Assembly: GCF_001704275.1 (NCBI RefSeq)
Contig: NZ_CP011533.1
Coordinates: 8,308,001 to 8,372,000 of the forward strand
Length of the DNA stretch: 64,000 nt
DNA from: Streptomyces noursei ATCC 11455
GTDB taxonomy: Bacteria; Actinomycetota; Actinomycetes; Streptomycetales; Streptomycetaceae
Direction of reading: 5' to 3'
In this document: piece by piece, positions 1 to 64,000 of the stretch
How positions within the stretch are numbered: position 1 is the first letter of the stretch
Layout: each line of letters opens with the position of its first letter
The notes under the pieces: generated by a model
The model's database searches: none
What the model was told of the DNA's origin: nothing
Seen by the model: the letters and a program-made list of their open reading frames with translations, nothing else
Program-made: the position numbers and the translations under genes

Positions 1-1
1 C

Positions 2-1672
2 GCGGAGCGCACGGTGCAGGCACCGCGATCCGAGCCCGCGCCTGCCCCGGTGTCCGGCACCGCGGTCGTCGCCCCTGAGGCGGCTCCGGTCCCGGCGCCC
101 CGGCCCGCACCCGCCCCGGTGGTGAGCCCCGAGCCGGCGCCCGCCGCCACCCCCGCAGCGGTGTCCGACCCGTCCGCGGTCATCCTCGACAAGGCCGCCG
201 CCGTCCTGGGCATCCCGGCCGACCGGATCGACACCTCGGCCCGGCTCACCGACTACGGCCTGGACTCGATCCTGGTCCTCCAGCTGACCAACGCCCTGCG
301 CGAGGAGTTCGGCGACGACGTCTCCTCCACCCTGCTCTTCGAGGTGGAGTCCATCGACGGCCTGTGCGCCCACTTCGCGGGCCCGGCCGGCGAACGGTGG
401 AACCTCTCGCGCGGGCAGCTGACCATGTACCGGGACCAGCGACGCTGCCCGGAGTCGACCGCCTACCATCTCCCGCTCCTCTTCGAGATCCACGGCGACC
501 TGGACGAGGCGGCACTGGAGCGGGCGATCCGCGCGCAGACGGCACTCCACCCGGTGCTGAGCGCGGTCCTCGGCGAGCGGGACGGCGAGCCATACCTGGA
601 CATCGACCCGACCAGGGTGCCGTCGTTCGAGCGGATCGACATCGCGGCCGCCTCGCGCGTCGCCCAACTGGCCAGGCTGCGGGAGCTGGTCAACATCCCG
701 TTCGACCTGGCGACGGGCCCGCTGGTCCGGACGCACCTGGTGACCCTCCCCGGTCGACGCCGGCTGCTGATGATCACCGCGCACCACATCCTGCTGGACG
801 GTACGTCGACCGCGGTCCTGGTCCGCACGCTCAAGGACGCCTACCGGGGCGGGGGGAACCCGAGCCGGGCCGCCTACGGCGACTTCGTCGCCTGGGAGGA
901 GGCGCTGCTGACCGGCCCACGGGCCGCGCGGCACCGCGACTACTGGGTCGGTGAGTTGGCGGCCCCGCGCAGGGCGCTCGCGCTGCCGTACGACCGGCCG
1001 TACGACCCGGAGCGGCTGCCCCGCGTGGACACGGTGACGTTCACGCTGCCGCCGGCACTGGCCACCGCACTCGCCGACACGGCACGGGAACACCGGGTCA
1101 GCGTGGCGACCGTGCTCTTCGCGACGTACGCGCGGTTCCTGCACGAGCTGACCGGACAGGACGACCTGATCCTGGGCATGACCGCCGCCGCCCGCTACGA
1201 GCAGCGGTTCCAGGACGTGGTCGGCCAGTTCGCCAACTGCCTGCCGATCCGCTGCGCGGTCACCGGCGGCCTCCCCGAACTGCTCGGTCCGCTCCAGCGC
1301 AAGGTGGTCGCCGGCATCGAGCACGGCGCCTACCCCTTGCTGGAGATCACCCGGGCGCTGGGGGCGGAGGACGAGCCGCTGGTACTGACCAACTTCCTGT
1401 TCCAGAACTTCGACGGCGCCGAACTGCTCACCAACGACGCGCCGGCCGGTCAGGGCGAGTTGGACCTGCGGCGGTTCGACGACCTGCCGTACGCCGGAGA
1501 GTACGTACTGTCCGCGGAGTTCTACCGGGAGGGCGCGGGCTACAAGGTGTTCCTCAAGTACGACACCCATGTCTTCAACGAAGCCACGGCGCGCCGTATG
1601 AGGGACGAGTGGCACGCGATCATCCGGGATGAACTGGGCCGGCACGGCGGGACGGCGGAACCGGACGCGTAG
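2..1672 (+). CDS. assembly-line synthase C-terminus: carrier protein plus terminal condensation domain (5' partial)
   Basis: The frame is open to the left edge, so this is the end of a larger PKS or PKS/NRPS protein; the first possible start is the GTG at 14. After an Ala/Pro-rich linker (about the first 50 residues) comes a carrier domain with the phosphopantetheine site YGLDSI around residues 83-88. A condensation domain fills the rest, with the active-site motif HHILLDG near residue 255. There is no thioesterase or reductase after it. In known systems a terminal C domain releases the chain by forming an ester or amide with a separate acceptor; that role is inferred here. A strong hairpin follows the stop codon, so the protein ends its transcript. 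The carrier sequence looks more PKS-like than NRPS-like. Confidence 0.85.
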   Translation, partial: AERTVQAPRSEPAPAPVSGTAVVAPEAAPVPAPRPAPAPVVSPEPAPAATPAAVSDPSAVILDKAAAVLGIPADRIDTSARLTDYGLDSILVLQLTNALREEFGDDVSSTLLFEVESIDGLCAHFAGPAGERWNLSRGQLTMYRDQRRCPESTAYHLPLLFEIHGDLDEAALERAIRAQTALHPVLSAVLGERDGEPYLDIDPTRVPSFERIDIAAASRVAQLARLRELVNIPFDLATGPLVRTHLVTLPGRRRLLMITAHHILLDGTSTAVLVRTLKDAYRGGGNPSRAAYGDFVAWEEALLTGPRAARHRDYWVGELAAPRRALALPYDRPYDPERLPRVDTVTFTLPPALATALADTAREHRVSVATVLFATYARFLHELTGQDDLILGMTAAARYEQRFQDVVGQFANCLPIRCAVTGGLPELLGPLQRKVVAGIEHGAYPLLEITRALGAEDEPLVLTNFLFQNFDGAELLTNDAPAGQGELDLRRFDDLPYAGEYVLSAEFYREGAGYKVFLKYDTHVFNEATARRMRDEWHAIIRDELGRHGGTAEPDA

Positions 1673-1687
1673 CAGCGGGTGAACGGG

Positions 1688-1724
1688 CCGGGCCGCGGAG
1701 ACGTTCGACGTCTCCGCGGCCCGG
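1688..1724. terminator. perfect 17-bp hairpin, bidirectional terminator
   Basis: Two perfectly complementary 17-base arms (1688-1704 and 1708-1724) flank a 3-base loop. The hairpin lies between the convergent synthase (stop at 1672) and the OYE gene (stop at 1755), so it can serve both strands. There is no long T-run, as is common in Streptomyces terminators. Confidence 0.8.
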
Positions 1725-1754
1725 CTGCGGTGTCCGCCCCGTAGAAGAGAGGGG

Positions 1755-2843
1755 TCAGACCAGGGTCTGGAGCACGGCGGGGTCGTAGGCGACGGTCCGG
1801 TCCAGTTCACCGCGCAGCGCCTTCGCCGCCCAGTCCGGGTTGGCCAGCAGCGTCCGGCCCACCGCGACGAGGTCGAACTCGTCGCGCTCCAGGCGCGCCA
1901 CCAGCTCCTCGATGCCGGCCAGGCCGGCCTCCTTGGTGAGGCCCTGGGCGAACTCGCCTTCCCCGTACTGCCGGTCCAGGCCCACCGAGCCGACCGTCAC
2001 GGTGGCCCTGCCGGTGAGCTTGCGCACCCAACCGGCCAAGTTGAGCTCGCTGCCGTCGAATTCGGGCAGCCAGTAGCGGCGGGTGGAGGCGTGGAACGCG
2101 TCCACCCCGGCGTCGGCCAGCGGGGTCAGCAGCTGCGCCAGCTCGTCCGGGCTCTTCGCGATGCGGGCCTCGTAGTCGCCGAGCTTCCACTGGGACAGCC
2201 GGAAGAAGATCGGGAATCCGGGGCGGACGGCCGCACGGACGGCCCGCACTATCTCGGCGCCGAACCGGGCCCGGGCGGCCGGGGCGCCGCCGTAGCCGTC
2301 GGTGCGCCGATTGGTGCGGCTCCACAGGAAGTTGTCGATCAGATATCCGTGCGCGCCGTGCAGCTCGACGCCGTCGAACCCGAGCCGCTCGGCGGTCGCC
2401 GCGGCCTCGGCGAAGGCGGCCACCGTGGCGTCGATGTCCGCCTGGGTCATGGCCTTGCCGGCCGGCGCGCCGTCCAGGCCGAGCCCGGAGGGGTTGTCGG
2501 CGGGCGGCTCGGCCCCGGTGCGCACGGCCCCGGTGTGCCACAGCTGCGGGATGATCTTCCCGCCGGCCTGGTGCACCTGCCGCACCACGTGGGCCCAGCC
2601 GGCGAGCGCCTGCTCGCCGTAGAAGTGCGGCACGCCGTCGTACGCGCCGGCCGCGGGGCGGTCGATGTAGGTGCCCTCGGTGATGATCAGTCCGACCTGG
2701 TGGGCCGCCCGGCGGGCGTAGTACTCCGCCACGGCCGGTCCCGGCACGCCACCGGGGGACTGCATCCTGGTCATCGGGGCCATCACGATCCGATTGGGGA
2801 CCGTCAGATCTCCCACGGTGAACGGCTCGTCCAGGGTGGCCAT
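1755..2843 (-). CDS. old yellow enzyme family NAD(P)H:flavin ene-reductase
   Basis: A 362-residue FMN enzyme of the OYE/NemA family, which reduces activated C=C bonds of enones using NAD(P)H. Visible family features are the N-terminal PNRIVMAPMTRMQS segment, the substrate-binding HGAHGYL motif near residue 170 with a FLW..TNRRTDGYGG segment after it, and a C-terminal VGRTLLANPDW phosphate-binding stretch. The ATG at 2843 was chosen because a GGGAGGA ribosome site lies 5 bases upstream; a longer frame to 2867 lacks one. It is divergent from the SDR at 3124 across a palindrome. In this setting it probably reduces a double bond of the cluster product or precursor; the substrate cannot be read from sequence. 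Confidence 0.9.
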   Translation of the reverse strand: MATLDEPFTVGDLTVPNRIVMAPMTRMQSPGGVPGPAVAEYYARRAAHQVGLIITEGTYIDRPAAGAYDGVPHFYGEQALAGWAHVVRQVHQAGGKIIPQLWHTGAVRTGAEPPADNPSGLGLDGAPAGKAMTQADIDATVAAFAEAAATAERLGFDGVELHGAHGYLIDNFLWSRTNRRTDGYGGAPAARARFGAEIVRAVRAAVRPGFPIFFRLSQWKLGDYEARIAKSPDELAQLLTPLADAGVDAFHASTRRYWLPEFDGSELNLAGWVRKLTGRATVTVGSVGLDRQYGEGEFAQGLTKEAGLAGIEELVARLERDEFDLVAVGRTLLANPDWAAKALRGELDRTVAYDPAVLQTLV

Positions 2844-3006
2844 TTTTTCCTCCCGAGATGTCGGCACTGATTAAATCGATGTTCCGGGCGCCCGATTCGC
2901 CAACTCGGCAATGCATTTACCGGGTTGCGCGCAAACCGTTCTGGTCGCCCTTCGACAGCGCAAGATTATCGGTGCTGGTGAGCGCAGCGTCCAGTCGGTG
3001 CGATTG

Positions 3007-3029
3007 CTGGATCGCACAATGCGATCCAG
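3007..3029. promoter_or_regulatory. 10+3+10 palindrome between divergent OYE and SDR genes
   Basis: CTGGATCGCA, a 3-base spacer and the exact reverse complement TGCGATCCAG lie in the 280-bp divergent region, about 95 bp before the SDR start. Size and symmetry fit a dimeric repressor operator such as a TetR or MarR site. No such regulator gene lies next to it in the window, so its binder is unknown. Confidence 0.55.
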
Positions 3030-3123
3030 TGCATCGAAATAATCAGCTTGACCCCTGTCGGCGGGCCCGTGGATAGTTTCCCTAGCCATTCCGCATCGCC
3101 CCGCCAAGCTGGAGTGAAACCCG

Positions 3124-3897
3124 GTGAGTGAAATTCGCGTTACTGCAGACATTCCCAAGGAGTTGGCAGGCAAGCGGGCCGTGGTGACCGGCGGCAGCCG
3201 CGGTATCGGCGCCGCCATCGTGCAGCACTTCCTCGACGCCGGAGCCAGCGTCGTCACCTCCGCCCGCAGCGCCACCGAGGACACCCCGTCCGCTGCCACG
3301 TTCGTGAAAGCCGACCTCAGCACGCGCGACGGTGTGCGCGAATTCGCGGATGCCGCGCTGGACACGCTCGGCGGCGTGGATATCGTCGTCAACAACGCGG
3401 GTGGCTGCCGAGCCTTTCAGAGCGCGCTGGACATCGAGAACGACTGGCAGTACACGATGGACATCAACTTCCTCGCCGCCGTCCGACTCAATTCGGCACT
3501 CGTGCCGGCGATGCGCGAGAGCGGCGGCGGGGCGATCGTGCACGTCTCGTCCATCGCCACCATTTCGTCCTACCCGATGATCCTGCACTACGCCGCCGCG
3601 AAGTCCGCCCTCGAAACGTACAGCAAGGGGCTCGCGGCCCAATTGGCGCCGGAGGGAATCCGCGTCGTCGCCGTCTCGCTGGGCAATGTGATGACGCCCG
3701 GGGCGGACGAGGCGCGCGAGAAGATCGTCGATTATCTCGGCGCCGAATCGGAAGAGTGGGCCGACGAAATTCCGCTCGGACGTCTCGGCCAACCCCGGGA
3801 CATCGCCGAGGCGGTGGGCTTCCTGGCCTCGCCGCGCGCCGCGTGGATCACCGGCAGCAGCCTCGTCATCGACGGCGGGAAGATCGCGGCCCTGTGA
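3124..3897 (+). CDS. SDR-family NAD(P)-dependent oxidoreductase
   Basis: A 257-residue classical short-chain dehydrogenase/reductase. The Rossmann motif TGGSRGIGAA is near residue 22, the NNAG motif is present, and the catalytic HVSS serine and YAAAK motif are both visible. The C-terminus ends in the usual TGSSLVIDGG segment. The GTG start at 3124 has GGAG 9 bases upstream. The 140-bp gap to the P450 at 4037 allows co-transcription with it and the carboxylic acid reductase. It could oxidise an alcohol or reduce a ketone in the pathway. The family is certain; the substrate is unknown. Confidence 0.88.
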   Translation: MSEIRVTADIPKELAGKRAVVTGGSRGIGAAIVQHFLDAGASVVTSARSATEDTPSAATFVKADLSTRDGVREFADAALDTLGGVDIVVNNAGGCRAFQSALDIENDWQYTMDINFLAAVRLNSALVPAMRESGGGAIVHVSSIATISSYPMILHYAAAKSALETYSKGLAAQLAPEGIRVVAVSLGNVMTPGADEAREKIVDYLGAESEEWADEIPLGRLGQPRDIAEAVGFLASPRAAWITGSSLVIDGGKIAAL

Positions 3898-4036
3898 CCC
3901 GCGGCGGACCGCGCGGCCCGCGCGCCGGCCGGGCATCGGCAGGTCCGCTTTCGTCGCCACTCCACGCGCTGCGGAATCCGCGCGACGCGCACGTATCCAT
4001 GGGTAACCGCCTGCCGGCACAGGAAGGACTGACACG

Positions 4037-5233
4037 ATGACCGCGACAGAGGAAGGGCCGCGGGCCTATCCGTTCGGTCCGGCCGACAAACTCAACGTGG
4101 ACGCGACGCTGGCCGAGATATCCGGCGAGGAGCCGATACTGCGCGTGCGCCTGCCCTTCGGCGGCGACGGCTGGCTGGTGACGCGGCACGCGGACGTCAA
4201 GACGGTGCTGGCCGATCCCCGGTTCAGCCGCGCCGCCGCCGTGGGCGACCACGTACCGCGCACGGTCGCCGTCGGGCTGCCCCGTACCTCCATGCTGAGC
4301 ATGGACCCGCCGGAACACAGCCGGCTGCGGCGCAGGGTGGCCAACGCGTTCACCGTGCGCCGGGTGGAGAAGCTCCGCCCGCGCGTCGAGGAGATCGTCG
4401 ACGGCCTGCTCGACACCATGATCGACGCGGGGGCGCCCGCCGACCTGACCCAGGCGCTGACCTGGTCGCTGCCGATCACGGTGATCTGCGAACTGCTCGG
4501 CGTGCCCATGGCCGACCGCGACCGGTTCAACGTCTGGGTGGACGGCCTGCTGATGCTCTCCGACCCGGAACAGTCCGCGCAGGCCCGCGGGCATCTCAAC
4601 GATTACCTCGGCGGTCTGATCGCCCAGCGCCGCATCGAACCCACCGAGGACCTGCTCGGCGAACTGGTCGCCGCACCGGACGACGAGGACGGGCTCCGGG
4701 ACGAGGAACTGGTCAGCCTCGGGGTCAGCCTGCTGTCCGCCGGCCAGGAGGCCACCGCCAACCAGATCGGCAACTTCGTCTACACGCTGCTGACCAGGCC
4801 CGAGCTGTGGGAGAAGCTCGTCGCGGACCCCGGCCTGATCCCCGACGCCGTCGAGGAGCTCTCCCGGTACATCCCGATCAGCGCCTCCGCCGGCTTCACC
4901 CGGATCGCCACCGCGGACGTCGAGCTGAGCGGGCAGACCGTCCGTGCCGGCGAGGCGGTGGTCGCCGAGCTGGGGATGGCCAACCGGGACCCCGAGGTGT
5001 TCGAGCGGCCCGAGGAGATCGACTTCCACCGCGGGAGCGTCCCGCACGTCACCTTCGGACACGGCGTACACCACTGCCTCGGCGCGCAGTTGGCCAGGAT
5101 GGAGCTGCGCGTGGTCCTGGCGGCCCTGATGCGCCGACTGCCGGGGCTGCGCCTCGCGGTGCCGGCCGACGAGCTGACCTGGCGGACCGAGCGCCTGATC
5201 CGCGGGGTGGAGGCACTGCCGGTCCGCTGGTGA
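4037..5233 (+). CDS. cytochrome P450 with Ala in place of the I-helix Thr
   Basis: A 398-residue soluble bacterial P450, CYP107-like in appearance. The ExxR motif reads ELSR, and the heme loop FGHGVHHCLG carries the thiolate cysteine near residue 346. The I-helix segment reads AGQEAT: the acid is kept, but the following conserved Thr is Ala, as in P450eryF, where a substrate hydroxyl takes over proton relay. The ATG at 4037 follows an AGGAAGGA ribosome site. It probably hydroxylates or epoxidises the cluster product. No ferredoxin gene lies in the window, so the redox partner must come from elsewhere. Confidence 0.92.
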   Translation: MTATEEGPRAYPFGPADKLNVDATLAEISGEEPILRVRLPFGGDGWLVTRHADVKTVLADPRFSRAAAVGDHVPRTVAVGLPRTSMLSMDPPEHSRLRRRVANAFTVRRVEKLRPRVEEIVDGLLDTMIDAGAPADLTQALTWSLPITVICELLGVPMADRDRFNVWVDGLLMLSDPEQSAQARGHLNDYLGGLIAQRRIEPTEDLLGELVAAPDDEDGLRDEELVSLGVSLLSAGQEATANQIGNFVYTLLTRPELWEKLVADPGLIPDAVEELSRYIPISASAGFTRIATADVELSGQTVRAGEAVVAELGMANRDPEVFERPEEIDFHRGSVPHVTFGHGVHHCLGAQLARMELRVVLAALMRRLPGLRLAVPADELTWRTERLIRGVEALPVRW

Positions 5234-5389
5234 GCCCCTCACCGGGACCCTCGATCACCTGAGGGCGACGTCGCCGTACCCGGGCCCGGACCAGGCCCGA
5301 GTACGGGCCCGGATCCGACCGGTTGCCGCACGACGCCCCACTCATGCACGACCCGCCGACATCACTGGGACGCAACGGGAGAGCAGGTC

Positions 5390-8300
5390 ATGGCCGAACC
5401 ACTGGAGGCGATCAGCGCGACGGTGCATGATCCGGGCAGCTCACTTGCCGAGGTCATGGCGGCCGTCATGGAGGGCTACGGGGACCGCCCGGCCCTCGGC
5501 GAACGCGCCAAGGAACCCACGACGCAACGCCTGCTCCCCAGGTTCGACACCATCAGCTACCGCGAACTGTGGGCACGCATCCGGGCGCTCGCCGGCAAGT
5601 GGTACCACGACCCGACGTACCCACTGGGCGCCGGCGACCGGATCTGCCTCCTGGGCTTCACCAGCACCGACTACGCCACGTTGGACTTCGCCTGCATCCA
5701 CCTGGGCATCGTGTCCGTGCCCCTGCAGTCCAGCGCGCCGCTGTCCCAACTGCAGCCGATCGTCGCGGAGACCGAGCCGCACGTCCTCGCCTCGAACGTC
5801 GAGCGCCTGGACACCGCCGTCGAAGCCGCGATCGCGGTCCCCTCGATCCGGCGCCTGCTGGTGTTCGACTACCACCCCGAGGCCGCCGAACAGCGCGACG
5901 CCTTCGAGGCCGCCCGCCGGCGCCTGGCCGAGGCCGGCAGCCCGGTGGTCCTCGACACGCTGGCCGAGCTGATCGCGGACGGCACCGAACTGCCGCCCGC
6001 GCCCCTGTTCACCGCCGAACCGGGCGACGACCCGCTGGCCCTGCTCATCTACACGTCCGGCAGCACCGGGACGCCCAAGGGGGCCATGTACACCCAGCGG
6101 CTGGTCGGCAGCGCCTGGTACGGGTTCAGCTACGGGGCGGCGGACATGCCCCCGGTCAGCATCCTCTACATGCCGCAGAGCCATCTCGCCGGCCGCTATG
6201 CGCTGATGGGCTCGCTGGTGCGCGGCGGCATCGGCTACTTCACCGCCAAGAGCGACCTGTCCACCCTGTTCGAGGACATCGGTCTGATCCGCCCCACCGA
6301 GCTGACCATGGTGCCCCGCCTGTGCGACATGCTCTTCCAGCAGTACCAGAGCGAGCTGGACCGGCGGGCCGGTGAGGGGGGCGACGTCGAGACGGCGGTC
6401 AAGACGGACCTGCGGGAGAACTTCCTGGGCGGGCGCGTCGCCAAGGCGTTCTGCGGCACCGCCCCGCTGTCCCCCGAGGTGGCGGCCTTCGTCGAGTCCT
6501 GCCTCGGTCTCCACCTGTTCACCGGCTACGGCTCCACCGAAGCCGGCGGGGTGCTCCTCGACTCGGTGGTGCAGCGCTCGTTGGTGATCGACTACAAGCT
6601 GGCCGACGTCCCGGAACTGGGCTATTTCCGGACCGACCAGCCGCACCCGCGCGGCGAACTGCTGCTCAAGACGCATGCGATGTTCCCCGGGTACTACAAG
6701 CGCCCCGAGGTCACCGCCGCGGTCTTCGACGAGGACGGCTACTACCGGACCGGCGACATCATGGCCGAGACCGGACCCGACCGGCTGGTCTGGGTGGACC
6801 GCACCAAGGACGTCCTGAAGCTGTCCCAGGGCGAGTTCGTGGCCGTCGCCCGCCTGGAGACCGCCTTCGTCGGCAGCCCCCACATCCGGCAGATCTTCGT
6901 GTACGGCAACAGCGAGCGCGCCTATCTGCTGGCGGTGGTGGTGCCCGCCCCGGACGCGCTGGCCCGGGTCGGCGACGACGTCGAGGCGCTCAGGCCGCTG
7001 ATCGGCGAGGCCCTCCAGCAGATGGCCAAGGAGGCGGAGCTCAACTCGTACGAGATCCCACGGGACTTCCTGATCGAGACCGAACCCTTCAGCACCGAGA
7101 ACGGCCTGCTCGCCGACAGTCACAAACTGCTGCGCCCCAGGCTCCGGGAGCGGTACGGCGAAGCCCTGGAGCGACGGTACGCCCAACTCGCCGACGGGCA
7201 GGCCCGGCAGCTGCGCGAGCTGCGACAGGCCGGACCGGACCAGCCGGTGTGGGAGACGGTCGGGCGGGCCGCCCGGGCACTGCTGGGCTGCGCGACCACC
7301 GACGTGCGCGCCGACGCGCACTTCACCGACCTGGGCGGGGACTCCCTGTCCGCACTGTCCTTCTCCCACCTCATGCAGGAGATCTTCCACATCGAGGTCC
7401 CGGTCGGGGTGGTCATCAGTCCGGCCAACGACCTGGCACGGGTGGCCCGGTACATCGAGGCGGAACGCCGGTCCGGGGCGAAGCGGCCCACCGCCGCCTC
7501 GGTGCACGGCGCGCACGCCACCGAGATCCGCGCCGGCGACCTCACCCTGGACGCCTTCCTCGACGCGCCGACCCTCGCCGCCGCCCCGACGCTGCCCCGC
7601 CCCGACGGCGCGGTGCGCACCGTCCTGCTGACCGGGGCCACCGGCTACCTCGGCCGGTTCCTGTGCCTGGAATGGCTGGAGCGGCTGGCGCCCGCGGGCG
7701 GCAGGCTGATCTGCGTCGTCCGCGGCAGCGACGCGGCAGCGGCGGAGCGGCGGCTCACCGACGCCTTCGACACCGGTGACCCCGAACTGCTGGCGCACTA
7801 CCGGCAGTTGGCCGACGAAACCCTGGAAGTGCTCGCCGCCGACATCGGCGAACCGCACCTGGGTCTGGACGAGGACGCCTGGCACCGGCTGGCCGACACC
7901 GTGGACCTGATCGTCCACCCGGCCGCCCTCGTCAACCACGTCCTGCCCTACTCCCAGTTGTTCGGCCCCAACGTCGTCGGCACCGCCGAACTGATCCGGT
8001 TGGCGCTCACCTCCCGGATCAAACCCTTCACCTATGTGTCCACCGTCGCCGTACAGATGGGTGCCGCCGCCGGCGCCCTCGACGAGGACGCCGACATCCG
8101 CACCACCAGCCCGGTGCGGCGCATCGACGACGGCTACGCCAACGGGTACGCCAACAGCAAGTGGGCCGGCGAGGTCCTGCTCAGGGAGGCACACGACCTG
8201 TGCGGCCTGCCGGTCGCCACCTTCCGGTCGAACATGATCCTCGCGCACAGCAGACACCCGGGGCAGCTGAACGTCCCCGACGTGTTCACCCGCCTGCTGC

Positions 8301-8791
8301 TCAGCCTCGTCGCCACCGGCATCGCGCCGGGCTCCTTCTACCGCGGCGGCACCCGCGCGCACTACGACGGTCTGCCGGTCGACTTCACCGCCGAGGCCGT
8401 CGTCGCACTGGGCGCGGCGGCCACCGAGGGCCACCGGACCTTCAACGTGCTGAACCCGCACGACGACGGCATCTCGCTGGACACGTTCGTCGACTGGCTC
8501 ACCGAGGCCGGCCACCCGATCCGGCGGATCGACGACTACGACGCCTGGCTCGACCGCCTCACCGCCGCACTCCGCACCCTGCCGGAGAGACAGCGTCCGC
8601 ACTCGCTGCTGCCCCTGCTGCACGCCTTCGCGCACCCCGAGGAGGCCGTCCCCGGAGCGACGATCTCCGCCGAGCGGTTCCACGCCGCGGTACGAGCCGC
8701 CAAGGTCGGCCCCGACCAGGACATCCCCCACCTGTCGGCGGCCCTCCTGCGCAAGTACGTCGCCGACCTGCGCCGACTCGACCTGCTCTAG
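5390..8791 (+). CDS. car: carboxylic acid reductase (A-T-R)
   Basis: A 1133-residue protein with the three-domain layout of carboxylic acid reductases. The adenylation domain has the core [11 protein letters not shown] motif near residues 221-231 and a [10 protein letters not shown] segment. The carrier domain has a GGDSL phosphopantetheine site near residue 650. The thioester reductase domain starts near 745 with TGATGYLG and has the YxxxK motif of [10 protein letters not shown] near 917. The enzyme activates an acid with ATP, loads it and releases an aldehyde with NADPH. It needs a phosphopantetheinyl transferase, not seen here. A GGGAGAG site precedes the ATG. Its place between two P450s suggests it reduces an oxidised side chain or a free acid intermediate. 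Confidence 0.93.
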
Positions 8792-9049
8792 GACCTGTCC
8801 GACCCTGACCCATCGGACGGACCTCAGGTCGTCGCAACGGGGCCGCGTGCGGGGCGCGGATCAGCCGTCGGACGCATGGGACACGTTCAGGGCGGAGAAC
8901 GCGACGCGGGCCCCCACGGGTCGACGGACCCGTGAGGGCAGCCCGCCGGCCGCGCCGCGGCGCGCCCTGGCGGCTGCCCGGCGGCGGGGATACGCTGCCC
9001 TGCCGTTCCTCGGGTGGCGTCATCTCGGGCCTTTCAAGGAGGAGTCAGG

Positions 9050-10303
9050 GTGGAACGCTCCGCTGCCGAACCGCACCGCATGAACCCTTCCGGCGGCTGT
9101 CCGCACGCCGACAACGCCCGACTGCGCGCCCGCGGATCCGTCGTCCCCGTCGTGCTGCCCGGCGAGATCGAGGGCATGGCCGTGCTCGGGCACGAAGCGC
9201 TCAAGGCGTTCCTCGGGCACCCCGACGTCGCCAAGAGCGCCCGGCACTTCACGTTGCTGCGCGAGGGCGCGATCCCCGAGGGGTGGCCGCTGCGGACCTT
9301 CGCGACCGTGCGGAGTATGACCACCGCCGACGGGGCGGACCATCGGCGGCTGCGGTCGTTGGTCAGCCGGGCGTTCACCTCCCGACGCGTGGCCGAACTC
9401 CAGCCGCGAGTCGAGGAGTTGACGGACGCGCTGCTCGACGAACTGGCGCGCGCCGCCGCGGCGGGCGGTGGAGTCGCCGATCTGCGCCGCCACTTCGCAC
9501 TGCCGCTGCCCATGGGGGTCATCAGCGAACTGCTCGGCGTGGACGTGGCCCACCGCGACCGGCTGCACGCCCTGTCCACACAGGTGGTGACCACCGACAT
9601 CGGCTCGCGGCAGGCCGTCGCCGCCAACCGCGAGTTCGTCGCCGTGCTCGGCGAGATCGTGGCGGCCAAGACCGAGTGCCCCGGTGACGACCTCACCACC
9701 TCGCTCCTCGCCGCCCGGGACGACGACGGCGACCGGCTGTCCGCGCAGGAGCTGATCGGCACCCTGCTGCTGATGATCGTCGCGGGACACGAGACCACAC
9801 TGAACCTCATCACCAATGCGGTACGGGCCCTGTGCGCACACCCCGACCAACTGGCACGCGTCCGCGGGCAACAGGCGGACTGGGGCGACGTGGTCGAGGA
9901 GACACTGCGATGGGATGCGCCCGTCAGCTACTTCCCGTTCCGCTATCCCGTGCGGGATCTGACGGTGGACGGGACGGTCGTCCCGAAGGGCACTCCGGTA
10001 CTGGCCGGGTACTCCGCGGCCGGGCGCGATCCGGCCGCCCACGGGCCGGACGCCGACCGCTTCGACGTGACGCGGCCAGGGCGGCCCGGTGCGGTGCGCC
10101 ATCTGTCGCTCGGGCAGGGCGCCCACTACTGCCTCGGCGCACCGCTGGCCCGCTTGGAGGCCGAAACCGCGCTCCGGCGGCTGTTCGAGCGGTTCCCGAA
10201 GTTGGAACTCGCCGTACCCGAAGGGGAGTTGCCACGCCACTCTGGCTTCGTCGGCAACAGCGTGGACGCGCTTCCGGTACGCCTGTCGCCCGACACCCCG
10301 TAG
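9050..10303 (+). CDS. cytochrome P450
   Basis: A 417-residue P450. The I-helix motif AGHETT is canonical, unlike the P450 at 4037. ExxR reads ETLR, and the heme loop LGQGAHYCLG holds the cysteine, with Leu where Phe is usual at the loop start. The GTG at 9050 was chosen for its strong AAGGAGG site 6 bases upstream; earlier in-frame starts have none. About 260 bp separate it from the reductase gene, so it may have its own promoter. It is a probable second oxidation step of the cluster; the substrate is unknown. Confidence 0.9.
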   Translation: MERSAAEPHRMNPSGGCPHADNARLRARGSVVPVVLPGEIEGMAVLGHEALKAFLGHPDVAKSARHFTLLREGAIPEGWPLRTFATVRSMTTADGADHRRLRSLVSRAFTSRRVAELQPRVEELTDALLDELARAAAAGGGVADLRRHFALPLPMGVISELLGVDVAHRDRLHALSTQVVTTDIGSRQAVAANREFVAVLGEIVAAKTECPGDDLTTSLLAARDDDGDRLSAQELIGTLLLMIVAGHETTLNLITNAVRALCAHPDQLARVRGQQADWGDVVEETLRWDAPVSYFPFRYPVRDLTVDGTVVPKGTPVLAGYSAAGRDPAAHGPDADRFDVTRPGRPGAVRHLSLGQGAHYCLGAPLARLEAETALRRLFERFPKLELAVPEGELPRHSGFVGNSVDALPVRLSPDTP

Positions 10304-10323
10304 CGCCGCGCGGGCATGCTCGC

Positions 10324-10362
10324 GCACGGGCGCCCGCCGGCGGGGACGGCGGACGCCCGTGC
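10324..10362. terminator. long hairpin after the P450
   Basis: 16-base arms (10324-10339 and 10347-10362) pair with one mismatch around a 7-base loop. It lies between the convergent P450 stop (10303) and the HtaA remnant stop (10401). Confidence 0.7.
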
Positions 10363-10400
10363 TGTCGGGGGCGGCGGTCCGAGAGGCGCTGGACCTAGGG

Positions 10401-11160
10401 TCAGCGGGCGGTGCCGGTGACCAGGAGGGCGGCTGCGGTGCCGATCAGGGCGCCGTTGGGGGTGGTGCTGCCGGTGGCGGCCAGCGCCCCGGTGCCGCCG
10501 ACGGTGCTGCCGCTGTTGAAGCTCGCGCCCGGTGCGCCGTCGGCGCCGCCCGCGGGGGCCGCGCCGGCGGAGGCGTGCGAGTCGTCGGATCCGGTTGCGT
10601 CGGACGGCAGTTGGACGCCGGGCTCGACGGCGACCGTCGCGTCGACCGGGTCGAGGGCCTCTCCCGTCGGGTACATGCCGGAGAACGCCTCGGAGCCGGC
10701 GGCGGTCAGGGTCGCCGGGACGTTCTTGAGGGTGACCACGCCGCCCTTGGCGGTGAGCGTGCCCGTCGGCAGCTTCAGATCGGCGATCGGGGTGTCGGGG
10801 GTGGTGACGACCCGTGCCGGGGCCCGGCCCTCCTCGGTGCGCGGCTTGCTCGCGACGTCGGCGATCAACGTGCCCTTGCCGTTCTCGGCCTTGATGCGGA
10901 GGTTGCTGAACTTCAGGTCCAGCGCGCCGCCGTGGCCGGTGAAGCGCACCGCGCCGTTGAACTCCGCGACCAGGGTGGCCTCCTTGCCGTCGTAGGTGCC
11001 GTGCCCCTTGGGGAAGCGGTAGCCGGCCGCGGTGGCGGTGGCGCCGTCCGAGGGCTCGGCCTTGCCGTGCGCGATGGGGCCGTTGACGTAGTCGCGGAAC
11101 TTCTTCTTGACGCCCCAGTCGAGGTTTCCGCCGTGGAGCTTGCCGGAGTCGGCGGCCGGG
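10401..11160 (-). pseudogene. htaA: HtaA-type heme-binding wall protein, 5' truncated
   Basis: About 250 residues remain. One HtaA domain is recognisable, from [15 protein letters not shown] to about residue 185, followed by a Ser/Gly/Ala-rich spacer. The C-terminal sorting signal has LAATG (the class E sortase LAxTG form), a hydrophobic stretch and a final Arg. Such proteins are exported and anchored in the wall to capture heme. The signal peptide and N-terminal part are missing. Homology stops near 11160, exactly where ABC-ATPase sequence on the other strand begins. No plausible start or ribosome site is present, so I call it a remnant; a short fusion product cannot be fully excluded. Confidence 0.75.
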
Positions 11161-11514
11161 CGGGGAGCGCGCGCGAGTGGCACTGGCCCGGGTACTGGCC
11201 CAGCGCGCCCCGCTGCTCCTGCTCGACGAACCGACCGCCGCCCTGGACCTGCGCCACCAGGAGCTGGTGCTCGGGATCTGCCGGCAGCGGGCGGCGGCCG
11301 GGGACGCGGTCGTCGTGGTGCTCCACGACCTCGGGCTGGCCTCGGCGTACGCGGACCGGGCCGCCGTGCTGCACGGCGGACGGATCGCCGCCCAGGCCCG
11401 CCGGCCGAGGTCTTCGAGGCGGACCTGCTGTCCCGGATCTACCGACAGCCGATCGAGGTGGTCGCCCACCCCGGCACCGGCACGCCCCTGGTCGTTCCCG
11501 TACGCCCGCGCTGA
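11159..11514 (+). pseudogene. hmuV: heme ABC transporter ATPase (HmuV-like), truncated and frameshifted
   Basis: Only the C-terminal half is left. It starts at the GGE of the ABC signature and continues through the Walker B segment [12 protein letters not shown] and the VLHD switch histidine. The Walker A half is gone. Near 11396 a missing base moves the frame: the expected ending, with [21 protein letters not shown], is in the next frame and stops at 11514. Normally the ATPase drives heme import with HmuT and HmuU, both absent here. Together with the adjoining HtaA remnant this shows a lost heme-uptake locus. Confidence 0.8.
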
Positions 11515-11592
11515 CCGCCGCGCGGTTCAGGACCGCTCGGGCGCCCGGGGAGATCACGCGATACCGGCGGTGTGCGACCCACCGGGCCGACC

Positions 11593-14583
11593 CTAGAAGT
11601 CGGGTCCTTCCCACTGTCGTTGGCGGCGTATGTCGTCCAGGAAGTGGGAGATCCGCGCGCGGTTGGGAGCGGCGTCGGGGAGGGCCACGGACCGCTCGAA
11701 GAACTCCCGCGATCCGGCGAGATCCTCCGCCGCGACGTTGTTCCAGACCAGTCGCGTGCGGATCATCTCGGAGCGGACCATCTCGGATGTGCCGCCGGTC
11801 CGCCCGCTCAGCACTCCGCGCGCCCGGCTGCCGAACTCGGCCGCCTGCGCCACGTTGCCCAGACATGCCGCGGCGGTGCCCAGTCTGCCGAGGACGGTCG
11901 CGTAGAGGGGCACGTCGGCCAGGCGGATGGCCAGATCCGCGGCCCTGTGCAGCGTGCCCGCGGCGTCCAGGGGCCGGCCGCGGTCGAGTTGCAGACACCC
12001 CAGGCGGAGCAGCGTCTTGCCGAGCAGTCGGGGACTGTCGACCCGCTCGGCGAGGACGATCGCCTCCGTGTAGCACTCGTACGCCCGCTCGTGCTCGCCG
12101 AGCTGATGGTGCATGTCGCCGACGGTGGCCGTGACCACGGCCGTGAGCCATTCGTCGTCCAACTTCCCGACGATCCCGGCGACTTCGGCGAAGAACTCCA
12201 TGGACTCCGCGACCCGGCCCTGCAGGTTGGCGAACGTCCCGAGGTTGCCCAGGGCCCTGGCCTGTTCCAACAGGTCGCCGGAGCGGCGGCTGATCTCCAG
12301 GGCCTCGGTCAACAAGGGGTGGGCCTGCTCGTAACGGCCCTGCAGGCCGTACATCATCCCCATACAGGTGCGCAGTTCGGAGACCATCCGCCGGTCGGTG
12401 ACCGCTGTGACCAGGGGCAGCACCGTCTCCAGGGCGGTACGGCACTCGTGGAACCGGCCCTGCCGGGTGAGGTAGTCGAACAGGCCCTCGGTGATCCAGC
12501 ACGCCTCGTCCAGCTTGCCCACGTCCACCGCGTGCCCGACCACGTCGACCAGCTCGCCGCCCACCGTGTCCAGCCAGTTCGTTGCCTCCTCCCAGTCGGC
12601 GAAAGGGGCCGTCCCCGGAGCCGGACCGGTCGGGAAGGCCGAGGGGCCCCAGTCGCTGGAACGGCGGGCGGCGGACACATACAACCGGAACACGCCGTCC
12701 CGGACCGCCGCGACCTCCCCGGGAAACCCGGCCGCGACGCGTCGGGCGTAGACCGCGACCAGGTCGTGCAACCGATAGCGGTCGGCCGCCACCTGCTGCA
12801 CGAGGCTCGCGTCGACCAGGCTCTCCAGGACGCGTTCGGCGTCCGGCCGGGTCCCGTCGAGCATGGCGGCCAGCGTCAACGCGTCGAGTTCCACGGTGGG
12901 GGAGAGCCCCAGGGCGCGGAACGCGCGCTGCTCGGCGGCCGGCAACTGGTCGTAGGAGAGCTGGAAAGCGGCCTCCACGCTGCGGTCCTCGACCGAGAGT
13001 TCACCGAGCCGGCGCTCGTCGTCCGCCAGCCGGGCGGCCAGCGACTCCCACGCCCACAACGGGCGGTTCTGCAGCCGCGCACCGGCGATGCGCAGGGCCA
13101 GCGGCAGCTGGTCGCACAGGCCGGCGAGCCGGCGGATCGCGCCGTGCTCGTCGGGGGAGCCCGAGCCCCCCACGATGCGGCTGAGCAGGCCCACCGCGTC
13201 GTCGAGGTCCAGCGGGGCCAGCGAGATCCTGCGGTCCACGTCCAGGCCGGTCAGCCGCTGACGACTGGTCACCAGCAGCATGCTGCCCGGCCCGGCGGGC
13301 ACCAGCGGACGCACCTGCTCGGCGCCGGCGGCGTCGTCGAGGACCACCAGCAGCCGCAGCGCGGCGGTCGCCGTCCGCCAGGACGCGGCCAGCTCGTCCA
13401 GGTCCTCGGAATCCTCCCCCTCGTCGGCGCCGACCGCCCGCAACAACCGGCGCAGTACCCGCTGCGGACCCGGTGCCCCGCGATCCTCGCGGTACCCGTG
13501 CAGATCGACGAACAGAGCGCCGTCCGGATACCGCTGGTGCACCGTCCGCGCCGCGTGCACCACGAGCGCGGTCTTGCCGACGCCGGCCATGCCGTCCACC
13601 GCGCGGACCGTCACACCGTGCGGGTCCGCGGCCGTCGCGCCGAGGAGCGCGAGCTCCCGGTCCCGGCCGGTGAAGTTGCCGGCACCGACCGGCAGTTCGT
13701 TGCGCACCGGGCGCTCGGGACGGTCCCGGTGCCCGGCCGGCGGCTGCGGTGGCGACGGCCGGGGCCGCTGCCGGGCGGCCGTGCCGAACAGCAGCGCGTC
13801 ATCGCGGCGCAGCACCGCCTCGTGCGTCTGCCGCAGTTCGGGTCCCGGCTCCGCCCCCTGGTCCCGCACCAGGCGACGGCGCACCTTGGCGTAGACGTCC
13901 AGGGCGTCGGCCTGCCGATTGCCGACGTAGAGGGCACGGATCAGCAGGGCGGCCAGCGCCTCGTGGTACGGGTGCGCCTCGGTCAGCGCGAACAGTTCGC
14001 CGACGGCCGCCGCGTGCCGGCCCAGCCGCAGCTCGCAGCCGAGCTTGTCCTGGAGCAGGGCGAGCCGGTACTCCGTCAACCGCAGCCGTTCCCCCTGCGC
14101 GAACGGCCCGGGAATCCCGGCCAACGGCTCACCCCGGAACAGCTCCAGGGCCTTGGACCAGGCATCCACCGCGGTGGTCAGGTCGCCGCTGACCCGCGCC
14201 GAGCTCGCCTCGGCGGCGAACTCCACCATGCGCGCCGCGTCCACCCACACGTCCCGCGGGACGAAGCGATACCCCCCGCGGTCGGTGACGATCACGGACT
14301 CCGCGGGGCCGGCCCCGGGACCGTCCAGGCATCGGCGCAGCCGGTGCACATAGACCGGGATCACCTTCGCGCCGGTGCCCGGCTGCTCCGTGCCCCAGAC
14401 ACCGTCGAGGAGCTGCTGACGGCTGGCCGTGACCCCCGGCCGCAGCAGCAGCGCGGCGAGCAGCGCCTGTTCGCGCACCGGACCGAGCTCCAGCGGTACG
14501 CCACCACGCCAGCCCTGAAGCGGTCCGAGAAGAGCCAGTCGAAGCTGCCGCACACCCGTGGACACCCCACCCGTCGAAGACAC
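11593..14583 (-). CDS. AfsR/SARP-family regulator with NB-ARC ATPase and TPR repeats
   Basis: A 996-residue regulator. An OmpR-like winged-helix domain spans about residues 15-105 and a bacterial transcriptional activation domain about 110-260. After a Pro-rich linker, an NB-ARC ATPase starts near 300 with P-loop GMAGVGKT at 331-338. TPR-like repeats fill about 650-980. This is the architecture of AfsR-type activators, which bind direct repeats and recruit RNA polymerase. The GTG start at 14583 is uncertain; a GTG eight codons downstream also fits. It lies beside the biosynthetic block and may control it, but no target can be proven. I noticed no TTA codon. Confidence 0.88.
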
Positions 14584-14726
14584 GCAGGGGAGTATAGGTC
14601 GCCGCTGACCAGCCCTTCAGCGCGCTGCGACGAGGTTGCACAACGTGTGGGCGAGGTGAACGTTCCCGCTCCGCGTCCCGCGGCGGCGCGGCGCCCGGCC
14701 ACCCGTGGAGCGCCGCGCCGGGCGGG

Positions 14727-16598
14727 CTATCGCTGGATCAGGGCGCGGGCCGCCCGGGCGATGTGGGGATGGGAGATGCCGGCGGCGTCGAGGAGTTCGT
14801 CGGTGGTGCCGGAGCCCGGCAGGTCGGTGACGGCGAGGTGGCTGAAGGCGGGACGGCTGCCGGTGGCGGCGAGCGCCGACAGGACGGCCTCGCCGATGCC
14901 GCCCTCGGGGTGGTGGTCCTCGACGACGACGAGGGCGCCGGTCTCCTGGGCGGCCCGGGCGAGGGCACCGGCGTCGACGGGCTTGAGGGAGTACAGGTCG
15001 ATGACGCGGGCCGGGACGTCGTCGGCGGCGAGGTGCTCGGCTGCGGCCAGGCACTCGTGGAGGGTGACGCCGGCGCCGATCAGGGTGACCCGGTCGTGCG
15101 GGCTGTGGCGGAGGGTCTTGGAGCCGCCCACGGGGAAGGTCTCGTCGCCGTCGTAGAGGACGGGGTAGGGGCCGCGGGTGGTGCGCAGGTAGGAGATGCC
15201 GTCGAGCTCGGCCATGGCGGCGGTCAGGGCGGCGGCGGAGGTGGCGTCGCTGGGGTAGAGCACCGTGGAGCCGTGCACGGCGCGCATCATGGCGAGGTCT
15301 TCCAGGCCCATCTGCGAGGGGCCGTCGGCGCCGATCTCGACGCCGCTGTGGGTTCCGCACAGCGCCATGGTGATCTGGGAGACGGCGGCCATGCGGATGA
15401 AGTCGTGGGCGCGGGTGAGGAACGCGGCGAAGGTGGTGGCGTAGGGGCGGTACCCGCGCACGGCCATGCCGACCGCGTCGGCGATCATCTGCTGCTCGGC
15501 GATGTAGGTCTGGAAGTACCGCTCGGGATGCGCCTTCTCGAAGTCCTGGGCGTGGGTGGAGTTGCCGACCTCGGCGTCCAGGGCGACGACGTCCGGGCGG
15601 GCGCCGAGGGCGGCCAGGGCGTGACCGAAGGCGACACGGGTGGCGACCTTGTCGCCGACCTCGAAGCGCGGCAGCTCGATGGGTCCGGCGGCCGGGATGG
15701 GGGCGGGCGTGACGGCGGGCGGCCGGGGGCCGCGCACGTGCAGATTGCGGATGCCGCCCAGTTCGGCGACGGCGCGGTCGGCCATGTCCTCGGGCAGGGC
15801 CTTGCCGTGCCAGCCCTCCTTGTCGGCGACCTCCGCCACGCCGCGGCCCTTGACGGTCCTGGCGACGATGACGGTGGGGGCCTGGCCGTCGGCGGCGGTG
15901 GTCAGGGCCTGGTCGATCGCCTGCAGGTCGTGCCCGTCGATGACGATCGCGCGACAGCCGAACGCCTCGACGCGGCGGGCGTAGGTGCCGGTGTCCCACT
16001 CCAGCTCGGTGGGGCCGCACTGGCCGAGGCGGTTGACGTCGACGACGGCGGTGAAGTTGGCCAGCCGGTAGTGGCCGGCCTTGTCGAGGGCCTCCCAGAC
16101 GGACCCCTCGGCCATCTCGCTGTCCCCGCACAGCACCCACACCCGGTAGGGCTGCTTGTCCAGGTCCCGGCCCGCCAGTGCGATGCCGACGCCGTAGCCG
16201 ATGCCCTGGCCCAGCGAACCGGTGGCCACGTCCACCCAGGGCAGCACGGGCGTGGGGTGGCCCTGCAGCCGGTGGCCGAAGCGGCGGTAGGTCGTCATCA
16301 GCGCGTCGTCGCTGACCACCCCGGCCGCCTTGAACATCGCATAGAGCAGGGGAGAGGCATGGCCCTTGGAGAAGACCAGGTGGTCGCCCGCGGGGTTGTC
16401 GGGCGCGTCCCAGTCGTAGCGCAGGTGGCGGGTCATCAGGACGGCCATCAGGTCGGCCGCGGACAGGCTGGAAGTGGGGTGCCCGGAGCCCGCCGCGGTG
16501 CTGGCGCGCACCGAGTCCACGCGCAGCTGCTGCGCGAGTTCGAAGATCTGGGGCAGCTCGCTGTCGGGTCCGAGCGTGGTGGTCTGCGCTGCGGTCAT
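14727..16598 (-). CDS. tkt: transketolase, short single-chain type
   Basis: A 623-residue thiamine-diphosphate enzyme that transfers two-carbon ketol units in the pentose phosphate pathway. The TPP-binding GDSEMAEGSVWEAL motif lies near residue 153 and the pyrimidine-binding domain around 310-480. The GSGHPTSSLSAADL start and C-terminal transketolase domain are present. The length matches the short animal-type transketolases rather than the usual bacterial form of about 660-700 residues, so it is probably a second copy beside a housekeeping enzyme. It stands alone on the minus strand, 140 bp upstream of the AfsR-like start. It could supply erythrose-4-phosphate or pentoses for secondary metabolism; that is inference. 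Confidence 0.9.
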   Translation of the reverse strand: MTAAQTTTLGPDSELPQIFELAQQLRVDSVRASTAAGSGHPTSSLSAADLMAVLMTRHLRYDWDAPDNPAGDHLVFSKGHASPLLYAMFKAAGVVSDDALMTTYRRFGHRLQGHPTPVLPWVDVATGSLGQGIGYGVGIALAGRDLDKQPYRVWVLCGDSEMAEGSVWEALDKAGHYRLANFTAVVDVNRLGQCGPTELEWDTGTYARRVEAFGCRAIVIDGHDLQAIDQALTTAADGQAPTVIVARTVKGRGVAEVADKEGWHGKALPEDMADRAVAELGGIRNLHVRGPRPPAVTPAPIPAAGPIELPRFEVGDKVATRVAFGHALAALGARPDVVALDAEVGNSTHAQDFEKAHPERYFQTYIAEQQMIADAVGMAVRGYRPYATTFAAFLTRAHDFIRMAAVSQITMALCGTHSGVEIGADGPSQMGLEDLAMMRAVHGSTVLYPSDATSAAALTAAMAELDGISYLRTTRGPYPVLYDGDETFPVGGSKTLRHSPHDRVTLIGAGVTLHECLAAAEHLAADDVPARVIDLYSLKPVDAGALARAAQETGALVVVEDHHPEGGIGEAVLSALAATGSRPAFSHLAVTDLPGSGTTDELLDAAGISHPHIARAARALIQR

Positions 16599-16940
16599 GG
16601 TGGGGGGCCTTTCGTGGACGGCCGGTGGGCGCAGGGTGAGCGGCCGCCGGTTCGGGGTGGCCGCTCACCGTCCGGGGCAGGTTAACCGCCGGGTCGGCCG
16701 GTGATCGGGCAGGCAGACGGTCCTGGGCGATGTGTTCGAACGCGGTGGTCGGGGGCGGTCGGCGGCGGCGTGCCGGTGGCCGGCCGGGCCGGGCCCGGGG
16801 GCCGCCCTCGGCCGTCGCCGCCGTTCGGGTGGCCGCACGGCCGGCACCCTCTAAAGCCCCCGGCCGAGCCGGCGGCGGCCGGTGCGACGGACTTTCCCCG
16901 CCTCGATTCACGGCCCGAGCCCCGCCTTGTCTACCCTGTA

Positions 16941-17141
16941 CGCGCAGCTGGTTCACCTCGCCCGCCAGGCGAGGTGTCGCGAGCGGGAACCCGGTGCACG
17001 TCCGGGACTGCCTCGCAGCGGTGAGTGGGAACGACCGCCGTCATGACGCACCGGGCACGTCCGTGGCCCGGGAAGCGACGGCCGAGGGAGTCCCGTTCTT
17101 CGGGGCGTGCCCACGAGTCCGAAGACCTGCCACTGCCCGTG
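16941..17141 (+). promoter_or_regulatory. cobalamin riboswitch upstream of thiI
   Basis: The leader contains the conserved cobalamin aptamer blocks in order: the GGGAACCCGGTG segment at 16985, a CCGGGACTGCC block, the core GCAGCGGTGAGTGGGAACGA at 17016, a GCGACGG block and the 3' GAGTCCGAAGACCTGCC block ending near 17131. An outer stem between about 16941 and 17141 is only approximate. The aptamer ends about 160 bases before the thiI start. The final bases CGCGAAGGAGAGTTTCGTG, with ribosome site and start, are nearly identical to those before metE. Binding of cobalamin would be expected to lower downstream expression. Confidence 0.92.
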
Positions 17142-17302
17142 CGGGGTGCGATCACCGCGCACGCGTCCACGGCGACCCGGCAGCGGGACCGCTGAGCGAG
17201 TGGTGCGCCTCCACCCCACCGTGCCCCGGGCACGAGGGGCCGGCCTGCCTGCCGTTCACGGCCCGGCGCCGGTCCTCACGACGACTCGCGAAGGAGAGTT
17301 TC

Positions 17303-18637
17303 GTGCCCGGCGAACCGAGCATTCCCGCCATCCCGTCCCCCGCAGGGCCACGCCCGAGCGGGCACTGCGTCCTGCTCAAGCACGGCGAGATCGTCCTCAA
17401 GGGCCGCAACCGGCACCGGTTCACCGAGCGGCTGCACGACAACCTCCGCCGCTCCCTGCGCGGAATCGGCGGCTCCACCTGGATCAAGTCCGGTCAGCAC
17501 GTCACCGTGCTCGGCGGCGACGTCCCCCAGGACGTCCTGGTCGACCGCGCCCGCCGGGTGATCGGGTTCAACTCGGTGGAGCCCGCCGTGCGCGTGCCCA
17601 CCTCCGTGACGGACATCACCGAGGCAGCCGTGGACGCGCTGGCCGGCGTCCGCGCCGAGCGGCCCGGCGTCACCTTCGCCGTGCGGGTCAAGCGCCGGAA
17701 CAAGAACTTCGAGATGACCTCGTCGCAGTTCGAGCGCTTCCTCGGGGCCCGGGTCCGGGAAGCCCTCGGGCCGGTGCCGGTGAACCTCTCCCACCCCGAC
17801 GTGCGGATCTCCATCGAGATCGACCACAAGGAAAGCTATGTCTCCTGGGTCCGCCATCAGGGGCCGGGCGGACTGCCCGTCGGCTCCAGCGGACGCGCGC
17901 TGGTGCTGCTGTCCGGTGGGTACGACTCACCGGTGGCGGCCTATCGGGCCATGCGCCGTGGACTGCGCTGCGATTTCGTCCACTTCACCGGCGCTCCCTA
18001 CACGAACGCCGCCTCCATGTACAAGGCGTACGCCCTGGCCAGGGAACTCAACCGCTGTCAGCCCGCCGGACGGCTGCATGTCATCGCGCTCGGCCAGGCA
18101 CAGAAGCAGTTGGCGATCGCGGGGGCCGGCAGGCTCCAAGTCGTCGCACAACGACGGCTCATGGTCCGCGTGGCCTCCGCGCTGGCGGGCCGGATCGCGG
18201 CGGAGGCCCTGGTGACCGGCGACAGCCTGGGGCAGGTGGCCAGTCAGACCCTGGCGAACCTGGCCGCCGTCGACGAGGCCGCCACCCTGCCGGTGCTGCG
18301 CCCGCTGATCGGCTGGGAGAAGCAGGAGATCATCGACGAAGCCCGGTCCATCGGCACCGAACAGATCTCCGTACTGCCCGACGAGGACTGCTGCAAGCTC
18401 CTCGCACCGCCCCGGGTCACCCTCCGGGCCGGCCTGGCCGACCTGCGGTCGGTGGAGAAGCGCCTCGACCTGGACGACCTGGTGGACGGGCTGCTGCGGG
18501 ACGTCCAGATCATGCACCCGGGGGAGACCGACGAGGAGACGGCCACCGAAGCGGGCAGCCCGGACGAGGACCCCGCCCCGGCCCGGACCGGCCCGCCCGT
18601 GTGCGGTGCGCCGGCAGGGGCCGCGCAGGCGCCGTAG
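17303..18637 (+). CDS. thiI: ThiI: tRNA 4-thiouridine / thiazole sulfurtransferase
   Basis: A 444-residue ThiI homologue. The N-terminal ferredoxin-like and THUMP region runs to about residue 175. The PP-loop ATPase motif LLSGGYDSP is near residue 206, and the LPDEDCCKLLAPP cysteine segment is present. The protein ends in a Glu/Pro-rich tail and lacks the C-terminal rhodanese domain of the E. coli protein. ThiI adenylates U8 of tRNA and inserts sulfur, and some homologues feed thiamine synthesis. The GTG start at 17303 has GAAGGAG upstream. A cobalamin riboswitch controls it, which is unusual for this family. A terminator follows the stop. Confidence 0.92.
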   Translation: MPGEPSIPAIPSPAGPRPSGHCVLLKHGEIVLKGRNRHRFTERLHDNLRRSLRGIGGSTWIKSGQHVTVLGGDVPQDVLVDRARRVIGFNSVEPAVRVPTSVTDITEAAVDALAGVRAERPGVTFAVRVKRRNKNFEMTSSQFERFLGARVREALGPVPVNLSHPDVRISIEIDHKESYVSWVRHQGPGGLPVGSSGRALVLLSGGYDSPVAAYRAMRRGLRCDFVHFTGAPYTNAASMYKAYALARELNRCQPAGRLHVIALGQAQKQLAIAGAGRLQVVAQRRLMVRVASALAGRIAAEALVTGDSLGQVASQTLANLAAVDEAATLPVLRPLIGWEKQEIIDEARSIGTEQISVLPDEDCCKLLAPPRVTLRAGLADLRSVEKRLDLDDLVDGLLRDVQIMHPGETDEETATEAGSPDEDPAPARTGPPVCGAPAGAAQAP

Positions 18638-18663
18638 TGATCGCGCCCGGTCGTACGGACGTG

Positions 18664-18689
18664 AACGCCCCCTCGTCGGAGGGGGCGTT
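18664..18689. terminator. hairpin between thiI and the Lsr2-like gene
   Basis: Perfect 11-base arms AACGCCCCCTC and GAGGGGGCGTT flank a 4-base loop, followed on the plus strand by a pyrimidine-rich stretch. It serves both convergent genes. Confidence 0.85.
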
Positions 18690-18695
18690 GCTTCC

Positions 18696-19103
18696 TTACT
18701 TGGCCGCGCGCTTCTTGCGTGCCGGCTTCGACGTGGGAGCCTCGGAGGCGCGGGCGACGGCCACGAAGGGCTTGACCGCTTCCTGGAGCTTGGCCACGTT
18801 CTCGGCGCCGAGGTCGGCCTCGTACCACTTGAGATCGAGAACCTGACGGATCGCGATCTTCTTGGTGCCGTCCTCGTTCGACTCCTCGGTCTCGTATTCC
18901 TCGTCGACCATCTCGGGGACGGCGAACCGGATCGGCGTGACGCCGTCCGTCACCTCGGGATTGAGGTCGTCCTGGAGAATCGACTGCCAGTAAGTCGCCT
19001 TCTTGACAATCTGGTTGCCGACCGGAACAGGAGTGATTACCTCCTGAACACCCGGCTCATCCTTCTGCGACTCATCAACCTGGATGGTTTCCTTGACGGC
19101 CAT
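18696..19103 (-). CDS. small acidic protein with Lsr2-like dimerisation motif and Lys/Arg tail
   Basis: 135 residues. The ATG at 19103 has an AAGGGG-type ribosome site and replaces a longer in-frame start. Residues about 94-116 (WYEADLGAENVAKLQEAVKPF) resemble the second half of the Lsr2 oligomerisation domain (YEIDL..NA.KLR..L.P). An acidic Glu/Asp-rich insertion precedes it, and the protein ends in PARKKRAAK. The Lsr2 DNA-binding helix domain with its RGR motif is absent. The gene has more A/T in third codon positions than its neighbours, and an untranslated AT-rich stretch lies upstream. It may be a shortened nucleoid-associated protein, an Lsr2 modulator or a phage-derived protein. The function is not known to me. 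Confidence 0.7.
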   Translation of the reverse strand: MAVKETIQVDESQKDEPGVQEVITPVPVGNQIVKKATYWQSILQDDLNPEVTDGVTPIRFAVPEMVDEEYETEESNEDGTKKIAIRQVLDLKWYEADLGAENVAKLQEAVKPFVAVARASEAPTSKPARKKRAAK

Positions 19104-19653
19104 TTTTGCGCCCCTTTCCTGTGCGGTGCACCCCAAACTTTAGTGGAAATAGGTGAGTTGAAGCCAATCGGCGACGGGGGCTAGATCATGCCGGTCTCCG
19201 CTCGCGAACGGATGGGCAAGTCAGCTGGTCATCGCCGACATCCCAGGCATTCTCCGGAAACTTCCACTCCCCGCGAGTCGCCGCCCGCGCCCGTCGGTGA
19301 ACTGCTCTGCAAAACCACCCATCTCCTCTGTGACCAGCCCCTTTCCGTGCCGAATTGGCACGCTGTGGGGCGTGCCTTTCGCCCCTGCTGCCGCTTCCTT
19401 GGAATTCCTGGATTCCTGCCCCGCGTCCACGGCGGTGCCGTCCCCATCGATATCGAAGTACTTCGGGACCGGAGGACGCGGGGAGGGGAAAGGGGCGCCG
19501 GCGAGGGCGGGCGCGCGGCGACGCGTGCGGACCGGTGCTCCGGGGGTCGCGCCGCGCCCCGCCGCGGCCGAACCCTGCGCCACCTGTGTCTCATCTCATA
19601 GTCCGGCATCTGAACATGGGTGACCGTCAGGGGGACGGCGTTCTACGCTGGCC
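19104..19653. other. intergenic region, no supported gene
   Basis: About 550 bp between the Lsr2-like start and the metE riboswitch. Open frames on the minus strand here (for example 19221-19583) have mixed codon use, no ribosome site and no recognisable family. Base composition is less GC-rich around 19280-19420 than in the surrounding genes. It must hold the divergent promoters of both flanking transcripts, but I could not place them reliably. Confidence 0.5.
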
Positions 19654-19861
19654 GGGCAACAGGTTCGCCCCGTCCGCCAGACGGGAGCGTCGCAAGAGGG
19701 AACCCGGTGGGAATCCGGGACTGCCCCGCAGCGGTGAGTGGGAACGACCGCCGTCATACGCACTGGATCCGGGCCGCGGATCCGGGAAGCGACGGCCAGT
19801 AGGTGCCCGCCGGAAGACTCCGGCAGGCGCGCCCGCGAGTCCGAAGACCTGCCCGTTGCCC
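19654..19861 (+). promoter_or_regulatory. cobalamin riboswitch upstream of metE
   Basis: The outer stem is clear: GGGCAAC at 19654-19660 pairs with GTTGCCC at 19855-19861. Inside lie the GGGAACCCGGTGG block, the GGGACTGCCCCGCAGCGGTG core at 19718, GTGGGAACGACCGCCGTC, GCGACGGCC and the closing GAGTCCGAAGACCTGCCC block. A CTCCT at 19983-19987 could pair with the AGGAG ribosome site at 20027, which suggests translational control. Repression of metE by cobalamin is well established in bacteria that also have MetH. Confidence 0.95.
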
Positions 19862-20036
19862 GTGTGCGCCCCTGCGTACACGGACATCCCGGTGACCTCG
19901 AGGGCGGGTCGGCGTACATACCAGGCGGACACGTGCGTCGCGAGCGCACCGTGGATCCGCCCGGTTCGTCATCCCTTCGCGCTCCTCGTTCCCTCGCCGG
20001 GACGTTTCAGGAGACCATTTCGCGAAGGAGAGTTCC

Positions 20037-22355
20037 GTGACAGCGAAGCCCGCAGCCGCGGCAGCACGGGCCACCGTGTACGGCTACCCCCGCCAGGGCC
20101 GGCACCGGGAACTGAAGAAGGCCGTCGAGGGCTATTGGAAGGGCAAGGTCACCGCCGACGCCCTGACGGAGACCGCCCGCACCCTGCGCCGTGCCCACTG
20201 GCGGCGACTGGCCGACGCCGGCATCCACGAGGTGCCCACCGGTGACTTCTCGTACTACGACCATGTGCTGGACACCAGCGTCATGGTCGGTGCCGTCCCG
20301 GACCGCCACCGCGCCGCCGTCGCGGCCGACGCCCTCGACGGCTACTTCGCGATGGCGCGCGGCACGCAGGACGTCGCGCCGCTGGAGATGACCAAGTGGT
20401 TCGACACCAACTACCACTATCTCGTGCCGGAGTTGGGCCCCGACACCGTCTTCGCCGCCGACTCCGCAAAGCAGGTGGCCGAGTTCGAGGAGGCCCTCGC
20501 GCTCGGGCTGACGGCCCGGCCGGTGCTGGTCGGCCCGGTCACCTACCTCCTGCTGTCGAAGCCCGCCCCAGGCGTGGCCGCCGACTTCGAGCCGCTGACC
20601 CTCCTCGACCGGCTGCTGCCGGTCTACGCGCAGGTCCTCGCCGACCTGCGGGCGGCGGGCGCGGAGTGGGTGCAGCTCGACGAGCCCGCCCTGGTGCAGG
20701 ACCGCACCCCGGCCGACCTGAACGCCGCCGCACGGGCCTACCGCGAACTGGGCACCCGTACCGACCGCCCGAAACTGCTGGTCGCGTCGTACTTCGACCG
20801 GCTCGGCGATGCCCTGCCCGTACTGGCCAAGGCTCCGGTGGACGGACTGGCGCTCGACTTCACCGACGCGGCCGCGGCCAACCTCGACGCGCTGGCGGCC
20901 GTCGGCGGACTGCCGGGCAAGCGCCTGGTGGCGGGCGTGGTCAACGGCCGCAACATCTGGATCAACGATCTGGAGAAGTCGCTGGCCACCCTCGGCACCC
21001 TGCTCGGCCTCGCCGACCGGGTCGATGTGGCGGCGTCCTGCTCCCTGCTGCACGTGCCGCTGGACGCCGCCCTGGAGCGGGACATCGACCCGCAGATCGC
21101 CCGTTGGCTGGCCTTCGCCAGGCAGAAGACCACGGAGCTGGTGACCCTGGCCCGCGGCCTGTCGCAGGGCACCGACACCATCGCCGCCGAACTCGCCGCG
21201 AACCGCGCCGACCTGGCCTCCCGAGCCAATTCGGTCCTCACCCACGACCCGGCCGTGCGGGCCCGCGTCGCGGCCGTCACCGAGGCCGACGTCCGGCGCT
21301 CCCAGGCATATGGCCAGCGGACCGTCGCCCAGCGCACCCACCTCGGCCTGCCGCTGCTGCCGACCACCACCATCGGATCCTTCCCCCAGACCGACGAACT
21401 GCGCGCCGCCCGCGCGGACCTGCGGGCCGGCCGGATCGACACCGCCGGTTACGAGGAGCGGATCAGGGCCGAGATCCAGGAGGTCGTCTCCTTCCAGGAG
21501 AAGGCCGGGCTGGACGTCCTGGTGCACGGCGAGCCCGAACGCAACGACATGGTCCAGTACTTCGCCGAGCAGCTCACCGGCTATCTCGCCACCCGGCACG
21601 GCTGGGTGCAGTCCTACGGCACCCGCTACGTCCGCCCGCCGGTGCTGGCCGGTGACATCTCCCGTCCCGAGCCCATGACGGTCCGTTGGACGACCTATGC
21701 CCAGTCACTGACCGAACGCCCCGTCAAGGGCATGCTCACCGGTCCCGTCACCATGCTCGCCTGGTCCTTCGTCCGCGACGACCAGCCACTGGCGCGGACC
21801 GCGCGCCAGGTCGCCCTGGCACTGCGCGACGAGGTCGCCGACCTGGAGGCGGCCGGCACATCGGTGATCCAGGTGGACGAGCCGGCGCTCCGCGAGACGC
21901 TGCCGCTGCGCGCCGCCGACCGCCCCGCGTACCTGGCGTGGGCCACCGATGCCTTCCGCCTGTCCACCAGCGGGGTGCGCCCGGACACCCAGATCCACAC
22001 CCACATGTGCTACGCCGAGTTCGGCGACATCGTGCAGGCCATCGACGACCTCGACGCGGACGTGATCAGCCTGGAGGCCACCCGGTCCCATATGCAGGTC
22101 GCCCGGGAGCTGGCCGCCCACGGCTACCCGCGCGAGGCCGGACCCGGCGTGTACGACATCCACTCCCCGCGCGTGCCGAGCCCGGCGGAGGCGGCGGACC
22201 TGCTGCGCACCGGCCTGCGGGCCATCCCCGCCGAACGCCTGTGGGTCAACCCCGACTGCGGGCTCAAGACCCGTGACTGGCCCGAGGTGCGGGCCTCCCT
22301 GGAGAGCCTGGTGGCCGCGGCCCGCACGGTCCGTGCGGAGCTGCCGACCTCCTGA
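20037..22355 (+). CDS. metE: cobalamin-independent methionine synthase
   Basis: A 772-residue enzyme that transfers a methyl group from methyltetrahydropteroyl-triglutamate to homocysteine. Both barrel domains are present; the N-terminal one begins with GYPRQGRHRELKKAVEGYWKG. The C-terminal zinc site is visible as HTHMCYAEF and the later cysteine in VNPDCGLKTR. The GTG start follows GAAGGAG. Regulation is through the cobalamin riboswitch just upstream, so expression should rise when B12 is scarce. A strong terminator follows. Confidence 0.97.
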   Translation: MTAKPAAAAARATVYGYPRQGRHRELKKAVEGYWKGKVTADALTETARTLRRAHWRRLADAGIHEVPTGDFSYYDHVLDTSVMVGAVPDRHRAAVAADALDGYFAMARGTQDVAPLEMTKWFDTNYHYLVPELGPDTVFAADSAKQVAEFEEALALGLTARPVLVGPVTYLLLSKPAPGVAADFEPLTLLDRLLPVYAQVLADLRAAGAEWVQLDEPALVQDRTPADLNAAARAYRELGTRTDRPKLLVASYFDRLGDALPVLAKAPVDGLALDFTDAAAANLDALAAVGGLPGKRLVAGVVNGRNIWINDLEKSLATLGTLLGLADRVDVAASCSLLHVPLDAALERDIDPQIARWLAFARQKTTELVTLARGLSQGTDTIAAELAANRADLASRANSVLTHDPAVRARVAAVTEADVRRSQAYGQRTVAQRTHLGLPLLPTTTIGSFPQTDELRAARADLRAGRIDTAGYEERIRAEIQEVVSFQEKAGLDVLVHGEPERNDMVQYFAEQLTGYLATRHGWVQSYGTRYVRPPVLAGDISRPEPMTVRWTTYAQSLTERPVKGMLTGPVTMLAWSFVRDDQPLARTARQVALALRDEVADLEAAGTSVIQVDEPALRETLPLRAADRPAYLAWATDAFRLSTSGVRPDTQIHTHMCYAEFGDIVQAIDDLDADVISLEATRSHMQVARELAAHGYPREAGPGVYDIHSPRVPSPAEAADLLRTGLRAIPAERLWVNPDCGLKTRDWPEVRASLESLVAAARTVRAELPTS

Positions 22356-22369
22356 CACCGGGACCGCTT

Positions 22370-22404
22370 GGTCGGGGAGGGGAGTCGTGCGCCCCTCCCC
22401 GACC
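22370..22404. terminator. terminator between metE and GNAT gene
   Basis: Perfect 13-base arms (22370-22382 and 22392-22404) flank a 9-base loop between convergent stop codons at 22355 and 22428. Confidence 0.85.
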
Positions 22405-22427
22405 CCCTCCCCACCCTCGGCACCTGG

Positions 22428-22892
22428 TCACCGCCCGGGCCAGCGCAGGGTCATGTCGGGCAGGTTCTCCATGTTGCGGTCGCCGTCGCTGGTGTCGAGC
22501 ACATGGAAGCCATGGCGTGCGTAGAACGCGCGGGCCTGGGTGTTCTGCTGGAAGACGTGCAGTGACAGCCCGTCCGGACTGTGCCGTCTGACCTCGTCGA
22601 GCAGCAGGGTGCCGATGCCTCGGCGGCGCAACTCGGGCCGCAGATAGAGGTGTTCGAGCATGTCGCCTTCGAGGGCGGCGTAGCCGAGGATCTCCGTCCC
22701 CCGCACCGCCACCCACACCCGGCACGTCGTGAGGACGACCTGCTCGAACCATCGGGTCACCTGCTCGTGACCCCGTTTCTGCGCCGGCAGGTACGGCATC
22801 GCCGCCGCGCGGGAGGCCATGTGGATGTGGGCGATCGCCGCCGCGTCCGCCGTCGCCGCGAGGCGGATCTCCGTTTCCTCGTCATCACTCAC
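22428..22892 (-). CDS. GNAT-family N-acetyltransferase
   Basis: A 154-residue single-domain GNAT. The acetyl-CoA pyrophosphate-binding loop reads LRPELRRRGIGTLLL near residues 93-107, preceded by a LEHLYL strand. The late NTQARAFYARHGF segment is typical of the family. The acceptor is unknown. It is monocistronic, with a terminator shared with metE downstream. Confidence 0.88.
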   Translation of the reverse strand: MSDDEETEIRLAATADAAAIAHIHMASRAAAMPYLPAQKRGHEQVTRWFEQVVLTTCRVWVAVRGTEILGYAALEGDMLEHLYLRPELRRRGIGTLLLDEVRRHSPDGLSLHVFQQNTQARAFYARHGFHVLDTSDGDRNMENLPDMTLRWPGR

Positions 22893-22996
22893 GGCGGGAA
22901 CCTACCGGGTCCGCCACGGCGCGATCGAGCGAAATACCGCCCAGGCCCCGCCGGTCACCTCCTGCCCGCGCACTCCGCCGTCAGGCGCGCGACGGT

Positions 22997-23026
22997 TTGA
23001 CTCTCACATCCGTGTGAGGCTTTAAC
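22997..23026 (+). promoter_or_regulatory. promoter with inverted-repeat operator for the SDR at 23083
   Basis: A -35-like TTGACT (22997-23002) and a -10-like TTTAAC (23021-23026) are 18 bases apart. The spacer carries the inverted repeat CTCACA-TCCG-TGTGAG (23003-23018). The overlap suggests repression by a dimeric regulator. No matching regulator gene is adjacent. Confidence 0.5.
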
Positions 23027-23082
23027 GTCCCGATCACCAGCGCGCGCAGCAGCGCCCGCAACGTGAGAGGGAGCCATCCGCC

Positions 23083-23880
23083 ATGACGCAGCACCGCCAC
23101 CACCGCCCGCTCGACGGCAAGATCGCCCTGGTCACCGGAGGCAGCCGGGGCATCGGGCGGGCCATCGCCGAACGCCTCGGCCGCGACGGGGCCGTGGTCG
23201 CCGTGGCCTACGCCCGCGACGCGGCTGCGGCGGACGACGTGGTAGCGCGCATCCGCGAGGACGGTGGCCGGGCGGTCGCGCTGCACGCCCCGTTGGGCCA
23301 CCACGGCGACGCCGCCGACCTCTGGTCGGCCTTCGACGAACGGATCACGGAACACGCTCCCGGGACCCAGGCGCGGCCCGCGGTCGACATCATCGTCAAC
23401 AACGCGGGCATCGGGATGCTGGCGGCCCTCCCCGCGCTGACCGAGGAGGACTTCGACAAGGTCTTCGCGGTCAACGTCCGTGCCCCGTTCTTCGTCGTAC
23501 GGGAAGGGCTGAAGCGGCTGCGCGACGGCGGCCGGATCATCAACGTCTCCAGCGGCGCTGGCCGGCTGGCCATGCCCGAGGCCATCGCCTACGGCGCCAC
23601 CAAGGGCGCCCTGGACAACTTCACCCTCAACCTGGCCAAGGAACTGGGTCCCCGAGGCATCACCGCCAACGCGGTCGCGCCCGGGATCATCGACACCGAC
23701 GTCAACGCCGAGTGGCTGCGCGGCAATCCGGCCGCGGAGGCGGACGCCGCATCGCGGGCCGCGTTGGGCCGGGTCGGCCAGCCGGACGACGTGGCCGACA
23801 TCGTCGCGTTCCTCGCCTCGCACGACGCGCGCTGGGTCACCGGGAAGGTGATCGACGCCACCGGCGGCGCCAGGCTGTGA
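23083..23880 (+). CDS. SDR-family oxidoreductase
   Basis: A 265-residue classical SDR similar to 3-oxoacyl-ACP reductases. The cofactor motif TGGSRGIGRA is near residue 18, and NNAG, an INVSSGAGR serine and the YGATK catalytic motif follow. The ATG at 23083 follows a GAGAGGGAG ribosome site. It has its own promoter with an operator-like repeat and a terminator, so it is a single-gene unit. The substrate is not predictable. Confidence 0.88.
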   Translation: MTQHRHHRPLDGKIALVTGGSRGIGRAIAERLGRDGAVVAVAYARDAAAADDVVARIREDGGRAVALHAPLGHHGDAADLWSAFDERITEHAPGTQARPAVDIIVNNAGIGMLAALPALTEEDFDKVFAVNVRAPFFVVREGLKRLRDGGRIINVSSGAGRLAMPEAIAYGATKGALDNFTLNLAKELGPRGITANAVAPGIIDTDVNAEWLRGNPAAEADAASRAALGRVGQPDDVADIVAFLASHDARWVTGKVIDATGGARL

Positions 23881-23890
23881 CGACGGACGA

Positions 23891-23924
23891 GGCCGGGTCC
23901 GCGCCGGACACCGCGGACCCGGCC
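23891..23924. terminator. terminator between SDR and hydrolase
   Basis: Perfect 13-base arms GGCCGGGTCCGCG (23891-23903) and CGCGGACCCGGCC (23912-23924) with an 8-base loop lie between convergent stops at 23880 and 23944. Confidence 0.85.
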
Positions 23925-23943
23925 ATGACCCATCGGACGGACC

Positions 23944-25386
23944 CTAGGGCCGCAACACCCCCCACCACACGGCCCACGGCACGAAGCCGATGGTGGCGAG
24001 GGCGGCCGGCGCGAGTCGGAGCAGGGCCGCCCTGCCCCGGGTGCGGTGCCTGCGCAGGACGGCGGCGACCGTGACACCCGCCGACACGAGCACGGCGATG
24101 GCGAGCGTCCGCACGGCCAGCCAGGCCAGCGGGCGCCCCCACAGGACGGGTGCCGCGGCCCCGTCGCCCGCCACGTACACCGCGAGCGGGCACAGCGTCG
24201 CGCCCACGACGGTGAGCAGGCCCAGTCCGGACAGCCAGCGCCCGGGGCGTACGGCCGGGCCCCGGCGCAGGACGGCGCTCAGGGGGTAGGCGGCGAAGCC
24301 GACGCACAGCAGGGCGGGGAGGAGCCATGCCCACCAGGTGCGGCCCGGGACGGGAGTGCTGGACATGGCCTGGGGCGGTGCGGGGGCGGTGCGGGACTCG
24401 GGCGGGTGGCCGGCCGCGACGGCCCGGATCCAGGAGGTCATGGTCCGGGCGTAGCCGGGCGGCAGCTCTCCCAGTGGCTTGCCGTGGAACAGGGGGCCGC
24501 CGATGCGGTCGAAGCCGTCCGTCGTCCGGTGTCCGTTGTGCGCGGCGCCGGGCACGAAGCCGATGACGACGTGCCTGTTGCCTGCCCGGTCGAGGGACTC
24601 CCGGAAGATCCGTGCGCTTTCCCCGGGCGGTATCTGGTTGTCGTAGACGCCCCACAGCGCCAGTACCGGGGTGTGGTGCAGACGGTTCAGCACCGGCCGG
24701 GGGTCGTGGTCGGCCGCGGGAAACAGGCCGGTGGAGTCCATGAGTTGGGCCGCCGGGCCGGCGACCACGCCGCGGAAGGAACCGCCGACGCCCCGGTGTT
24801 GCAGATGCATGCCGAGATTCCATGTCTCGGTGCGCAGCGGCGAGTAGCCGGACCCACCGAGCGTGATCAGGAAGGCGACGTCGGAGGAGCGGGCGGCGGC
24901 CAGCGGCGCCACCCAGCCGCCCTCGCTGAATCCCCAGAGCCCGACCAGGTGCGGATCGACGTCCCTGCGTTCGCGCAGCAGGCGTACTCCGGCCAGCGCG
25001 TCGTCCGCCAGCAGGTCGAAGTCGCGGTGGGTGGTGGAGTATCCGACCGTCCGCTTGTCGAAGACGAGCGTGGTGATGCCGGCGCGGGCGAAGACCTCGG
25101 CCTCCTGCCGGTACTCGTCCCGCGGGCCCGGACCCGAGCCGCCGATGAGCACGATGCCCGGGCTGGTGGTGGAGCGGGTGCCTGGACGGGTGCCTGGCGG
25201 GTCCGGGCGGGTCAGTACGGTGCCGTGGAGGACGAGGCCGCCACCGCCTCGGAAGGAGACGTCCTGGCGGACCGGGTCGCCGTCCTTGGTGTCCGCGTGG
25301 GCCCGCGGTGCGGCGAGCAGCACGGCGAGCGCCACCCAGGCCAGGGCCAGGCAGGTGCGTATGAGCGACTTGACGGTGAGCTGCAC
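23944..25386 (-). CDS. exported alpha/beta-hydrolase with C-terminal membrane domain
   Basis: 480 residues. A signal sequence or first membrane helix (SLIRTCLALAWVALAVLLAAPRAHA) is followed by an alpha/beta-hydrolase domain. It has an oxyanion LIGGSGPG segment, the nucleophile elbow GFSEGG, an acid in LWGVYDNQIPP and a late His in PGAAHNGH. After residue 340 there are about four membrane helices ending in a short tail. The GTG at 25386 was chosen for its GGAAGGAG site. It lies 40 bp downstream of the ArsR-type gene and is likely co-transcribed with it. It may be an esterase or peptidase acting outside the membrane; the substrate is unknown. Confidence 0.8.
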   Translation of the reverse strand: MQLTVKSLIRTCLALAWVALAVLLAAPRAHADTKDGDPVRQDVSFRGGGGLVLHGTVLTRPDPPGTRPGTRSTTSPGIVLIGGSGPGPRDEYRQEAEVFARAGITTLVFDKRTVGYSTTHRDFDLLADDALAGVRLLRERRDVDPHLVGLWGFSEGGWVAPLAAARSSDVAFLITLGGSGYSPLRTETWNLGMHLQHRGVGGSFRGVVAGPAAQLMDSTGLFPAADHDPRPVLNRLHHTPVLALWGVYDNQIPPGESARIFRESLDRAGNRHVVIGFVPGAAHNGHRTTDGFDRIGGPLFHGKPLGELPPGYARTMTSWIRAVAAGHPPESRTAPAPPQAMSSTPVPGRTWWAWLLPALLCVGFAAYPLSAVLRRGPAVRPGRWLSGLGLLTVVGATLCPLAVYVAGDGAAAPVLWGRPLAWLAVRTLAIAVLVSAGVTVAAVLRRHRTRGRAALLRLAPAALATIGFVPWAVWWGVLRP

Positions 25387-25426
25387 GGCGGTGCGGCTCC
25401 TTCCCTGAAGACGCGTTGCGAAGTGT

Positions 25427-25990
25427 TCAGTTGATCTCGGGAAAGCCGAGCAGGCGGACGAGCACGGCGCGCGCGTCGGGTGCGGCCTCGCCCTCGGGCG
25501 GGGAGTAGCGGTGGACGAGGGCGATGTACTCCTCGAAGAACGCGCGGAGTTGGTCGCGGTCGAGCCGCAGCGTGGCCCGGGAGAACAGCGCCGCGTCGGC
25601 CCACGGCCCGAGCGCGTCGCGTGTCTGTGCGAACTGCTGTGCCTGTTCGATGAGTTCGGCGAGGTTGAGCCGATGCATCTCCGTGAGGGCCTCGCGCATC
25701 TCGGGTGTCTGCCGGCTGTACGGCGGATACCGCCGGTCGCCCGGCACCGCGCGCCACCACCGCTCCCGCCCCTTGGCCAGCTCGGGAACCTCCTCGACGA
25801 AGCCGTGCCTGGCCATCTGCCTGAGGTGGTAGCTGACCAGGCCGGTGCTCTCGCCGAGTTGCCTAGCGAGCCCGGCCGAGTTGCCCGGCCCCTTGCGCAG
25901 GCACTGCTCGATCTTCTGGCGGATCGGATGCGCCAGGACGCGGAGCGCCTCGACGTCGGTGATCTCCTGCGCGGGCGGTTGCTCTGCCAT
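25427..25990 (-). CDS. ArsR-type winged-helix transcriptional regulator
   Basis: 187 residues. The N-terminal winged helix (about 12-80) contains LAHPIRQKIEQCL and the recognition-helix region STGLVSYHLRQMARHGFVEE. The C-terminal part is helical, with no visible metal-binding cysteine pair, so a metal sensor is unlikely. The promoter overlaps a perfect inverted repeat and appears to give a leaderless message starting at the ATG. The regulator probably represses itself and the downstream membrane hydrolase. Confidence 0.85.
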   Translation of the reverse strand: MAEQPPAQEITDVEALRVLAHPIRQKIEQCLRKGPGNSAGLARQLGESTGLVSYHLRQMARHGFVEEVPELAKGRERWWRAVPGDRRYPPYSRQTPEMREALTEMHRLNLAELIEQAQQFAQTRDALGPWADAALFSRATLRLDRDQLRAFFEEYIALVHRYSPPEGEAAPDARAVLVRLLGFPEIN

Positions 25991-25996
25991 GGGAGC

Positions 25997-26025
25997 AGGC
26001 TAGGAGTTGCAAAGCGGCTTTGCAA
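25997..26025 (-). promoter_or_regulatory. leaderless promoter with ArsR-type operator
   Basis: On the minus strand TTGCAA (26025-26020) and TAGCCT (26002-25997) are 17 bases apart, and the ATG lies 6 bases after the -10. The inverted repeat TTGCAAAG-CGG-CTTTGCAA (26007-26025) covers the -35 and spacer. A third half-site, TTTTGCAA, lies at 26031-26038. This fits autoregulation. Confidence 0.65.
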
Positions 26026-26103
26026 GGGAGTTTTGCAACTCGGGTGGCAGGGTGTCATCCGGCTGCTGGTGCGGGGCGCTGCGGCCCCGGCGGCCGCCCT
26101 GTG

Positions 26104-26211
26104 CGGGTGGAGCGGGCCCTGGCCGACGAGTTCACCGACGAGGAGAGGGAGACGCTGGTCGGCCTGCTCGGCCGGTGCACCGCCCTGCTCGATTCCATGC
26201 GGCCCGCCTGA
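26104..26211 (+). pseudogene. C-terminal fragment of a MarR-like regulator
   Basis: About 35 residues (VERALADEFTDEERETLVGL and onward to DSMRPA) resemble the final helices of MarR-family regulators. No winged-helix part or plausible start lies upstream; that side is the ArsR promoter. The remaining piece is too short to fold as the family does, so it is a relic. Confidence 0.5.
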
Positions 26212-26218
26212 GGCGCGC

Positions 26219-26758
26219 TCAGGCCACGCCGAAGTCGTCGCCCTCCTGGTCCGGCGTCATGGGCGGGCAGTCGTGGAACGCGGAGGAGACGGCCTTGTTC
26301 AGCACCGGGTCAGCGAGCGGAGGCTCGTCGTAGCCCTCGGTGGTGACGAAGACGAACCCGGTCCGGATCCCGTCCACCTCGGTCTCCACGGTGCACTGCC
26401 AGGGCAGGTCCTGCTCGCGTCGCCAGTCGCACCCCACGGCGTCCAGCGCGGCGGTGAACCGCGAGTACGTCACCTCCGACGGATGGCTGACCATCGCGTG
26501 CGTCCGGGCGTCGGGGACTTCGATCTCCTCGTGCCACACCGTGACGATGACCTGGACCACCAGCCGGCACCGACAGACGACCAACTGCAGGTTGCCGTAG
26601 CCGAACCAGCGCGGCCAGTGGGACGTGTCGTACACGGGGTCGCCGACGAACGGCTGCCCCAGCGCCGCCACCAACTCGGGCAGCGCGGCACCGCAACCGA
26701 TCGGCCCGATCCTGGCCGTCCGAGCGAACTCCGCCAGTATTCGGGTCGAAGCAGTCAT
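26219..26758 (-). CDS. hypothetical protein, unknown family
   Basis: 179 residues with no motif I can assign. The N-terminal half has a PVYDTSHWPRWFGYGNLQL segment and beta-rich stretches with CRCRLVVQVIVTVWHEEIEVP; the end is acidic. No signal peptide or membrane helix is seen. It follows the large BTAD regulator on the same strand with only 8 bases between stop and start, so the two are probably one transcript. Codon use is normal for the window. It could be a binding or immunity-type protein, but I have no evidence for that. Confidence 0.7.
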   Translation of the reverse strand: MTASTRILAEFARTARIGPIGCGAALPELVAALGQPFVGDPVYDTSHWPRWFGYGNLQLVVCRCRLVVQVIVTVWHEEIEVPDARTHAMVSHPSEVTYSRFTAALDAVGCDWRREQDLPWQCTVETEVDGIRTGFVFVTTEGYDEPPLADPVLNKAVSSAFHDCPPMTPDQEGDDFGVA

Positions 26759-26766
26759 AGTGCGGA

Positions 26767-29691
26767 TTATGGCAGGTGGCGGGCCACCTCCTGGGCGACG
26801 GACGCCGGTAGGCCCATGAGGCGCAGCGCGTCGGGCAACGACGTCCGCGGAGCCGCCGCGGACGCGCTCGCCGCCTCGGCCGCCTGCCGATAGCGGGCCC
26901 GGGCCCCGGCGCGGTCGCCGCCGGCCTCGGCGACCCGGGCCAGGCCGGCCAGCGTCCGGATGCGGTTGGCCAGGCCCTTCACCCAGTGCGGGTCCTGGTC
27001 CTCCAGGGCCTGTTCGTACAGGCGCCGCGCCGCGGTGCGGTCACCGTCCAGCAGTGCCAGGTCGGCCAGGCCGCGGTGGGCGGCGGCGAGGGCGGTGGCG
27101 CTGCCGGCGCGGTGCGCGCGGTCGGCGGCCTGCGCGTAGTCGGCGCGGGCCGCCACCGGGTCGGTGGTCACCCGGTGGTCCCCCCGGTTGACCAGGAAGT
27201 CGGCATGGTCCTCCCAGGCGCCCAACTGCTCGGCGAGGGCGAGCGCTTCGTCGGTCAGCGCGATCGCGGCGGCCTGGTCGCCGCGCACGCCGACCAGGCC
27301 GGCGAGCGCATCGAGGGCCAGCGCGGTGCCCCAGCGTTCGCCCAGTGCGCGGAACCGCCCGACGGCCGTGCGCAAGCCCCGTTCGGCCTCGGCGAGGTCC
27401 CCGTCGCCGAGCGGGCCGAACGCGGTCACGTACTGCGCGGCCGCACTGACCCAGGGGTCGGGGCGGTGGCGCTGGGCGGACACCAGGGCGTACGCGCCCG
27501 GTGCGTCGCCGTCGCCGGCGTTGTGCATCATCCACAACAGGAGGGCGGTCGGGCAGCGGCCCGCGCGCCCGGCCGACCACACCGAGACGAGTGCCCGCTC
27601 GGCCGAGGCCCGGTGCCCGTGCCAGGCCGCGCGGCTCCCGGGTGATCCCGAGGCGGCCAACAGCACGCACACGGCGTACTCCTCGTCGAGCCCGGGCGGG
27701 GGAGCGTCCCCCACGGCGTCCAGCAGGGCCGCGGCCTGCGGTGCCAACGTGCCGGACAGGCCGCGGATCCACAGGTACGACGCGACCGAGGCGAGCAGTT
27801 CCAGGGCCGTCGCGGTCTCGGACGCGGCCACGGCCCACTGCACGGCCGCCAGCACCTCGGGCTGTTCCGCCGCCAGGACCGCCAACCAGGACAGCTGTTC
27901 CCTGCGGTGCAGCCATGGCTCGGCGGCGCGCACCAGCTCCAGCACCGTCCGCGCGTGGGCGCGCCGCACCGCCGCCGTCTCGCCCGCGGCGTCCAGCTGC
28001 TCGGCGGCGAAGGCACGGATCGTGGCCAGCATGCGATAGCGCCCGCCGGACCGGTCCAGCAGCGACTTGTCGGCCAGCGACTCCAGTGTCTCCTCGTCGG
28101 TGTCGCACACCCGCAGCGCGGTCTCCACGCCCGCCCCCGCCGCGAACACCGAGAAGCGCCGCGCCGCCCGCTGCTCCGGCACCGAGAGCAGGTCCCAACT
28201 CCAGGCGACCGTGGAACGCAGCGTCCGGTGCCGCCCGTCGGCCGCCCGGGTGCCGCGCGCGGCGACCGCCAACCGGTCGGGCAGGCGGGCCGCGAGCTCC
28301 TCCAGGCTCAGGGTGCGCAGCCGGGCCGCCACCAGCTCGATCGCCAACGGCAGGTTGTCGAGGGCCGCACAGACACGTCGTACGGCGACCGGGTCGGGCA
28401 CGAAGGCGCGCCGTACGGCGCGGGCCCGGTCGGTGAACAGCGCCTCGGCCGCGGGGTCGTCGAGCGGCCGCACGGGGTGCAGGTGTTCGCCGATGACGCC
28501 GAGCGGCTCCCGGCTCGTCGCCAGCACCCGCAGGCGCGGACAGGCCGTCAGCAGGCGTGCCGCGACCAGGGCGACCTCCTCGACCAGGTGCTCGCAGTTG
28601 TCCAGCACGAGCAGCAGGCTCCGCCCCGACAACGCCGTCCGCAGACGGTCCAGCGGGCCCTGGTCGTCGCGGGTCAGGTGTAGGCCCCGTTCGCGCAGGC
28701 CGAGGGCGACGAGCAGGGTCTGCGGGAGCAGGGCCGCGTCGCGCAGCGCGCCCAGCTCCACGAAGCACACCTCTCCGGTCGCCGCCGCGGCGACCTCGAC
28801 GGACAGCCGGGTCTTGCCGACTCCGCCCGGCCCGGTCAGCGTCACCAGCCGTGCCCCGCCCAGGAGTTCACCTATCTCGGCCACCTCCCCGGCGCGGCCG
28901 ACGAGGGCCGTCAGCGGGGCGGGCGGCGCGGTGGGCGTCGGCGCGGCGTCGGTATTGAGCAGCTCCCGGTGCAGCCCGGCCAGCTCCGCCGACGGCCCGG
29001 TGCCCAGCTCCTCCGCGAGGCGGCGCCTGACCTGCTCGAACACCACCAGCGCCGCGGCCTGCCCGTCGTCGGCGAACAGCGCCCGCATCAGCAGCGCGGC
29101 GAGCCGTTCCCGCAGCGGATGACGGTCCAGCAACGCCCGCAACTCGGGTACGGCGGCGCGGTGTTCACCGATCACCAGCTCGGCCTCGAAGCGGTCCTCC
29201 AGCGCCGTCAGCCGCAACTCCTCCAGCCGCGCCGCCGCGGCCCGCCCCGGCGCGCTGTCGGCGACGTCCGCGAGCGCCGGCCCCCGCCACAGGGCCAACC
29301 CCTCGCGCAGCAGCGCCCGCGCCCGCCCGGCATCGCCCTCCCGCAACGCCGACCGGCCCTCCCGGGCCAACTCCTCGAACCGCCCGGCATCGACGTGCTG
29401 CGCGGCGACGACCAGCCGATAGCCCGCCCCACTGCGCTCGATCACCGCCGCCCCGCCCAGGGCCGAGCGCAGCCGGGACACCTGGGACTGGAGCGCATGG
29501 GCGGACGGCGCCCCCTCCGCCGCACCGCCCCCGGCGGCTCCGACACCGTCGGCCAACCGCTCGGCCGGGACGACCTCACCGGGCCGGACGAGCAACAGGG
29601 CGAGCAGCGCCCGGCGCGCGGGACCGCCCAGCGGCACCTCCGCCCCGCCGTCCCGCCACGCCTGCGTACCGCCGAGGATTCCGAAGCGCAT
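26767..29691 (-). CDS. BTAD/ATPase transcriptional regulator (AfsR-like, with TPR region)
   Basis: 974 residues. A winged-helix OmpR-like domain (about 1-95) precedes a BTAD domain (about 100-245), then a short Pro-rich linker. An NB-ARC/AAA ATPase follows with P-loop GPGGVGKT at 287-294 and the LLVLDNCEHL Walker B near 360. Helical repeats fill the C-terminal half. Proteins of this type activate nearby genes through DNA direct repeats. An SDR lies 103 bp upstream on the same strand, and three 11-bp-spaced repeats precede that SDR, so autoregulation through that promoter is plausible. Confidence 0.87.
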   Translation of the reverse strand: MRFGILGGTQAWRDGGAEVPLGGPARRALLALLLVRPGEVVPAERLADGVGAAGGGAAEGAPSAHALQSQVSRLRSALGGAAVIERSGAGYRLVVAAQHVDAGRFEELAREGRSALREGDAGRARALLREGLALWRGPALADVADSAPGRAAAARLEELRLTALEDRFEAELVIGEHRAAVPELRALLDRHPLRERLAALLMRALFADDGQAAALVVFEQVRRRLAEELGTGPSAELAGLHRELLNTDAAPTPTAPPAPLTALVGRAGEVAEIGELLGGARLVTLTGPGGVGKTRLSVEVAAAATGEVCFVELGALRDAALLPQTLLVALGLRERGLHLTRDDQGPLDRLRTALSGRSLLLVLDNCEHLVEEVALVAARLLTACPRLRVLATSREPLGVIGEHLHPVRPLDDPAAEALFTDRARAVRRAFVPDPVAVRRVCAALDNLPLAIELVAARLRTLSLEELAARLPDRLAVAARGTRAADGRHRTLRSTVAWSWDLLSVPEQRAARRFSVFAAGAGVETALRVCDTDEETLESLADKSLLDRSGGRYRMLATIRAFAAEQLDAAGETAAVRRAHARTVLELVRAAEPWLHRREQLSWLAVLAAEQPEVLAAVQWAVAASETATALELLASVASYLWIRGLSGTLAPQAAALLDAVGDAPPPGLDEEYAVCVLLAASGSPGSRAAWHGHRASAERALVSVWSAGRAGRCPTALLLWMMHNAGDGDAPGAYALVSAQRHRPDPWVSAAAQYVTAFGPLGDGDLAEAERGLRTAVGRFRALGERWGTALALDALAGLVGVRGDQAAAIALTDEALALAEQLGAWEDHADFLVNRGDHRVTTDPVAARADYAQAADRAHRAGSATALAAAHRGLADLALLDGDRTAARRLYEQALEDQDPHWVKGLANRIRTLAGLARVAEAGGDRAGARARYRQAAEAASASAAAPRTSLPDALRLMGLPASVAQEVARHLP

Positions 29692-29794
29692 GCCGGTGAT
29701 TATTCATCGACCCGCGCTCCGGCCGTGCCTGAGCGGTCGCGGAGAGGGACCGCGGGGGAGTGGGGACCCGCACGCTCCCACGCCACCCGCCGCC

Positions 29795-30559
29795 TCACAT
29801 GATGGGGCCGAGATACGTACCGCCCGACACGTCGATGGTCCGGCCGGTGATCCACCGCCCCTGCGGCCCCGCCAGGAATCCGACGACGTCGGCCACGTCC
29901 TCGGGCTCACCGAGCCGCCCCAACGCGGTGACCGCCTCAAGTTCCGCCACCACCTCGGGGATCGCGGTGTAGCCGGCGGTCAGATCGGTCCGCACCGCCC
30001 CGGGCGCGACCGTGTTCACCGTGATGCCCCGCCGACCGAGTTCATTGGCCAGCGACGGCGCCAACGACTCCAGCGCCGCCTTGGTGACCGTGTACCCGAT
30101 CTGCGTCGAGACCGCGAAACGGCTGGCCGTCGACCCCATGTTGATGATGCGGCCACCGTCGTTCAGCAGCGGCAGGGCCCGCTGGATGACGAAGAACGGG
30201 GCCGTGACGTTGACCGCCAGCAGCCGCTCCCACTCCCGTGGCGTCACGTCCCGGATCGCATGCGCCGACGAGATGCCGGCGTTGTTGACCAGGACGTCCA
30301 GCCCCCGGCCGGCGAGCCCGGCGGTCAGCCCCTCGAACAGCCGCTCCACGGCGCCGCCTTCACCGAACCGCGCCCGAACCGCGAACGCCCGGCCACCGGC
30401 CTCCTCGATGCGCGCCACGGTCGTCTCGGCCGCCTCCGCGTTGTCGCCGTAGTGGACCGCGACCAGCGCGCCCTCGCCGGCCAGCCGCAGCGCCACCGCC
30501 CGGCCGATCCCTCGCGAGCCGCCCGTCACCAGTGCCGTCTTCCCCGTCAACGAAGTCAT
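29795..30559 (-). CDS. SDR-family oxidoreductase
   Basis: 254 residues with TGGSRGIGRA near residue 12, NNAG, an INMGSTASR serine segment and YTVTK as the catalytic Tyr-Lys. The C-terminus is TIDVSGGTYLGP. The ATG at 30559 was chosen over an upstream in-frame ATG because AAGGGGAG lies 7 bases before it. It heads a minus-strand unit with the BTAD regulator. The substrate is unknown. Confidence 0.87.
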   Translation of the reverse strand: MTSLTGKTALVTGGSRGIGRAVALRLAGEGALVAVHYGDNAEAAETTVARIEEAGGRAFAVRARFGEGGAVERLFEGLTAGLAGRGLDVLVNNAGISSAHAIRDVTPREWERLLAVNVTAPFFVIQRALPLLNDGGRIINMGSTASRFAVSTQIGYTVTKAALESLAPSLANELGRRGITVNTVAPGAVRTDLTAGYTAIPEVVAELEAVTALGRLGEPEDVADVVGFLAGPQGRWITGRTIDVSGGTYLGPIM

Positions 30560-30629
30560 CGCCGAACTCCCCTTCTCGGTGGCCGGTCCTCGGTTCCGGA
30601 CCGGCGGTGCCCTCACGATGGCGGAGCGG

Positions 30630-30659
30630 GCTCACCGCACGCTCACCGACGGCTCACCG
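30630..30659. repeat. three GCTCACCG direct repeats in 11-bp phase
   Basis: GCTCACCG occurs at 30630, 30641 and 30652, each exactly 11 bp apart, in the region between the divergent SDR (start 30559) and NmrA-like gene (start 30837). Repeats of 7-8 bp at one-helical-turn spacing are the usual target form of SARP and OmpR-type regulators. The BTAD regulator encoded downstream of the SDR is the obvious candidate. Confidence 0.55.
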
Positions 30660-30836
30660 CCGTGCCGCGGCACACCCCGGGCCCGCGCGCCCGATCGTCA
30701 CCCGCCTGGCCTCCGCACCCGGGCGCATCCGTGCGGCCCGCTCGCACGGTGGAGACGGACGACCGGCGCGGGATACGGATGACAGGTGCGCCACCACGGC
30801 GGCAGACTGAGAACAGGACGGGCGGCGGGATCGACC

Positions 30837-32405
30837 ATGACCGACGACGACACCACACCGACCGGGCACCCGGGCGGCGGCGTGACGTGCCTGGTGACGG
30901 GCGCGACCGGCTACATCGGCGGCCGACTGGTCCCCGAACTGCTCGACGCGGGCCACCGGGTGCGCTGCCTGGCCCGTACACCGGGCAAACTGCGCGACCA
31001 CCCCTGGGCCGACCGCGTGGAGATCTTCCAGGGCGACGTCACCGATCCCGACGCGGTCGCGCGCGCCATGCGCGACGTGCACGTCGCCTACTACCTCGTA
31101 CACGCCCTCGGCACCGGGCGGGGCTTCGAGGAGACCGATCGCACGGCGGCCCGGGTCTTCGGCGAGCAGGCCCGCAGGGCAGGGGTGGGCCGGCTCGTCT
31201 ACCTGGGAGGACTGACTCCCCGGGCGGTACCCGAAGCGGAGCTGTCGCCGCACCTGCGCTCCCGTGCGGAGGTCGGCCGCATCCTGCTCGCCTCGGGAGT
31301 GCCGACGGCCGTGCTGCGCGCCGCCGTGATCATCGGCTCGGGCTCGGCCAGCTTCGAGATGCTGCGCTACCTCACCGAGCGGCTGCCGGTGATGGTCACG
31401 CCGCGCTGGGTGCACACCCGGATCCAGCCGATCGCCGTACGCGACGTCCTGCGGCTGCTGACCGGCTGCGCGACCCTGCCGCGCGAGGTGAACCGCACCT
31501 TCGACATCGGGGGCCCGGAGGTGCTGACCTACCTCGACATGATGCGCCGCTATGCGGCCGTGGCCGGCCTGCCCCGGAGACTGATCCTGCCGGTGCCGGT
31601 CCTCACCCCCGGCCTGTCCAGCCACTGGGTGGGCCTGGTGACGCCGGTGCCGGCCCGGATCGCCCGCCCCCTGACGGAATCCCTTCGGCACGAGGTGGTG
31701 TGCCGGGAGAACGACCTCGAACGGTATGTGGCCGGCCCGCCCGGCCACCCCCTCGGCTTCGACCGCGCCCTCGCGCTCGCCCTGCAGCGCATCCGCGACG
31801 CCCAGGTCACCACCCGCTGGTCGTCGGCGTCCGTGCCCGGTGCCCCCAGCGACCCACTGCCCACCGACCCCGACTGGGCCGGCGGCAGCCTCTACACCGA
31901 CCTGCGTGAACGCGACGCCCGGGTCGGGGCCGACACCCTGTGGGAGGTCGTCGAGGGCATCGGCGGCGAGCACGGCTGGTACTCCTTCCCGCTGGCCTGG
32001 GCGGTGCGCGGTTGGCTGGACCGGCTGGCCGGCGGGGTCGGGCTGCGCCGGGGCCGACGGGACGCCCGGCGCCTTCGGGTGGGCGACTCGCTGGACTTCT
32101 GGCGGGTCGAGGAGATCGAACGCGGCCGACTGCTGCGGCTGCGCGCCGAGATGCGCCTGCCGGGCCTGGCCTGGCTGGAGATGCACGTGGACGAGGCCGG
32201 CGCCGGGGGCGCGCGCTACCGGCAGCGGGCGGTGTTCCATCCGCACGGCCTGCTGGGCCACCTGTACTGGTGGAGCGTCTGGCCCTTCCATGCCGTCGTC
32301 TTCGGCGGCATGGCCCGCAACATCGTCCGCGCCGCCGAGCGCGCGCCCACCGCAGGCGGTCCCGGCGGACCCGATCCGCAGGCCCCGCCGGGACCGGAGC
32401 ACTGA
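30837..32405 (+). CDS. NmrA/SDR-like protein with DUF2867-type C-terminus
   Basis: 522 residues. The N-terminal 300 residues form an atypical SDR domain with the cofactor motif TGATGYIGGRL near residue 21 and a YYLVHALG segment. The C-terminal part (about 340-490) with LWEVVEGIGGEHGWYSFP and ARYRQRAVFHPHGLLG resembles the DUF2867 domain that often follows such SDR domains. The ATG at 30837 fits best, although the ribosome site is weak. Only 46 bp separate it from the photolyase, so it is likely co-expressed with it. The reaction is unknown. Confidence 0.8.
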   Translation: MTDDDTTPTGHPGGGVTCLVTGATGYIGGRLVPELLDAGHRVRCLARTPGKLRDHPWADRVEIFQGDVTDPDAVARAMRDVHVAYYLVHALGTGRGFEETDRTAARVFGEQARRAGVGRLVYLGGLTPRAVPEAELSPHLRSRAEVGRILLASGVPTAVLRAAVIIGSGSASFEMLRYLTERLPVMVTPRWVHTRIQPIAVRDVLRLLTGCATLPREVNRTFDIGGPEVLTYLDMMRRYAAVAGLPRRLILPVPVLTPGLSSHWVGLVTPVPARIARPLTESLRHEVVCRENDLERYVAGPPGHPLGFDRALALALQRIRDAQVTTRWSSASVPGAPSDPLPTDPDWAGGSLYTDLRERDARVGADTLWEVVEGIGGEHGWYSFPLAWAVRGWLDRLAGGVGLRRGRRDARRLRVGDSLDFWRVEEIERGRLLRLRAEMRLPGLAWLEMHVDEAGAGGARYRQRAVFHPHGLLGHLYWWSVWPFHAVVFGGMARNIVRAAERAPTAGGPGGPDPQAPPGPEH

Positions 32406-32451
32406 GCGTCCCTACCGGTCCCCGACGCCCGGCTGCGAGAAGCTGCCCCAC

Positions 32452-33828
32452 ATGAATGTCTCGGTTGTCCTGTTCACCGCCGACCTGCGCCTGACCGACC
32501 ATCCGCCGCTGCGCGCGGCCCTGGACGCCGCTGATGCCGTCGTACCGCTGTTCGTGCGGGACCGCGCCGTCGAGGCGACCGGCTTCGTCGCGCCCAACCG
32601 CCGCGCCTTCCTCGACGGTTGCCTGGCCGACCTGGACGCCGGGCTGCGCGAGCGGGGCGGCCGCCTCGTCGTGCGCTCCGGCGACCTGGTGCAGGAGGTG
32701 TGCCGGGTGGTGACCGGGACGGACGCCGAGGAGGTGCACATGGCGGCCGGGCACAGCCGGTTCGCCGCGCGCCGGGAGGAACGGCTGCGCGCGGCCCTGG
32801 AGGCGGCGGGACGGCGGCTGTGCGTGCACGACGCGGTCACCGTCGCCGTGCCGCCCGGCATGGTGACCCCTGCCTCCTCCGACCACTTCGCCGTCTTCAC
32901 CCCGTACTACCGGCACTGGGCACGGACGCCGCTCCGTCCGGTCGTCCGCGCCCCGGAGCGCGTCGTCGTCCCCGATGGGGCGGGCGGTGAGAAGGTGCCG
33001 GCGCACGGCGACCACGTCGGGGTGTCCCCGGCCCTGCCGCCGGGCGGGGAGAGCCAGGCGCGCAAACAGGTCACCGCGTACTGGCGGCGCGGTCTCGACG
33101 GCTATGAGACCACCCACGACGACCTGGCCGCCGACGCGACCTCGCGCCTCTCCGCGCATCTGCACTTCGGCACGGTGTCCCCGGTGGAACTGGTGCATCG
33201 GGCACGCCGGCACGGTGGTGCGGGCGCCGAGGCGTTCGTCCGGCAGCTCGCCTGGCGGGACTTCCACCACCAGGTCCTCGCCGCCCGTCCGGAGACCGCG
33301 CACGCCGACTACCGCACCAAGCACGACCACTGGCGCACGGAGCGCACCGCGGGCGCCGACATCGACGCCTGGCGCGAAGGCCGCACCGGCTACCCGGTGA
33401 TCGACGCGGCCATGCGGCAACTGCGCCACGAGGGCTGGATGCACAACCGGGCCCGGCTCCTCGTCGCCAGCTTCCTGACCAAGACGCTCTACGTCGACTG
33501 GCGGATCGGCGCGGCCCACTTCCTGTACTGGCTGGTCGACGGAGACGTGGCCGACAACCAGCTCAACTGGCAGTGGATGGCCGGCACCGGCACCGACACC
33601 CGGCCGAACCGGGTCCTCAACCCGGTGACCCAGAGCAAGAAGTACGACCCGGACGGTACCTACGTCCGCCGCTGGGTCCCCGAACTCGCCGGACTGACAC
33701 CCCGTTTGGTGCACGAGCCCTGGAAACTGCCCGCCGCGGACCGAGCCGACCTCGACTATCCCGACCCGATCGTCAGCCTCTCCACCGCCCTCGACCGCTT
33801 CCGCCGCGCCCGCGGCAAGGAGGTCTAG
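32452..33828 (+). CDS. phr: deoxyribodipyrimidine photolyase (class I CPD)
   Basis: A 458-residue light-driven DNA repair flavoprotein that splits cyclobutane pyrimidine dimers. An N-terminal antenna-binding Rossmann domain (about 1-130) precedes a helical FAD domain. The FAD/DNA-binding stretch is intact, with RTGYPVIDAAMRQL, WMHNRARLLVASFLTK, DNQLNWQWMAGTGTD and RVLNPVTQSKKYDPDG. GAGAAG lies upstream of the ATG. Pairing with a DUF2867-type SDR suggests light- or UV-induced expression; no regulator is encoded beside it. Confidence 0.95.
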   Translation: MNVSVVLFTADLRLTDHPPLRAALDAADAVVPLFVRDRAVEATGFVAPNRRAFLDGCLADLDAGLRERGGRLVVRSGDLVQEVCRVVTGTDAEEVHMAAGHSRFAARREERLRAALEAAGRRLCVHDAVTVAVPPGMVTPASSDHFAVFTPYYRHWARTPLRPVVRAPERVVVPDGAGGEKVPAHGDHVGVSPALPPGGESQARKQVTAYWRRGLDGYETTHDDLAADATSRLSAHLHFGTVSPVELVHRARRHGGAGAEAFVRQLAWRDFHHQVLAARPETAHADYRTKHDHWRTERTAGADIDAWREGRTGYPVIDAAMRQLRHEGWMHNRARLLVASFLTKTLYVDWRIGAAHFLYWLVDGDVADNQLNWQWMAGTGTDTRPNRVLNPVTQSKKYDPDGTYVRRWVPELAGLTPRLVHEPWKLPAADRADLDYPDPIVSLSTALDRFRRARGKEV

Positions 33829-33872
33829 GACGCTCCTGACGGATCTCCGTGGGGCAAGGCCCCGATGGGCAG

Positions 33873-33900
33873 GCGGGCCCGCACCGTGGCGCGGGCCCGC
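33873..33900. terminator. terminator between photolyase and MFS gene
   Basis: Two copies of the self-complementary GCGGGCCCGC, separated by 8 bases, form a 10-bp stem between convergent stops at 33828 and 33915. Confidence 0.75.
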
Positions 33901-33914
33901 AGCGGCCGCGAACC

Positions 33915-35165
33915 CTAGGCCGCGGCCGGCTGTGGCTCCGGTGTGGCGAGGCGTCCGGTTCGGGCGAGGGCGGCGACGGCCGCGGCGCAGGCCGTGCCGG
34001 TCGCCGTCAGGGCTGTCCAGGTCAGCCAGGTGGCGTGCTGGCGCCCGGCGAAGTCCCAGAGCGCGCCGGTGCCGAGGTTGCCCAGGGTGATGCCCAGTCC
34101 GGAGACGGTGTTGTAGAGGCCGTAATGGGTGGCGACGAGGCGGTTGCCGGACAGGGCGACGACCGTGTCCATCTCGAAGGGGTAGACGATCGCGGATCCG
34201 GCCGCGAGGAGGACCACGGCCACGACCAGGGAGACGAGCACGGCCGTCGAGGAGCCGCGCGGGCTGAGGGCGAGCGGGACGAACGCCAGCCCCATCGCCG
34301 CCAGGCCCCGTACCAGGGCCTCGCCGGGCTGCCAGCGGGCCTTGGCCCAGCCGGTGAGCCGTAGTTGGCCCACCACGGCGACCGCGGCCGAGACGACGAA
34401 CAGCCCGCTGGTGACCGCCGTGCCCCGGGAGCCGAGGGCGTCGGTCACGGCGAGCGGCAGGGCGAGGTAGACCTGGAAGGTCAGGACGTACGAGCCGATC
34501 ATTGCCGCGGAGAAGAGCACGAAGGGCCGGTTGCCCACGACGCTGCGCCACTGCGCCAGCACGCTCTCGTGTCCGCTGTCCGTGCCGTGGCGGGGACGTG
34601 CGGGCAGTGCGCGCCACTGCAGCAGGGTGAGGGCGGCGAAGAGCGCGGCGGAGACCGTGCACACGAGCCGGAAGTCGGCGGCCAGCAGGGCGAGTCCGAC
34701 GAGCGGGCCGAGCAGCATGCCGGCCTGGTAGTAGACGTTGAAGGTGGCGAAGGCGTCCACCCGCCGCTCACCGGCCTCCGCGGCGAGGTAGGCGCGGACG
34801 GCCGGGTTGAACAGCGCGCCGGCGAAGCCCGTCGCGGCGGAGGCGACGATGAGGGCGGGCAGGTTGTCGACCCAGCCGAGCAGGCCGAAGCCCACGGTGC
34901 GCAGGAGGCACCCGGCCATGATGGGGATCTTGTGCCCCAGGCGGTCGGCGAGGGTGCCCCCGATGAGGAACATGCCCTGCTGGGAGAAGTTGCGGACGCC
35001 GAGGACGAGTCCGACGGCCCAGGCGGCGAGGCCGAGTCCGTCGGAGAGGTGGAAGGCGAGGTAGGGCATCAGCATGTAGAAGGCGAGGTTGATGGCGAAC
35101 TGGTTGGCCATCAACAGCCTTGCGGCGGGCGGGAAGGAGCGGGTCTGCTGCCACAGGTGCTTCAT
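33915..35165 (-). CDS. MFS transporter
   Basis: 416 residues with about 12 hydrophobic helices. The signature loop after helix 2 reads [17 protein letters not shown]. Its start overlaps the stop of the cysteine-synthase-like gene by the four bases ATGA, so the two are translationally coupled. The pairing suggests export of the enzyme product or of an amino-acid-like compound. The substrate cannot be read from the sequence. Confidence 0.88.
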
Positions 35166-36301
35166 CGGGCGGCTCCCACGAGGTCGGGGCGTGCGGGGCG
35201 GGCGAGGGGGTCGGTGATGTGGGTGCAGCGGGTCCATCGGGTGACGGTGCGCTCCCGGGGGTCGTCGATCTCGTCCGGGTCGTCGGCGGGCAGCTGCCCC
35301 AAGAGGCCGTGGCGGCGGCAGTAGGCGTCGTCGAAGACCGTGCCGACGTAGCGTTGCGGACCGTCGGGGAAGACGGCGACGACCCGGTCCTCCGGAGGCA
35401 GGGTGCGGGCCAGCCAGCGGGCGACCAGCGCGACGGCTCCGACGCTCCAGCCGCCGGTGGCGTAGTGGTCGCGGGCCAGGCGGCGGGCCGCCCACACGGC
35501 TTCGGGCGCGGCGACCCAGTGGACCTCGTCGAAGAGGTGGTAGGCGACGTTGCGGGGGTGGATGCTGGAGCCCAGACCGCGCATGAGGCGGGAGGCGGCG
35601 GGCTGACCGAAGATCGTCGAGCCGGTGGTGTCGACTCCGACGATCCGCAGGTGGGGGAAGCAGCCGCGCAGCACCGAGCCGATGCCCGCGGAGTGGCCAC
35701 CGGTGCCGACGGAGACGACGAGGGTGTCGATGCGCCCTAGTTGCGCGAGGAGTTCACGGGCGAGCGGGGCGTAGGCGACGACGTTGTCCGGGTTGTTGTA
35801 CTGGTCCGGGCACCACGCGTCGGGACGGGCGGCGAGGAGTTCCTCGACGCGCCGTCGGCGTGCCGCCTGCCAGCCGCCCTCCCGGTGGGGGGTGGTGACG
35901 ACGTCGACCGCGGCGCCGTACGCGGCGAGCAGCCCGGTCATCAGCGGTTCCATGCCGGGGTCGGTCACCACGGTGACCGGATGGCCGTAGGCCGCGCCGG
36001 CCAGTGCCAGACCAAGGCCCAGGGTGCCGGAGGTCGATTCGATGATGCGGGCGCCGGGCCGGAGCCGACCGCGCTCCAGGGCGGCACGGACCATGTGCAG
36101 GGCGGTGCGGTCCTTGATGCCGCCGGGGTTGTGGCCTTCGAGCTTGGCCCAGAAACCGCGGCCTGCGGCGGTGAAGGGGTCGCCGATCCACAGGACCGGC
36201 GTGTTGCCGACGAGACCGGCGGGGGTGTGCAGGGGGTGTTTGACGTCGGTCGGGAACTGGGCCGGAGGCATGGCCGGGGTGGGGCAGGTGGGACGGTTCA
36301 T
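35162..36301 (-). CDS. PLP-dependent cysteine-synthase-like enzyme
   Basis: 379 residues of the fold-type II PLP family. The PLP lysine sits in [10 protein letters not shown], where cysteine synthases have NP..SVKDR. The Asn-loop region is [12 protein letters not shown] and the phosphate-binding Gly loop is [12 protein letters not shown]. It has an N-terminal extension of about 25 residues and a charged C-terminus. Such enzymes make cysteine or related beta-substituted alanines from O-acetylserine or O-phosphoserine. Coupling to an exporter and to an upstream Cys/His protein suggests a specialised role rather than bulk cysteine synthesis. Confidence 0.85.
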
Positions 36302-36423
36302 GGCGTGCGTCTCCTACGGCCGGCGCCACGACAGGCGGCCGGCCGATGTTCGAGGACGAGGAAGAGGGGCGGAGGCGAGCGGTCGCCGCGCGGCCCGCCT
36401 GGTACGGGGGCGGCGCGGACCGA

Positions 36424-36867
36424 TCAGTTCCGCCACACGCCGAGGAGAGCCCGCGTCGGTCCGTCGGACAACGCCGTGGCCTGCGCGGGGGATCGGCGAG
36501 GTGCCGGCGGCGGGATGCCCACGTGGGGGCCGGCGGACCAGAGCGCCACGACCGCGGAGACGGGTGGTCCTGCCAGTCCTTCGTCCCGCGGTGGTTGGAT
36601 GGTCGGTTGGTCCAAGTCCCCGCAGTGGGGACCGTGGTCGGGAGCGGGCGCGCTCCGCCCCGCCGCGGTCTCCCGGTGGGTTTCCGCGGGGGGCTGCCCG
36701 CAGGTGACGGGCGACGCGTACAGCAGGGCGTCGGCTCGCGGGGCGTTGGTTTCCGTCGGGCCGTGTGAGCAGCACAGGACGTGCAGGAGCGTGGTCAGCA
36801 GCACGCCGACCACCGCTCCGGCCCACGGCAGGGAGCGGCTGATTCGCGTGGACGACACGGCCCGCAT
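36424..36867 (-). CDS. small membrane-anchored or secreted Cys/His protein
   Basis: 147 residues. One N-terminal hydrophobic helix (LPWAGAVVGVLLTTLLHVLCC) is followed by SHGPTE, a Pro/Ala-rich stretch and a second Cys/His cluster (HGPHCGDLDQP). The layout resembles DUF6153-type actinobacterial proteins, an assignment I make with low certainty. The ATG at 36867 lacks a ribosome site but may be read from a leaderless message. It lies 122 bp upstream of the cysteine-synthase-like gene on the same strand. The Cys/His residues could bind a metal. Confidence 0.65.
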   Translation of the reverse strand: MRAVSSTRISRSLPWAGAVVGVLLTTLLHVLCCSHGPTETNAPRADALLYASPVTCGQPPAETHRETAAGRSAPAPDHGPHCGDLDQPTIQPPRDEGLAGPPVSAVVALWSAGPHVGIPPPAPRRSPAQATALSDGPTRALLGVWRN

Positions 36868-37229
36868 GGATACGAAGCGTAATTCGCCAGGCGCGCAAAG
36901 TGCTCGTCGGGGCGTCGCGCTGCGGGCACGCGGGACCGGCCAGGACGCCCGGATTCCGTTGCTGCCGGGCGCCCGCGGGATGCGACGCGGCCCGATTCCG
37001 CGCAGGCCGCCTTCCGCGTCGACGATCACCACATCGGGTGAAGCCCCGCCCCCCGACCCGGCCAACGGTCGGTCCGGGAAAGGGAAGTCGTCCGCCGCAC
37101 GTGCGGCGGATCGGCGTCGGCGAGCGGCAGGTCGCACCGACCCGACTGGCGGAGGCCGGATCTTACGGAGTCATGACGTGCTCGTCGTGGCGCGCGCCGG
37201 ATCGAGGTGGCGCGCCTAGCGTGATCGGC
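36868..37229. other. divergent intergenic region
   Basis: About 360 bp between the Cys/His protein and the epimerase fusion. The open frame continuing upstream of 37230 shows no ribosome site or family similarity, so I treat it as non-coding. It must contain promoters for both directions; I could not assign them with confidence. Confidence 0.45.
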
Positions 37230-39062
37230 ATGCGAGTACTGGTTACCGGTGGCGCCGGATTCATCGGGGCGCAGGTCGTCGAGGCGCTCCTCGCGCGTGG
37301 CCATGAGCCCGTCGTGTTCGACGCGCTGCTGCCCTCGGTCCATCCCGAGCCCCCACCGCCCCGCCCCGGAGTCCACCGGATCGTCGGCGACGTACGCGAT
37401 CGGGCGGCCGTCGAGGCGGGCCTGGTCGGCGTCGACGCGGTCTGCCACCAGGCGGCGATGGTCGGCCTCGGCAAGGACTTCGCGGACGCGCCCGACTACG
37501 TGGGCTCCAACGACCTGGGCACGGCGGTGCTGCTGGCGGCCATGGCCGCGGCGGAGGTGCGCCAGTTGGTGCTCGCCGGATCGATGGTGGTCTACGGGGA
37601 GGGCCGCTACAGCTGCCCGTCGCACGGCACGGTGCGGCCGGGGCCGCGCGCGGTCGACGCGCTGGAGGCCGGGCGGTTCGAGCCGGGCTGCCCGCGCTGC
37701 GACGCCCCGTTGCTGCCCGGCCTGGTCCATGAGGACGCGCCCGTCGACCCGCGCAATGTGTACGCGGCGACGAAGCTCGCCCAGGAGCACCTCGCCGCCT
37801 CCTGGGCCCGCGCCACCGGCGGTCGGGCCACCGTGCTGCGCTACCACAACGTCTACGGGCCGGGCATGCCGCGCGACACCCCGTACGCGGGGGTGGCCTC
37901 GTTCTTCCGCTCGGCGCTGGCCCGCGGCGAGTCGCCCACCGTCTACGAGGACGGCAGCCAGCGGCGGGACTTCGTCCACGTCCGGGACATCGCGGCGGCC
38001 AACACGGTGGCGCTGGAGGCCCTCGCGGACCGCGCGGCCGGCACCCTGACCGCCTACAACACGGGCAGCGGACAACCGCACACCGTCGGCGAGATGGCCC
38101 GCACGCTGGCCGAGGCGTACGGCGGGCCGGAGCCGGTGGTGACGGGGGAGTACCGGCTGGGCGACGTCCGGCACATCACCGCCTCGTCCCGGCGGATCGC
38201 CGACGAGCTGGGGTGGCGCGCGGAGACCGGATTCGCCGAAGGCATGGCGGAGTTCGCGCGGGAAGGCATGCGGGAGGGCGCTCGGCAGGGGACGCGGGAA
38301 GGGAGCGGGACGGACGCGATCGACCCCGGCGCGCGTCCCGCGGCGGAGCCCGGGCGCGGCAGGAACCGCCCCGCCCCGGTGGACGTCGTGCTGCCCTGCC
38401 TGGACGAGGCCGGCGCGCTGCCGTGGGTGCTGGCGCGCATCCCGGACGGTTGGCGGGCCATCGTCGTGGACAACGGCTCGACCGACGGCTCGGCCGAGAT
38501 CGCCCGCGGTCTCGGCGCCACCGTCGTCCACGAACCGCGTCGCGGCTTCGGTGCCGCCTGCCATGCCGGACTGCTCGCCGCCGAGGCGGACATCGTCTGC
38601 TTCTGCGACTGCGACGCCTCGCTCGACCCGGCGCTGCTCGAACCGTTCGTCCGCGCCGTGCGGGACGGGGAGAGCGATCTGGTGCTGGGCCGCCGCCGGC
38701 CGCAGGGCCGCGGAGCCTGGCCGCCGCACGCCCGGGCCGGGAACCTCGTCCTGGCGCAGATGCTGCGCCGGCGTACCGGGCTGCGGCTGCACGACCTCGG
38801 TCCGCTGCGCGCCGCCCGCCGCGCCGCGCTGCTCGGCCTGGACCTGACGGACCGCCGCAGCGGCTATCCGCTGCAGATGGTCGTCCGGGCCGCCGACGCC
38901 GGCTGGCGGGTCGCTGAGCGGGACGTGCCCTACCGGCCGCGCACCGGCCACTCGAAGGTCACCGGCACCTGGCGCGGCACCTGGCACGCGGTCCGCGACA
39001 TGCGAAGCGTCCTCAACCAGCCGCGGTTGACGGCCCCGGTACCCGAGACGGTGACGCGATGA
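37230..39062 (+). CDS. NAD-dependent sugar epimerase fused to family 2 glycosyltransferase
   Basis: 610 residues. Residues 1-330 are an extended SDR of the UDP-glucose 4-epimerase/dehydratase type, with TGGAGFIGAQV at the N-terminus and YAATK as the catalytic pair. Four cysteines in an insertion (CPSHG and CPRCDAP) could bind zinc. After an Arg/Glu-rich linker, residues about 375-610 are a GT-A fold GT2 domain with DVVLPCLDEAGALP, VVDNGSTDGS and the DCDASLD metal-binding site, similar to dolichol-phosphate mannose synthases. It probably makes and transfers one sugar to a lipid carrier. Its stop overlaps the next start by ATGA. Confidence 0.85.
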   Translation: MRVLVTGGAGFIGAQVVEALLARGHEPVVFDALLPSVHPEPPPPRPGVHRIVGDVRDRAAVEAGLVGVDAVCHQAAMVGLGKDFADAPDYVGSNDLGTAVLLAAMAAAEVRQLVLAGSMVVYGEGRYSCPSHGTVRPGPRAVDALEAGRFEPGCPRCDAPLLPGLVHEDAPVDPRNVYAATKLAQEHLAASWARATGGRATVLRYHNVYGPGMPRDTPYAGVASFFRSALARGESPTVYEDGSQRRDFVHVRDIAAANTVALEALADRAAGTLTAYNTGSGQPHTVGEMARTLAEAYGGPEPVVTGEYRLGDVRHITASSRRIADELGWRAETGFAEGMAEFAREGMREGARQGTREGSGTDAIDPGARPAAEPGRGRNRPAPVDVVLPCLDEAGALPWVLARIPDGWRAIVVDNGSTDGSAEIARGLGATVVHEPRRGFGAACHAGLLAAEADIVCFCDCDASLDPALLEPFVRAVRDGESDLVLGRRRPQGRGAWPPHARAGNLVLAQMLRRRTGLRLHDLGPLRAARRAALLGLDLTDRRSGYPLQMVVRAADAGWRVAERDVPYRPRTGHSKVTGTWRGTWHAVRDMRSVLNQPRLTAPVPETVTR

Positions 39063-39754
39063 CCCGCCCGACCGCACCGGCGGCTCCGACCGGGCCGAGC
39101 CCGCTGACCGGCCCGACCGGGCCGACGACGATCCTGGTCATCGCGAAGGAACCGGTGCCCGGACGGGTCAAGACCCGCCTGACCCCGCCCTACACCCCCG
39201 ACGAAGCCGCCCAGTTGGCGGAGGCGGCGCTGTGCGACACGCTCCGGGCCGTCGGCGCGATGCCCGCCCGACGGCGGGTGGTGGTCCTCGACGGCCGGCC
39301 GGGCACCTGGTTGTCGCCCGGCTTCGACATCCGGCCGCAGAGCACCGGCGGCCTCGACGAGCGGCTGGCCGCGGCCTTCGCGGACAGCGCCGGACCGACG
39401 CTGCTCATCGGCATGGACACCCCCCAGGTCACGCCGCAACTCCTCGCCCCCGCACTGGACATCGGTGCCTGGGACGACTGTGATGCCTGGTTCGGGGCGG
39501 CCGAGGACGGCGGATTCTGGGCGCTCGGCCTGGCCGCGCCCGAGCCCGGACTGCTGCGCGGCGTCCCCATGTCCACCGACCACACCGGCGCCGCGCAGCG
39601 CGCCAGGCTGATCGCCGCCGGCCTGCGGGTGCGGGACCTGCCGCCGCTGCGCGACGTCGACACCGCTAAGGACGCCGAACGCGTGGCGGACGCCGCTCCC
39701 GGCGGCCGGTTCGCCGCCACCCTGGCCCGGCTGCGACCGGCGGGCGGCCGGTGA
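39059..39754 (+). CDS. DUF2064 / TIGR04282-type glycosyltransferase-like protein
   Basis: 231 residues. The nucleotide-binding start TTILVIAKEPVPGRVKTRL (near residue 22) and the GMDTPQVTP and AAEDGGFWALGL segments mark the DUF2064 family, which has a nucleotidyltransferase/GT-A-like fold. The N-terminal 20 residues are Thr/Pro-rich. It overlaps its upstream neighbour by ATGA and its downstream neighbour by GTGA, so the three genes are one translational unit. It may activate or transfer a sugar in the same pathway. Confidence 0.83.
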   Translation: MTRPTAPAAPTGPSPLTGPTGPTTILVIAKEPVPGRVKTRLTPPYTPDEAAQLAEAALCDTLRAVGAMPARRRVVVLDGRPGTWLSPGFDIRPQSTGGLDERLAAAFADSAGPTLLIGMDTPQVTPQLLAPALDIGAWDDCDAWFGAAEDGGFWALGLAAPEPGLLRGVPMSTDHTGAAQRARLIAAGLRVRDLPPLRDVDTAKDAERVADAAPGGRFAATLARLRPAGGR

Positions 39755-41208
39755 CCCCCCGCCCCGTCCGCCAGGACCGCGGATGCACGGGCCGGGACGG
39801 CGAGCCGGCCGGTCCGGCCGCCCACGGCGCCGCGGCGACCACGCCCGCGCGGAAACGGGCGGGGCGCCGCGATCTGTGGGCGGTGGCGGCCGCGGTGGTC
39901 CTGTTCGCCCTCGCGGTGGTCGTCGGGAACGTCGTCAACCGGACCGTCTACGGGACCGAGGGGATCCTGCGACTCGGCTGGCCCCCGGTGTACGCGTCGT
40001 GGCTGCCGCACGTGGGCCCCGGGACCCCGGCCGCGCTCGTGGTGGCCGTACTCGTGGTGGGCCACGGCCCGCGGATCGCGCGGCGTCTGCGGTGGCGGGC
40101 GCTGGTGCCGGCCGTATGGGGCGCGTCGATGGCCTGGACATGGTCGTTGGCGCTCGTGGACGGCTGGCAGCGGGGGGTCGCCGGACGGCTCACCAGCAGC
40201 ATGGAGTACCTGCGGTCGGTCGCCGACGTGCACGACGTGCCCGCCTTCCTGCGGGACTTCACCCAGCACATCCTGGCCGACTCGCCGCACAACTGGCCCG
40301 CGCACGTGGCGGGACACCCGCCCGGCGCGCTGCTGACGTTCGTCGGCCTGGACCGGATCGGACTGGGCGGCGGTGCCTGGGCGGCGGCCTGGTGCATCAC
40401 CATCGGGTCGTCCGGCGCGGTCGCGGTCATGGTGACGGTACGGGCGCTGTGCGGCGAGCGCCCGGCCCGGCTGGCAGCCCCGTTCCTGGCACTGGCCCCC
40501 GCGGCGGTGTGGATCGGCGTCAGTGCCGACGGCTACTTCGCCGGCGTGTCCGCCTGGGCCATCGCCCTGCTCGCACTGGCGGCCACCCGCACCACCAGGG
40601 CGCCCCGCCTGGCCGCCCTGGGCGCCGGGCTGCTGCTGGGGCTCACCTGGTACCTCTCCTACGGCCTGACCGTCCTGGCGGTGCTGGGTGTCGCCGTGCT
40701 GCTCCTGGCCCGCTCGGCCCGTCCGCTGCCGTACGTGCTGGCGGGAGCCGTGCCGTGGGTGGTGGCCTTCACCGCCCTGGGGTTCTGGTGGCCCGAGGGG
40801 TACGCCACCCTCGTCGAGCGGTACTACCAGGGCGCCGCGAAGGTGCGCCCGTACGCCTACTTCGTCTGGGCCAACCTGGCTGCCCAGGTCGTGACGGTGG
40901 GTCTCGCGACGGTCGCGGGGCTGGGCCGTGCGGTCGGTCGGCTGTTCCCTGCCGTGCGGGGGATGCGGCGCGTGGCGCCGCGCGGGCGTGGCGCGCTGTC
41001 CGTACTGGTCGGAGCGGCGTTGTGCGTGATGCTCCTCGCCGACGTGTCCGGCATGAGCAAGGCGGAGACCGAACGCATCTGGCTGCCCTTCGCCCTCTGG
41101 CTGCTGCCGGCCTGCGCGCTGCTGCCGCGCCGGACGCACGGCTGGTGGCTGGCCGCGCAGGCCGTCCTCGCGCTGCTGGTCAACCACCTTCTGCTGACCG
41201 GCTGGTGA
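39751..41208 (+). CDS. integral membrane glycosyltransferase-like protein
   Basis: 485 residues with about 11-12 hydrophobic helices. It has a large first extracytoplasmic loop (GWPPVYASWLPHVG and a following HNWPAHVAGHPPGA) and a short C-terminal loop. The topology and the HPPG-containing loop recall GT-C enzymes that use lipid-linked sugars outside the membrane. It is coupled to the DUF2064 gene by GTGA overlap. It is therefore the likely outer-face transferase for the sugar made by the fusion protein. The exact GT family is uncertain. Confidence 0.78.
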   Translation: MTPRPVRQDRGCTGRDGEPAGPAAHGAAATTPARKRAGRRDLWAVAAAVVLFALAVVVGNVVNRTVYGTEGILRLGWPPVYASWLPHVGPGTPAALVVAVLVVGHGPRIARRLRWRALVPAVWGASMAWTWSLALVDGWQRGVAGRLTSSMEYLRSVADVHDVPAFLRDFTQHILADSPHNWPAHVAGHPPGALLTFVGLDRIGLGGGAWAAAWCITIGSSGAVAVMVTVRALCGERPARLAAPFLALAPAAVWIGVSADGYFAGVSAWAIALLALAATRTTRAPRLAALGAGLLLGLTWYLSYGLTVLAVLGVAVLLLARSARPLPYVLAGAVPWVVAFTALGFWWPEGYATLVERYYQGAAKVRPYAYFVWANLAAQVVTVGLATVAGLGRAVGRLFPAVRGMRRVAPRGRGALSVLVGAALCVMLLADVSGMSKAETERIWLPFALWLLPACALLPRRTHGWWLAAQAVLALLVNHLLLTGW

Positions 41209-41244
41209 CGACCGCCCGCCGAGGGACGACCGTCGTGCGCCGTC

Positions 41245-41961
41245 CTAGCTGCCGGCCGGTGCCGGGCCGCGGTCGGAGCCGGCGCCTCGACGGTGCCGCA
41301 GTGCGAGGAAGTGGCGGTCGTCGAGCGTCCAGTGGTCACCGGTCCGCCAGCCGGTGACCGCCGCCTCACGGCGCAGCGCGGCGAGGCCGACACGGGCCCA
41401 GGGGAACGGGCTGCCCAGGTGGCCGCGGCCGTCGTCGAACCGCACGTTCAGCCGCTCGTCGACGTCCTGCCGAGCCGCTTCCACCAGCAGGGTTCCGTCG
41501 GGCGCCACCAGAGAACCGATGCGCGCCAGCAGTGCCCGCGGATCGCCGCCGATGCCGATGTTGCCGTCCATGAGCAGGGCGGTGTTCCAGAGTCCTTCGC
41601 CCGGAAGCCTGTCGAAGACGGACCGGCACAGCGCGATGCCCCCGGTGTGCTCGGTCCGCGCGACGGCCGCGTCGCTGATGTCGATGCCGAGCACGACGTG
41701 GCCGCGTGCCCGGAGGGCGCTGACCAACCGCCCCGGACCGCAGCCGATGTCCAGGACCGCCCCCTGGCAGCGCCGCAGGACGCTGAGGTCGGCGGGGTCC
41801 GGTGCGGAACACCAGCGGTCCACCTCGGACAGCAGGATCCCCCCGTCCGTACAGCGCATGTACAGGGGGCCGCGGCCCTTCGCGAGCGCGCGGGCATAGG
41901 GGTCCTCGTGCCGGGCGCGGGGGCCCGCGCCGGGCTCAGGCGCCTGTTCGTCGGTGCTCAT
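41245..41961 (-). CDS. class I SAM-dependent methyltransferase
   Basis: 238 residues. The SAM-binding motif LDIGCGPGRLVSAL is near residue 70, followed by the acidic GIDIS strand end. The LMDGNIGIGGDP segment and a C-terminal WTLDDRHFLALR are also seen. The ATG at 41961 replaces a longer frame. It lies 84 bp downstream of the small membrane protein gene in the oxidoreductase operon. It may methylate the same glycan or lipid; the acceptor is unknown. Confidence 0.85.
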   Translation of the reverse strand: MSTDEQAPEPGAGPRARHEDPYARALAKGRGPLYMRCTDGGILLSEVDRWCSAPDPADLSVLRRCQGAVLDIGCGPGRLVSALRARGHVVLGIDISDAAVARTEHTGGIALCRSVFDRLPGEGLWNTALLMDGNIGIGGDPRALLARIGSLVAPDGTLLVEAARQDVDERLNVRFDDGRGHLGSPFPWARVGLAALRREAAVTGWRTGDHWTLDDRHFLALRHRRGAGSDRGPAPAGS

Positions 41962-42045
41962 CGGACGGGGTGCCTTTCGGCGTGTGCGGTTCCGGTCCGG
42001 GAACCGTCCTCGTTCCACGGTGGCGGCCGGCACGTTCGGGGCGAT

Positions 42046-42576
42046 TCATCTGCCGACTCGGTCCCGGCGCGGGCGAGCCCGCCACATGGTGACCAGCAGG
42101 CATGCGGCGGAGGCCGCGAAGAGAACGGCGGTGATCAGCAGCCAGCGCCCCCAGAAGACGTCGGCGGGCAGGCCGGTGTAGGCGGTGAAGCCCGGGACCC
42201 GGCCGAGGACGAGCGGGTACCAGACCAGGAGCAGTAGAAGGGCCACGAAGGCGGGTACCCGGATGTAGTTGACGCGGCCGGTCACCGGGCGGGTGCCGCC
42301 CGCGGTGTCCCGGCTCCGGGGCTTTCGGCCCCGGTGGCCACGGAACAGGCGTTGTACCAGGCGGTCGGTGACGGTGTAGAGCGGGAGGAGGACCAGATCG
42401 TGCAGGAGCGCGGCACCGACGAACCAGATGACGATGCCGAGCGTGTCCCCGCGCAGCAGCCGGAGCCCGGCGTAGCAGGTCAGCGCGAAGGAGCACAGGA
42501 CCAGGACGAGGTGTGCGAGGGAGCCGCCGTAGTGCGCGCGGATGCCCTCTGCCGGACCCTTTGCCCGGCCCCTCAC
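42046..42576 (-). CDS. small integral membrane protein
   Basis: 176 residues with four predicted membrane helices. Two come first (LVLVLCSFALTCYAGLRLL, then a VIWFVGAALLHDLVLLPLYT segment), then a basic loop, then two more (VPAFVALLLLLVWYPLVLG and WLLITAVLFAASAACLLVTM). The GTG start overlaps the stop of the molybdopterin oxidoreductase by GTGA, so the two are coupled. It may be an electron-transfer or anchoring partner. No heme-ligand pattern is obvious. Confidence 0.8.
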   Translation of the reverse strand: MRGRAKGPAEGIRAHYGGSLAHLVLVLCSFALTCYAGLRLLRGDTLGIVIWFVGAALLHDLVLLPLYTVTDRLVQRLFRGHRGRKPRSRDTAGGTRPVTGRVNYIRVPAFVALLLLLVWYPLVLGRVPGFTAYTGLPADVFWGRWLLITAVLFAASAACLLVTMWRARPRRDRVGR

Positions 42577-44159
42577 CGTGGCGCTCCGAAGGTGAGGCGG
42601 GTGACCCATTTGGTGTTGTGCACACCGGGGTTGGCGGGGACGATGATCCGCGCCGGATAGCCGTGGTCGACGGAGAGGTCCGCACCGTTGACCCGCAGCG
42701 CCAGCAGTGCCCTGGGGTCGCGGACCTGGTTGTCGCGCAGATGGGCGGAGTTGAAGGATCCGGAACGCTGGGCGGACTCGACGAAGACACCGGGTGGGCT
42801 CTCCCGCAGTCCGACCAGGGCCGCCAGGTCCTGCAGCCGCACGCCGCTCCAGATCTGGTCGTCGGTGGACCAGCCTTCCACACAGGCGATCGGCAGGGCG
42901 GCCATGTGTTGCGGCAGGGCCAGTACCTGCTCCCGGGTGAAGCGCCGTTCCTGGCCGGGACCGCGTACGACGAGGCGCCAGTCGGGACCGATGTCGCGGG
43001 CGCGGATACCGACCGCCGCGGCGGTCTTGTTGATCTGGAAGCCGTTGGGCCCCGTGCCCGGTTCCCGCCCGTGCGGCGCCAGCAGCGCGGTCCTGCGGAG
43101 GGCCCCGCCGATGCTCTGACCCGCCGTCACGACGAGGAGCACCAGCGACCCCGCGCCCACCATGCCGAGCGCGCCGCGCCGGGACATCGTGGGCGGTGCG
43201 GGGTCGGGGGTCACCAGACCGGTGTCGTCCGGCGGTTCGGGCCGGGTACGGGCGGTGGGGGTACGCAGCTCGGTGCGCCAGCGGCGGCTGCGCAACGCCG
43301 TTGTCATGGTGGGGATGCGGAAGACGACGTGGACGACGAAGGCGCCGATGAAGACCCAGGCACCGTAGAAGTGCAGGGGGTAGAAGGACCCGGGGAAGAT
43401 GTAGTGCAACTGGATGTTGAGCACGCCCGTGACGAACTCGAACAGCACGCCGCCCACGAGCAGCAGCAGCGAGAGCCGTTCCAACGCGTGGCGCGGTGAC
43501 CGCAGCGGTGGCCAGGCGAACAGCTTCGGGATGACCGACCAGAGCTTCGCCAGCAGCACGGGGATGAGCACCACGCCCAGGGTGACGTGGACTCCCTGGG
43601 TGAGGCGGTAGAGCCAGTAGGGCCGGGTCGGCCAGGGGAAGAGGTAGAAGCCCAGCCAGCCCTTGTCCGGTGTGTGGTCGTTGCCCGGTGCCAGGTTCGG
43701 GTTGTACGCGGCGTACGACAGCAGTCCGGTGACGAACAGCACGGTGATGCCGAGGAGCAGGACCAGTCCGAACACCGAGGTCAGCCACGGCCCCCGCAGC
43801 GGGCTGCGCCAGAAACCCGGACGGGCGGGGCCCGGTGGCGGAGAACTCCACCGTGCGGTCGGCCGACCGGGAGCGCCGGCGGGCCGCTGCGCGGGAGTCG
43901 CCTGCGCAGACTCCGGGGGACGGCCCGCGGGGCTACCGGCGGGGCGCTTCACCGCTCCGGCTCGTGGTGGCGGACCGCTCCCCTTCTGTTTCTGTCGGTC
44001 CGCATCGGGCCGGTCCTTCCCCTCCTGCCCGTCCGCATCGGGCCGGCCCTTCCCCGCCTGCCCGCCCCGCTCCGACGGGCTGTCGCCGGCGTTGCCGTCC
44101 GGCGTGTGGGGCTCGGGGCGGCGCGGCTCTTCGCCACGGTCACTACCGTCCACGTCCAT
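42573..44159 (-). CDS. membrane-anchored molybdopterin oxidoreductase (sulfite-oxidase fold)
   Basis: 528 residues. A Pro/Gly/Lys-rich cytoplasmic stretch of about 100 residues is followed by a cytochrome b561-like membrane part of about four helices. A second hydrophobic segment with MSRRGALGMVGAG looks like a Tat-type signal and leads into a Moco domain. There the cysteine in ACVEGWS is the expected molybdenum ligand, and the VNGADLSVDHGYPARIIVPANPG stretch fits the family. The domain should face outside. The ATG at 44159 lies very close to GGAAGG; a GTG two codons later is better spaced. Likely an extracytoplasmic redox step on a surface molecule, with electrons passed through the b-type domain. 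Confidence 0.85.
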   Translation of the reverse strand: MDVDGSDRGEEPRRPEPHTPDGNAGDSPSERGGQAGKGRPDADGQEGKDRPDADRQKQKGSGPPPRAGAVKRPAGSPAGRPPESAQATPAQRPAGAPGRPTARWSSPPPGPARPGFWRSPLRGPWLTSVFGLVLLLGITVLFVTGLLSYAAYNPNLAPGNDHTPDKGWLGFYLFPWPTRPYWLYRLTQGVHVTLGVVLIPVLLAKLWSVIPKLFAWPPLRSPRHALERLSLLLLVGGVLFEFVTGVLNIQLHYIFPGSFYPLHFYGAWVFIGAFVVHVVFRIPTMTTALRSRRWRTELRTPTARTRPEPPDDTGLVTPDPAPPTMSRRGALGMVGAGSLVLLVVTAGQSIGGALRRTALLAPHGREPGTGPNGFQINKTAAAVGIRARDIGPDWRLVVRGPGQERRFTREQVLALPQHMAALPIACVEGWSTDDQIWSGVRLQDLAALVGLRESPPGVFVESAQRSGSFNSAHLRDNQVRDPRALLALRVNGADLSVDHGYPARIIVPANPGVHNTKWVTRLTFGAPR

Positions 44160-44634
44160 CCCTTCCGGCGGCCAGCGCACCGTGACCGCCACGCACAACC
44201 ACCGTATGCGGCATATCGGTCGCAACACGCCCAAGGTGATCATTTGTGAACCCTTTCGGCTTTGCGGCCGCGAGGGTGGGGGCGGTCCCGGGGCCGTCAC
44301 CGCCGCCCGCCGGCCCTTCGGCGGCCGCGGCTCCGACGGGGGGCGACGACGATTCGGGTCCGACCGTCGACCGCGACGCGCCGGGCCTGGACGCGCTGCG
44401 CGTCCGGAGCGATCGGCGCAAGGGGGGCGATATCGGGGCGCGCCGCGTGGCCCGCACCGCCCACGGTCAAGGAGCGCACCGCCGAGGCCGGGGCCGTATC
44501 CGCATCATCTCCGCATCTCCGCATCATCGGCCGCGCGCTCTGTTCGGTTTTGCTGCACTTCCTCCAGAATTGGGGTCGGATGGTGTCGAACGCTCTAGTG
44601 ATTTGCATAGTGTCGGGAGCAGTTCGATGCGGGG
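44160..44634. other. divergent intergenic region with TCCGCAT repeats
   Basis: About 475 bp between the oxidoreductase and the NRPS. Three copies of TCCGCATC start at 44499, 44510 and 44518 (spacing 11 and 8). A moderately AT-rich stretch at 44595-44612 may hold the NRPS promoter. I see no gene. Confidence 0.45.
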
Positions 44635-47600
44635 ATGATGTCGAAATCAGCCACCACGGCGGACAATGATCGCTTTGCCAGAACAGTGGTGCCCTTCGAG
44701 CACTGGTACCTGGGGTTCCCCCACGGGCTGTCGCCGGTGCTCAACCTCGTCGTCGAGGGCACCGGCCGGATCGCGGACGCGGAGCTCCGCCGGGCGGTCG
44801 CGGTGGCCGCGGAGTACTGCCCCGGCGCCCGGCTGGCCCGCCACGGCTCCCGCTGGTCGGACAGCGGCCAGCCGCCACCGGTCCGGCTCGCGGCCGGCAC
44901 GGTGCTGGACCGCAGCACCCTCAACGACGTCGCGGAACTGCGCCGCCCCCTGCCGGTGCGCGGCGCGTACTGCGAAGTCGTGCTGTTCGACGGGGAGTTC
45001 CCGGCCGTCGCCTTCCGGGCCTCGCACGCGGTGATGGACGCGCGCGGGCTGCGGATGTGGGCACTCGACGTCTTCCGGGCACTGCGCGGCGAACAGCCCG
45101 AGGGCGCGCTGTCGGTGACGACCGTGGCCGAGCTGGACGACCCGCTGATCGCCCAGGCGGACGCCGGTGGCCAGGAGTTCGTCCTCCCGTCGCTGCTCGG
45201 CGTGCCGGCGGACGCGCGGTTCGGCGGCTACCGCTGGTGGCGGCGCTCGGTGGACGGCACCTTCCCGGCGGTGGCCGCGCGGCTGGCCACCGAACTGGCC
45301 CGACTTACGGGGCAGTCGACCGCGCCGGTCAGCATCCCGGTGGACCTGCGGCCGTTCCACCCGGAGGTGCGGTCCACGTCCAACTTCGCGGTCACCGTCT
45401 CGCTCCAGGTCACCCCGGACCAGGGGTGGGAGGCCACTCAGCAGCAGCTGCTGACGGTGCTGTCCGAACGCCGCGGGACCGTGCGCGCGCCGGGGCCGGA
45501 GGTGCTGAAGGTTCCACTGGGTCTGCTGCGCGTGATAGTGCGCGGGGTGGACCGCAAAGCGCGCCGGACGGACCGGTTCTCCTCCGTGGCCGGGGTGAAC
45601 AGCCTCGGCCGGACCTCCCTCGACGCGTTCGCCACCGACGACTTCGAGCCGGGCGCGCTCTATCTGCTCTGCCCGCGCGAGCCGGCGAGCCCGCCGGGGC
45701 TGAACGTCGTGGAGTCCGAGGGCCGTACCGAGCTGACCCTGTCCTGGTGGCCGGGCGAGGAGACCGAGGCCCGCGCGGAGCGGCTGCTCGACACGCTCTG
45801 CGAGAGCCTGTCGCCCGCGGTCCACCGCGCGCAGGCGACGCTGCTGCCGCCGCCGGTCCCGGCCGACCGGGACGCCGGGTCCAGGGACCGGACGGTGGTC
45901 GAGCTGTTCCGGGACCAGGTGCGGTCCCAGCCCGACGCCGTGGCGATCAGCGGCCCCGAAGGCGAGATGAGCTACCGCGAACTCGACCGCCGGGCACGGG
46001 TGATCGCCGCCGAGCTGCGGGCCCGCGGCATCGGCCGGGACACGGTCGTCGGACTGTGCGCGGACCGCTCGGCGGCCGCGGTCACCGGCGCCTGGGGAGC
46101 ACTGCTGGCCGGCGCGGCGTACCTCCCGATGGACACCAAGCACCCGGACGGGCGCCTGCGCGCCCTGCTCCAGGACGCGCGGGCACCGCTGTGCCTGACC
46201 CAACACCCGTACGGCCAGAGGGACTTCCTGCCCGACGGCTGCGAACCGCTGGTGCTGGACGAGCTGTCGTACGCGGCCGACCCCGCCGCGCCGCCGACGT
46301 CCCCCGCGCCGTCGGACCTGGCGTACGTGGTGTACACCTCCGGCTCGACCGGCCACCCCAAGGGCGTCGACATCGAGCACCGCAGCCTGAGCAACTACGC
46401 GGACTGGGCGGTGCGCGAGCACGGCATCGGTCCGCACACCCGGCTCCCCCTGCTGTGTTCGCTCTCCTTCGACGTCGCGCAGATCTCCCTGGTCCTGCCG
46501 TTCCTGGTCGGCGGGACGCTGCTGCTCATGCGCGACGAGCTGGACCACCTGTCGTTGCAGGAGGTGATCGACGACGGTGCGACCGCCCTCGCGCTGACGC
46601 CGTCGCACCTCGACCTGATGACCCGGTTGGGGCTGCGCCCCGGCGCGGTCGGCACGCTGATGGTGATCGGCGAGCAGTTCACCCGGGCCCTCGCGCTACG
46701 GGCCCGCGAGATGTTCGGCCCGGAATGCCGCATCATCAACCTCTACGGGCCGGCCGAGGCGACCATCGGGGTCAGCCACCACGTCTTCGACGCCGAGCGG
46801 GACACCGGCGCGAACGTGCCGATCGGGCTGCCGCAGGACGGGGTCTCGCTGTTCCTGCTCGACGCGGAGCGCCGTTTCGTCGCCCCGGGCGAGACGGGCG
46901 AGCTCTACATCGGCGGTGTGCAACTCGCCCGCGGCTACCGCGGACGCCCGGACCTGACCCGGCAGCGGTTCGTGCGCCTGGCCGACGGCACCCGCGCCTA
47001 CCGCACCGGAGACCTGGCGCGCCGACTGCCGTCGGGCGAGGTGGAGTGCTGCGGGCGCGTCGACGACCAGGTCAAGGTGCGCGGCCACCGCATCGAACCG
47101 TCGGAGATCGCCTTCACACTGGAGACGCACCCGGCGGTCGCCGCCGCGGTCGTCGTCCCGCGCACCCCGCCCGGCCGGACGGACCGGGCGCTGTGCGGCT
47201 ACGTCGTGCCGCGGCCCGACGTCCCCCCGGTCGAGATGGCGGAGCTGACGGACCACCTCCTCGAACACCTGCCGTCGTACATGGTGCCCGCCGCCATGCT
47301 GGCGGTCGAGGAGATCCCGCGGACCGTGAACGGCAAGGTCGCGGCGTCGGCGCTGCCGGACCCGTTCGCCGACGCGGCGGCGCCCGGTGACGCGACGCCG
47401 TTGAGCGCCCCCGAGGCGGCCGTCGCGAAGATCTGGGCGCGGGTGCTGGACACCGATGTGGACGGGTTGGGCCCGGCCAGCGACTTCCACCAACTGGGCG
47501 GGGATTCGCTGGCGATGATCGCCATGGTCGCGGAGGTCGCCGGCGAGATCGTCGGGGCCGCGGGAGCCGAGGCGTTCACCCGCCGGGCGCCCGACTTCCT

Positions 47601-47658
47601 CGCGCAGCCGACCCTGGCCCGCGTGGCCGGGCTCGCCGAGACGGTCCGCACGGCCTGA
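44635..47658 (+). CDS. orphan single-module NRPS (C-A-T)
   Basis: 1007 residues. The N-terminal 390 residues are a condensation/acyltransferase-like domain in which the usual HHxxxDG is replaced by SHAVMDARG: one His and the Asp remain. The adenylation domain (about 420-900) has VVYTSGSTGHPKG, a SFDVAQISL substrate-pocket segment, NLYGPAEATIG and YRTGDLARRL. The carrier has LGGDSLA near residue 963. There is no thioesterase or reductase. Either of two adjacent ATGs may start it; the ribosome site is weak. No other NRPS gene, MbtH or export gene lies beside it, so it must work with enzymes encoded elsewhere, or make a simple conjugate. Confidence 0.87.
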   Translation: MMSKSATTADNDRFARTVVPFEHWYLGFPHGLSPVLNLVVEGTGRIADAELRRAVAVAAEYCPGARLARHGSRWSDSGQPPPVRLAAGTVLDRSTLNDVAELRRPLPVRGAYCEVVLFDGEFPAVAFRASHAVMDARGLRMWALDVFRALRGEQPEGALSVTTVAELDDPLIAQADAGGQEFVLPSLLGVPADARFGGYRWWRRSVDGTFPAVAARLATELARLTGQSTAPVSIPVDLRPFHPEVRSTSNFAVTVSLQVTPDQGWEATQQQLLTVLSERRGTVRAPGPEVLKVPLGLLRVIVRGVDRKARRTDRFSSVAGVNSLGRTSLDAFATDDFEPGALYLLCPREPASPPGLNVVESEGRTELTLSWWPGEETEARAERLLDTLCESLSPAVHRAQATLLPPPVPADRDAGSRDRTVVELFRDQVRSQPDAVAISGPEGEMSYRELDRRARVIAAELRARGIGRDTVVGLCADRSAAAVTGAWGALLAGAAYLPMDTKHPDGRLRALLQDARAPLCLTQHPYGQRDFLPDGCEPLVLDELSYAADPAAPPTSPAPSDLAYVVYTSGSTGHPKGVDIEHRSLSNYADWAVREHGIGPHTRLPLLCSLSFDVAQISLVLPFLVGGTLLLMRDELDHLSLQEVIDDGATALALTPSHLDLMTRLGLRPGAVGTLMVIGEQFTRALALRAREMFGPECRIINLYGPAEATIGVSHHVFDAERDTGANVPIGLPQDGVSLFLLDAERRFVAPGETGELYIGGVQLARGYRGRPDLTRQRFVRLADGTRAYRTGDLARRLPSGEVECCGRVDDQVKVRGHRIEPSEIAFTLETHPAVAAAVVVPRTPPGRTDRALCGYVVPRPDVPPVEMAELTDHLLEHLPSYMVPAAMLAVEEIPRTVNGKVAASALPDPFADAAAPGDATPLSAPEAAVAKIWARVLDTDVDGLGPASDFHQLGGDSLAMIAMVAEVAGEIVGAAGAEAFTRRAPDFLAQPTLARVAGLAETVRTA

Positions 47659-47800
47659 CAGGGCCCGGTCTCCGCGCGCGACACCGGACGAACGACACGG
47701 GCGCGGCGCGGGCCCGGGCGACGCATGTGCCGTCCTCCCGGGCCTGCCACCGGCTGCCGACCTCCCCCTTCCCCGGCCGCACGGCGATCGACGAGCGCGA

Positions 47801-47819
47801 CCGCACCGTGGCGGTGCGG
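47801..47819. terminator. short hairpin after the NRPS
   Basis: CCGCACCG and CGGTGCGG pair around a 3-base loop, just before the convergent lipoprotein stop at 47828. Confidence 0.55.
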
Positions 47820-47827
47820 GAGGGGGC

Positions 47828-48325
47828 TCACTGCCAGTGAGGTCGTCCGCTCTGCATGGCGCAGAACAGCTGATTGCCGTGCGCGTCGCGCGTGGTCAGA
47901 CCGAGATGGGCCTTCTTGCAGAACTGACCGCGCTGATAGTGCCGCCCGGAGGGGGAGAGGATGACATCGGCGGTGTCCGAGGAGCCGGAAGTGCTGCCGG
48001 AGGACGATCCACCCGAGGAAGCCGATCCCGAACCGGACGAGGAGCCGGAACCGGAATCCGAACCCGTCCGGGTCCCGGGATTCTCCGTCGGGGCCGCGGG
48101 CGTCGGCGACGCGGTCGTGGCGGACGGCGAGGGGGAGGCGCTCGACGGGCTGGGGGACGGGGAAGGCGAATGCGAGGCCGACGCCGAGACCGAAGCGGAG
48201 GGCGACGGATTCCCCTTGTCCCCGCCGCCGGCGCTGGGTTGGCAGCCGGTGAGGGCGAGCAGTGCCGCGGTCACAACCGCTGCGGCGGACAGGGAAGCAC
48301 GGTGGCGGGCTCTGGTGCGTATCAC
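47828..48325 (-). CDS. Ser/Pro-rich lipoprotein with C-terminal Cys pair
   Basis: 165 residues. A signal peptide ends in the lipobox LTGC (about residue 27). A long low-complexity Ser/Pro/Thr/Gly linker follows. A compact C-terminal part (about 118-165) has SPSGRHYQRGQFC and a second Cys in LFCAMQSGRPHWQ, which could form a disulfide. The GTG at 48325 was chosen over far upstream starts since it gives a good signal peptide and has AAGGA upstream. It is divergent from another lipoprotein gene. Likely surface-exposed; function unknown. Confidence 0.8.
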   Translation of the reverse strand: MIRTRARHRASLSAAAVVTAALLALTGCQPSAGGGDKGNPSPSASVSASASHSPSPSPSPSSASPSPSATTASPTPAAPTENPGTRTGSDSGSGSSSGSGSASSGGSSSGSTSGSSDTADVILSPSGRHYQRGQFCKKAHLGLTTRDAHGNQLFCAMQSGRPHWQ

Positions 48326-48644
48326 AGAGGGCGCATCCTTACGAAACGTTATAGACGGGACGATGGGCGCACACTCGGTACGCGATGCAGACCTTATGTC
48401 TGAATCTCCCCTGTCGTCTGACATCTGGCTTGAATTAGACATTCCGGTCTTGCGTGAAGGGCCCGGCGCCGGGCACGGCAATGTCCTCGACGGCACGCGT
48501 GGTGCGGTGTTCGACGGCGAGTGTGTTGCGGGGTACCGATGCGCCTGCGCCGTATTAGCCATCCGTTAGTGGAACGCCATCCCGGTCGTCGAGGCTGAGT
48601 GCCGTCCGAGAGCGAGACGAGCGAAAACAGCAACGGGAGACCCG
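48326..48644. other. divergent intergenic region, AT-rich
   Basis: About 320 bp between two divergent lipoprotein genes, visibly richer in A/T than its surroundings at 48330-48450 and 48545-48570. It should contain both promoters. I could not assign a clear -35/-10 pair and see no gene. Confidence 0.45.
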
Positions 48645-49274
48645 ATGAACACCGCCACCCCCGCCAACCGCTTCCGCGGCCGCACCGGCCGCCGCATAGC
48701 CGTCACGATCGTCGCCGCCGCGGCGCTGGGCCTGGGGGTCACGGCCTGTGGGCAGGGATCCGGGACGCCGGGCGCTGCCGGCACCGCGGCCCCGACACAG
48801 CCCACGAGCGGCTCCTCCTCGGACAACACCGGCGCGCAGGGCCACAACGGCGGCCGGTCCGCCGCGACGCCGTCCACCGGCCGGACGTCGGGGACCGGCG
48901 CGCACGCCGGTAACGGCGGCGCCACTGGCAACCAGTCCGCCTCCGGCGGGGGCGGTGTCGCCCACGCGGGTAACCACCGCACCCTCGTCGGCACGCTGGG
49001 GTACCTCGCGCCAGGCAAGCTCACCGTCAAGCCCCAGGGCGGCGGCATGGAGCAGGCGTTCTTCGTCGCCAACGCCACGCGGATTCTCGGCGCGGCCGCG
49101 ATCTGCTCCGTCGACGGCGGCAGCGTGACCATCGGTACGGACGGCTACGGCACCTCGAAGTGCACCGTGGAGCAACTGGAGAAGGCGGCGAAGACCGACA
49201 GCGTGACCGTCCGCGTCACCATGGACCGCAAGTCCGGCGCCGCCGAGACGGTCGCGGAGAAGTACCACCCGTGA
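48645..49274 (+). CDS. lipoprotein with C-terminal beta-rich domain
   Basis: 209 residues. The N-terminal signal, with twin Arg and a hydrophobic core, ends in the lipobox VTAC near residue 35. A Gly/Ser/Thr-rich linker runs to about 118. The C-terminal domain (NHRTLVGTLGYLAPGKLTV onward) has two cysteines and a run of beta-like strands ending in VAEKYHP. A GGGAG site precedes the ATG. It is a probable surface protein of unknown role. A terminator follows. Confidence 0.8.
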   Translation: MNTATPANRFRGRTGRRIAVTIVAAAALGLGVTACGQGSGTPGAAGTAAPTQPTSGSSSDNTGAQGHNGGRSAATPSTGRTSGTGAHAGNGGATGNQSASGGGGVAHAGNHRTLVGTLGYLAPGKLTVKPQGGGMEQAFFVANATRILGAAAICSVDGGSVTIGTDGYGTSKCTVEQLEKAAKTDSVTVRVTMDRKSGAAETVAEKYHP

Positions 49275-49294
49275 GCCACCGCACCCCACGCACA

Positions 49295-49322
49295 CGCCGC
49301 CGATCGCAAGGACTCGGCGGCG
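49295..49322. terminator. terminator between lipoprotein and membrane protein genes
   Basis: CGCCGCCGA and TCGGCGGCG pair around a 10-base loop between convergent stops at 49274 and 49347. Confidence 0.7.
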
Positions 49323-49346
49323 GCCGCAACCGAGGCTGAGCCGAAG

Positions 49347-50408
49347 TCATCGGATCTGCCGGACACCGCTGGCCTGCCCGTCGCCGGTACGCACCTGACC
49401 GGTCGGGCGGGTCCGGAGCCAGTACGAGCGGGCGGCCACTGCCAGGGTGACTCCATACCCGGCGAACGCGATCATGCCGATCCAACTGACCAGCAGTGCG
49501 GACTGCGAGGAGTGGAAGTCGCCCGGTCGGATCGCCAGCACGCCGGTCGAGACCAGGGCGCAGTAGCCGGTGCCCAGCACCCCGTACGGGGCGAGGGTGG
49601 CGGCGCCGATCAGGGCCGGGGCGAGCGGGAGCCAGCGCGGAACGCGCCGACCGTGCAGAAACAGCGTCCAGCGGGGGAAGACCTGGCCCCAGGGACGCAC
49701 CAGGCCCCAGAGCAGGAAGGTGCCGAGCGCGGCCAGCAGCACGGTGGCGTCCAGGCCCCAGGACTCCAGGGTGAGCCACATCTCCGAGGCCCCGTTGCGC
49801 CGGGAGGTCGCGAGAATCTCCTCGATGCGCGTCCCCGCGAAGGTCCCTCCGAACGCCCAGGACGACTTCATCGCGCAGTACGGCAGGAAGGCAGTCGTGC
49901 CGGCACAGGCGGCGAGTTGGACCCCGGCGGGAGCACAGGACGGTGCCGGTGCACGGGCCCCGGTGGGCGGGCGGTGGCCGGAGCGGCCGGTGGCGACGAG
50001 CAGGCACACACCGACGGCGGCCAGGGCATGGTTGGCGGCGGCCGCCCAACTGTCCACGCCCTGGCCGAACATCAGCGTGATCACGTCCATCAGCAGGCCG
50101 AACGCGGCGATCCCGGAGAGCCCGCAGACCGTCCAGAGCAGTGCCCGCACCCTCGTCCGCACGCCGTACCGCACCGCCCCCGCGGAGACCAGGGCCGCCA
50201 GTGCGCCGACCACCACGACGGCGTAGTCGAGGCCGGCGGGGGCGGGGGCGCCGACGCCATGAAACAGCGGTGTCCCGATCACTGCGCAGACGACTCCGAA
50301 GGCGGCGTACGCCGTCCCCCAGAGCACCGTCACCAACCCCACCCGACGCGGCCGGCCCTGCCACCACGCGCGCCCGAGGGTCCCTGGTTGTTGCCTGTCG
50401 TCACTCAT
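49347..50408 (-). CDS. multi-pass integral membrane protein
   Basis: 353 residues with about eight hydrophobic helices, beginning with VGLVTVLWGTAYAAFGVVCAV. An extracytoplasmic loop holds several cysteines (CAPAGVQLAACAG and YCAMKSSWAFGG). The ATG at 50408 (MSDDRQQ) is preferred over an upstream in-frame ATG. I see no transporter or enzyme signature. It is transcribed toward the convergent lipoprotein gene and separated by 126 bp from the TPR gene. Confidence 0.75.
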   Translation of the reverse strand: MSDDRQQPGTLGRAWWQGRPRRVGLVTVLWGTAYAAFGVVCAVIGTPLFHGVGAPAPAGLDYAVVVVGALAALVSAGAVRYGVRTRVRALLWTVCGLSGIAAFGLLMDVITLMFGQGVDSWAAAANHALAAVGVCLLVATGRSGHRPPTGARAPAPSCAPAGVQLAACAGTTAFLPYCAMKSSWAFGGTFAGTRIEEILATSRRNGASEMWLTLESWGLDATVLLAALGTFLLWGLVRPWGQVFPRWTLFLHGRRVPRWLPLAPALIGAATLAPYGVLGTGYCALVSTGVLAIRPGDFHSSQSALLVSWIGMIAFAGYGVTLAVAARSYWLRTRPTGQVRTGDGQASGVRQIR

Positions 50409-50534
50409 GCCTCGAACGTCGCACCGACCGCGACGGCACGGCATCGACCACCCGAACGATCCGCCTCCGCCGCCCGGGGGAGGCGGCTGCCGCTCGGTGA
50501 GGGAGACGTCGCCTGGGCGGGCGCGGGGCGTCGG

Positions 50535-51662
50535 TCAGCGGGTCCTCGGCCGGTCGAACCAGAGGGTGGCGAAGGTCGGTGCCAGCCCGGCCCAGAACAG
50601 CACCTGGGGCAATGTCCGTGCGGTCCAGGGGACTTGGGAGATGATCAGCGCGCACAGCATCGCCCAGGCTGCCTGGCCCAGCACGATGCGGGACCACCGG
50701 TGGCGGCGGATCAGGGACTGGACGTTGAGTCGGACGCCGGCGCGTCGTCGCCGGTAGCGCAGCAGGGCGCCGACGAGCCAGATGACGGTCATCGGGACGA
50801 GGTACCACAGACGCTGGCCGAGCGGCAGCGGCAGCTCCCGCTGCACCTTGCCCTCGACGGCGAACAGGTCCAGCATCGCTCCGGCGAGGCCGACGCAGAG
50901 CAGGGCCAGCCACCGCACTCCGCGCAGCATGCGGTAGGTGGCCTCGTCGAGGCCGCGTCGCAGGTCGGTGGAGTCCGGTGCGGCGGCGAGCCCGGAGGCG
51001 TAGAGGTCGGCGGCCTCGGCGGCCTTGACGCCCGGTGCCCGGGCGGCCTTCCGGGTCTGCCGGGCCAGGGCCTCGGCGTGCGTGGGGTCGATCCGGAGGA
51101 GAGCGCGGTCGAACCGGTCGACGGCCTCGGTGTCGAGGGCGAAGCTGGCGATCTGGATGGCGACTTCGTGGGCGTAGACCTCCTCGGGGCCCAGCTGCAG
51201 CGCCTTCGCGGCCAGGTTGGCCGCCTCGCACAGCACGGCGTCGAGTCCGTCGCGGGGGAGTTCCTTGAGGTTGTTGGCCTGGGCGTAGCGGATCAGCGAC
51301 ATGCGGCACACGGCGTCGGCGAGCATGGCGTAGCCGAACCAGTGGCCGGGGTCGGCGCGGACCGCTTCCCGCAGGACGGGCTCGGCCTCGCGCCATGACG
51401 AGCCGGCCCCGCGGGTCAGTGCCTGGGCGCGCAGGATGAACGCCCCGTAGTCCGCGGGCGCCAGCTTGAGCGCCTGGCTCGCCGCGTCCCGGGCCTGTTC
51501 CGCTTGGCCGGTGTTGAGGTGGCAGTAGCCGATCTTTATCCAGGCGCTGAGGTCGTCGGGGACCTCGGCGAGGTGCCGTGCCAGCAGGTCCCGTGCCTGG
51601 TCGTGGCGTTCGAAGTCGATCAGGGCCTGGGCCCGTTCGACGGTCGGGTGCAGTGTGGTCAC
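50535..51662 (-). CDS. TPR protein with C-terminal membrane domain
   Basis: 375 residues. The first 240 form helical TPR-type repeats, clearest in WIKIGYCHLNTGQAEQARDAASQALKLAP (near 40-70) and LQLGPEEVYAHEVAIQIA. The last 130 hold about four membrane helices (LALLCVGLAGAMLDLFAV; YLVPMTVIWLVGALL; AAWAMLCALIIS; VLFWAGLAPTFATLWF). The GTG start overlaps the stop of the AAA ATPase by GTGA, so the two are made together. It probably recruits the ATPase or its client to the membrane. Confidence 0.82.
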   Translation of the reverse strand: MTTLHPTVERAQALIDFERHDQARDLLARHLAEVPDDLSAWIKIGYCHLNTGQAEQARDAASQALKLAPADYGAFILRAQALTRGAGSSWREAEPVLREAVRADPGHWFGYAMLADAVCRMSLIRYAQANNLKELPRDGLDAVLCEAANLAAKALQLGPEEVYAHEVAIQIASFALDTEAVDRFDRALLRIDPTHAEALARQTRKAARAPGVKAAEAADLYASGLAAAPDSTDLRRGLDEATYRMLRGVRWLALLCVGLAGAMLDLFAVEGKVQRELPLPLGQRLWYLVPMTVIWLVGALLRYRRRRAGVRLNVQSLIRRHRWSRIVLGQAAWAMLCALIISQVPWTARTLPQVLFWAGLAPTFATLWFDRPRTR

Positions 51663-52966
51663 AGTTTGCGCTTCTTCTTCAGGTAGGCCACCAGGTCGTC
51701 GTACATGCCGCCGTCGTTCGCGTACATCGCCACGTTGCGGGCGGCCGCGAACCACGGCTCCGTCGAGGGCGCGACCTGCCCCGCCGCGGCCAGCAGGTCC
51801 GGCATCCCGATCATGCGGACGGTGCCGGTGCGGGCCGAGTCCAACAGCGCGTGCTCGGCCGCGCCCTCGCAGACATGGGCCAGGTCGGCGCCGGAGAGGC
51901 CGTCGGTGGCCTTGACCAGCTTGCCGAGGTCGACGTTCTCGATGGGCCGCTCCCGCAGGTGGTAGCGGAGGATCGCCTCCCGGGCCGGCGCGTCGGGCGG
52001 CAGTACCAGCAGGGTCCGGTCCAGTCGACCGGGCCGGCGCAGGGCGACGTCCACGTCCCAGGGCACGTTGGTGGCGGCGAGCACGAACACGCCCTCGTTG
52101 GCGTCCGCCTCGACGCCGTCCAGCTCCGTGAGCAGCTGGTTGACGGTGTTGCGCATACCGGCGCTCTGGGTGCGGCTGCGCTTTCCGCCGAGCGCGTCCA
52201 GCTCGTCCAGGAAGACCACGCACGGTGCCTGGCGGCGCGCGGTCTGGAAGAGCTCGTGCATATTGCGCTCGGAGTTGCCGATCCACATGTCGAGCACGTC
52301 GGTGACCGACACGGACAGGAAACTCGCCCCGAGTTCACCGGCGACGGCCCGTGCGATGAAGGTCTTGCCGCAGCCGGGCGGCCCGTAGAGCAGGAGCCCG
52401 CCGCGCAGGCTCTTGCCGTACAGGCGGCGCAGCTCCGGATTGCGCAGCGGCGCCAGGAAGGCGGCTTCGAGCCGCTCCTTGACCTGCTGCATGCCGCCCA
52501 CGTCGGCGAGCCGGACGGTGCCTGGCCGTTCCACGTCCCAGGCGGCGGCGTCCCCGGGGTCGCCACTGCCGTCGACGGCGAGCGGCGCCTCGACGAACCG
52601 TGGCGGGACGATGTCGCCGACCTGGTCCTGGGCGGCCTTCCAGTCGAATCCCGGGGTCGGGGCGGGGCCGGCGGCCGGCGATGTGGTGGTGGGAGGTTGG
52701 GCGGGCGGTGCGGCCTGCGATGACGCGGGTGGCACGGCCTCGCGGGGCGGGGACGCGGCAGCACCGGTCAGGGCCCGGAGCATCACCTCGCGTGCCTGGG
52801 CATCCCCGGGCGCCTGCTGCAATGCCACGGCGGCCTCGCCGACCGCGGCGTCGTCGCACCCCGCGGTCAGCAGCAGCTCGGCCAAGTGGAGCCGCAGTGG
52901 TACGTCATCGGGCGTCGCGGCAACGGCCGAACGCATGCTTTGTATGAGGGGGGACTCCGCCGACAT
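51659..52966 (-). CDS. AAA-family ATPase (Cdc48/FtsH-like single ring) with N-terminal helical repeats
   Basis: 435 residues. An N-terminal TPR-like segment (about 10-75) and a Pro/Ala-rich linker precede one AAA module. Walker A is GPPGCGKT near 198, Walker B is VVFLDELDAL, the sensor is ATNVPWD, and the arginine finger region is RRPGRLDR. A Lys-rich tail ends the protein. No protease domain or membrane helix is present. The ATG at 52966 follows a G-rich ribosome site. It is coupled to a TPR membrane protein, suggesting a remodelling or unfolding complex at the membrane whose client is unknown. Confidence 0.87.
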   Translation of the reverse strand: MSAESPLIQSMRSAVAATPDDVPLRLHLAELLLTAGCDDAAVGEAAVALQQAPGDAQAREVMLRALTGAAASPPREAVPPASSQAAPPAQPPTTTSPAAGPAPTPGFDWKAAQDQVGDIVPPRFVEAPLAVDGSGDPGDAAAWDVERPGTVRLADVGGMQQVKERLEAAFLAPLRNPELRRLYGKSLRGGLLLYGPPGCGKTFIARAVAGELGASFLSVSVTDVLDMWIGNSERNMHELFQTARRQAPCVVFLDELDALGGKRSRTQSAGMRNTVNQLLTELDGVEADANEGVFVLAATNVPWDVDVALRRPGRLDRTLLVLPPDAPAREAILRYHLRERPIENVDLGKLVKATDGLSGADLAHVCEGAAEHALLDSARTGTVRMIGMPDLLAAAGQVAPSTEPWFAAARNVAMYANDGGMYDDLVAYLKKKRKL

Positions 52967-53298
52967 GTCCCCCACTTTACGGAGCCGACGTGTGCGACAG
53001 CGACTCGCGTGCGCCCCGGCCGAACTCCAAGGGCCCCACCCGGACCGCCGCGGTCACTCGTGTCCGCCTGCGGCAGCCACAACTCGCCTGCATGACAGGG
53101 CACTTGACCGCCATAGAGGAAGGGAGTCGCCCGCGGAGGCCGGGGCGTCGACGCATGTGGAGTCTTCGTCATGGGCGGCTGCTCGGCCGCGGCGGTCCGT
53201 TCTCCAGGACGATCGGTACGCCGGCGCCGAGCTTCCGGAACCCCTGATCGCCTGCGGGACGAACCCGCCGGACACGCGCGGGAGACCGAACTGCCTCG

Positions 53299-53352
53299 AT
53301 TCTCCTAATTCAACCCATTCTCCTAATTTTCCGAATTCGCCGACTTTCCCGA
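53299..53352. repeat. degenerate tandem 9-bp AT-rich repeat
   Basis: Six consecutive 9-mers fit the pattern ATTCTCCGA: ATTCTCCTA, ATTCAACCC, ATTCTCCTA, ATTTTCCGA, ATTCGCCGA, CTTTCCCGA. They stand out as an AT-rich island in a GC-rich sequence. No coding signal supports translation. Confidence 0.6.
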
Positions 53353-53528
53353 CTCGTGGATCCGGCGGACCGCCGGGTTCGGCCCGGCGGATCATGCGGT
53401 GCGGCCGAGGTGTCGTGCCGGTGGACCGGCACCGAGAGCAGCGAAAGGGCCTGTCCGATGGGCCATGGGATGACCGTCTGTGAGATGGTGCATGCCTGAC
53501 TCACGAAGGCCGCTCAGGGGAGGCCGAA

Positions 53529-53578
53529 GGGACCTGTGGCGGGTCGGGAGCCGTGATCGCTGCCACCCGGAAGGTCCC
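53529..53578 (+). other. possible leader hairpin before the parvulin gene
   Basis: GGGACC (53529) pairs with GGTCCC (53573) and CGGGT (53540) with ACCCG (53565) around a central loop. It ends 50 bases before the ppiC start and could be an mRNA leader structure or the end of another transcript. Confidence 0.35.
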
Positions 53579-53628
53579 TGGGCGTGTAACCCTTGGTGGC
53601 ATTGCCGTGTACTTGAAAGGTGTAAGAA

Positions 53629-53910
53629 ATGGCTAGGGCAACCGCACGTCACATCTTGGTCGCCAGTGAAGACGAGGCGTCGAAGCTGAAGGCGCAGATC
53701 GAGGCCGGTGCAGACTTCGCCGGGCTTGCTCAGCAGCACTCCACGTGCCCCTCCGGGCGTCAGGGTGGTGACCTCGGGTCGTTCGGGCCGGGTCAGATGG
53801 TCAAGGAATTCGACACGGTCGTCTTCTCTGCTCCGGTCGGCACGATCCAGGGCCCGGTGAAGACCCAGTTCGGGTTCCACCTCCTTGAGGTCACCAGCCG
53901 CGAGGACTGA
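53629..53910 (+). CDS. ppiC: parvulin-type peptidyl-prolyl isomerase
   Basis: A 93-residue single-domain cytoplasmic PpiC-type rotamase that speeds cis-trans proline isomerisation. The ARHILVASEDEA start, HSTCPSGRQGGDLGSFGPGQMV core and TQFGFHLLEV end are the family hallmarks. There is no signal peptide. GAAAGGTG precedes the ATG. A terminator follows, so it is monocistronic. Confidence 0.95.
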   Translation: MARATARHILVASEDEASKLKAQIEAGADFAGLAQQHSTCPSGRQGGDLGSFGPGQMVKEFDTVVFSAPVGTIQGPVKTQFGFHLLEVTSRED

Positions 53911-53923
53911 CGCGAGCGATGTG

Positions 53924-53951
53924 CCGGGCTGCGTCGTGAGGCGCAGCCCGG
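53924..53951 (+). terminator. terminator after ppiC
   Basis: Perfect 10-base arms CCGGGCTGCG and CGCAGCCCGG flank an 8-base loop, 14 bases after the ppiC stop. Confidence 0.8.
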
Positions 53952-53965
53952 TTCCGTCGGCAGTC

Positions 53966-54289
53966 ATGCGCGGAGCCGGATGGCGGCGCTGCCCGGGTCG
54001 CCTCCACCACGTCGCGCACGAGGTACCCGGCCACTGGGACGATTTCCCCGGCCTGTACCGCAAGTTGGCTCCCCGGACCGTCCGTTTCCTCGTTGCCGAC
54101 AAGCTCAACCACGACATGGTCGCCTCCTGGTTCATCGCCGCCGGGTGGCGCAACTGGACCGCGACGGAGCGCGCGGCGCTGGAGAACGTGTGGCATGCCT
54201 GGTGGTGGTCCGTCCTGCACAGTCACCCCAGCACCGGAGACGTCACCCACGTATTGGAGACGCTCGGCGTCATCACAGGGGCGCGGCAC
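53966..54289 (+). pseudogene. fragment of an unknown helical protein
   Basis: A coding-like stretch is readable from about 54020 to 54285, with VPGHWDDFPGLYRKLAP, ADKLNHDMVASWFIAAGW and TERAALENVWHAWWWSVLH. The frame has no stop where the protein should end and runs into the antisense of the universal stress gene, so the 3' end is lost. No good ribosome site is seen. I do not recognise the family. Confidence 0.45.
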
Positions 54290-54292
54290 GCT

Positions 54293-54823
54293 TCAGTCGG
54301 TCAACCCGCGGGTGGTGAGCGGGAGTTTCCACACGTTGCGGCGGTGTGCGGCGGTGAGGGCGTGGTGCAGGGGAGAAGGGGGAACGGCCAGCACCGTGCA
54401 GCGGGCGCGTGCCACGCAGTACCTGGCGACGGACGGCCGCACCGCGCGGCGCAGCCTGCCGCGCGCTCCGGCGCCGATCACCAGGAGATCGTCGTTGCGG
54501 TCGGCAGCCGTCAGCAGCACCGTGCCCGGCTTGCCGCGCCCGATCATGGGCTGGAGCGGGACTCCGGGCCCCTCACTGCCGAAGGCGGTGCCCAGCGCCT
54601 CCATGAGCTGCTCGTTCGCCATGCGGTGCCACTTGGCGACCAGCGACGGAGGGTGGGAGCCGCCGCGGGTGGGGAGGTCGCCGCCGGGCGGCTCCCAGGC
54701 CAGCACGGCCCACAGTTCGGCGCCGCGCAGGCGGGCTTCGGCGGCGGCCCGGTGCAGAGCCGTCAGGCTCCCCAGCGAACCGCTCACGCCGGCCACGACG
54801 CGCGGGCCGAGGGGACCGGCCAT
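54293..54823 (-). CDS. universal stress protein family protein
   Basis: 176 residues with one USP domain. The ATP-type signature is kept in part: the N-terminal VVAGVSGS.GSLTAL and the late LLVIGAGARGRLRRAVRPSVARYCVARARCTVLAVP match the family Gly-rich phosphate loop and end. AAGGAG lies before the ATG at 54823. Actinobacterial USPs often respond to hypoxia or dormancy; its role here is unknown. Confidence 0.85.
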   Translation of the reverse strand: MAGPLGPRVVAGVSGSLGSLTALHRAAAEARLRGAELWAVLAWEPPGGDLPTRGGSHPPSLVAKWHRMANEQLMEALGTAFGSEGPGVPLQPMIGRGKPGTVLLTAADRNDDLLVIGAGARGRLRRAVRPSVARYCVARARCTVLAVPPSPLHHALTAAHRRNVWKLPLTTRGLTD

Positions 54824-55003
54824 GGGCCACGCTCCTTGTCTGTGCCGTCCTCGCGTGATCCGAGCCGTGCTTCCGCGCCGCGACTGCGTCCCGCGTGTCT
54901 GTGTCCCGTTCATCGAAGCGTCGCCGATGGAGCGGTCGTGTCTCGTTGGCGATTCCTTTACGCGGGCGCGGGAGACCCTGACGGCGCCATGACGCCGGCC
55001 GGG

Positions 55004-55042
55004 CCACCGGGCGGGGCGACTGGGTGCCGCCCCGCCCGGTGG
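55004..55042 (-). terminator. terminator directly after bL37
   Basis: Perfect 15-base arms (55004-55018 and 55028-55042) flank a 9-base loop, beginning one base after the bL37 stop codon on the minus strand. Confidence 0.88.
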
Positions 55043-55043
55043 T

Positions 55044-55121
55044 TCAGCCCTGGTTGGCTTTGCCGCCGTGGTTGGCCTTCTTCTTGCGGCGGGCCTTCTT
55101 CTTGCGGGCGCGCTTGGACAT
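55044..55121 (-). CDS. ribosomal protein bL37 (25 residues)
   Basis: A 25-residue, strongly basic peptide starting MSKRARKKKARRKKKANHGG. It matches in size, charge and the KKxANHG segment the tiny actinobacterial large-subunit protein bL37 first seen in mycobacterial ribosome structures. It is too short for normal gene finding, but it has an AAAGG ribosome site and a strong terminator right after its stop. It follows an SDR gene by 68 bp on the same strand and may be transcribed with it. Identification is from memory of the family, not from a search. Confidence 0.75.
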   Translation of the reverse strand: MSKRARKKKARRKKKANHGGKANQG

Positions 55122-55189
55122 GGGACGTACGGGCCTTTCGGATGGAGGGGAGGGAGGGCGCCTCGTGACGCCTCGGTCGCCGGTGTGTT

Positions 55190-55999
55190 TCAGGCGTGCT
55201 GGCCGACGAGTTGGTCGGCGAGTTTGGTGAGGCGCTTGACGGTGCGGTCCTCGGTGGCGGCGGGTGCCGGGTCGACGCGCTGGTCGCGGTCGTAGTAGGC
55301 GCCGTTGACGACGTCGATGGACGGGTCGCACAGTCGGACCACGTGGGTCGCGCCCTGGGCGGCGGTGTCGCCCTGGATGTCGTAGAGGGGGAGCAGGTCC
55401 GTCTCGCAGATGCCCGGGTGGACGGAGACCGCGGTGACGCGGGGGTCGGCGGCGAAGATGGTGAGTGCCAGCTGTGACTGGGCGTAGGCGGCGAGCCGGG
55501 AGTAGCGGCGGGCGCGCTGGGGGTCGTTCCACTGGATGGAGGCGGTGCGGTGCAGCGAGGAGGAGACGTTGACGACGCGTCCGCCGGGTTCTGCGGTGAG
55601 TGCCGGCTCCAGGAGGTAGGTCAGCAGGTAGTGGGCGAGGAAGTTGACCTGGAGGGCGAGTTCGTTGCCGTCGGCGGTGAGGGTGTGGCGTTCGGGCGCG
55701 GCGGTGGCGGCGTTGTTGACCAGGACGGTCAGGCGGGGGTGTTCGGCGAGGACGCGCCGTGCCATCGCCTCGACCTCCTCCAGGCGCGTGAAGTCCGCGG
55801 AGAACGCGCACAGTTGGGAGGCGTCGATGCCCGCGGTGGCGACGAGCCGGTCGGTGGCGGCCTGGGCCTCCTCGGCGGTGCGGCCGTGCACGAGGACGGT
55901 GGCGCCGCGTTCGGCGAGCTGGCGGGCGGTTTCGAAGCCGATGCCGGAGGTGGCGCCGGTCACCAGGACGGTACGGGAGGAGAGGTCGTAGACGGACAT
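55190..55999 (-). CDS. SDR-family oxidoreductase (retinol-dehydrogenase-like)
   Basis: 269 residues. TGATSGIGFETA is the cofactor motif near residue 15, VNNAAT follows, then NVSSSLH with the catalytic serine. The usual YxxxK reads YAQSQ: the tyrosine is kept but the lysine position is Gln, so activity is uncertain. An 18-bp palindrome lies about 50 bp upstream of the ATG. It appears to share a transcript with the small ribosomal protein gene downstream. Confidence 0.82.
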   Translation of the reverse strand: MSVYDLSSRTVLVTGATSGIGFETARQLAERGATVLVHGRTAEEAQAATDRLVATAGIDASQLCAFSADFTRLEEVEAMARRVLAEHPRLTVLVNNAATAAPERHTLTADGNELALQVNFLAHYLLTYLLEPALTAEPGGRVVNVSSSLHRTASIQWNDPQRARRYSRLAAYAQSQLALTIFAADPRVTAVSVHPGICETDLLPLYDIQGDTAAQGATHVVRLCDPSIDVVNGAYYDRDQRVDPAPAATEDRTVKRLTKLADQLVGQHA

Positions 56000-56050
56000 G
56001 ATCCATTCACAGGGCGAGGGTTAAGGGGGAGGAGCGAGTGCGTCGTACCG

Positions 56051-56068
56051 GCTGCTCGGCCGAGCAGC
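56051..56068. promoter_or_regulatory. 18-bp perfect palindrome upstream of the SDR
   Basis: GCTGCTCGGCCGAGCAGC is fully self-complementary and centred about 60 bp before the SDR start at 55999, a suitable place for a repressor operator or a transcript hairpin. Confidence 0.45.
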
Positions 56069-56108
56069 TGCTCAGCGGCTCGGAGCCATGCCGTACGGGC
56101 GCACGAAA

Positions 56109-56140
56109 ACGGGGCGCCTGAGTAGGTCAGGGCGCCCCGT
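56109..56140 (-). terminator. hairpin followed by TTTT on the minus strand
   Basis: ACGGGGCGCC and GGCGCCCCGT (10-bp stem, 12-base loop) are followed on the minus strand by GTTTTC. It probably ends the transcript of the membrane protein gene at 56374-56907, about 230 bases upstream. A leader attenuator for the SDR is the alternative. Confidence 0.65.
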
Positions 56141-56373
56141 CCGAATGCGGGAGAGGTCTCAGCGTGAGGCGGAGGTCTCCGTGCAGCGCGGCGCACGACT
56201 CAGGACCGCCGGATGAGGCGGGCGGTCGAGAAGGAGCCAGGCGCTGTTCACAGCCTCATTAGATTCCGCGCCGCACCAGCCTTCAAGAGGGCTGACCCAC
56301 TTTTGACGTACCCATGACGGACCGGCGTTCCCGGAGACTTTCCTGGAGACCTTCCCCACCCCCGCCCATGTGC

Positions 56374-56907
56374 TCAGTTGACTGGCGTGCGCCGGTCGCG
56401 GATCGCGGCCGCCACCGTCATGGCGGTCCCGGCGAGGAGCGGCAGCAGCATCGCGGCGAACGACCAGCCGGGCACCTCCGGATCGGGTGCGGAGCGCCAC
56501 AGCACGCCACAGCCGATCAGGAGCGAGACTCCCGTACAGGCATTGAGTATCAGCAACGCCCGGGCGGTGCCGATCGCCGAGGCGCGGGTGCGGGGCCGGT
56601 TGAGCGAGGAGCTGACCAACCCGTTGCCGAACGGCGCCGCTTCCTTCGGCATCTCGGCCTGCGGAGTCACCCTCAGGGTCAGCTCGGCGCAGGCGGTCAG
56701 CAGCACCGTCGCTCCGAGGTACACGAACACCAGCCCGAACGCGCTGCCGATCGACCGGTCCGTCCAGGAGTCCACCCCAGCGATGCCGAGGTGCTGAGGT
56801 ATTCGGCTCGGCAGATGCGGATAGCGGAGGATGCCCCAGAGGGTCATTGCGGCGAGCAACGCGGCATTGGGAAGCAGCCAGGGCCGGACGGGGCGTGAGA
56901 AGACCAT
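56374..56907 (-). CDS. DUF1648-containing membrane protein
   Basis: 177 residues with four membrane helices. Between helices 1 and 2 the segment RYPHLPSRIPQHLGIAGVDSW fits the DUF1648 pattern (LP..IP.H....G). The central cytoplasmic part has FGNGLVSSSLNRPRTRAS. The function of the family is not established. The ATG at 56907 lacks a strong ribosome site. Confidence 0.78.
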   Translation of the reverse strand: MVFSRPVRPWLLPNAALLAAMTLWGILRYPHLPSRIPQHLGIAGVDSWTDRSIGSAFGLVFVYLGATVLLTACAELTLRVTPQAEMPKEAAPFGNGLVSSSLNRPRTRASAIGTARALLILNACTGVSLLIGCGVLWRSAPDPEVPGWSFAAMLLPLLAGTAMTVAAAIRDRRTPVN

Positions 56908-57197
56908 GGGACCGATTGTCCGATGCCGAGGAGTTCTTCGCAGGCGATATGTTGCGTAAGGGCCACGACAATTCGGGCCTGGAGGCAGCGGCGTCGGGCC
57001 TGGGGGAGGCGACGGGAGGTGGTGGCCGTGGGTGCGGCGACGTCCCGTGGAACGGAACGGCCTTACTACGCACGGGGTTTGCGTCTGGGGCCGGTGTGGG
57101 CAGGTGTTGCTCTGATTGTCCTTGAGCGAGGCGCGCGTCTGCGGCCGGTGCTCCGCGGCAAGTTCTCAGTGCCATCGCATCGATGGGAGATCGGTCG

Positions 57198-58115
57198 ATG
57201 AATTTCACTCTTGGCCGAGGTGGAGCGCGGAAGGCCGCGCTTGCGTTTGTGGCTGCGGCCGCACTCGTGGTCGGTGCGACGGCGACCGCCCCTGCGGCGC
57301 CATTACCCGGGAAGCAAAAGGGGCCGACCTCGGTGGCTTATGTCGAGGTGAACAACAACAGCATGCTCAACGTCGGCAAGTACACGCTGGCCAAGGGCGG
57401 CGGTAATGTGTTCGACGTCGCGGTCATCTTCGCCGCCAACATCAACTACGACGCCGGCAAGCAGTCGGCCTATCTGCACTTCAATGAGAACGTCCAGCGC
57501 GTCCTCGACGACGCGGCGACCCAGATCCGACCGCTGCAGGCCAAGGGCATCAAGGTCATGCTGTCGGTGCTCGGTAATCACGAGGGTGCCGGGTTCGCCA
57601 ACTTCCCTTCCAAGGACGCTGCCTCGGCGTTCGCCGAGCAGCTGTCCGACGCCGTCAGCAAGTACGGCCTGGACGGTATCGACTTCGACGACGAGTACGC
57701 CGAGTACGGGAAGAACGGCACCGGGCAACCCAACGACGGCTCCTTCGTCCACCTGGTCTCCGCGTTGCGTGACTACATGCCCGACAAGCTCATCTCCCTG
57801 TACGACATCGGCCCGTCGGCGGAGAAGCTCTCCTACGGCGGCGTGGACGTCTCGTCGAAGTTCAACTACGCCTGGAACCCGTGGTACGGACAGTGGCAGG
57901 TACCGAATATCTCGCTGCCCAAGTCGAGCCTGTCACCGGCGGCGGTTGAGATCGGAAACACTCCTCCGAACACCGCGGCCGACTTCGCCAAGCAGACCGT
58001 GGCCGATGGGTACGGTGTGTACCTGACCTACAACCTCGACGGTTCCGACCGGCACGACTACATCTCCGGTTTCACCAGGGAGCTGTACGGCAGCGACGCC
58101 GTCTACACCCCTTGA
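57198..58115 (+). CDS. secreted endo-beta-N-acetylglucosaminidase H (GH18), with TTA codon
   Basis: 305 residues. A signal peptide (MNFTLGRGGARKAALAFVAA and on, cleaved near residue 33-35) precedes a single GH18 barrel. The barrel closely matches Streptomyces Endo H: GPTSVAYVEVNNNSMLNVGK at the start and the catalytic DGIDFDDEYAEYG motif. The enzyme cuts the chitobiose core of high-mannose N-glycans outside the cell. GGGAG lies 8 bases before the ATG at 57198. Codon 36 (57303-57305) is the rare leucine codon TTA, so translation should need the bldA tRNA and be tied to development. It has no clear terminator after it. Confidence 0.95.
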   Translation: MNFTLGRGGARKAALAFVAAAALVVGATATAPAAPLPGKQKGPTSVAYVEVNNNSMLNVGKYTLAKGGGNVFDVAVIFAANINYDAGKQSAYLHFNENVQRVLDDAATQIRPLQAKGIKVMLSVLGNHEGAGFANFPSKDAASAFAEQLSDAVSKYGLDGIDFDDEYAEYGKNGTGQPNDGSFVHLVSALRDYMPDKLISLYDIGPSAEKLSYGGVDVSSKFNYAWNPWYGQWQVPNISLPKSSLSPAAVEIGNTPPNTAADFAKQTVADGYGVYLTYNLDGSDRHDYISGFTRELYGSDAVYTP

Positions 58116-58372
58116 CGACATCCACGAGCGTCACCCCGCTATGCCGCAGGAGACCGGCCAGGGCTTCGGTCGTGGAGGCGAACGAGCCGTCCGGCTTGCC
58201 GAGGGGATAGGGGAAGCCCCCGAAAGCTCCGCCATATACCCCTTCGCCGTGAAGCTGAAACATCTTCCGATGTCCGCCGACGAGCGTCCTGAGCCCTGGT
58301 ACGGACCGGACCGCGGGATGTGATGGGTCAACCGCACCAGGTGGGAAGCGGCGCCCGAAGCGAGATGACGCC

Positions 58373-58579
58373 TCAGAGGGAGATGAGGCAGCCGATGATG
58401 GGAGGGCAGTGTCCGTGGACGTGGATGTGGAGGTGGTCCGCCTCGTTGCCCCCGATGTGGACGGGATCCCCGTCATCGTCGCCCCCGAACCGGGGCTGTG
58501 CCTGGGCGGGTGCGATGAGCCCGAGGGAGAGGATCGCGCTTGCCGCTGCGATGGTCGTTATTCGACGAAAACGCGTCAT
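58373..58579 (-). CDS. small secreted His-rich peptide with CPPIIGC motif
   Basis: 68 residues. A signal peptide of about 28 residues (ending APAQAQ) precedes a 40-residue mature peptide with acidic residues, a His-rich DHLHIHVHGH segment and a terminal CPPIIGC that could form a disulfide loop. A strong AAGGAGGAG ribosome site before the ATG supports real translation. The histidines could bind a metal. I do not recognise the family; it may be an extracellular signal, antimicrobial or metal-binding peptide. Confidence 0.75.
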   Translation of the reverse strand: MTRFRRITTIAAASAILSLGLIAPAQAQPRFGGDDDGDPVHIGGNEADHLHIHVHGHCPPIIGCLISL

Positions 58580-58880
58580 GGCTTACTCCTCCTTGGCGGG
58601 ATTTAGCGGCACCTGCGGACAGGCACGCTATGAAGCTACGCATTCACTCAAAGGTACCCGTTTGGCGGATTCTGTCGTCGGGTGACTGGTCCATTCGCGT
58701 GAGTCGCACATCCTCGGCGGTGCCCTCGCCGGCGGTGTGACCTGGGGTCCTGCGGCCGGCCACGAGGGCCGAGTGCGGAAGTCCCGGACCGCTCTCGGGC
58801 ACCTGGCCGGCCTCCACCTGGTCGTCACGAGTGACGAGTACGCGATCACCGGCAGCATCGACGGTGGGCGTCGTCGTGCC

Positions 58881-59885
58881 TCACCAGGCGACCGGGAGCG
58901 TGGTCACCCCGTAGACAGTCGCCCTTTCGCGCAGCGGAATGTCGTCGGTGGGGCCGGCGAGGCGCAATCCCGGGAACCGGGCGGCCAGGGCGGGGAGCGC
59001 GACTCGCATCTCCACCCGGGCCGGTTGCTGGCCGAGGCACTGGTGGGGGCCGTGGCCGAAGCCGACACGGCCGACGGGGTTGCGGCGCAGATCCAGGGTG
59101 TTCGGGCCGGTGAACCTCGCCGGTCGCGGTTGGCCGCCGACGACGCCAGCACCACCGTGGATCCCGACTTCACCAGGCGACCGTCGAACTCCACGTCCAC
59201 GAGCGCCACCCGTATCAGGGTGGGCACGACGGTGAGGTAGCGCATCAGCTCCTCGACAGCCGGGGCGGCCAGGTCCGGATCCGTGCCCAGGGCCGCCCAT
59301 TGGTCGGGATGCTGCAGCAGCGCGAAGGTGCCCAGCGCGATCATGTTGGTCATGGTGTCCAGACCCGCCGCGAGGAGCAGCCCTCCGATACCGGTGAGTT
59401 CGTCGTCGGTGAGATCACGGGCGGTGAGGTCGCTGAGCACGTCGTCGGCCGGTTCGGCGCGCTTGGCCGTGACCAGTTCCCGCACGTAGGAAGTCAGTTC
59501 CTCGTAAGCCTGGTACGACTCGGCCGGTCCTTCCGGCGTGGTGGTGTCGGCTCCGAAGATGGTGGCGGCGTCGGCGTGGAAACGCTCCCGGTCTTCGTAG
59601 GGCACGCCGAGCAGTTCACAGATCACCGTGGCAGGGATCGGTTGGGCGTAGGTCGTGGCCAGATCGATCGGTCCGCCGTGCCGTTCCATGATGTCGAGGT
59701 GCTCGGCGGCCACCCGCTCGATCCGTGCGGTCAGTTGTGTCATGCGGCGCACGGTGAACTTGCCGGTCAGCAGCCTGCGGTACCGGGGGTGTTCCGGCGT
59801 GTCCATACTGATGAAGACGCCGGGGTCCGCGGGCGGTGTGGGGCCCTCGTAGCCAGGCAGCGGCGCATGCATGAGTTGTCGTGTG
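58881..59885 (-). pseudogene. cytochrome P450, 5' truncated and frameshifted
   Basis: Recognisable P450 sequence begins at HAPLPGYEG, about 80 residues into a normal enzyme. It keeps MDTPEHPRYRRLL, the I-helix AAGLDTMTN and ELMRYL (ExxR). Near 59123 one C is missing, so the heme loop [11 protein letters not shown] and the C-terminus lie in another frame, ending at 58881. The missing N-terminus meets a histidine-kinase fragment on the same strand. Confidence 0.85.
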
Positions 59886-60200
59886 TGGGCAGCCGGAGGG
59901 TGAAGCGGGCGCCGCCGAGGGGGCTGTCGGTCGCGGTGAGTGTGCCGCCGTGGGCCTGGGCGACCCGGAAGGCGATGGACAGGCCGAGGCCGGTGGAGCC
60001 GGAGCCGCTGTGGAAGCGGTCGAAGAGCGAGTCGGCCAGGGCGGGTGGTATTCCGGGGCCCGCGTCGCCGACGGTGAGTACGCCGCCGGTGGTGACACCG
60101 AGTTGGATCTCGGCGGGCCGGTCCGCCGCGTGCCCGTGCGTCAGCGCGTCGACGAACAGGTTGGTGACGGCGCGGCGCGGCAGGTCCCGGCCCCTCCCGT
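59884..60200 (-). pseudogene. sensor histidine kinase C-terminal fragment
   Basis: About 100 residues of a HATPase domain are readable: RRAVTNLFVDAL (N box), VGDAGPGIPPALADSLFDRF (G1/F box) and STGLGLSIAFRVAQAHGGTL (G2). The sensor and dimerisation parts are missing upstream. Its end runs straight into the P450 fragment. A deletion probably removed the rest of both genes. Confidence 0.75.
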
Positions 60201-60295
60201 GCCAGGGCGGATTCCAGGGGCCGTGGGCGACGGGGGTGACAGGTACCGTTCACGGCGGACGTAAGCTTCGGCCAAAGGGCGACAAGGAGAAGTCG

Positions 60296-61846
60296 GTGGG
60301 GCGGGACACAATGCTCGGCAGCCGCTATGAGCTGATCGAGCGGCTTGGCCGCGGCGGGATGGGCACGGTCCACCGCGCGATCGACCACCGGTTGCGACGC
60401 ACGGTCGCCGTCAAGCTGATGTCCCCGGAACTGGCCCACCATCCGGAGGCGCGCGCCAGGTTCCAGCGTGAGGCGCACGCCGTGGCCGCCCTGAACCATC
60501 CGGCCGTCGCCACCATCCATGATGTCGGCGTGGAACCGGACGAGGACGGCCCGCGGCCGTTCCTGGTGATGGAGTACGTGGCGGGCAGCACGCTCGCCGA
60601 GTCGCTGCGTACCGCCCCGCTGTCGGTCGCCCAGGCGGTCACCGTGGCGTGCCAGGTGCTCGACGCCCTGGACCACAGCCACCAACACGGCATCGTGCAC
60701 CGGGACATCAAACCGTCGAACATCATGCTCACCGGCCCCACGACGGTGAAGGTGCTGGATTTCGGCATCGCCAAGGCGCTCGCCGAGGCCGCCACCCGTC
60801 TCACCGGCAGCGGGGTGGCCCCCGGCACCCCCGCCTACCTGTCGCCGGAGCAGATCAGCGGGGTGGAGATCGACCACCGGGCGGACCTCTACGCCATGGG
60901 GTGCCTGCTGTACGAACTGCTCACCGGCGCCCCGCCGTTCCAGGCGGATTCGCCGTTCGCCGTGATGCACCAGCACCTGTTCACCGAGCCGGTGCCGCTC
61001 ACCCGGGTCCGCCCGCAGATACCCCCCGCGGTGGCGGCGGTGGTCGCGCGGGCTCTGTGCAAGGACCCGGCGGAGCGCTTCGAGGACGCGGCGGCGATGC
61101 GTACGGCGCTGACCGACGCGCTCGGCGCCGCGTCGGCTCCGACGATGCAGGCGGACGCGCCGCTCCCGCCGGCCGCGGCGCCCGCCCGCGGCGCCGCCGT
61201 GCTGCGCCGGCTCCGCACGGCCCTCCGCCCTTCCCTCGCGGGCGCGTTGGGGCTGGTCGGGAGCCTGCTGTCGTTGCTGTGCGCCCACGGTGATCTCGTC
61301 GACACCGACCACTTCGGCGATGTCGCCCTCGCGGCAGGGGTGTTGGGCCTGGTCGCACTGCCGTTGTCGCCCCGGCTGTCCAGCGTCGTGGCCTGGGGGC
61401 CGGTGGCGGAGAGCATCGCGGTCTACTCCGAACTGCGGCGCGCCGAGGTCGGCTGGGATCGCGCGTATGTGGGCGTCGCGGTGCTGCTCGCGATCACCGC
61501 GGCCCTCTGCCTCGCCGGCGCGGCCCGTAAGCGGGACACCAGTCCCTACGCCGTGATCGCCTTCTGGTTCACCGCCACCGCGTCGATCTGGTACTTCCTC
61601 GACGACCTGCACAAGCTCTATGTCTTCTACCTCCTCCTGGCCGCGGTGACCCTTGCGGCAGCGGCCCAGGAGGCCGTCGGCCGGTACCGACGGCGCACGG
61701 CGAACCGCCGGCCGGCGAGCGAAGGCCGCCGCGCACGGGTCGGCGGGGCGCCGCCCGGTCCGATCCGCCGGTCGGCCGACCACGGCGCTCGCCGACCGGT
61801 GGGGAGCACCCCCACGGACCGGCTGCCCTCCGCAGAGGCGCGTTAG
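60296..61846 (+). CDS. membrane Ser/Thr protein kinase
   Basis: 516 residues. A complete Hanks-type kinase domain spans about 6-270: LGRGGMGTVH, VAVKLM, HRDIKPSNI, DFGIAKAL and GTPAYLSPEQ. After a Pro/Ala linker come about six membrane helices (LAGALGLVGSLLSLLC onward) and a basic tail. No PASTA or other extracellular sensor domain is seen, unlike PknB. The GTG at 60296 has AAGGAG 6 bases upstream. It may sense membrane state and could act with the two-component system that follows 250 bp later. Confidence 0.93.
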   Translation: MGRDTMLGSRYELIERLGRGGMGTVHRAIDHRLRRTVAVKLMSPELAHHPEARARFQREAHAVAALNHPAVATIHDVGVEPDEDGPRPFLVMEYVAGSTLAESLRTAPLSVAQAVTVACQVLDALDHSHQHGIVHRDIKPSNIMLTGPTTVKVLDFGIAKALAEAATRLTGSGVAPGTPAYLSPEQISGVEIDHRADLYAMGCLLYELLTGAPPFQADSPFAVMHQHLFTEPVPLTRVRPQIPPAVAAVVARALCKDPAERFEDAAAMRTALTDALGAASAPTMQADAPLPPAAAPARGAAVLRRLRTALRPSLAGALGLVGSLLSLLCAHGDLVDTDHFGDVALAAGVLGLVALPLSPRLSSVVAWGPVAESIAVYSELRRAEVGWDRAYVGVAVLLAITAALCLAGAARKRDTSPYAVIAFWFTATASIWYFLDDLHKLYVFYLLLAAVTLAAAAQEAVGRYRRRTANRRPASEGRRARVGGAPPGPIRRSADHGARRPVGSTPTDRLPSAEAR

Positions 61847-61954
61847 GGACGTCGACCGTCGGTGGTGTCGCCCGCCCCGCCTCGGCACAGGATCCTCGGA
61901 TCCTGCGCTTCCGCGGTTCGGGACGGCGGCGGGAACCGGCATGCCCGTGCGGTC

Positions 61955-61989
61955 GTCTACAGTTCCGTGCAGTGTCTACAAGGCTGTAG
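61955..61989 (+). promoter_or_regulatory. GTCTACA repeats upstream of the response regulator
   Basis: GTCTACA occurs at 61955 and 61974, and the inverse-type CTGTAG at 61984, in the 250-bp gap before the response regulator start at 62097. They could be binding sites for autoregulation, but the 19-bp spacing is not the usual one. Confidence 0.35.
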
Positions 61990-62096
61990 TCGGCTGGTGG
62001 AGCGCGTGACCTGTCCGGCCGGCGGTACCGGTCCCGGCGTCCAGGCCGGGTGCCTGTCCGGCACGGCCCAGGCGGCCGACGATCCGATGGAGGACC

Positions 62097-62759
62097 ATGC
62101 GCCACAAGATCCTGGTCGTCGAGGACGATCACGCCCTGCGTGACGTGCTCCGCCGTGGCCTCGCCGACGAGGGCTTCGCGCCGGTGCCGGCCGCCGACGG
62201 GGCGATTGCCCTGCGGCTGGTCGCCGACGACATCGGCGCGGTCGTCCTGGACGTCGGACTGCCCGACGCGGACGGCCGGGACGTGTGCCAGGCGATGCGC
62301 GCCAACGGGTTCACCGCCCCGATCCTCTTTCTGACCGCCCGCCACCACCTCACCGATCGGCTGTCCGGGTTCTCCGCCGGCGGCGACGACTACCTGCCCA
62401 AGCCGTTCCACCTCGCCGAACTCGTCGCCCGGTTGCGGGCCACACTCAAACGCGCCGCGCCGCCGGCCGTTGCCACGGCCGGTGACCTGGTGCTGGACGC
62501 GACCCGGCACACCGCCGGTGTCGGCGATGCCCATGTCGAGCTGTCCCCGACGGAATTCCGGCTGCTGGCCACCCTGGTGGCCGCGGGCGGCGCCATCGTG
62601 CGCCGCCGCGACCTGGTCAGGGCCGCCTGGCCGGACGGAGCCCAGGTCAGCGACAACACACTGGACCAGTACCTGAGCCGGCTGCGCCGCAAGCTGCGCG
62701 AGGCGGGCAGCAACCTGAGCCTGCGAACGGTCCGCGGCATCGGAAACCGGCTGTCGTGA
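62097..62759 (+). CDS. OmpR-family response regulator
   Basis: 220 residues. The receiver domain has the acidic pair VVEDD, the phosphorylation Asp in VVLDVGLPD near 52 and the Lys in LPKPFH near 102. A winged-helix domain (about 125-218) has ELSPTEFRLL and a DNTLDQYLSRLRRKL recognition region. GGAGG precedes the ATG. Its stop overlaps the kinase start by GTGA. Confidence 0.95.
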   Translation: MRHKILVVEDDHALRDVLRRGLADEGFAPVPAADGAIALRLVADDIGAVVLDVGLPDADGRDVCQAMRANGFTAPILFLTARHHLTDRLSGFSAGGDDYLPKPFHLAELVARLRATLKRAAPPAVATAGDLVLDATRHTAGVGDAHVELSPTEFRLLATLVAAGGAIVRRRDLVRAAWPDGAQVSDNTLDQYLSRLRRKLREAGSNLSLRTVRGIGNRLS

Positions 62760-64000
62760 TCCGACCCCTGCGTCGCCCGGCTCCCCGTACCCTGCGCGGC
62801 CGGCTCTCGCTCGTCGCGCTGACCACCGCCGCGCTCCTGATGGCCATGCTGACCGTGGTGTTCAACACGGTGGTGGACCGACACCTGCAGCACCAGGCGG
62901 ACAACGAGCTGGGCAGCCGCGCGGCCGCCGTCGCCACGACCGTCGACACCAGCGGCCCCGAGGTGCGGGTCGTGGAGACCGCCGACGACCGCCTCCTGGA
63001 CGCCAACGTGTGGATCTACACCGGGCCGCAGCTGCTGGAGAAACCGGCGGCGGCCACCGCCGACGGCACGCTGACCCGAGCCGCCGGCCGGCTCGCCGCG
63101 CGAGGAGGCGAACTCTGCACGACGGTCGAGGCCGAAAGCCCTCACCACGTCCGCCTGTGCTCCCGCCCCGTGTCCGGCCATCGCGGCGCCGCCACGGTCG
63201 TCACCGCCCTGGACCTCGCCCCGTACCGCAACTCGGCGGACACTCTGCTGCTGGGCTCCCTGGTCCTGGACGCGGTCATGCTCGCGTGCACCTATGCGCT
63301 GACCCGCCTGGCCGTCGGACGGGCGCTGCGCCCCGTGCGCACCATGACCGACCAGGCCACCCAGTGGAGCGCCGTCGGCTCCGACGAACGCTTCGGAGCC
63401 GACGGCCAGCCGGCCGAACTGGCCCGCCTGGGCGCCTCGTTGGACGCGCTGCTGGACCGCATACGCGCCGTCCTGCGCCACGAGCAGCAGCTGACCGGCG
63501 AGCTGTCCCACGAACTGCGCACCCCACTCACCCGGATCATCGTCGAACTCGACTGGTGGCGGAGCCGCCCGCGCTCCGCCGCCGAGACCCGCGCCACCCA
63601 CGAGGTGATCGCCGAGGCCGCCCAGTCCATGCGCACCATCTGCGACACCCTGTTGAACGACGCCCGTGAAAGCGCGCAGCACGCCTTTACCGCCCCCGGC
63701 GCGACGGCCGTCGTCCCCGTCCTGCACCGGCTCGTCCACGACCTCGACGGACGGGATCGGGTGCAGGCCGTCATCGAGGTGTCGGATCCCGAGCTGACGG
63801 CGGGCCTGGCCCCCGCTCTCCTCGAACGCATCGTCAGCCCGCTGCTGGCCAACGCGGTCCGCTACGCCCGTTCGAGGGTGACGGTGTCCGTACGGCAGTC
63901 GCCCGGCGGTGTGCGTATCGAAGTCGCCGACGACGGGCCCGGCGTGCCCCGGGCATTCGTCGACGACCTCTTCCAGCCCGGTCGCCGGGCCGATGACGAC
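62756..64000 (+). CDS. two-component sensor histidine kinase (3' partial)
   Basis: 415 residues are inside the window. Membrane helix 1 (LSLVALTTAALLMAMLTVVF), an extracytoplasmic sensor region of about 130 residues with two cysteines, and membrane helix 2 (TLLLGSLVLDAVMLACTYAL) are seen. A HAMP-like linker, the phosphoacceptor HisKA motif TGELSHELRTPLTRI and the start of the HATPase domain (LLANAVRYA, VADDGPGVP) follow. The window cuts it before the G2 box. It overlaps and phosphorylates the adjoining regulator. The signal is unknown. Confidence 0.93.
   Translation, partial: MIRPLRRPAPRTLRGRLSLVALTTAALLMAMLTVVFNTVVDRHLQHQADNELGSRAAAVATTVDTSGPEVRVVETADDRLLDANVWIYTGPQLLEKPAAATADGTLTRAAGRLAARGGELCTTVEAESPHHVRLCSRPVSGHRGAATVVTALDLAPYRNSADTLLLGSLVLDAVMLACTYALTRLAVGRALRPVRTMTDQATQWSAVGSDERFGADGQPAELARLGASLDALLDRIRAVLRHEQQLTGELSHELRTPLTRIIVELDWWRSRPRSAAETRATHEVIAEAAQSMRTICDTLLNDARESAQHAFTAPGATAVVPVLHRLVHDLDGRDRVQAVIEVSDPELTAGLAPALLERIVSPLLANAVRYARSRVTVSVRQSPGGVRIEVADDGPGVPRAFVDDLFQPGRRADDD

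Follow-up and report, generated by a model that had tools for sequence, protein, structure and literature searches.

A predicted cobalamin riboswitch upstream of thiI in Streptomyces noursei and its recurrence beside B12-independent enzymes in relatives

A tRNA sulfurtransferase gene upstream of metE

The window, i.e., the entire 64,000-nucleotide stretch of the Streptomyces noursei ATCC 11455 genome that was analyzed, encodes a ThiI protein at 17303..18637 (+ strand; GTG start at 17303-17305; 444 aa), which TIGR00342, Pfam and structure matches assign to the tRNA uracil 4-sulfurtransferase family. The protein scored 326.4 bits against TIGR00342 (cut-off 264.5), contains the Pfam domains PF02568, THUMP (PF02926) and the ferredoxin-like ThiI_fer (PF22025), and matches the ThiI structures 2c5s and 4kr6. 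We identified the catalytic motifs as a PP-loop SGGYDSP and DEDCC, with the cysteine aligned with that of 2c5s. Among the 41 proteins of the Streptomyces clade described below, SGGxDSP is kept in all and DCC in 40 (the stretch of L067 that was used is without it). Seven ThiI pairs have a Ka/Ks of about 0.2-0.25. The thiI of S. noursei A-2-1 is 97% identical to the window gene, and the ThiI of another genome, G425, is 82-83% identical.

No match to a rhodanese domain was found in the window ThiI by the Pfam scan. Given that the thiamine service of ThiI in Salmonella depends on the rhodanese domain, a thiamine role for the window protein is disfavored. No cysteine desulfurase gene was recognized among the Pfam-scanned neighbors of thiI. 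The rhodanese-free Gram-positive ThiI described for B. subtilis (PMC5372745) likewise combines ferredoxin-like, THUMP and PP-loop domains; the window protein differs from this type in its predicted B12 control and in its patchy occurrence in the genus (14 of 392 genomes).

Downstream, metE (20037..22355, + strand) encodes the B12-independent methionine synthase (TIGR01371, 1041 bits; cut-off 929.95). Between thiI and metE, positions 18696-19106 (- strand) encode a 136-aa protein whose Lsr2 dimerization match is weak (27.8 bits against a cut-off of 29.6) and for which tblastn gave matches in the window and L021 only, among the loci compared. The opposite strand encodes an HtaA-domain protein (10404-11183, - strand) and a transketolase (NF004559; 14727-16598, - strand) upstream of this leader and gene pair.

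Cobalamin aptamers in the thiI and metE leaders

A cmscan of the 64-kb window (RF00174 gathering score of 31.5) found two cobalamin aptamers, one in the thiI leader (16931..17148, + strand; 72.0 bits, E = 8.8e-16) and one in the metE leader (19644..19870, + strand; 86.3 bits, E = 6.8e-20), both of which cover the full model (positions 1-189). This confirms the first-pass annotation, made from the sequence alone, in which thiI was said to carry a full cobalamin aptamer. The whole genome, 9.8 Mb in length, has eight RF00174 matches. Compensatory changes, in which both sides are altered and the pair is kept, occur in at least one of eight thiI leaders at 11 of the 59 predicted pairs of the thiI aptamer.

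The spacing between aptamer and start codon is 154 nt for thiI and 166 nt for metE. In S. coelicolor, B12 causes the metE riboswitch to stop transcription 155 nt upstream of the start codon (PMC4365011, the main text of which gives this partly as "data not shown"). As the end of the window thiI aptamer falls at nearly the same distance, premature termination would be the simplest inference for the thiI leader. A GC-rich hairpin over the 3′ edge of the aptamer (17138..17163, + strand) in the predicted fold of this leader is a candidate switching element. Consensus scans of positions 16600-17320 returned neither a sigma-70 promoter nor a U-tract terminator.

A second layer of control is possible in the 13 of 16 leaders that have a CCTTCG motif, which could mask the ribosome site by pairing with it and does so in 5 of the 16 predicted folds. 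The motif is absent from the thiI leaders of the window, A-2-1 and HNM0574 and, by eye, from that of G425, and this layer would not extend to the window thiI leader. The missing motif, together with a score below that of the metE leader, would fit a decayed aptamer through which thiI of this species has ceased to be regulated. We regard such decay as very unlikely, given that the aptamer is of full model length, that its invariant core is common to seven other thiI leaders, and that the thiI aptamers of A-2-1 and G425 score 86.4 and 78.9 bits, respectively.

Relationship between the thiI and metE leaders

The 19 bases that comprise the ribosome site and GTG start of thiI (CGCGAAGGAGAGTTTCGTG; 17287..17305, + strand) and those of metE (20021..20039, + strand) agree at 18 positions. 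The single change was noted in the first-pass annotation, according to which a duplication of the metE leader seemed to have placed thiI under B12 control. We found GCGAAGGAGA plus the start codon in 16 of 18 metE, thiI and nrd leaders from 14 genomes, the exceptions being two nrd leaders. The 19-base block is thus no peculiarity of the thiI/metE pair of the window, as metE and thiI leaders of other Streptomyces have it too.

This interpretation is supported in part. The start block and aptamer indicate a leader of the metE type, but a recent local copy from the neighboring metE is rejected because the whole leaders of the two genes are only 65-67% identical. By comparison, the window metE leader is 80-84% identical to seven metE leaders that are not from S. 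noursei (six of them from different species, the seventh from a further genome) and 97% identical to the metE leader of A-2-1, and the G425 thiI leader is 82% identical to the window thiI leader. So the thiI and metE leaders are of one type, and any duplication is old. A leader tree had weak deep support and does not separate a single from a multiple origin of the thiI leaders. Set against the Streptomyces metE riboswitch, the thiI leader is alike in RF00174 family, start-codon spacing and ribosome-site block, and unlike in its tRNA-thiolation target, its lack of CCTTCG and its limited overall identity.

Distribution of thiI and of B12-headed thiI units

ThiI is infrequent in Streptomyces, with matches in 16 of 392 genomes, two of them fragments, so that 14 are full length. 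In a family sample, 21 of 394 genomes had a thiI match (one a fragment with stops), and in a class sample the TIGR00342 cut-off was passed in 24 of 246, mostly from one family (f17). Two plasmid records (H1 and H2), the relevant stretches of which have no annotation, also carry thiI.

A scan of GTDB species genomes yielded 50 thiI loci, a set collected by similarity of thiI to that of the window. Reference genes and an aptamer regular expression were mapped on these and on later loci, followed by a cmscan check. In a ThiI tree of 74 rows, the window falls inside a Streptomyces clade of 41 rows with support of 100/100. The tree leaves out two loci for which the aligned stretch was too short after cutting at a stop (L061 and L130), one fragment (L126) and six loci on the same contigs as other rows (L117, L118, L120, L123, L124 and L125).

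The first-pass annotation had suggested looking for cobalamin riboswitches in the thiI leaders of related genomes. This check showed that placement of thiI behind an aptamer recurs in other species. In 15 of the 41 clade loci, the presumed thiI unit begins with an aptamer, and three architectures occur among them. In eight the aptamer directly precedes thiI (the window, L021, L025, L029, L037, L038, L039 and L116), in three the order is aptamer-metE-thiI (L028, L031 and L072), and in four it is aptamer-nrdI-nrdE-nrdF-thiI (L026, L119, L121 and L122). Two further rows have nrdF-thiI with a head that is not judgeable, one being cut by a contig end (L030) and one having a partial metE abutting nrdF (L071). 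In three, thiI is merely near such genes, either close to aptamer-metE (L033 and L034) or behind aceA-aceB-hbd with no aptamer (L027). The remaining 21 rows, including a second thiI of the S. noursei genome, showed no B12 link, 19 by cmscan within the available stretch and two (L070 and L073) by the regular expression only. One of the aptamer-thiI loci, L038, also has a Guanidine-III riboswitch (1130-1191, - strand; 53 bits).

The 21 thiI genomes of the family sample provided nine further stretches, of which four were contigs already counted and five were new. Of six other new genomes in this sample, five were identical to counted loci and one (G753, L161) lies outside the context count. Among the five new loci, L164 has an aptamer about 340 bp before thiI on the same strand, and L166 and L170 have aptamer-nrdIEF-thiI, with stops in the thiI of L170 (genome G904). 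In L168, from another genus, thiI is beside prpC with aptamer-metE some 4 kb upstream, and in L165 the aptamer is 5.5 kb off and outside the thiI unit. Pooled, an aptamer heads the presumed thiI unit in 18 of 46 loci (three of the five later ones), which are related and do not represent independent events. Aptamers are sparse, 267 in 35 genomes or about one per Mb, and their placement at thiI by chance is therefore implausible.

Fragments or stop-bearing copies of thiI occur in L126 (G343), L170 (G904) and L013 (G015). Two of these lie behind aptamer-metE (G343) and aptamer-nrdIEF (G904), as would be expected of a dispensable passenger, and 21 of the 41 clade rows do without B12 control. Both observations would be explained if thiI had settled near metE or nrdIEF and been caught in B12-regulated transcription without benefit, making its control incidental. 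We consider such hitch-hiking improbable in view of the three architectures, of the eight rows in which thiI has its own aptamer directly upstream with compensatory pair changes, and of the presence of thiI in all five of the 392 genomes that have nrdF.

In Pseudonocardiales and kin, metH-ahcY(-metF) precedes thiI by 1.3-4.2 kb in the same orientation, and the regular expression gave no aptamer. These loci (metH-ahcY-metF in L051, L054 and L059; metH-ahcY in L049 and L061) comprise four close kin and one other and were not used as evidence.

Islands of B12-independent enzymes

In several relatives, thiI belongs to islands of genes for enzymes that operate without B12. The fullest islands (L119 and L122) encode hbd, part of aceB, aptamer-metE, aptamer-nrdI-nrdE-nrdF-thiI, prpC and prpD. 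L026, L121 and L166 hold most of these genes; L121 has whole aceA and aceB genes and no metE in view. The gene names rest on representatives, which were assigned to NrdI, NrdE and NrdF of class Ib (TIGR00333, TIGR04170 and TIGR04171), isocitrate lyase, malate synthase A and 2-methylcitrate synthase; the PrpD-like protein scored 848.7 bits, below its cut-off of 950. Class Ib ribonucleotide reductase (RNR), MetE and the glyoxylate enzymes can stand in, without B12, for NrdJ, MetH and the mutase routes that require it. For the methylcitrate enzymes, PMC4428469 describes a B12-independent alternative to the B12-dependent mutase route.

The link between thiI and class Ib nrdF is close. All five nrdF genomes carry thiI (hypergeometric 2.7e-8 with 14 thiI genomes, a value that ignores linkage and kinship). 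In four of the five thiI adjoins nrdF, and in G372 the two are in the same island. Measured between match edges, nrdF and thiI are no more than about 70 nt apart in six loci. This tight linkage, together with the metE-thiI order in three loci, would also be accounted for if ThiI served class Ib RNR or MetE directly, for example as a sulfur donor or maturation factor, and not via tRNA. Neither enzyme is known to need sulfur. As the protein retains THUMP, which binds tRNA, and the PP-loop of ThiI, and the S. noursei genome has a B12-linked thiI without class Ib nrdF, a direct service of this kind seems quite unlikely.

Other neighbors of thiI are the genes aceAB, prpCD, nicT or cobF. A nickel/cobalt transporter precedes thiI in L025 and L029, and in L039 (7905-10045) thiI follows its own aptamer and cobF (TIGR02434) begins where thiI ends. 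As nrdIEF precedes thiI at least as often as metE does, a role for ThiI in methionine/sulfur balance or as a partner of MetE, as the first-pass annotation envisaged, is not specifically supported. With neighbors as varied as metE, nrdIEF, aceAB, prpCD, nicT and cobF, B12 shortage appears to be what unites them.

MetH and NrdJ are encoded by all of 17 genomes in which thiI is B12-linked or part of an island, and a loss of the B12 enzymes is thus rejected. QueG, the one B12-dependent tRNA enzyme looked for, is absent from all 17 genomes, so that ThiI does not replace it.

ThiI as a probable part of the response to B12 shortage

Based on gene context and aptamer placement, thiI is probably a member of the Streptomyces B12-repressed regulon, expressed with B12-independent enzymes when B12 or cobalt is scarce. 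Several relatives keep thiI under aptamers even beside other genes, which suggests that its part in the response to B12 shortage has been overlooked. With abundant adenosylcobalamin, the leader RNA of thiI would bind this cofactor and expression would be blocked before the coding region is reached. Under a shortage of B12, or of the cobalt required for its synthesis, thiI would be turned on together with metE and other B12-independent enzymes, and the rhodanese-free ThiI would thiolate U8 of tRNA to 4-thiouridine (s4U). We infer ligand binding and the direction of control by analogy with S. coelicolor metE and nrdABS, of which the latter is also under B12 control (PMC4991794). Transcription is presumably shared in the metE-thiI and nrdF-thiI arrangements, and tRNA thiolation is the presumed activity in this species. 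As with S. coelicolor nrdABS, a B12-independent RNR is preceded by a cobalamin riboswitch in the relatives studied here; theirs, however, is class Ib nrdI-nrdE-nrdF, in some cases with thiI directly behind nrdF.

The cobalamin regulon classes recognized so far, as listed in PMC3766115, are B12 synthesis, transport of B12 or its precursors, cobalt transport and isozymes of B12 enzymes. No link between thiI and a B12 riboswitch was found in open-licence PMC among the matches listed; the terms co-occur in a review on cyanobacteria. A tRNA-modifying enzyme that recurs in B12-headed units of three different builds would connect the vitamin with tRNA chemistry, and the direct question raised is whether s4U increases as B12 declines, and which functions suffer if s4U is missing. 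In addition, B12-linked thiI is a marker of islands that contain class Ib RNR, a rare enzyme in the genus (present in 5 of 392 Streptomyces genomes).

Why tRNA thiolation would be useful under these conditions can be addressed tentatively. s4U at position 8 (s4U8) raises the melting temperature of tRNA and, in Vibrio cholerae, shields some tRNAs against decay; tRNA-Tyr of this species is degraded when s4U8 plus either pseudouridine 55 or m5U54 is missing (PMC10969862). B12 shortage would lower methionine and SAM, and tRNA methylation would fall; s4U8 stiffens the tRNA core. Because s4U8 stabilizes tRNA, a methyl-independent modification might compensate for a low methyl supply. We therefore raise, as the leading speculation on purpose though a rather doubtful one, the idea that s4U8, which needs no methyl donor, protects tRNA during B12 shortage.

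B12 photoreceptors of the LitR/CarH type exist, and s4U could serve as a sensor of, or shield against, near-UV light that works without B12 once light sensing through the vitamin has failed. In favor of this idea, s4U8 senses near-UV light and is protective (PMC5372745 and PMC10969862). This use of s4U has little probability in our judgment. A broader proposal, which we find conceivable but rather unlikely, is that s4U is a conditional mark, made under B12 or cobalt shortage, of a portable B12-independence program that would offset either failing methyl-dependent tRNA maturation or lost B12 light sensing. By this program we mean MetE, class Ib RNR, the glyoxylate and methylcitrate enzymes and ThiI, in one Streptomyces lineage.

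The S. noursei genome encodes a second thiI (G000:C1:1028132-1029352, corresponding to L127:9336-10559), which is 72% identical to the window thiI and has no cobalamin aptamer. If expressed, this copy would make s4U regardless of B12, which weakens any case for B12 dependence of s4U itself in this strain. Its kin in the ThiI tree (L022, L023, L024, L053 and L073) form one clade without a B12 link, and in four of these loci (L022, L023, L024 and L053) an ABC-F gene is located beside thiI.
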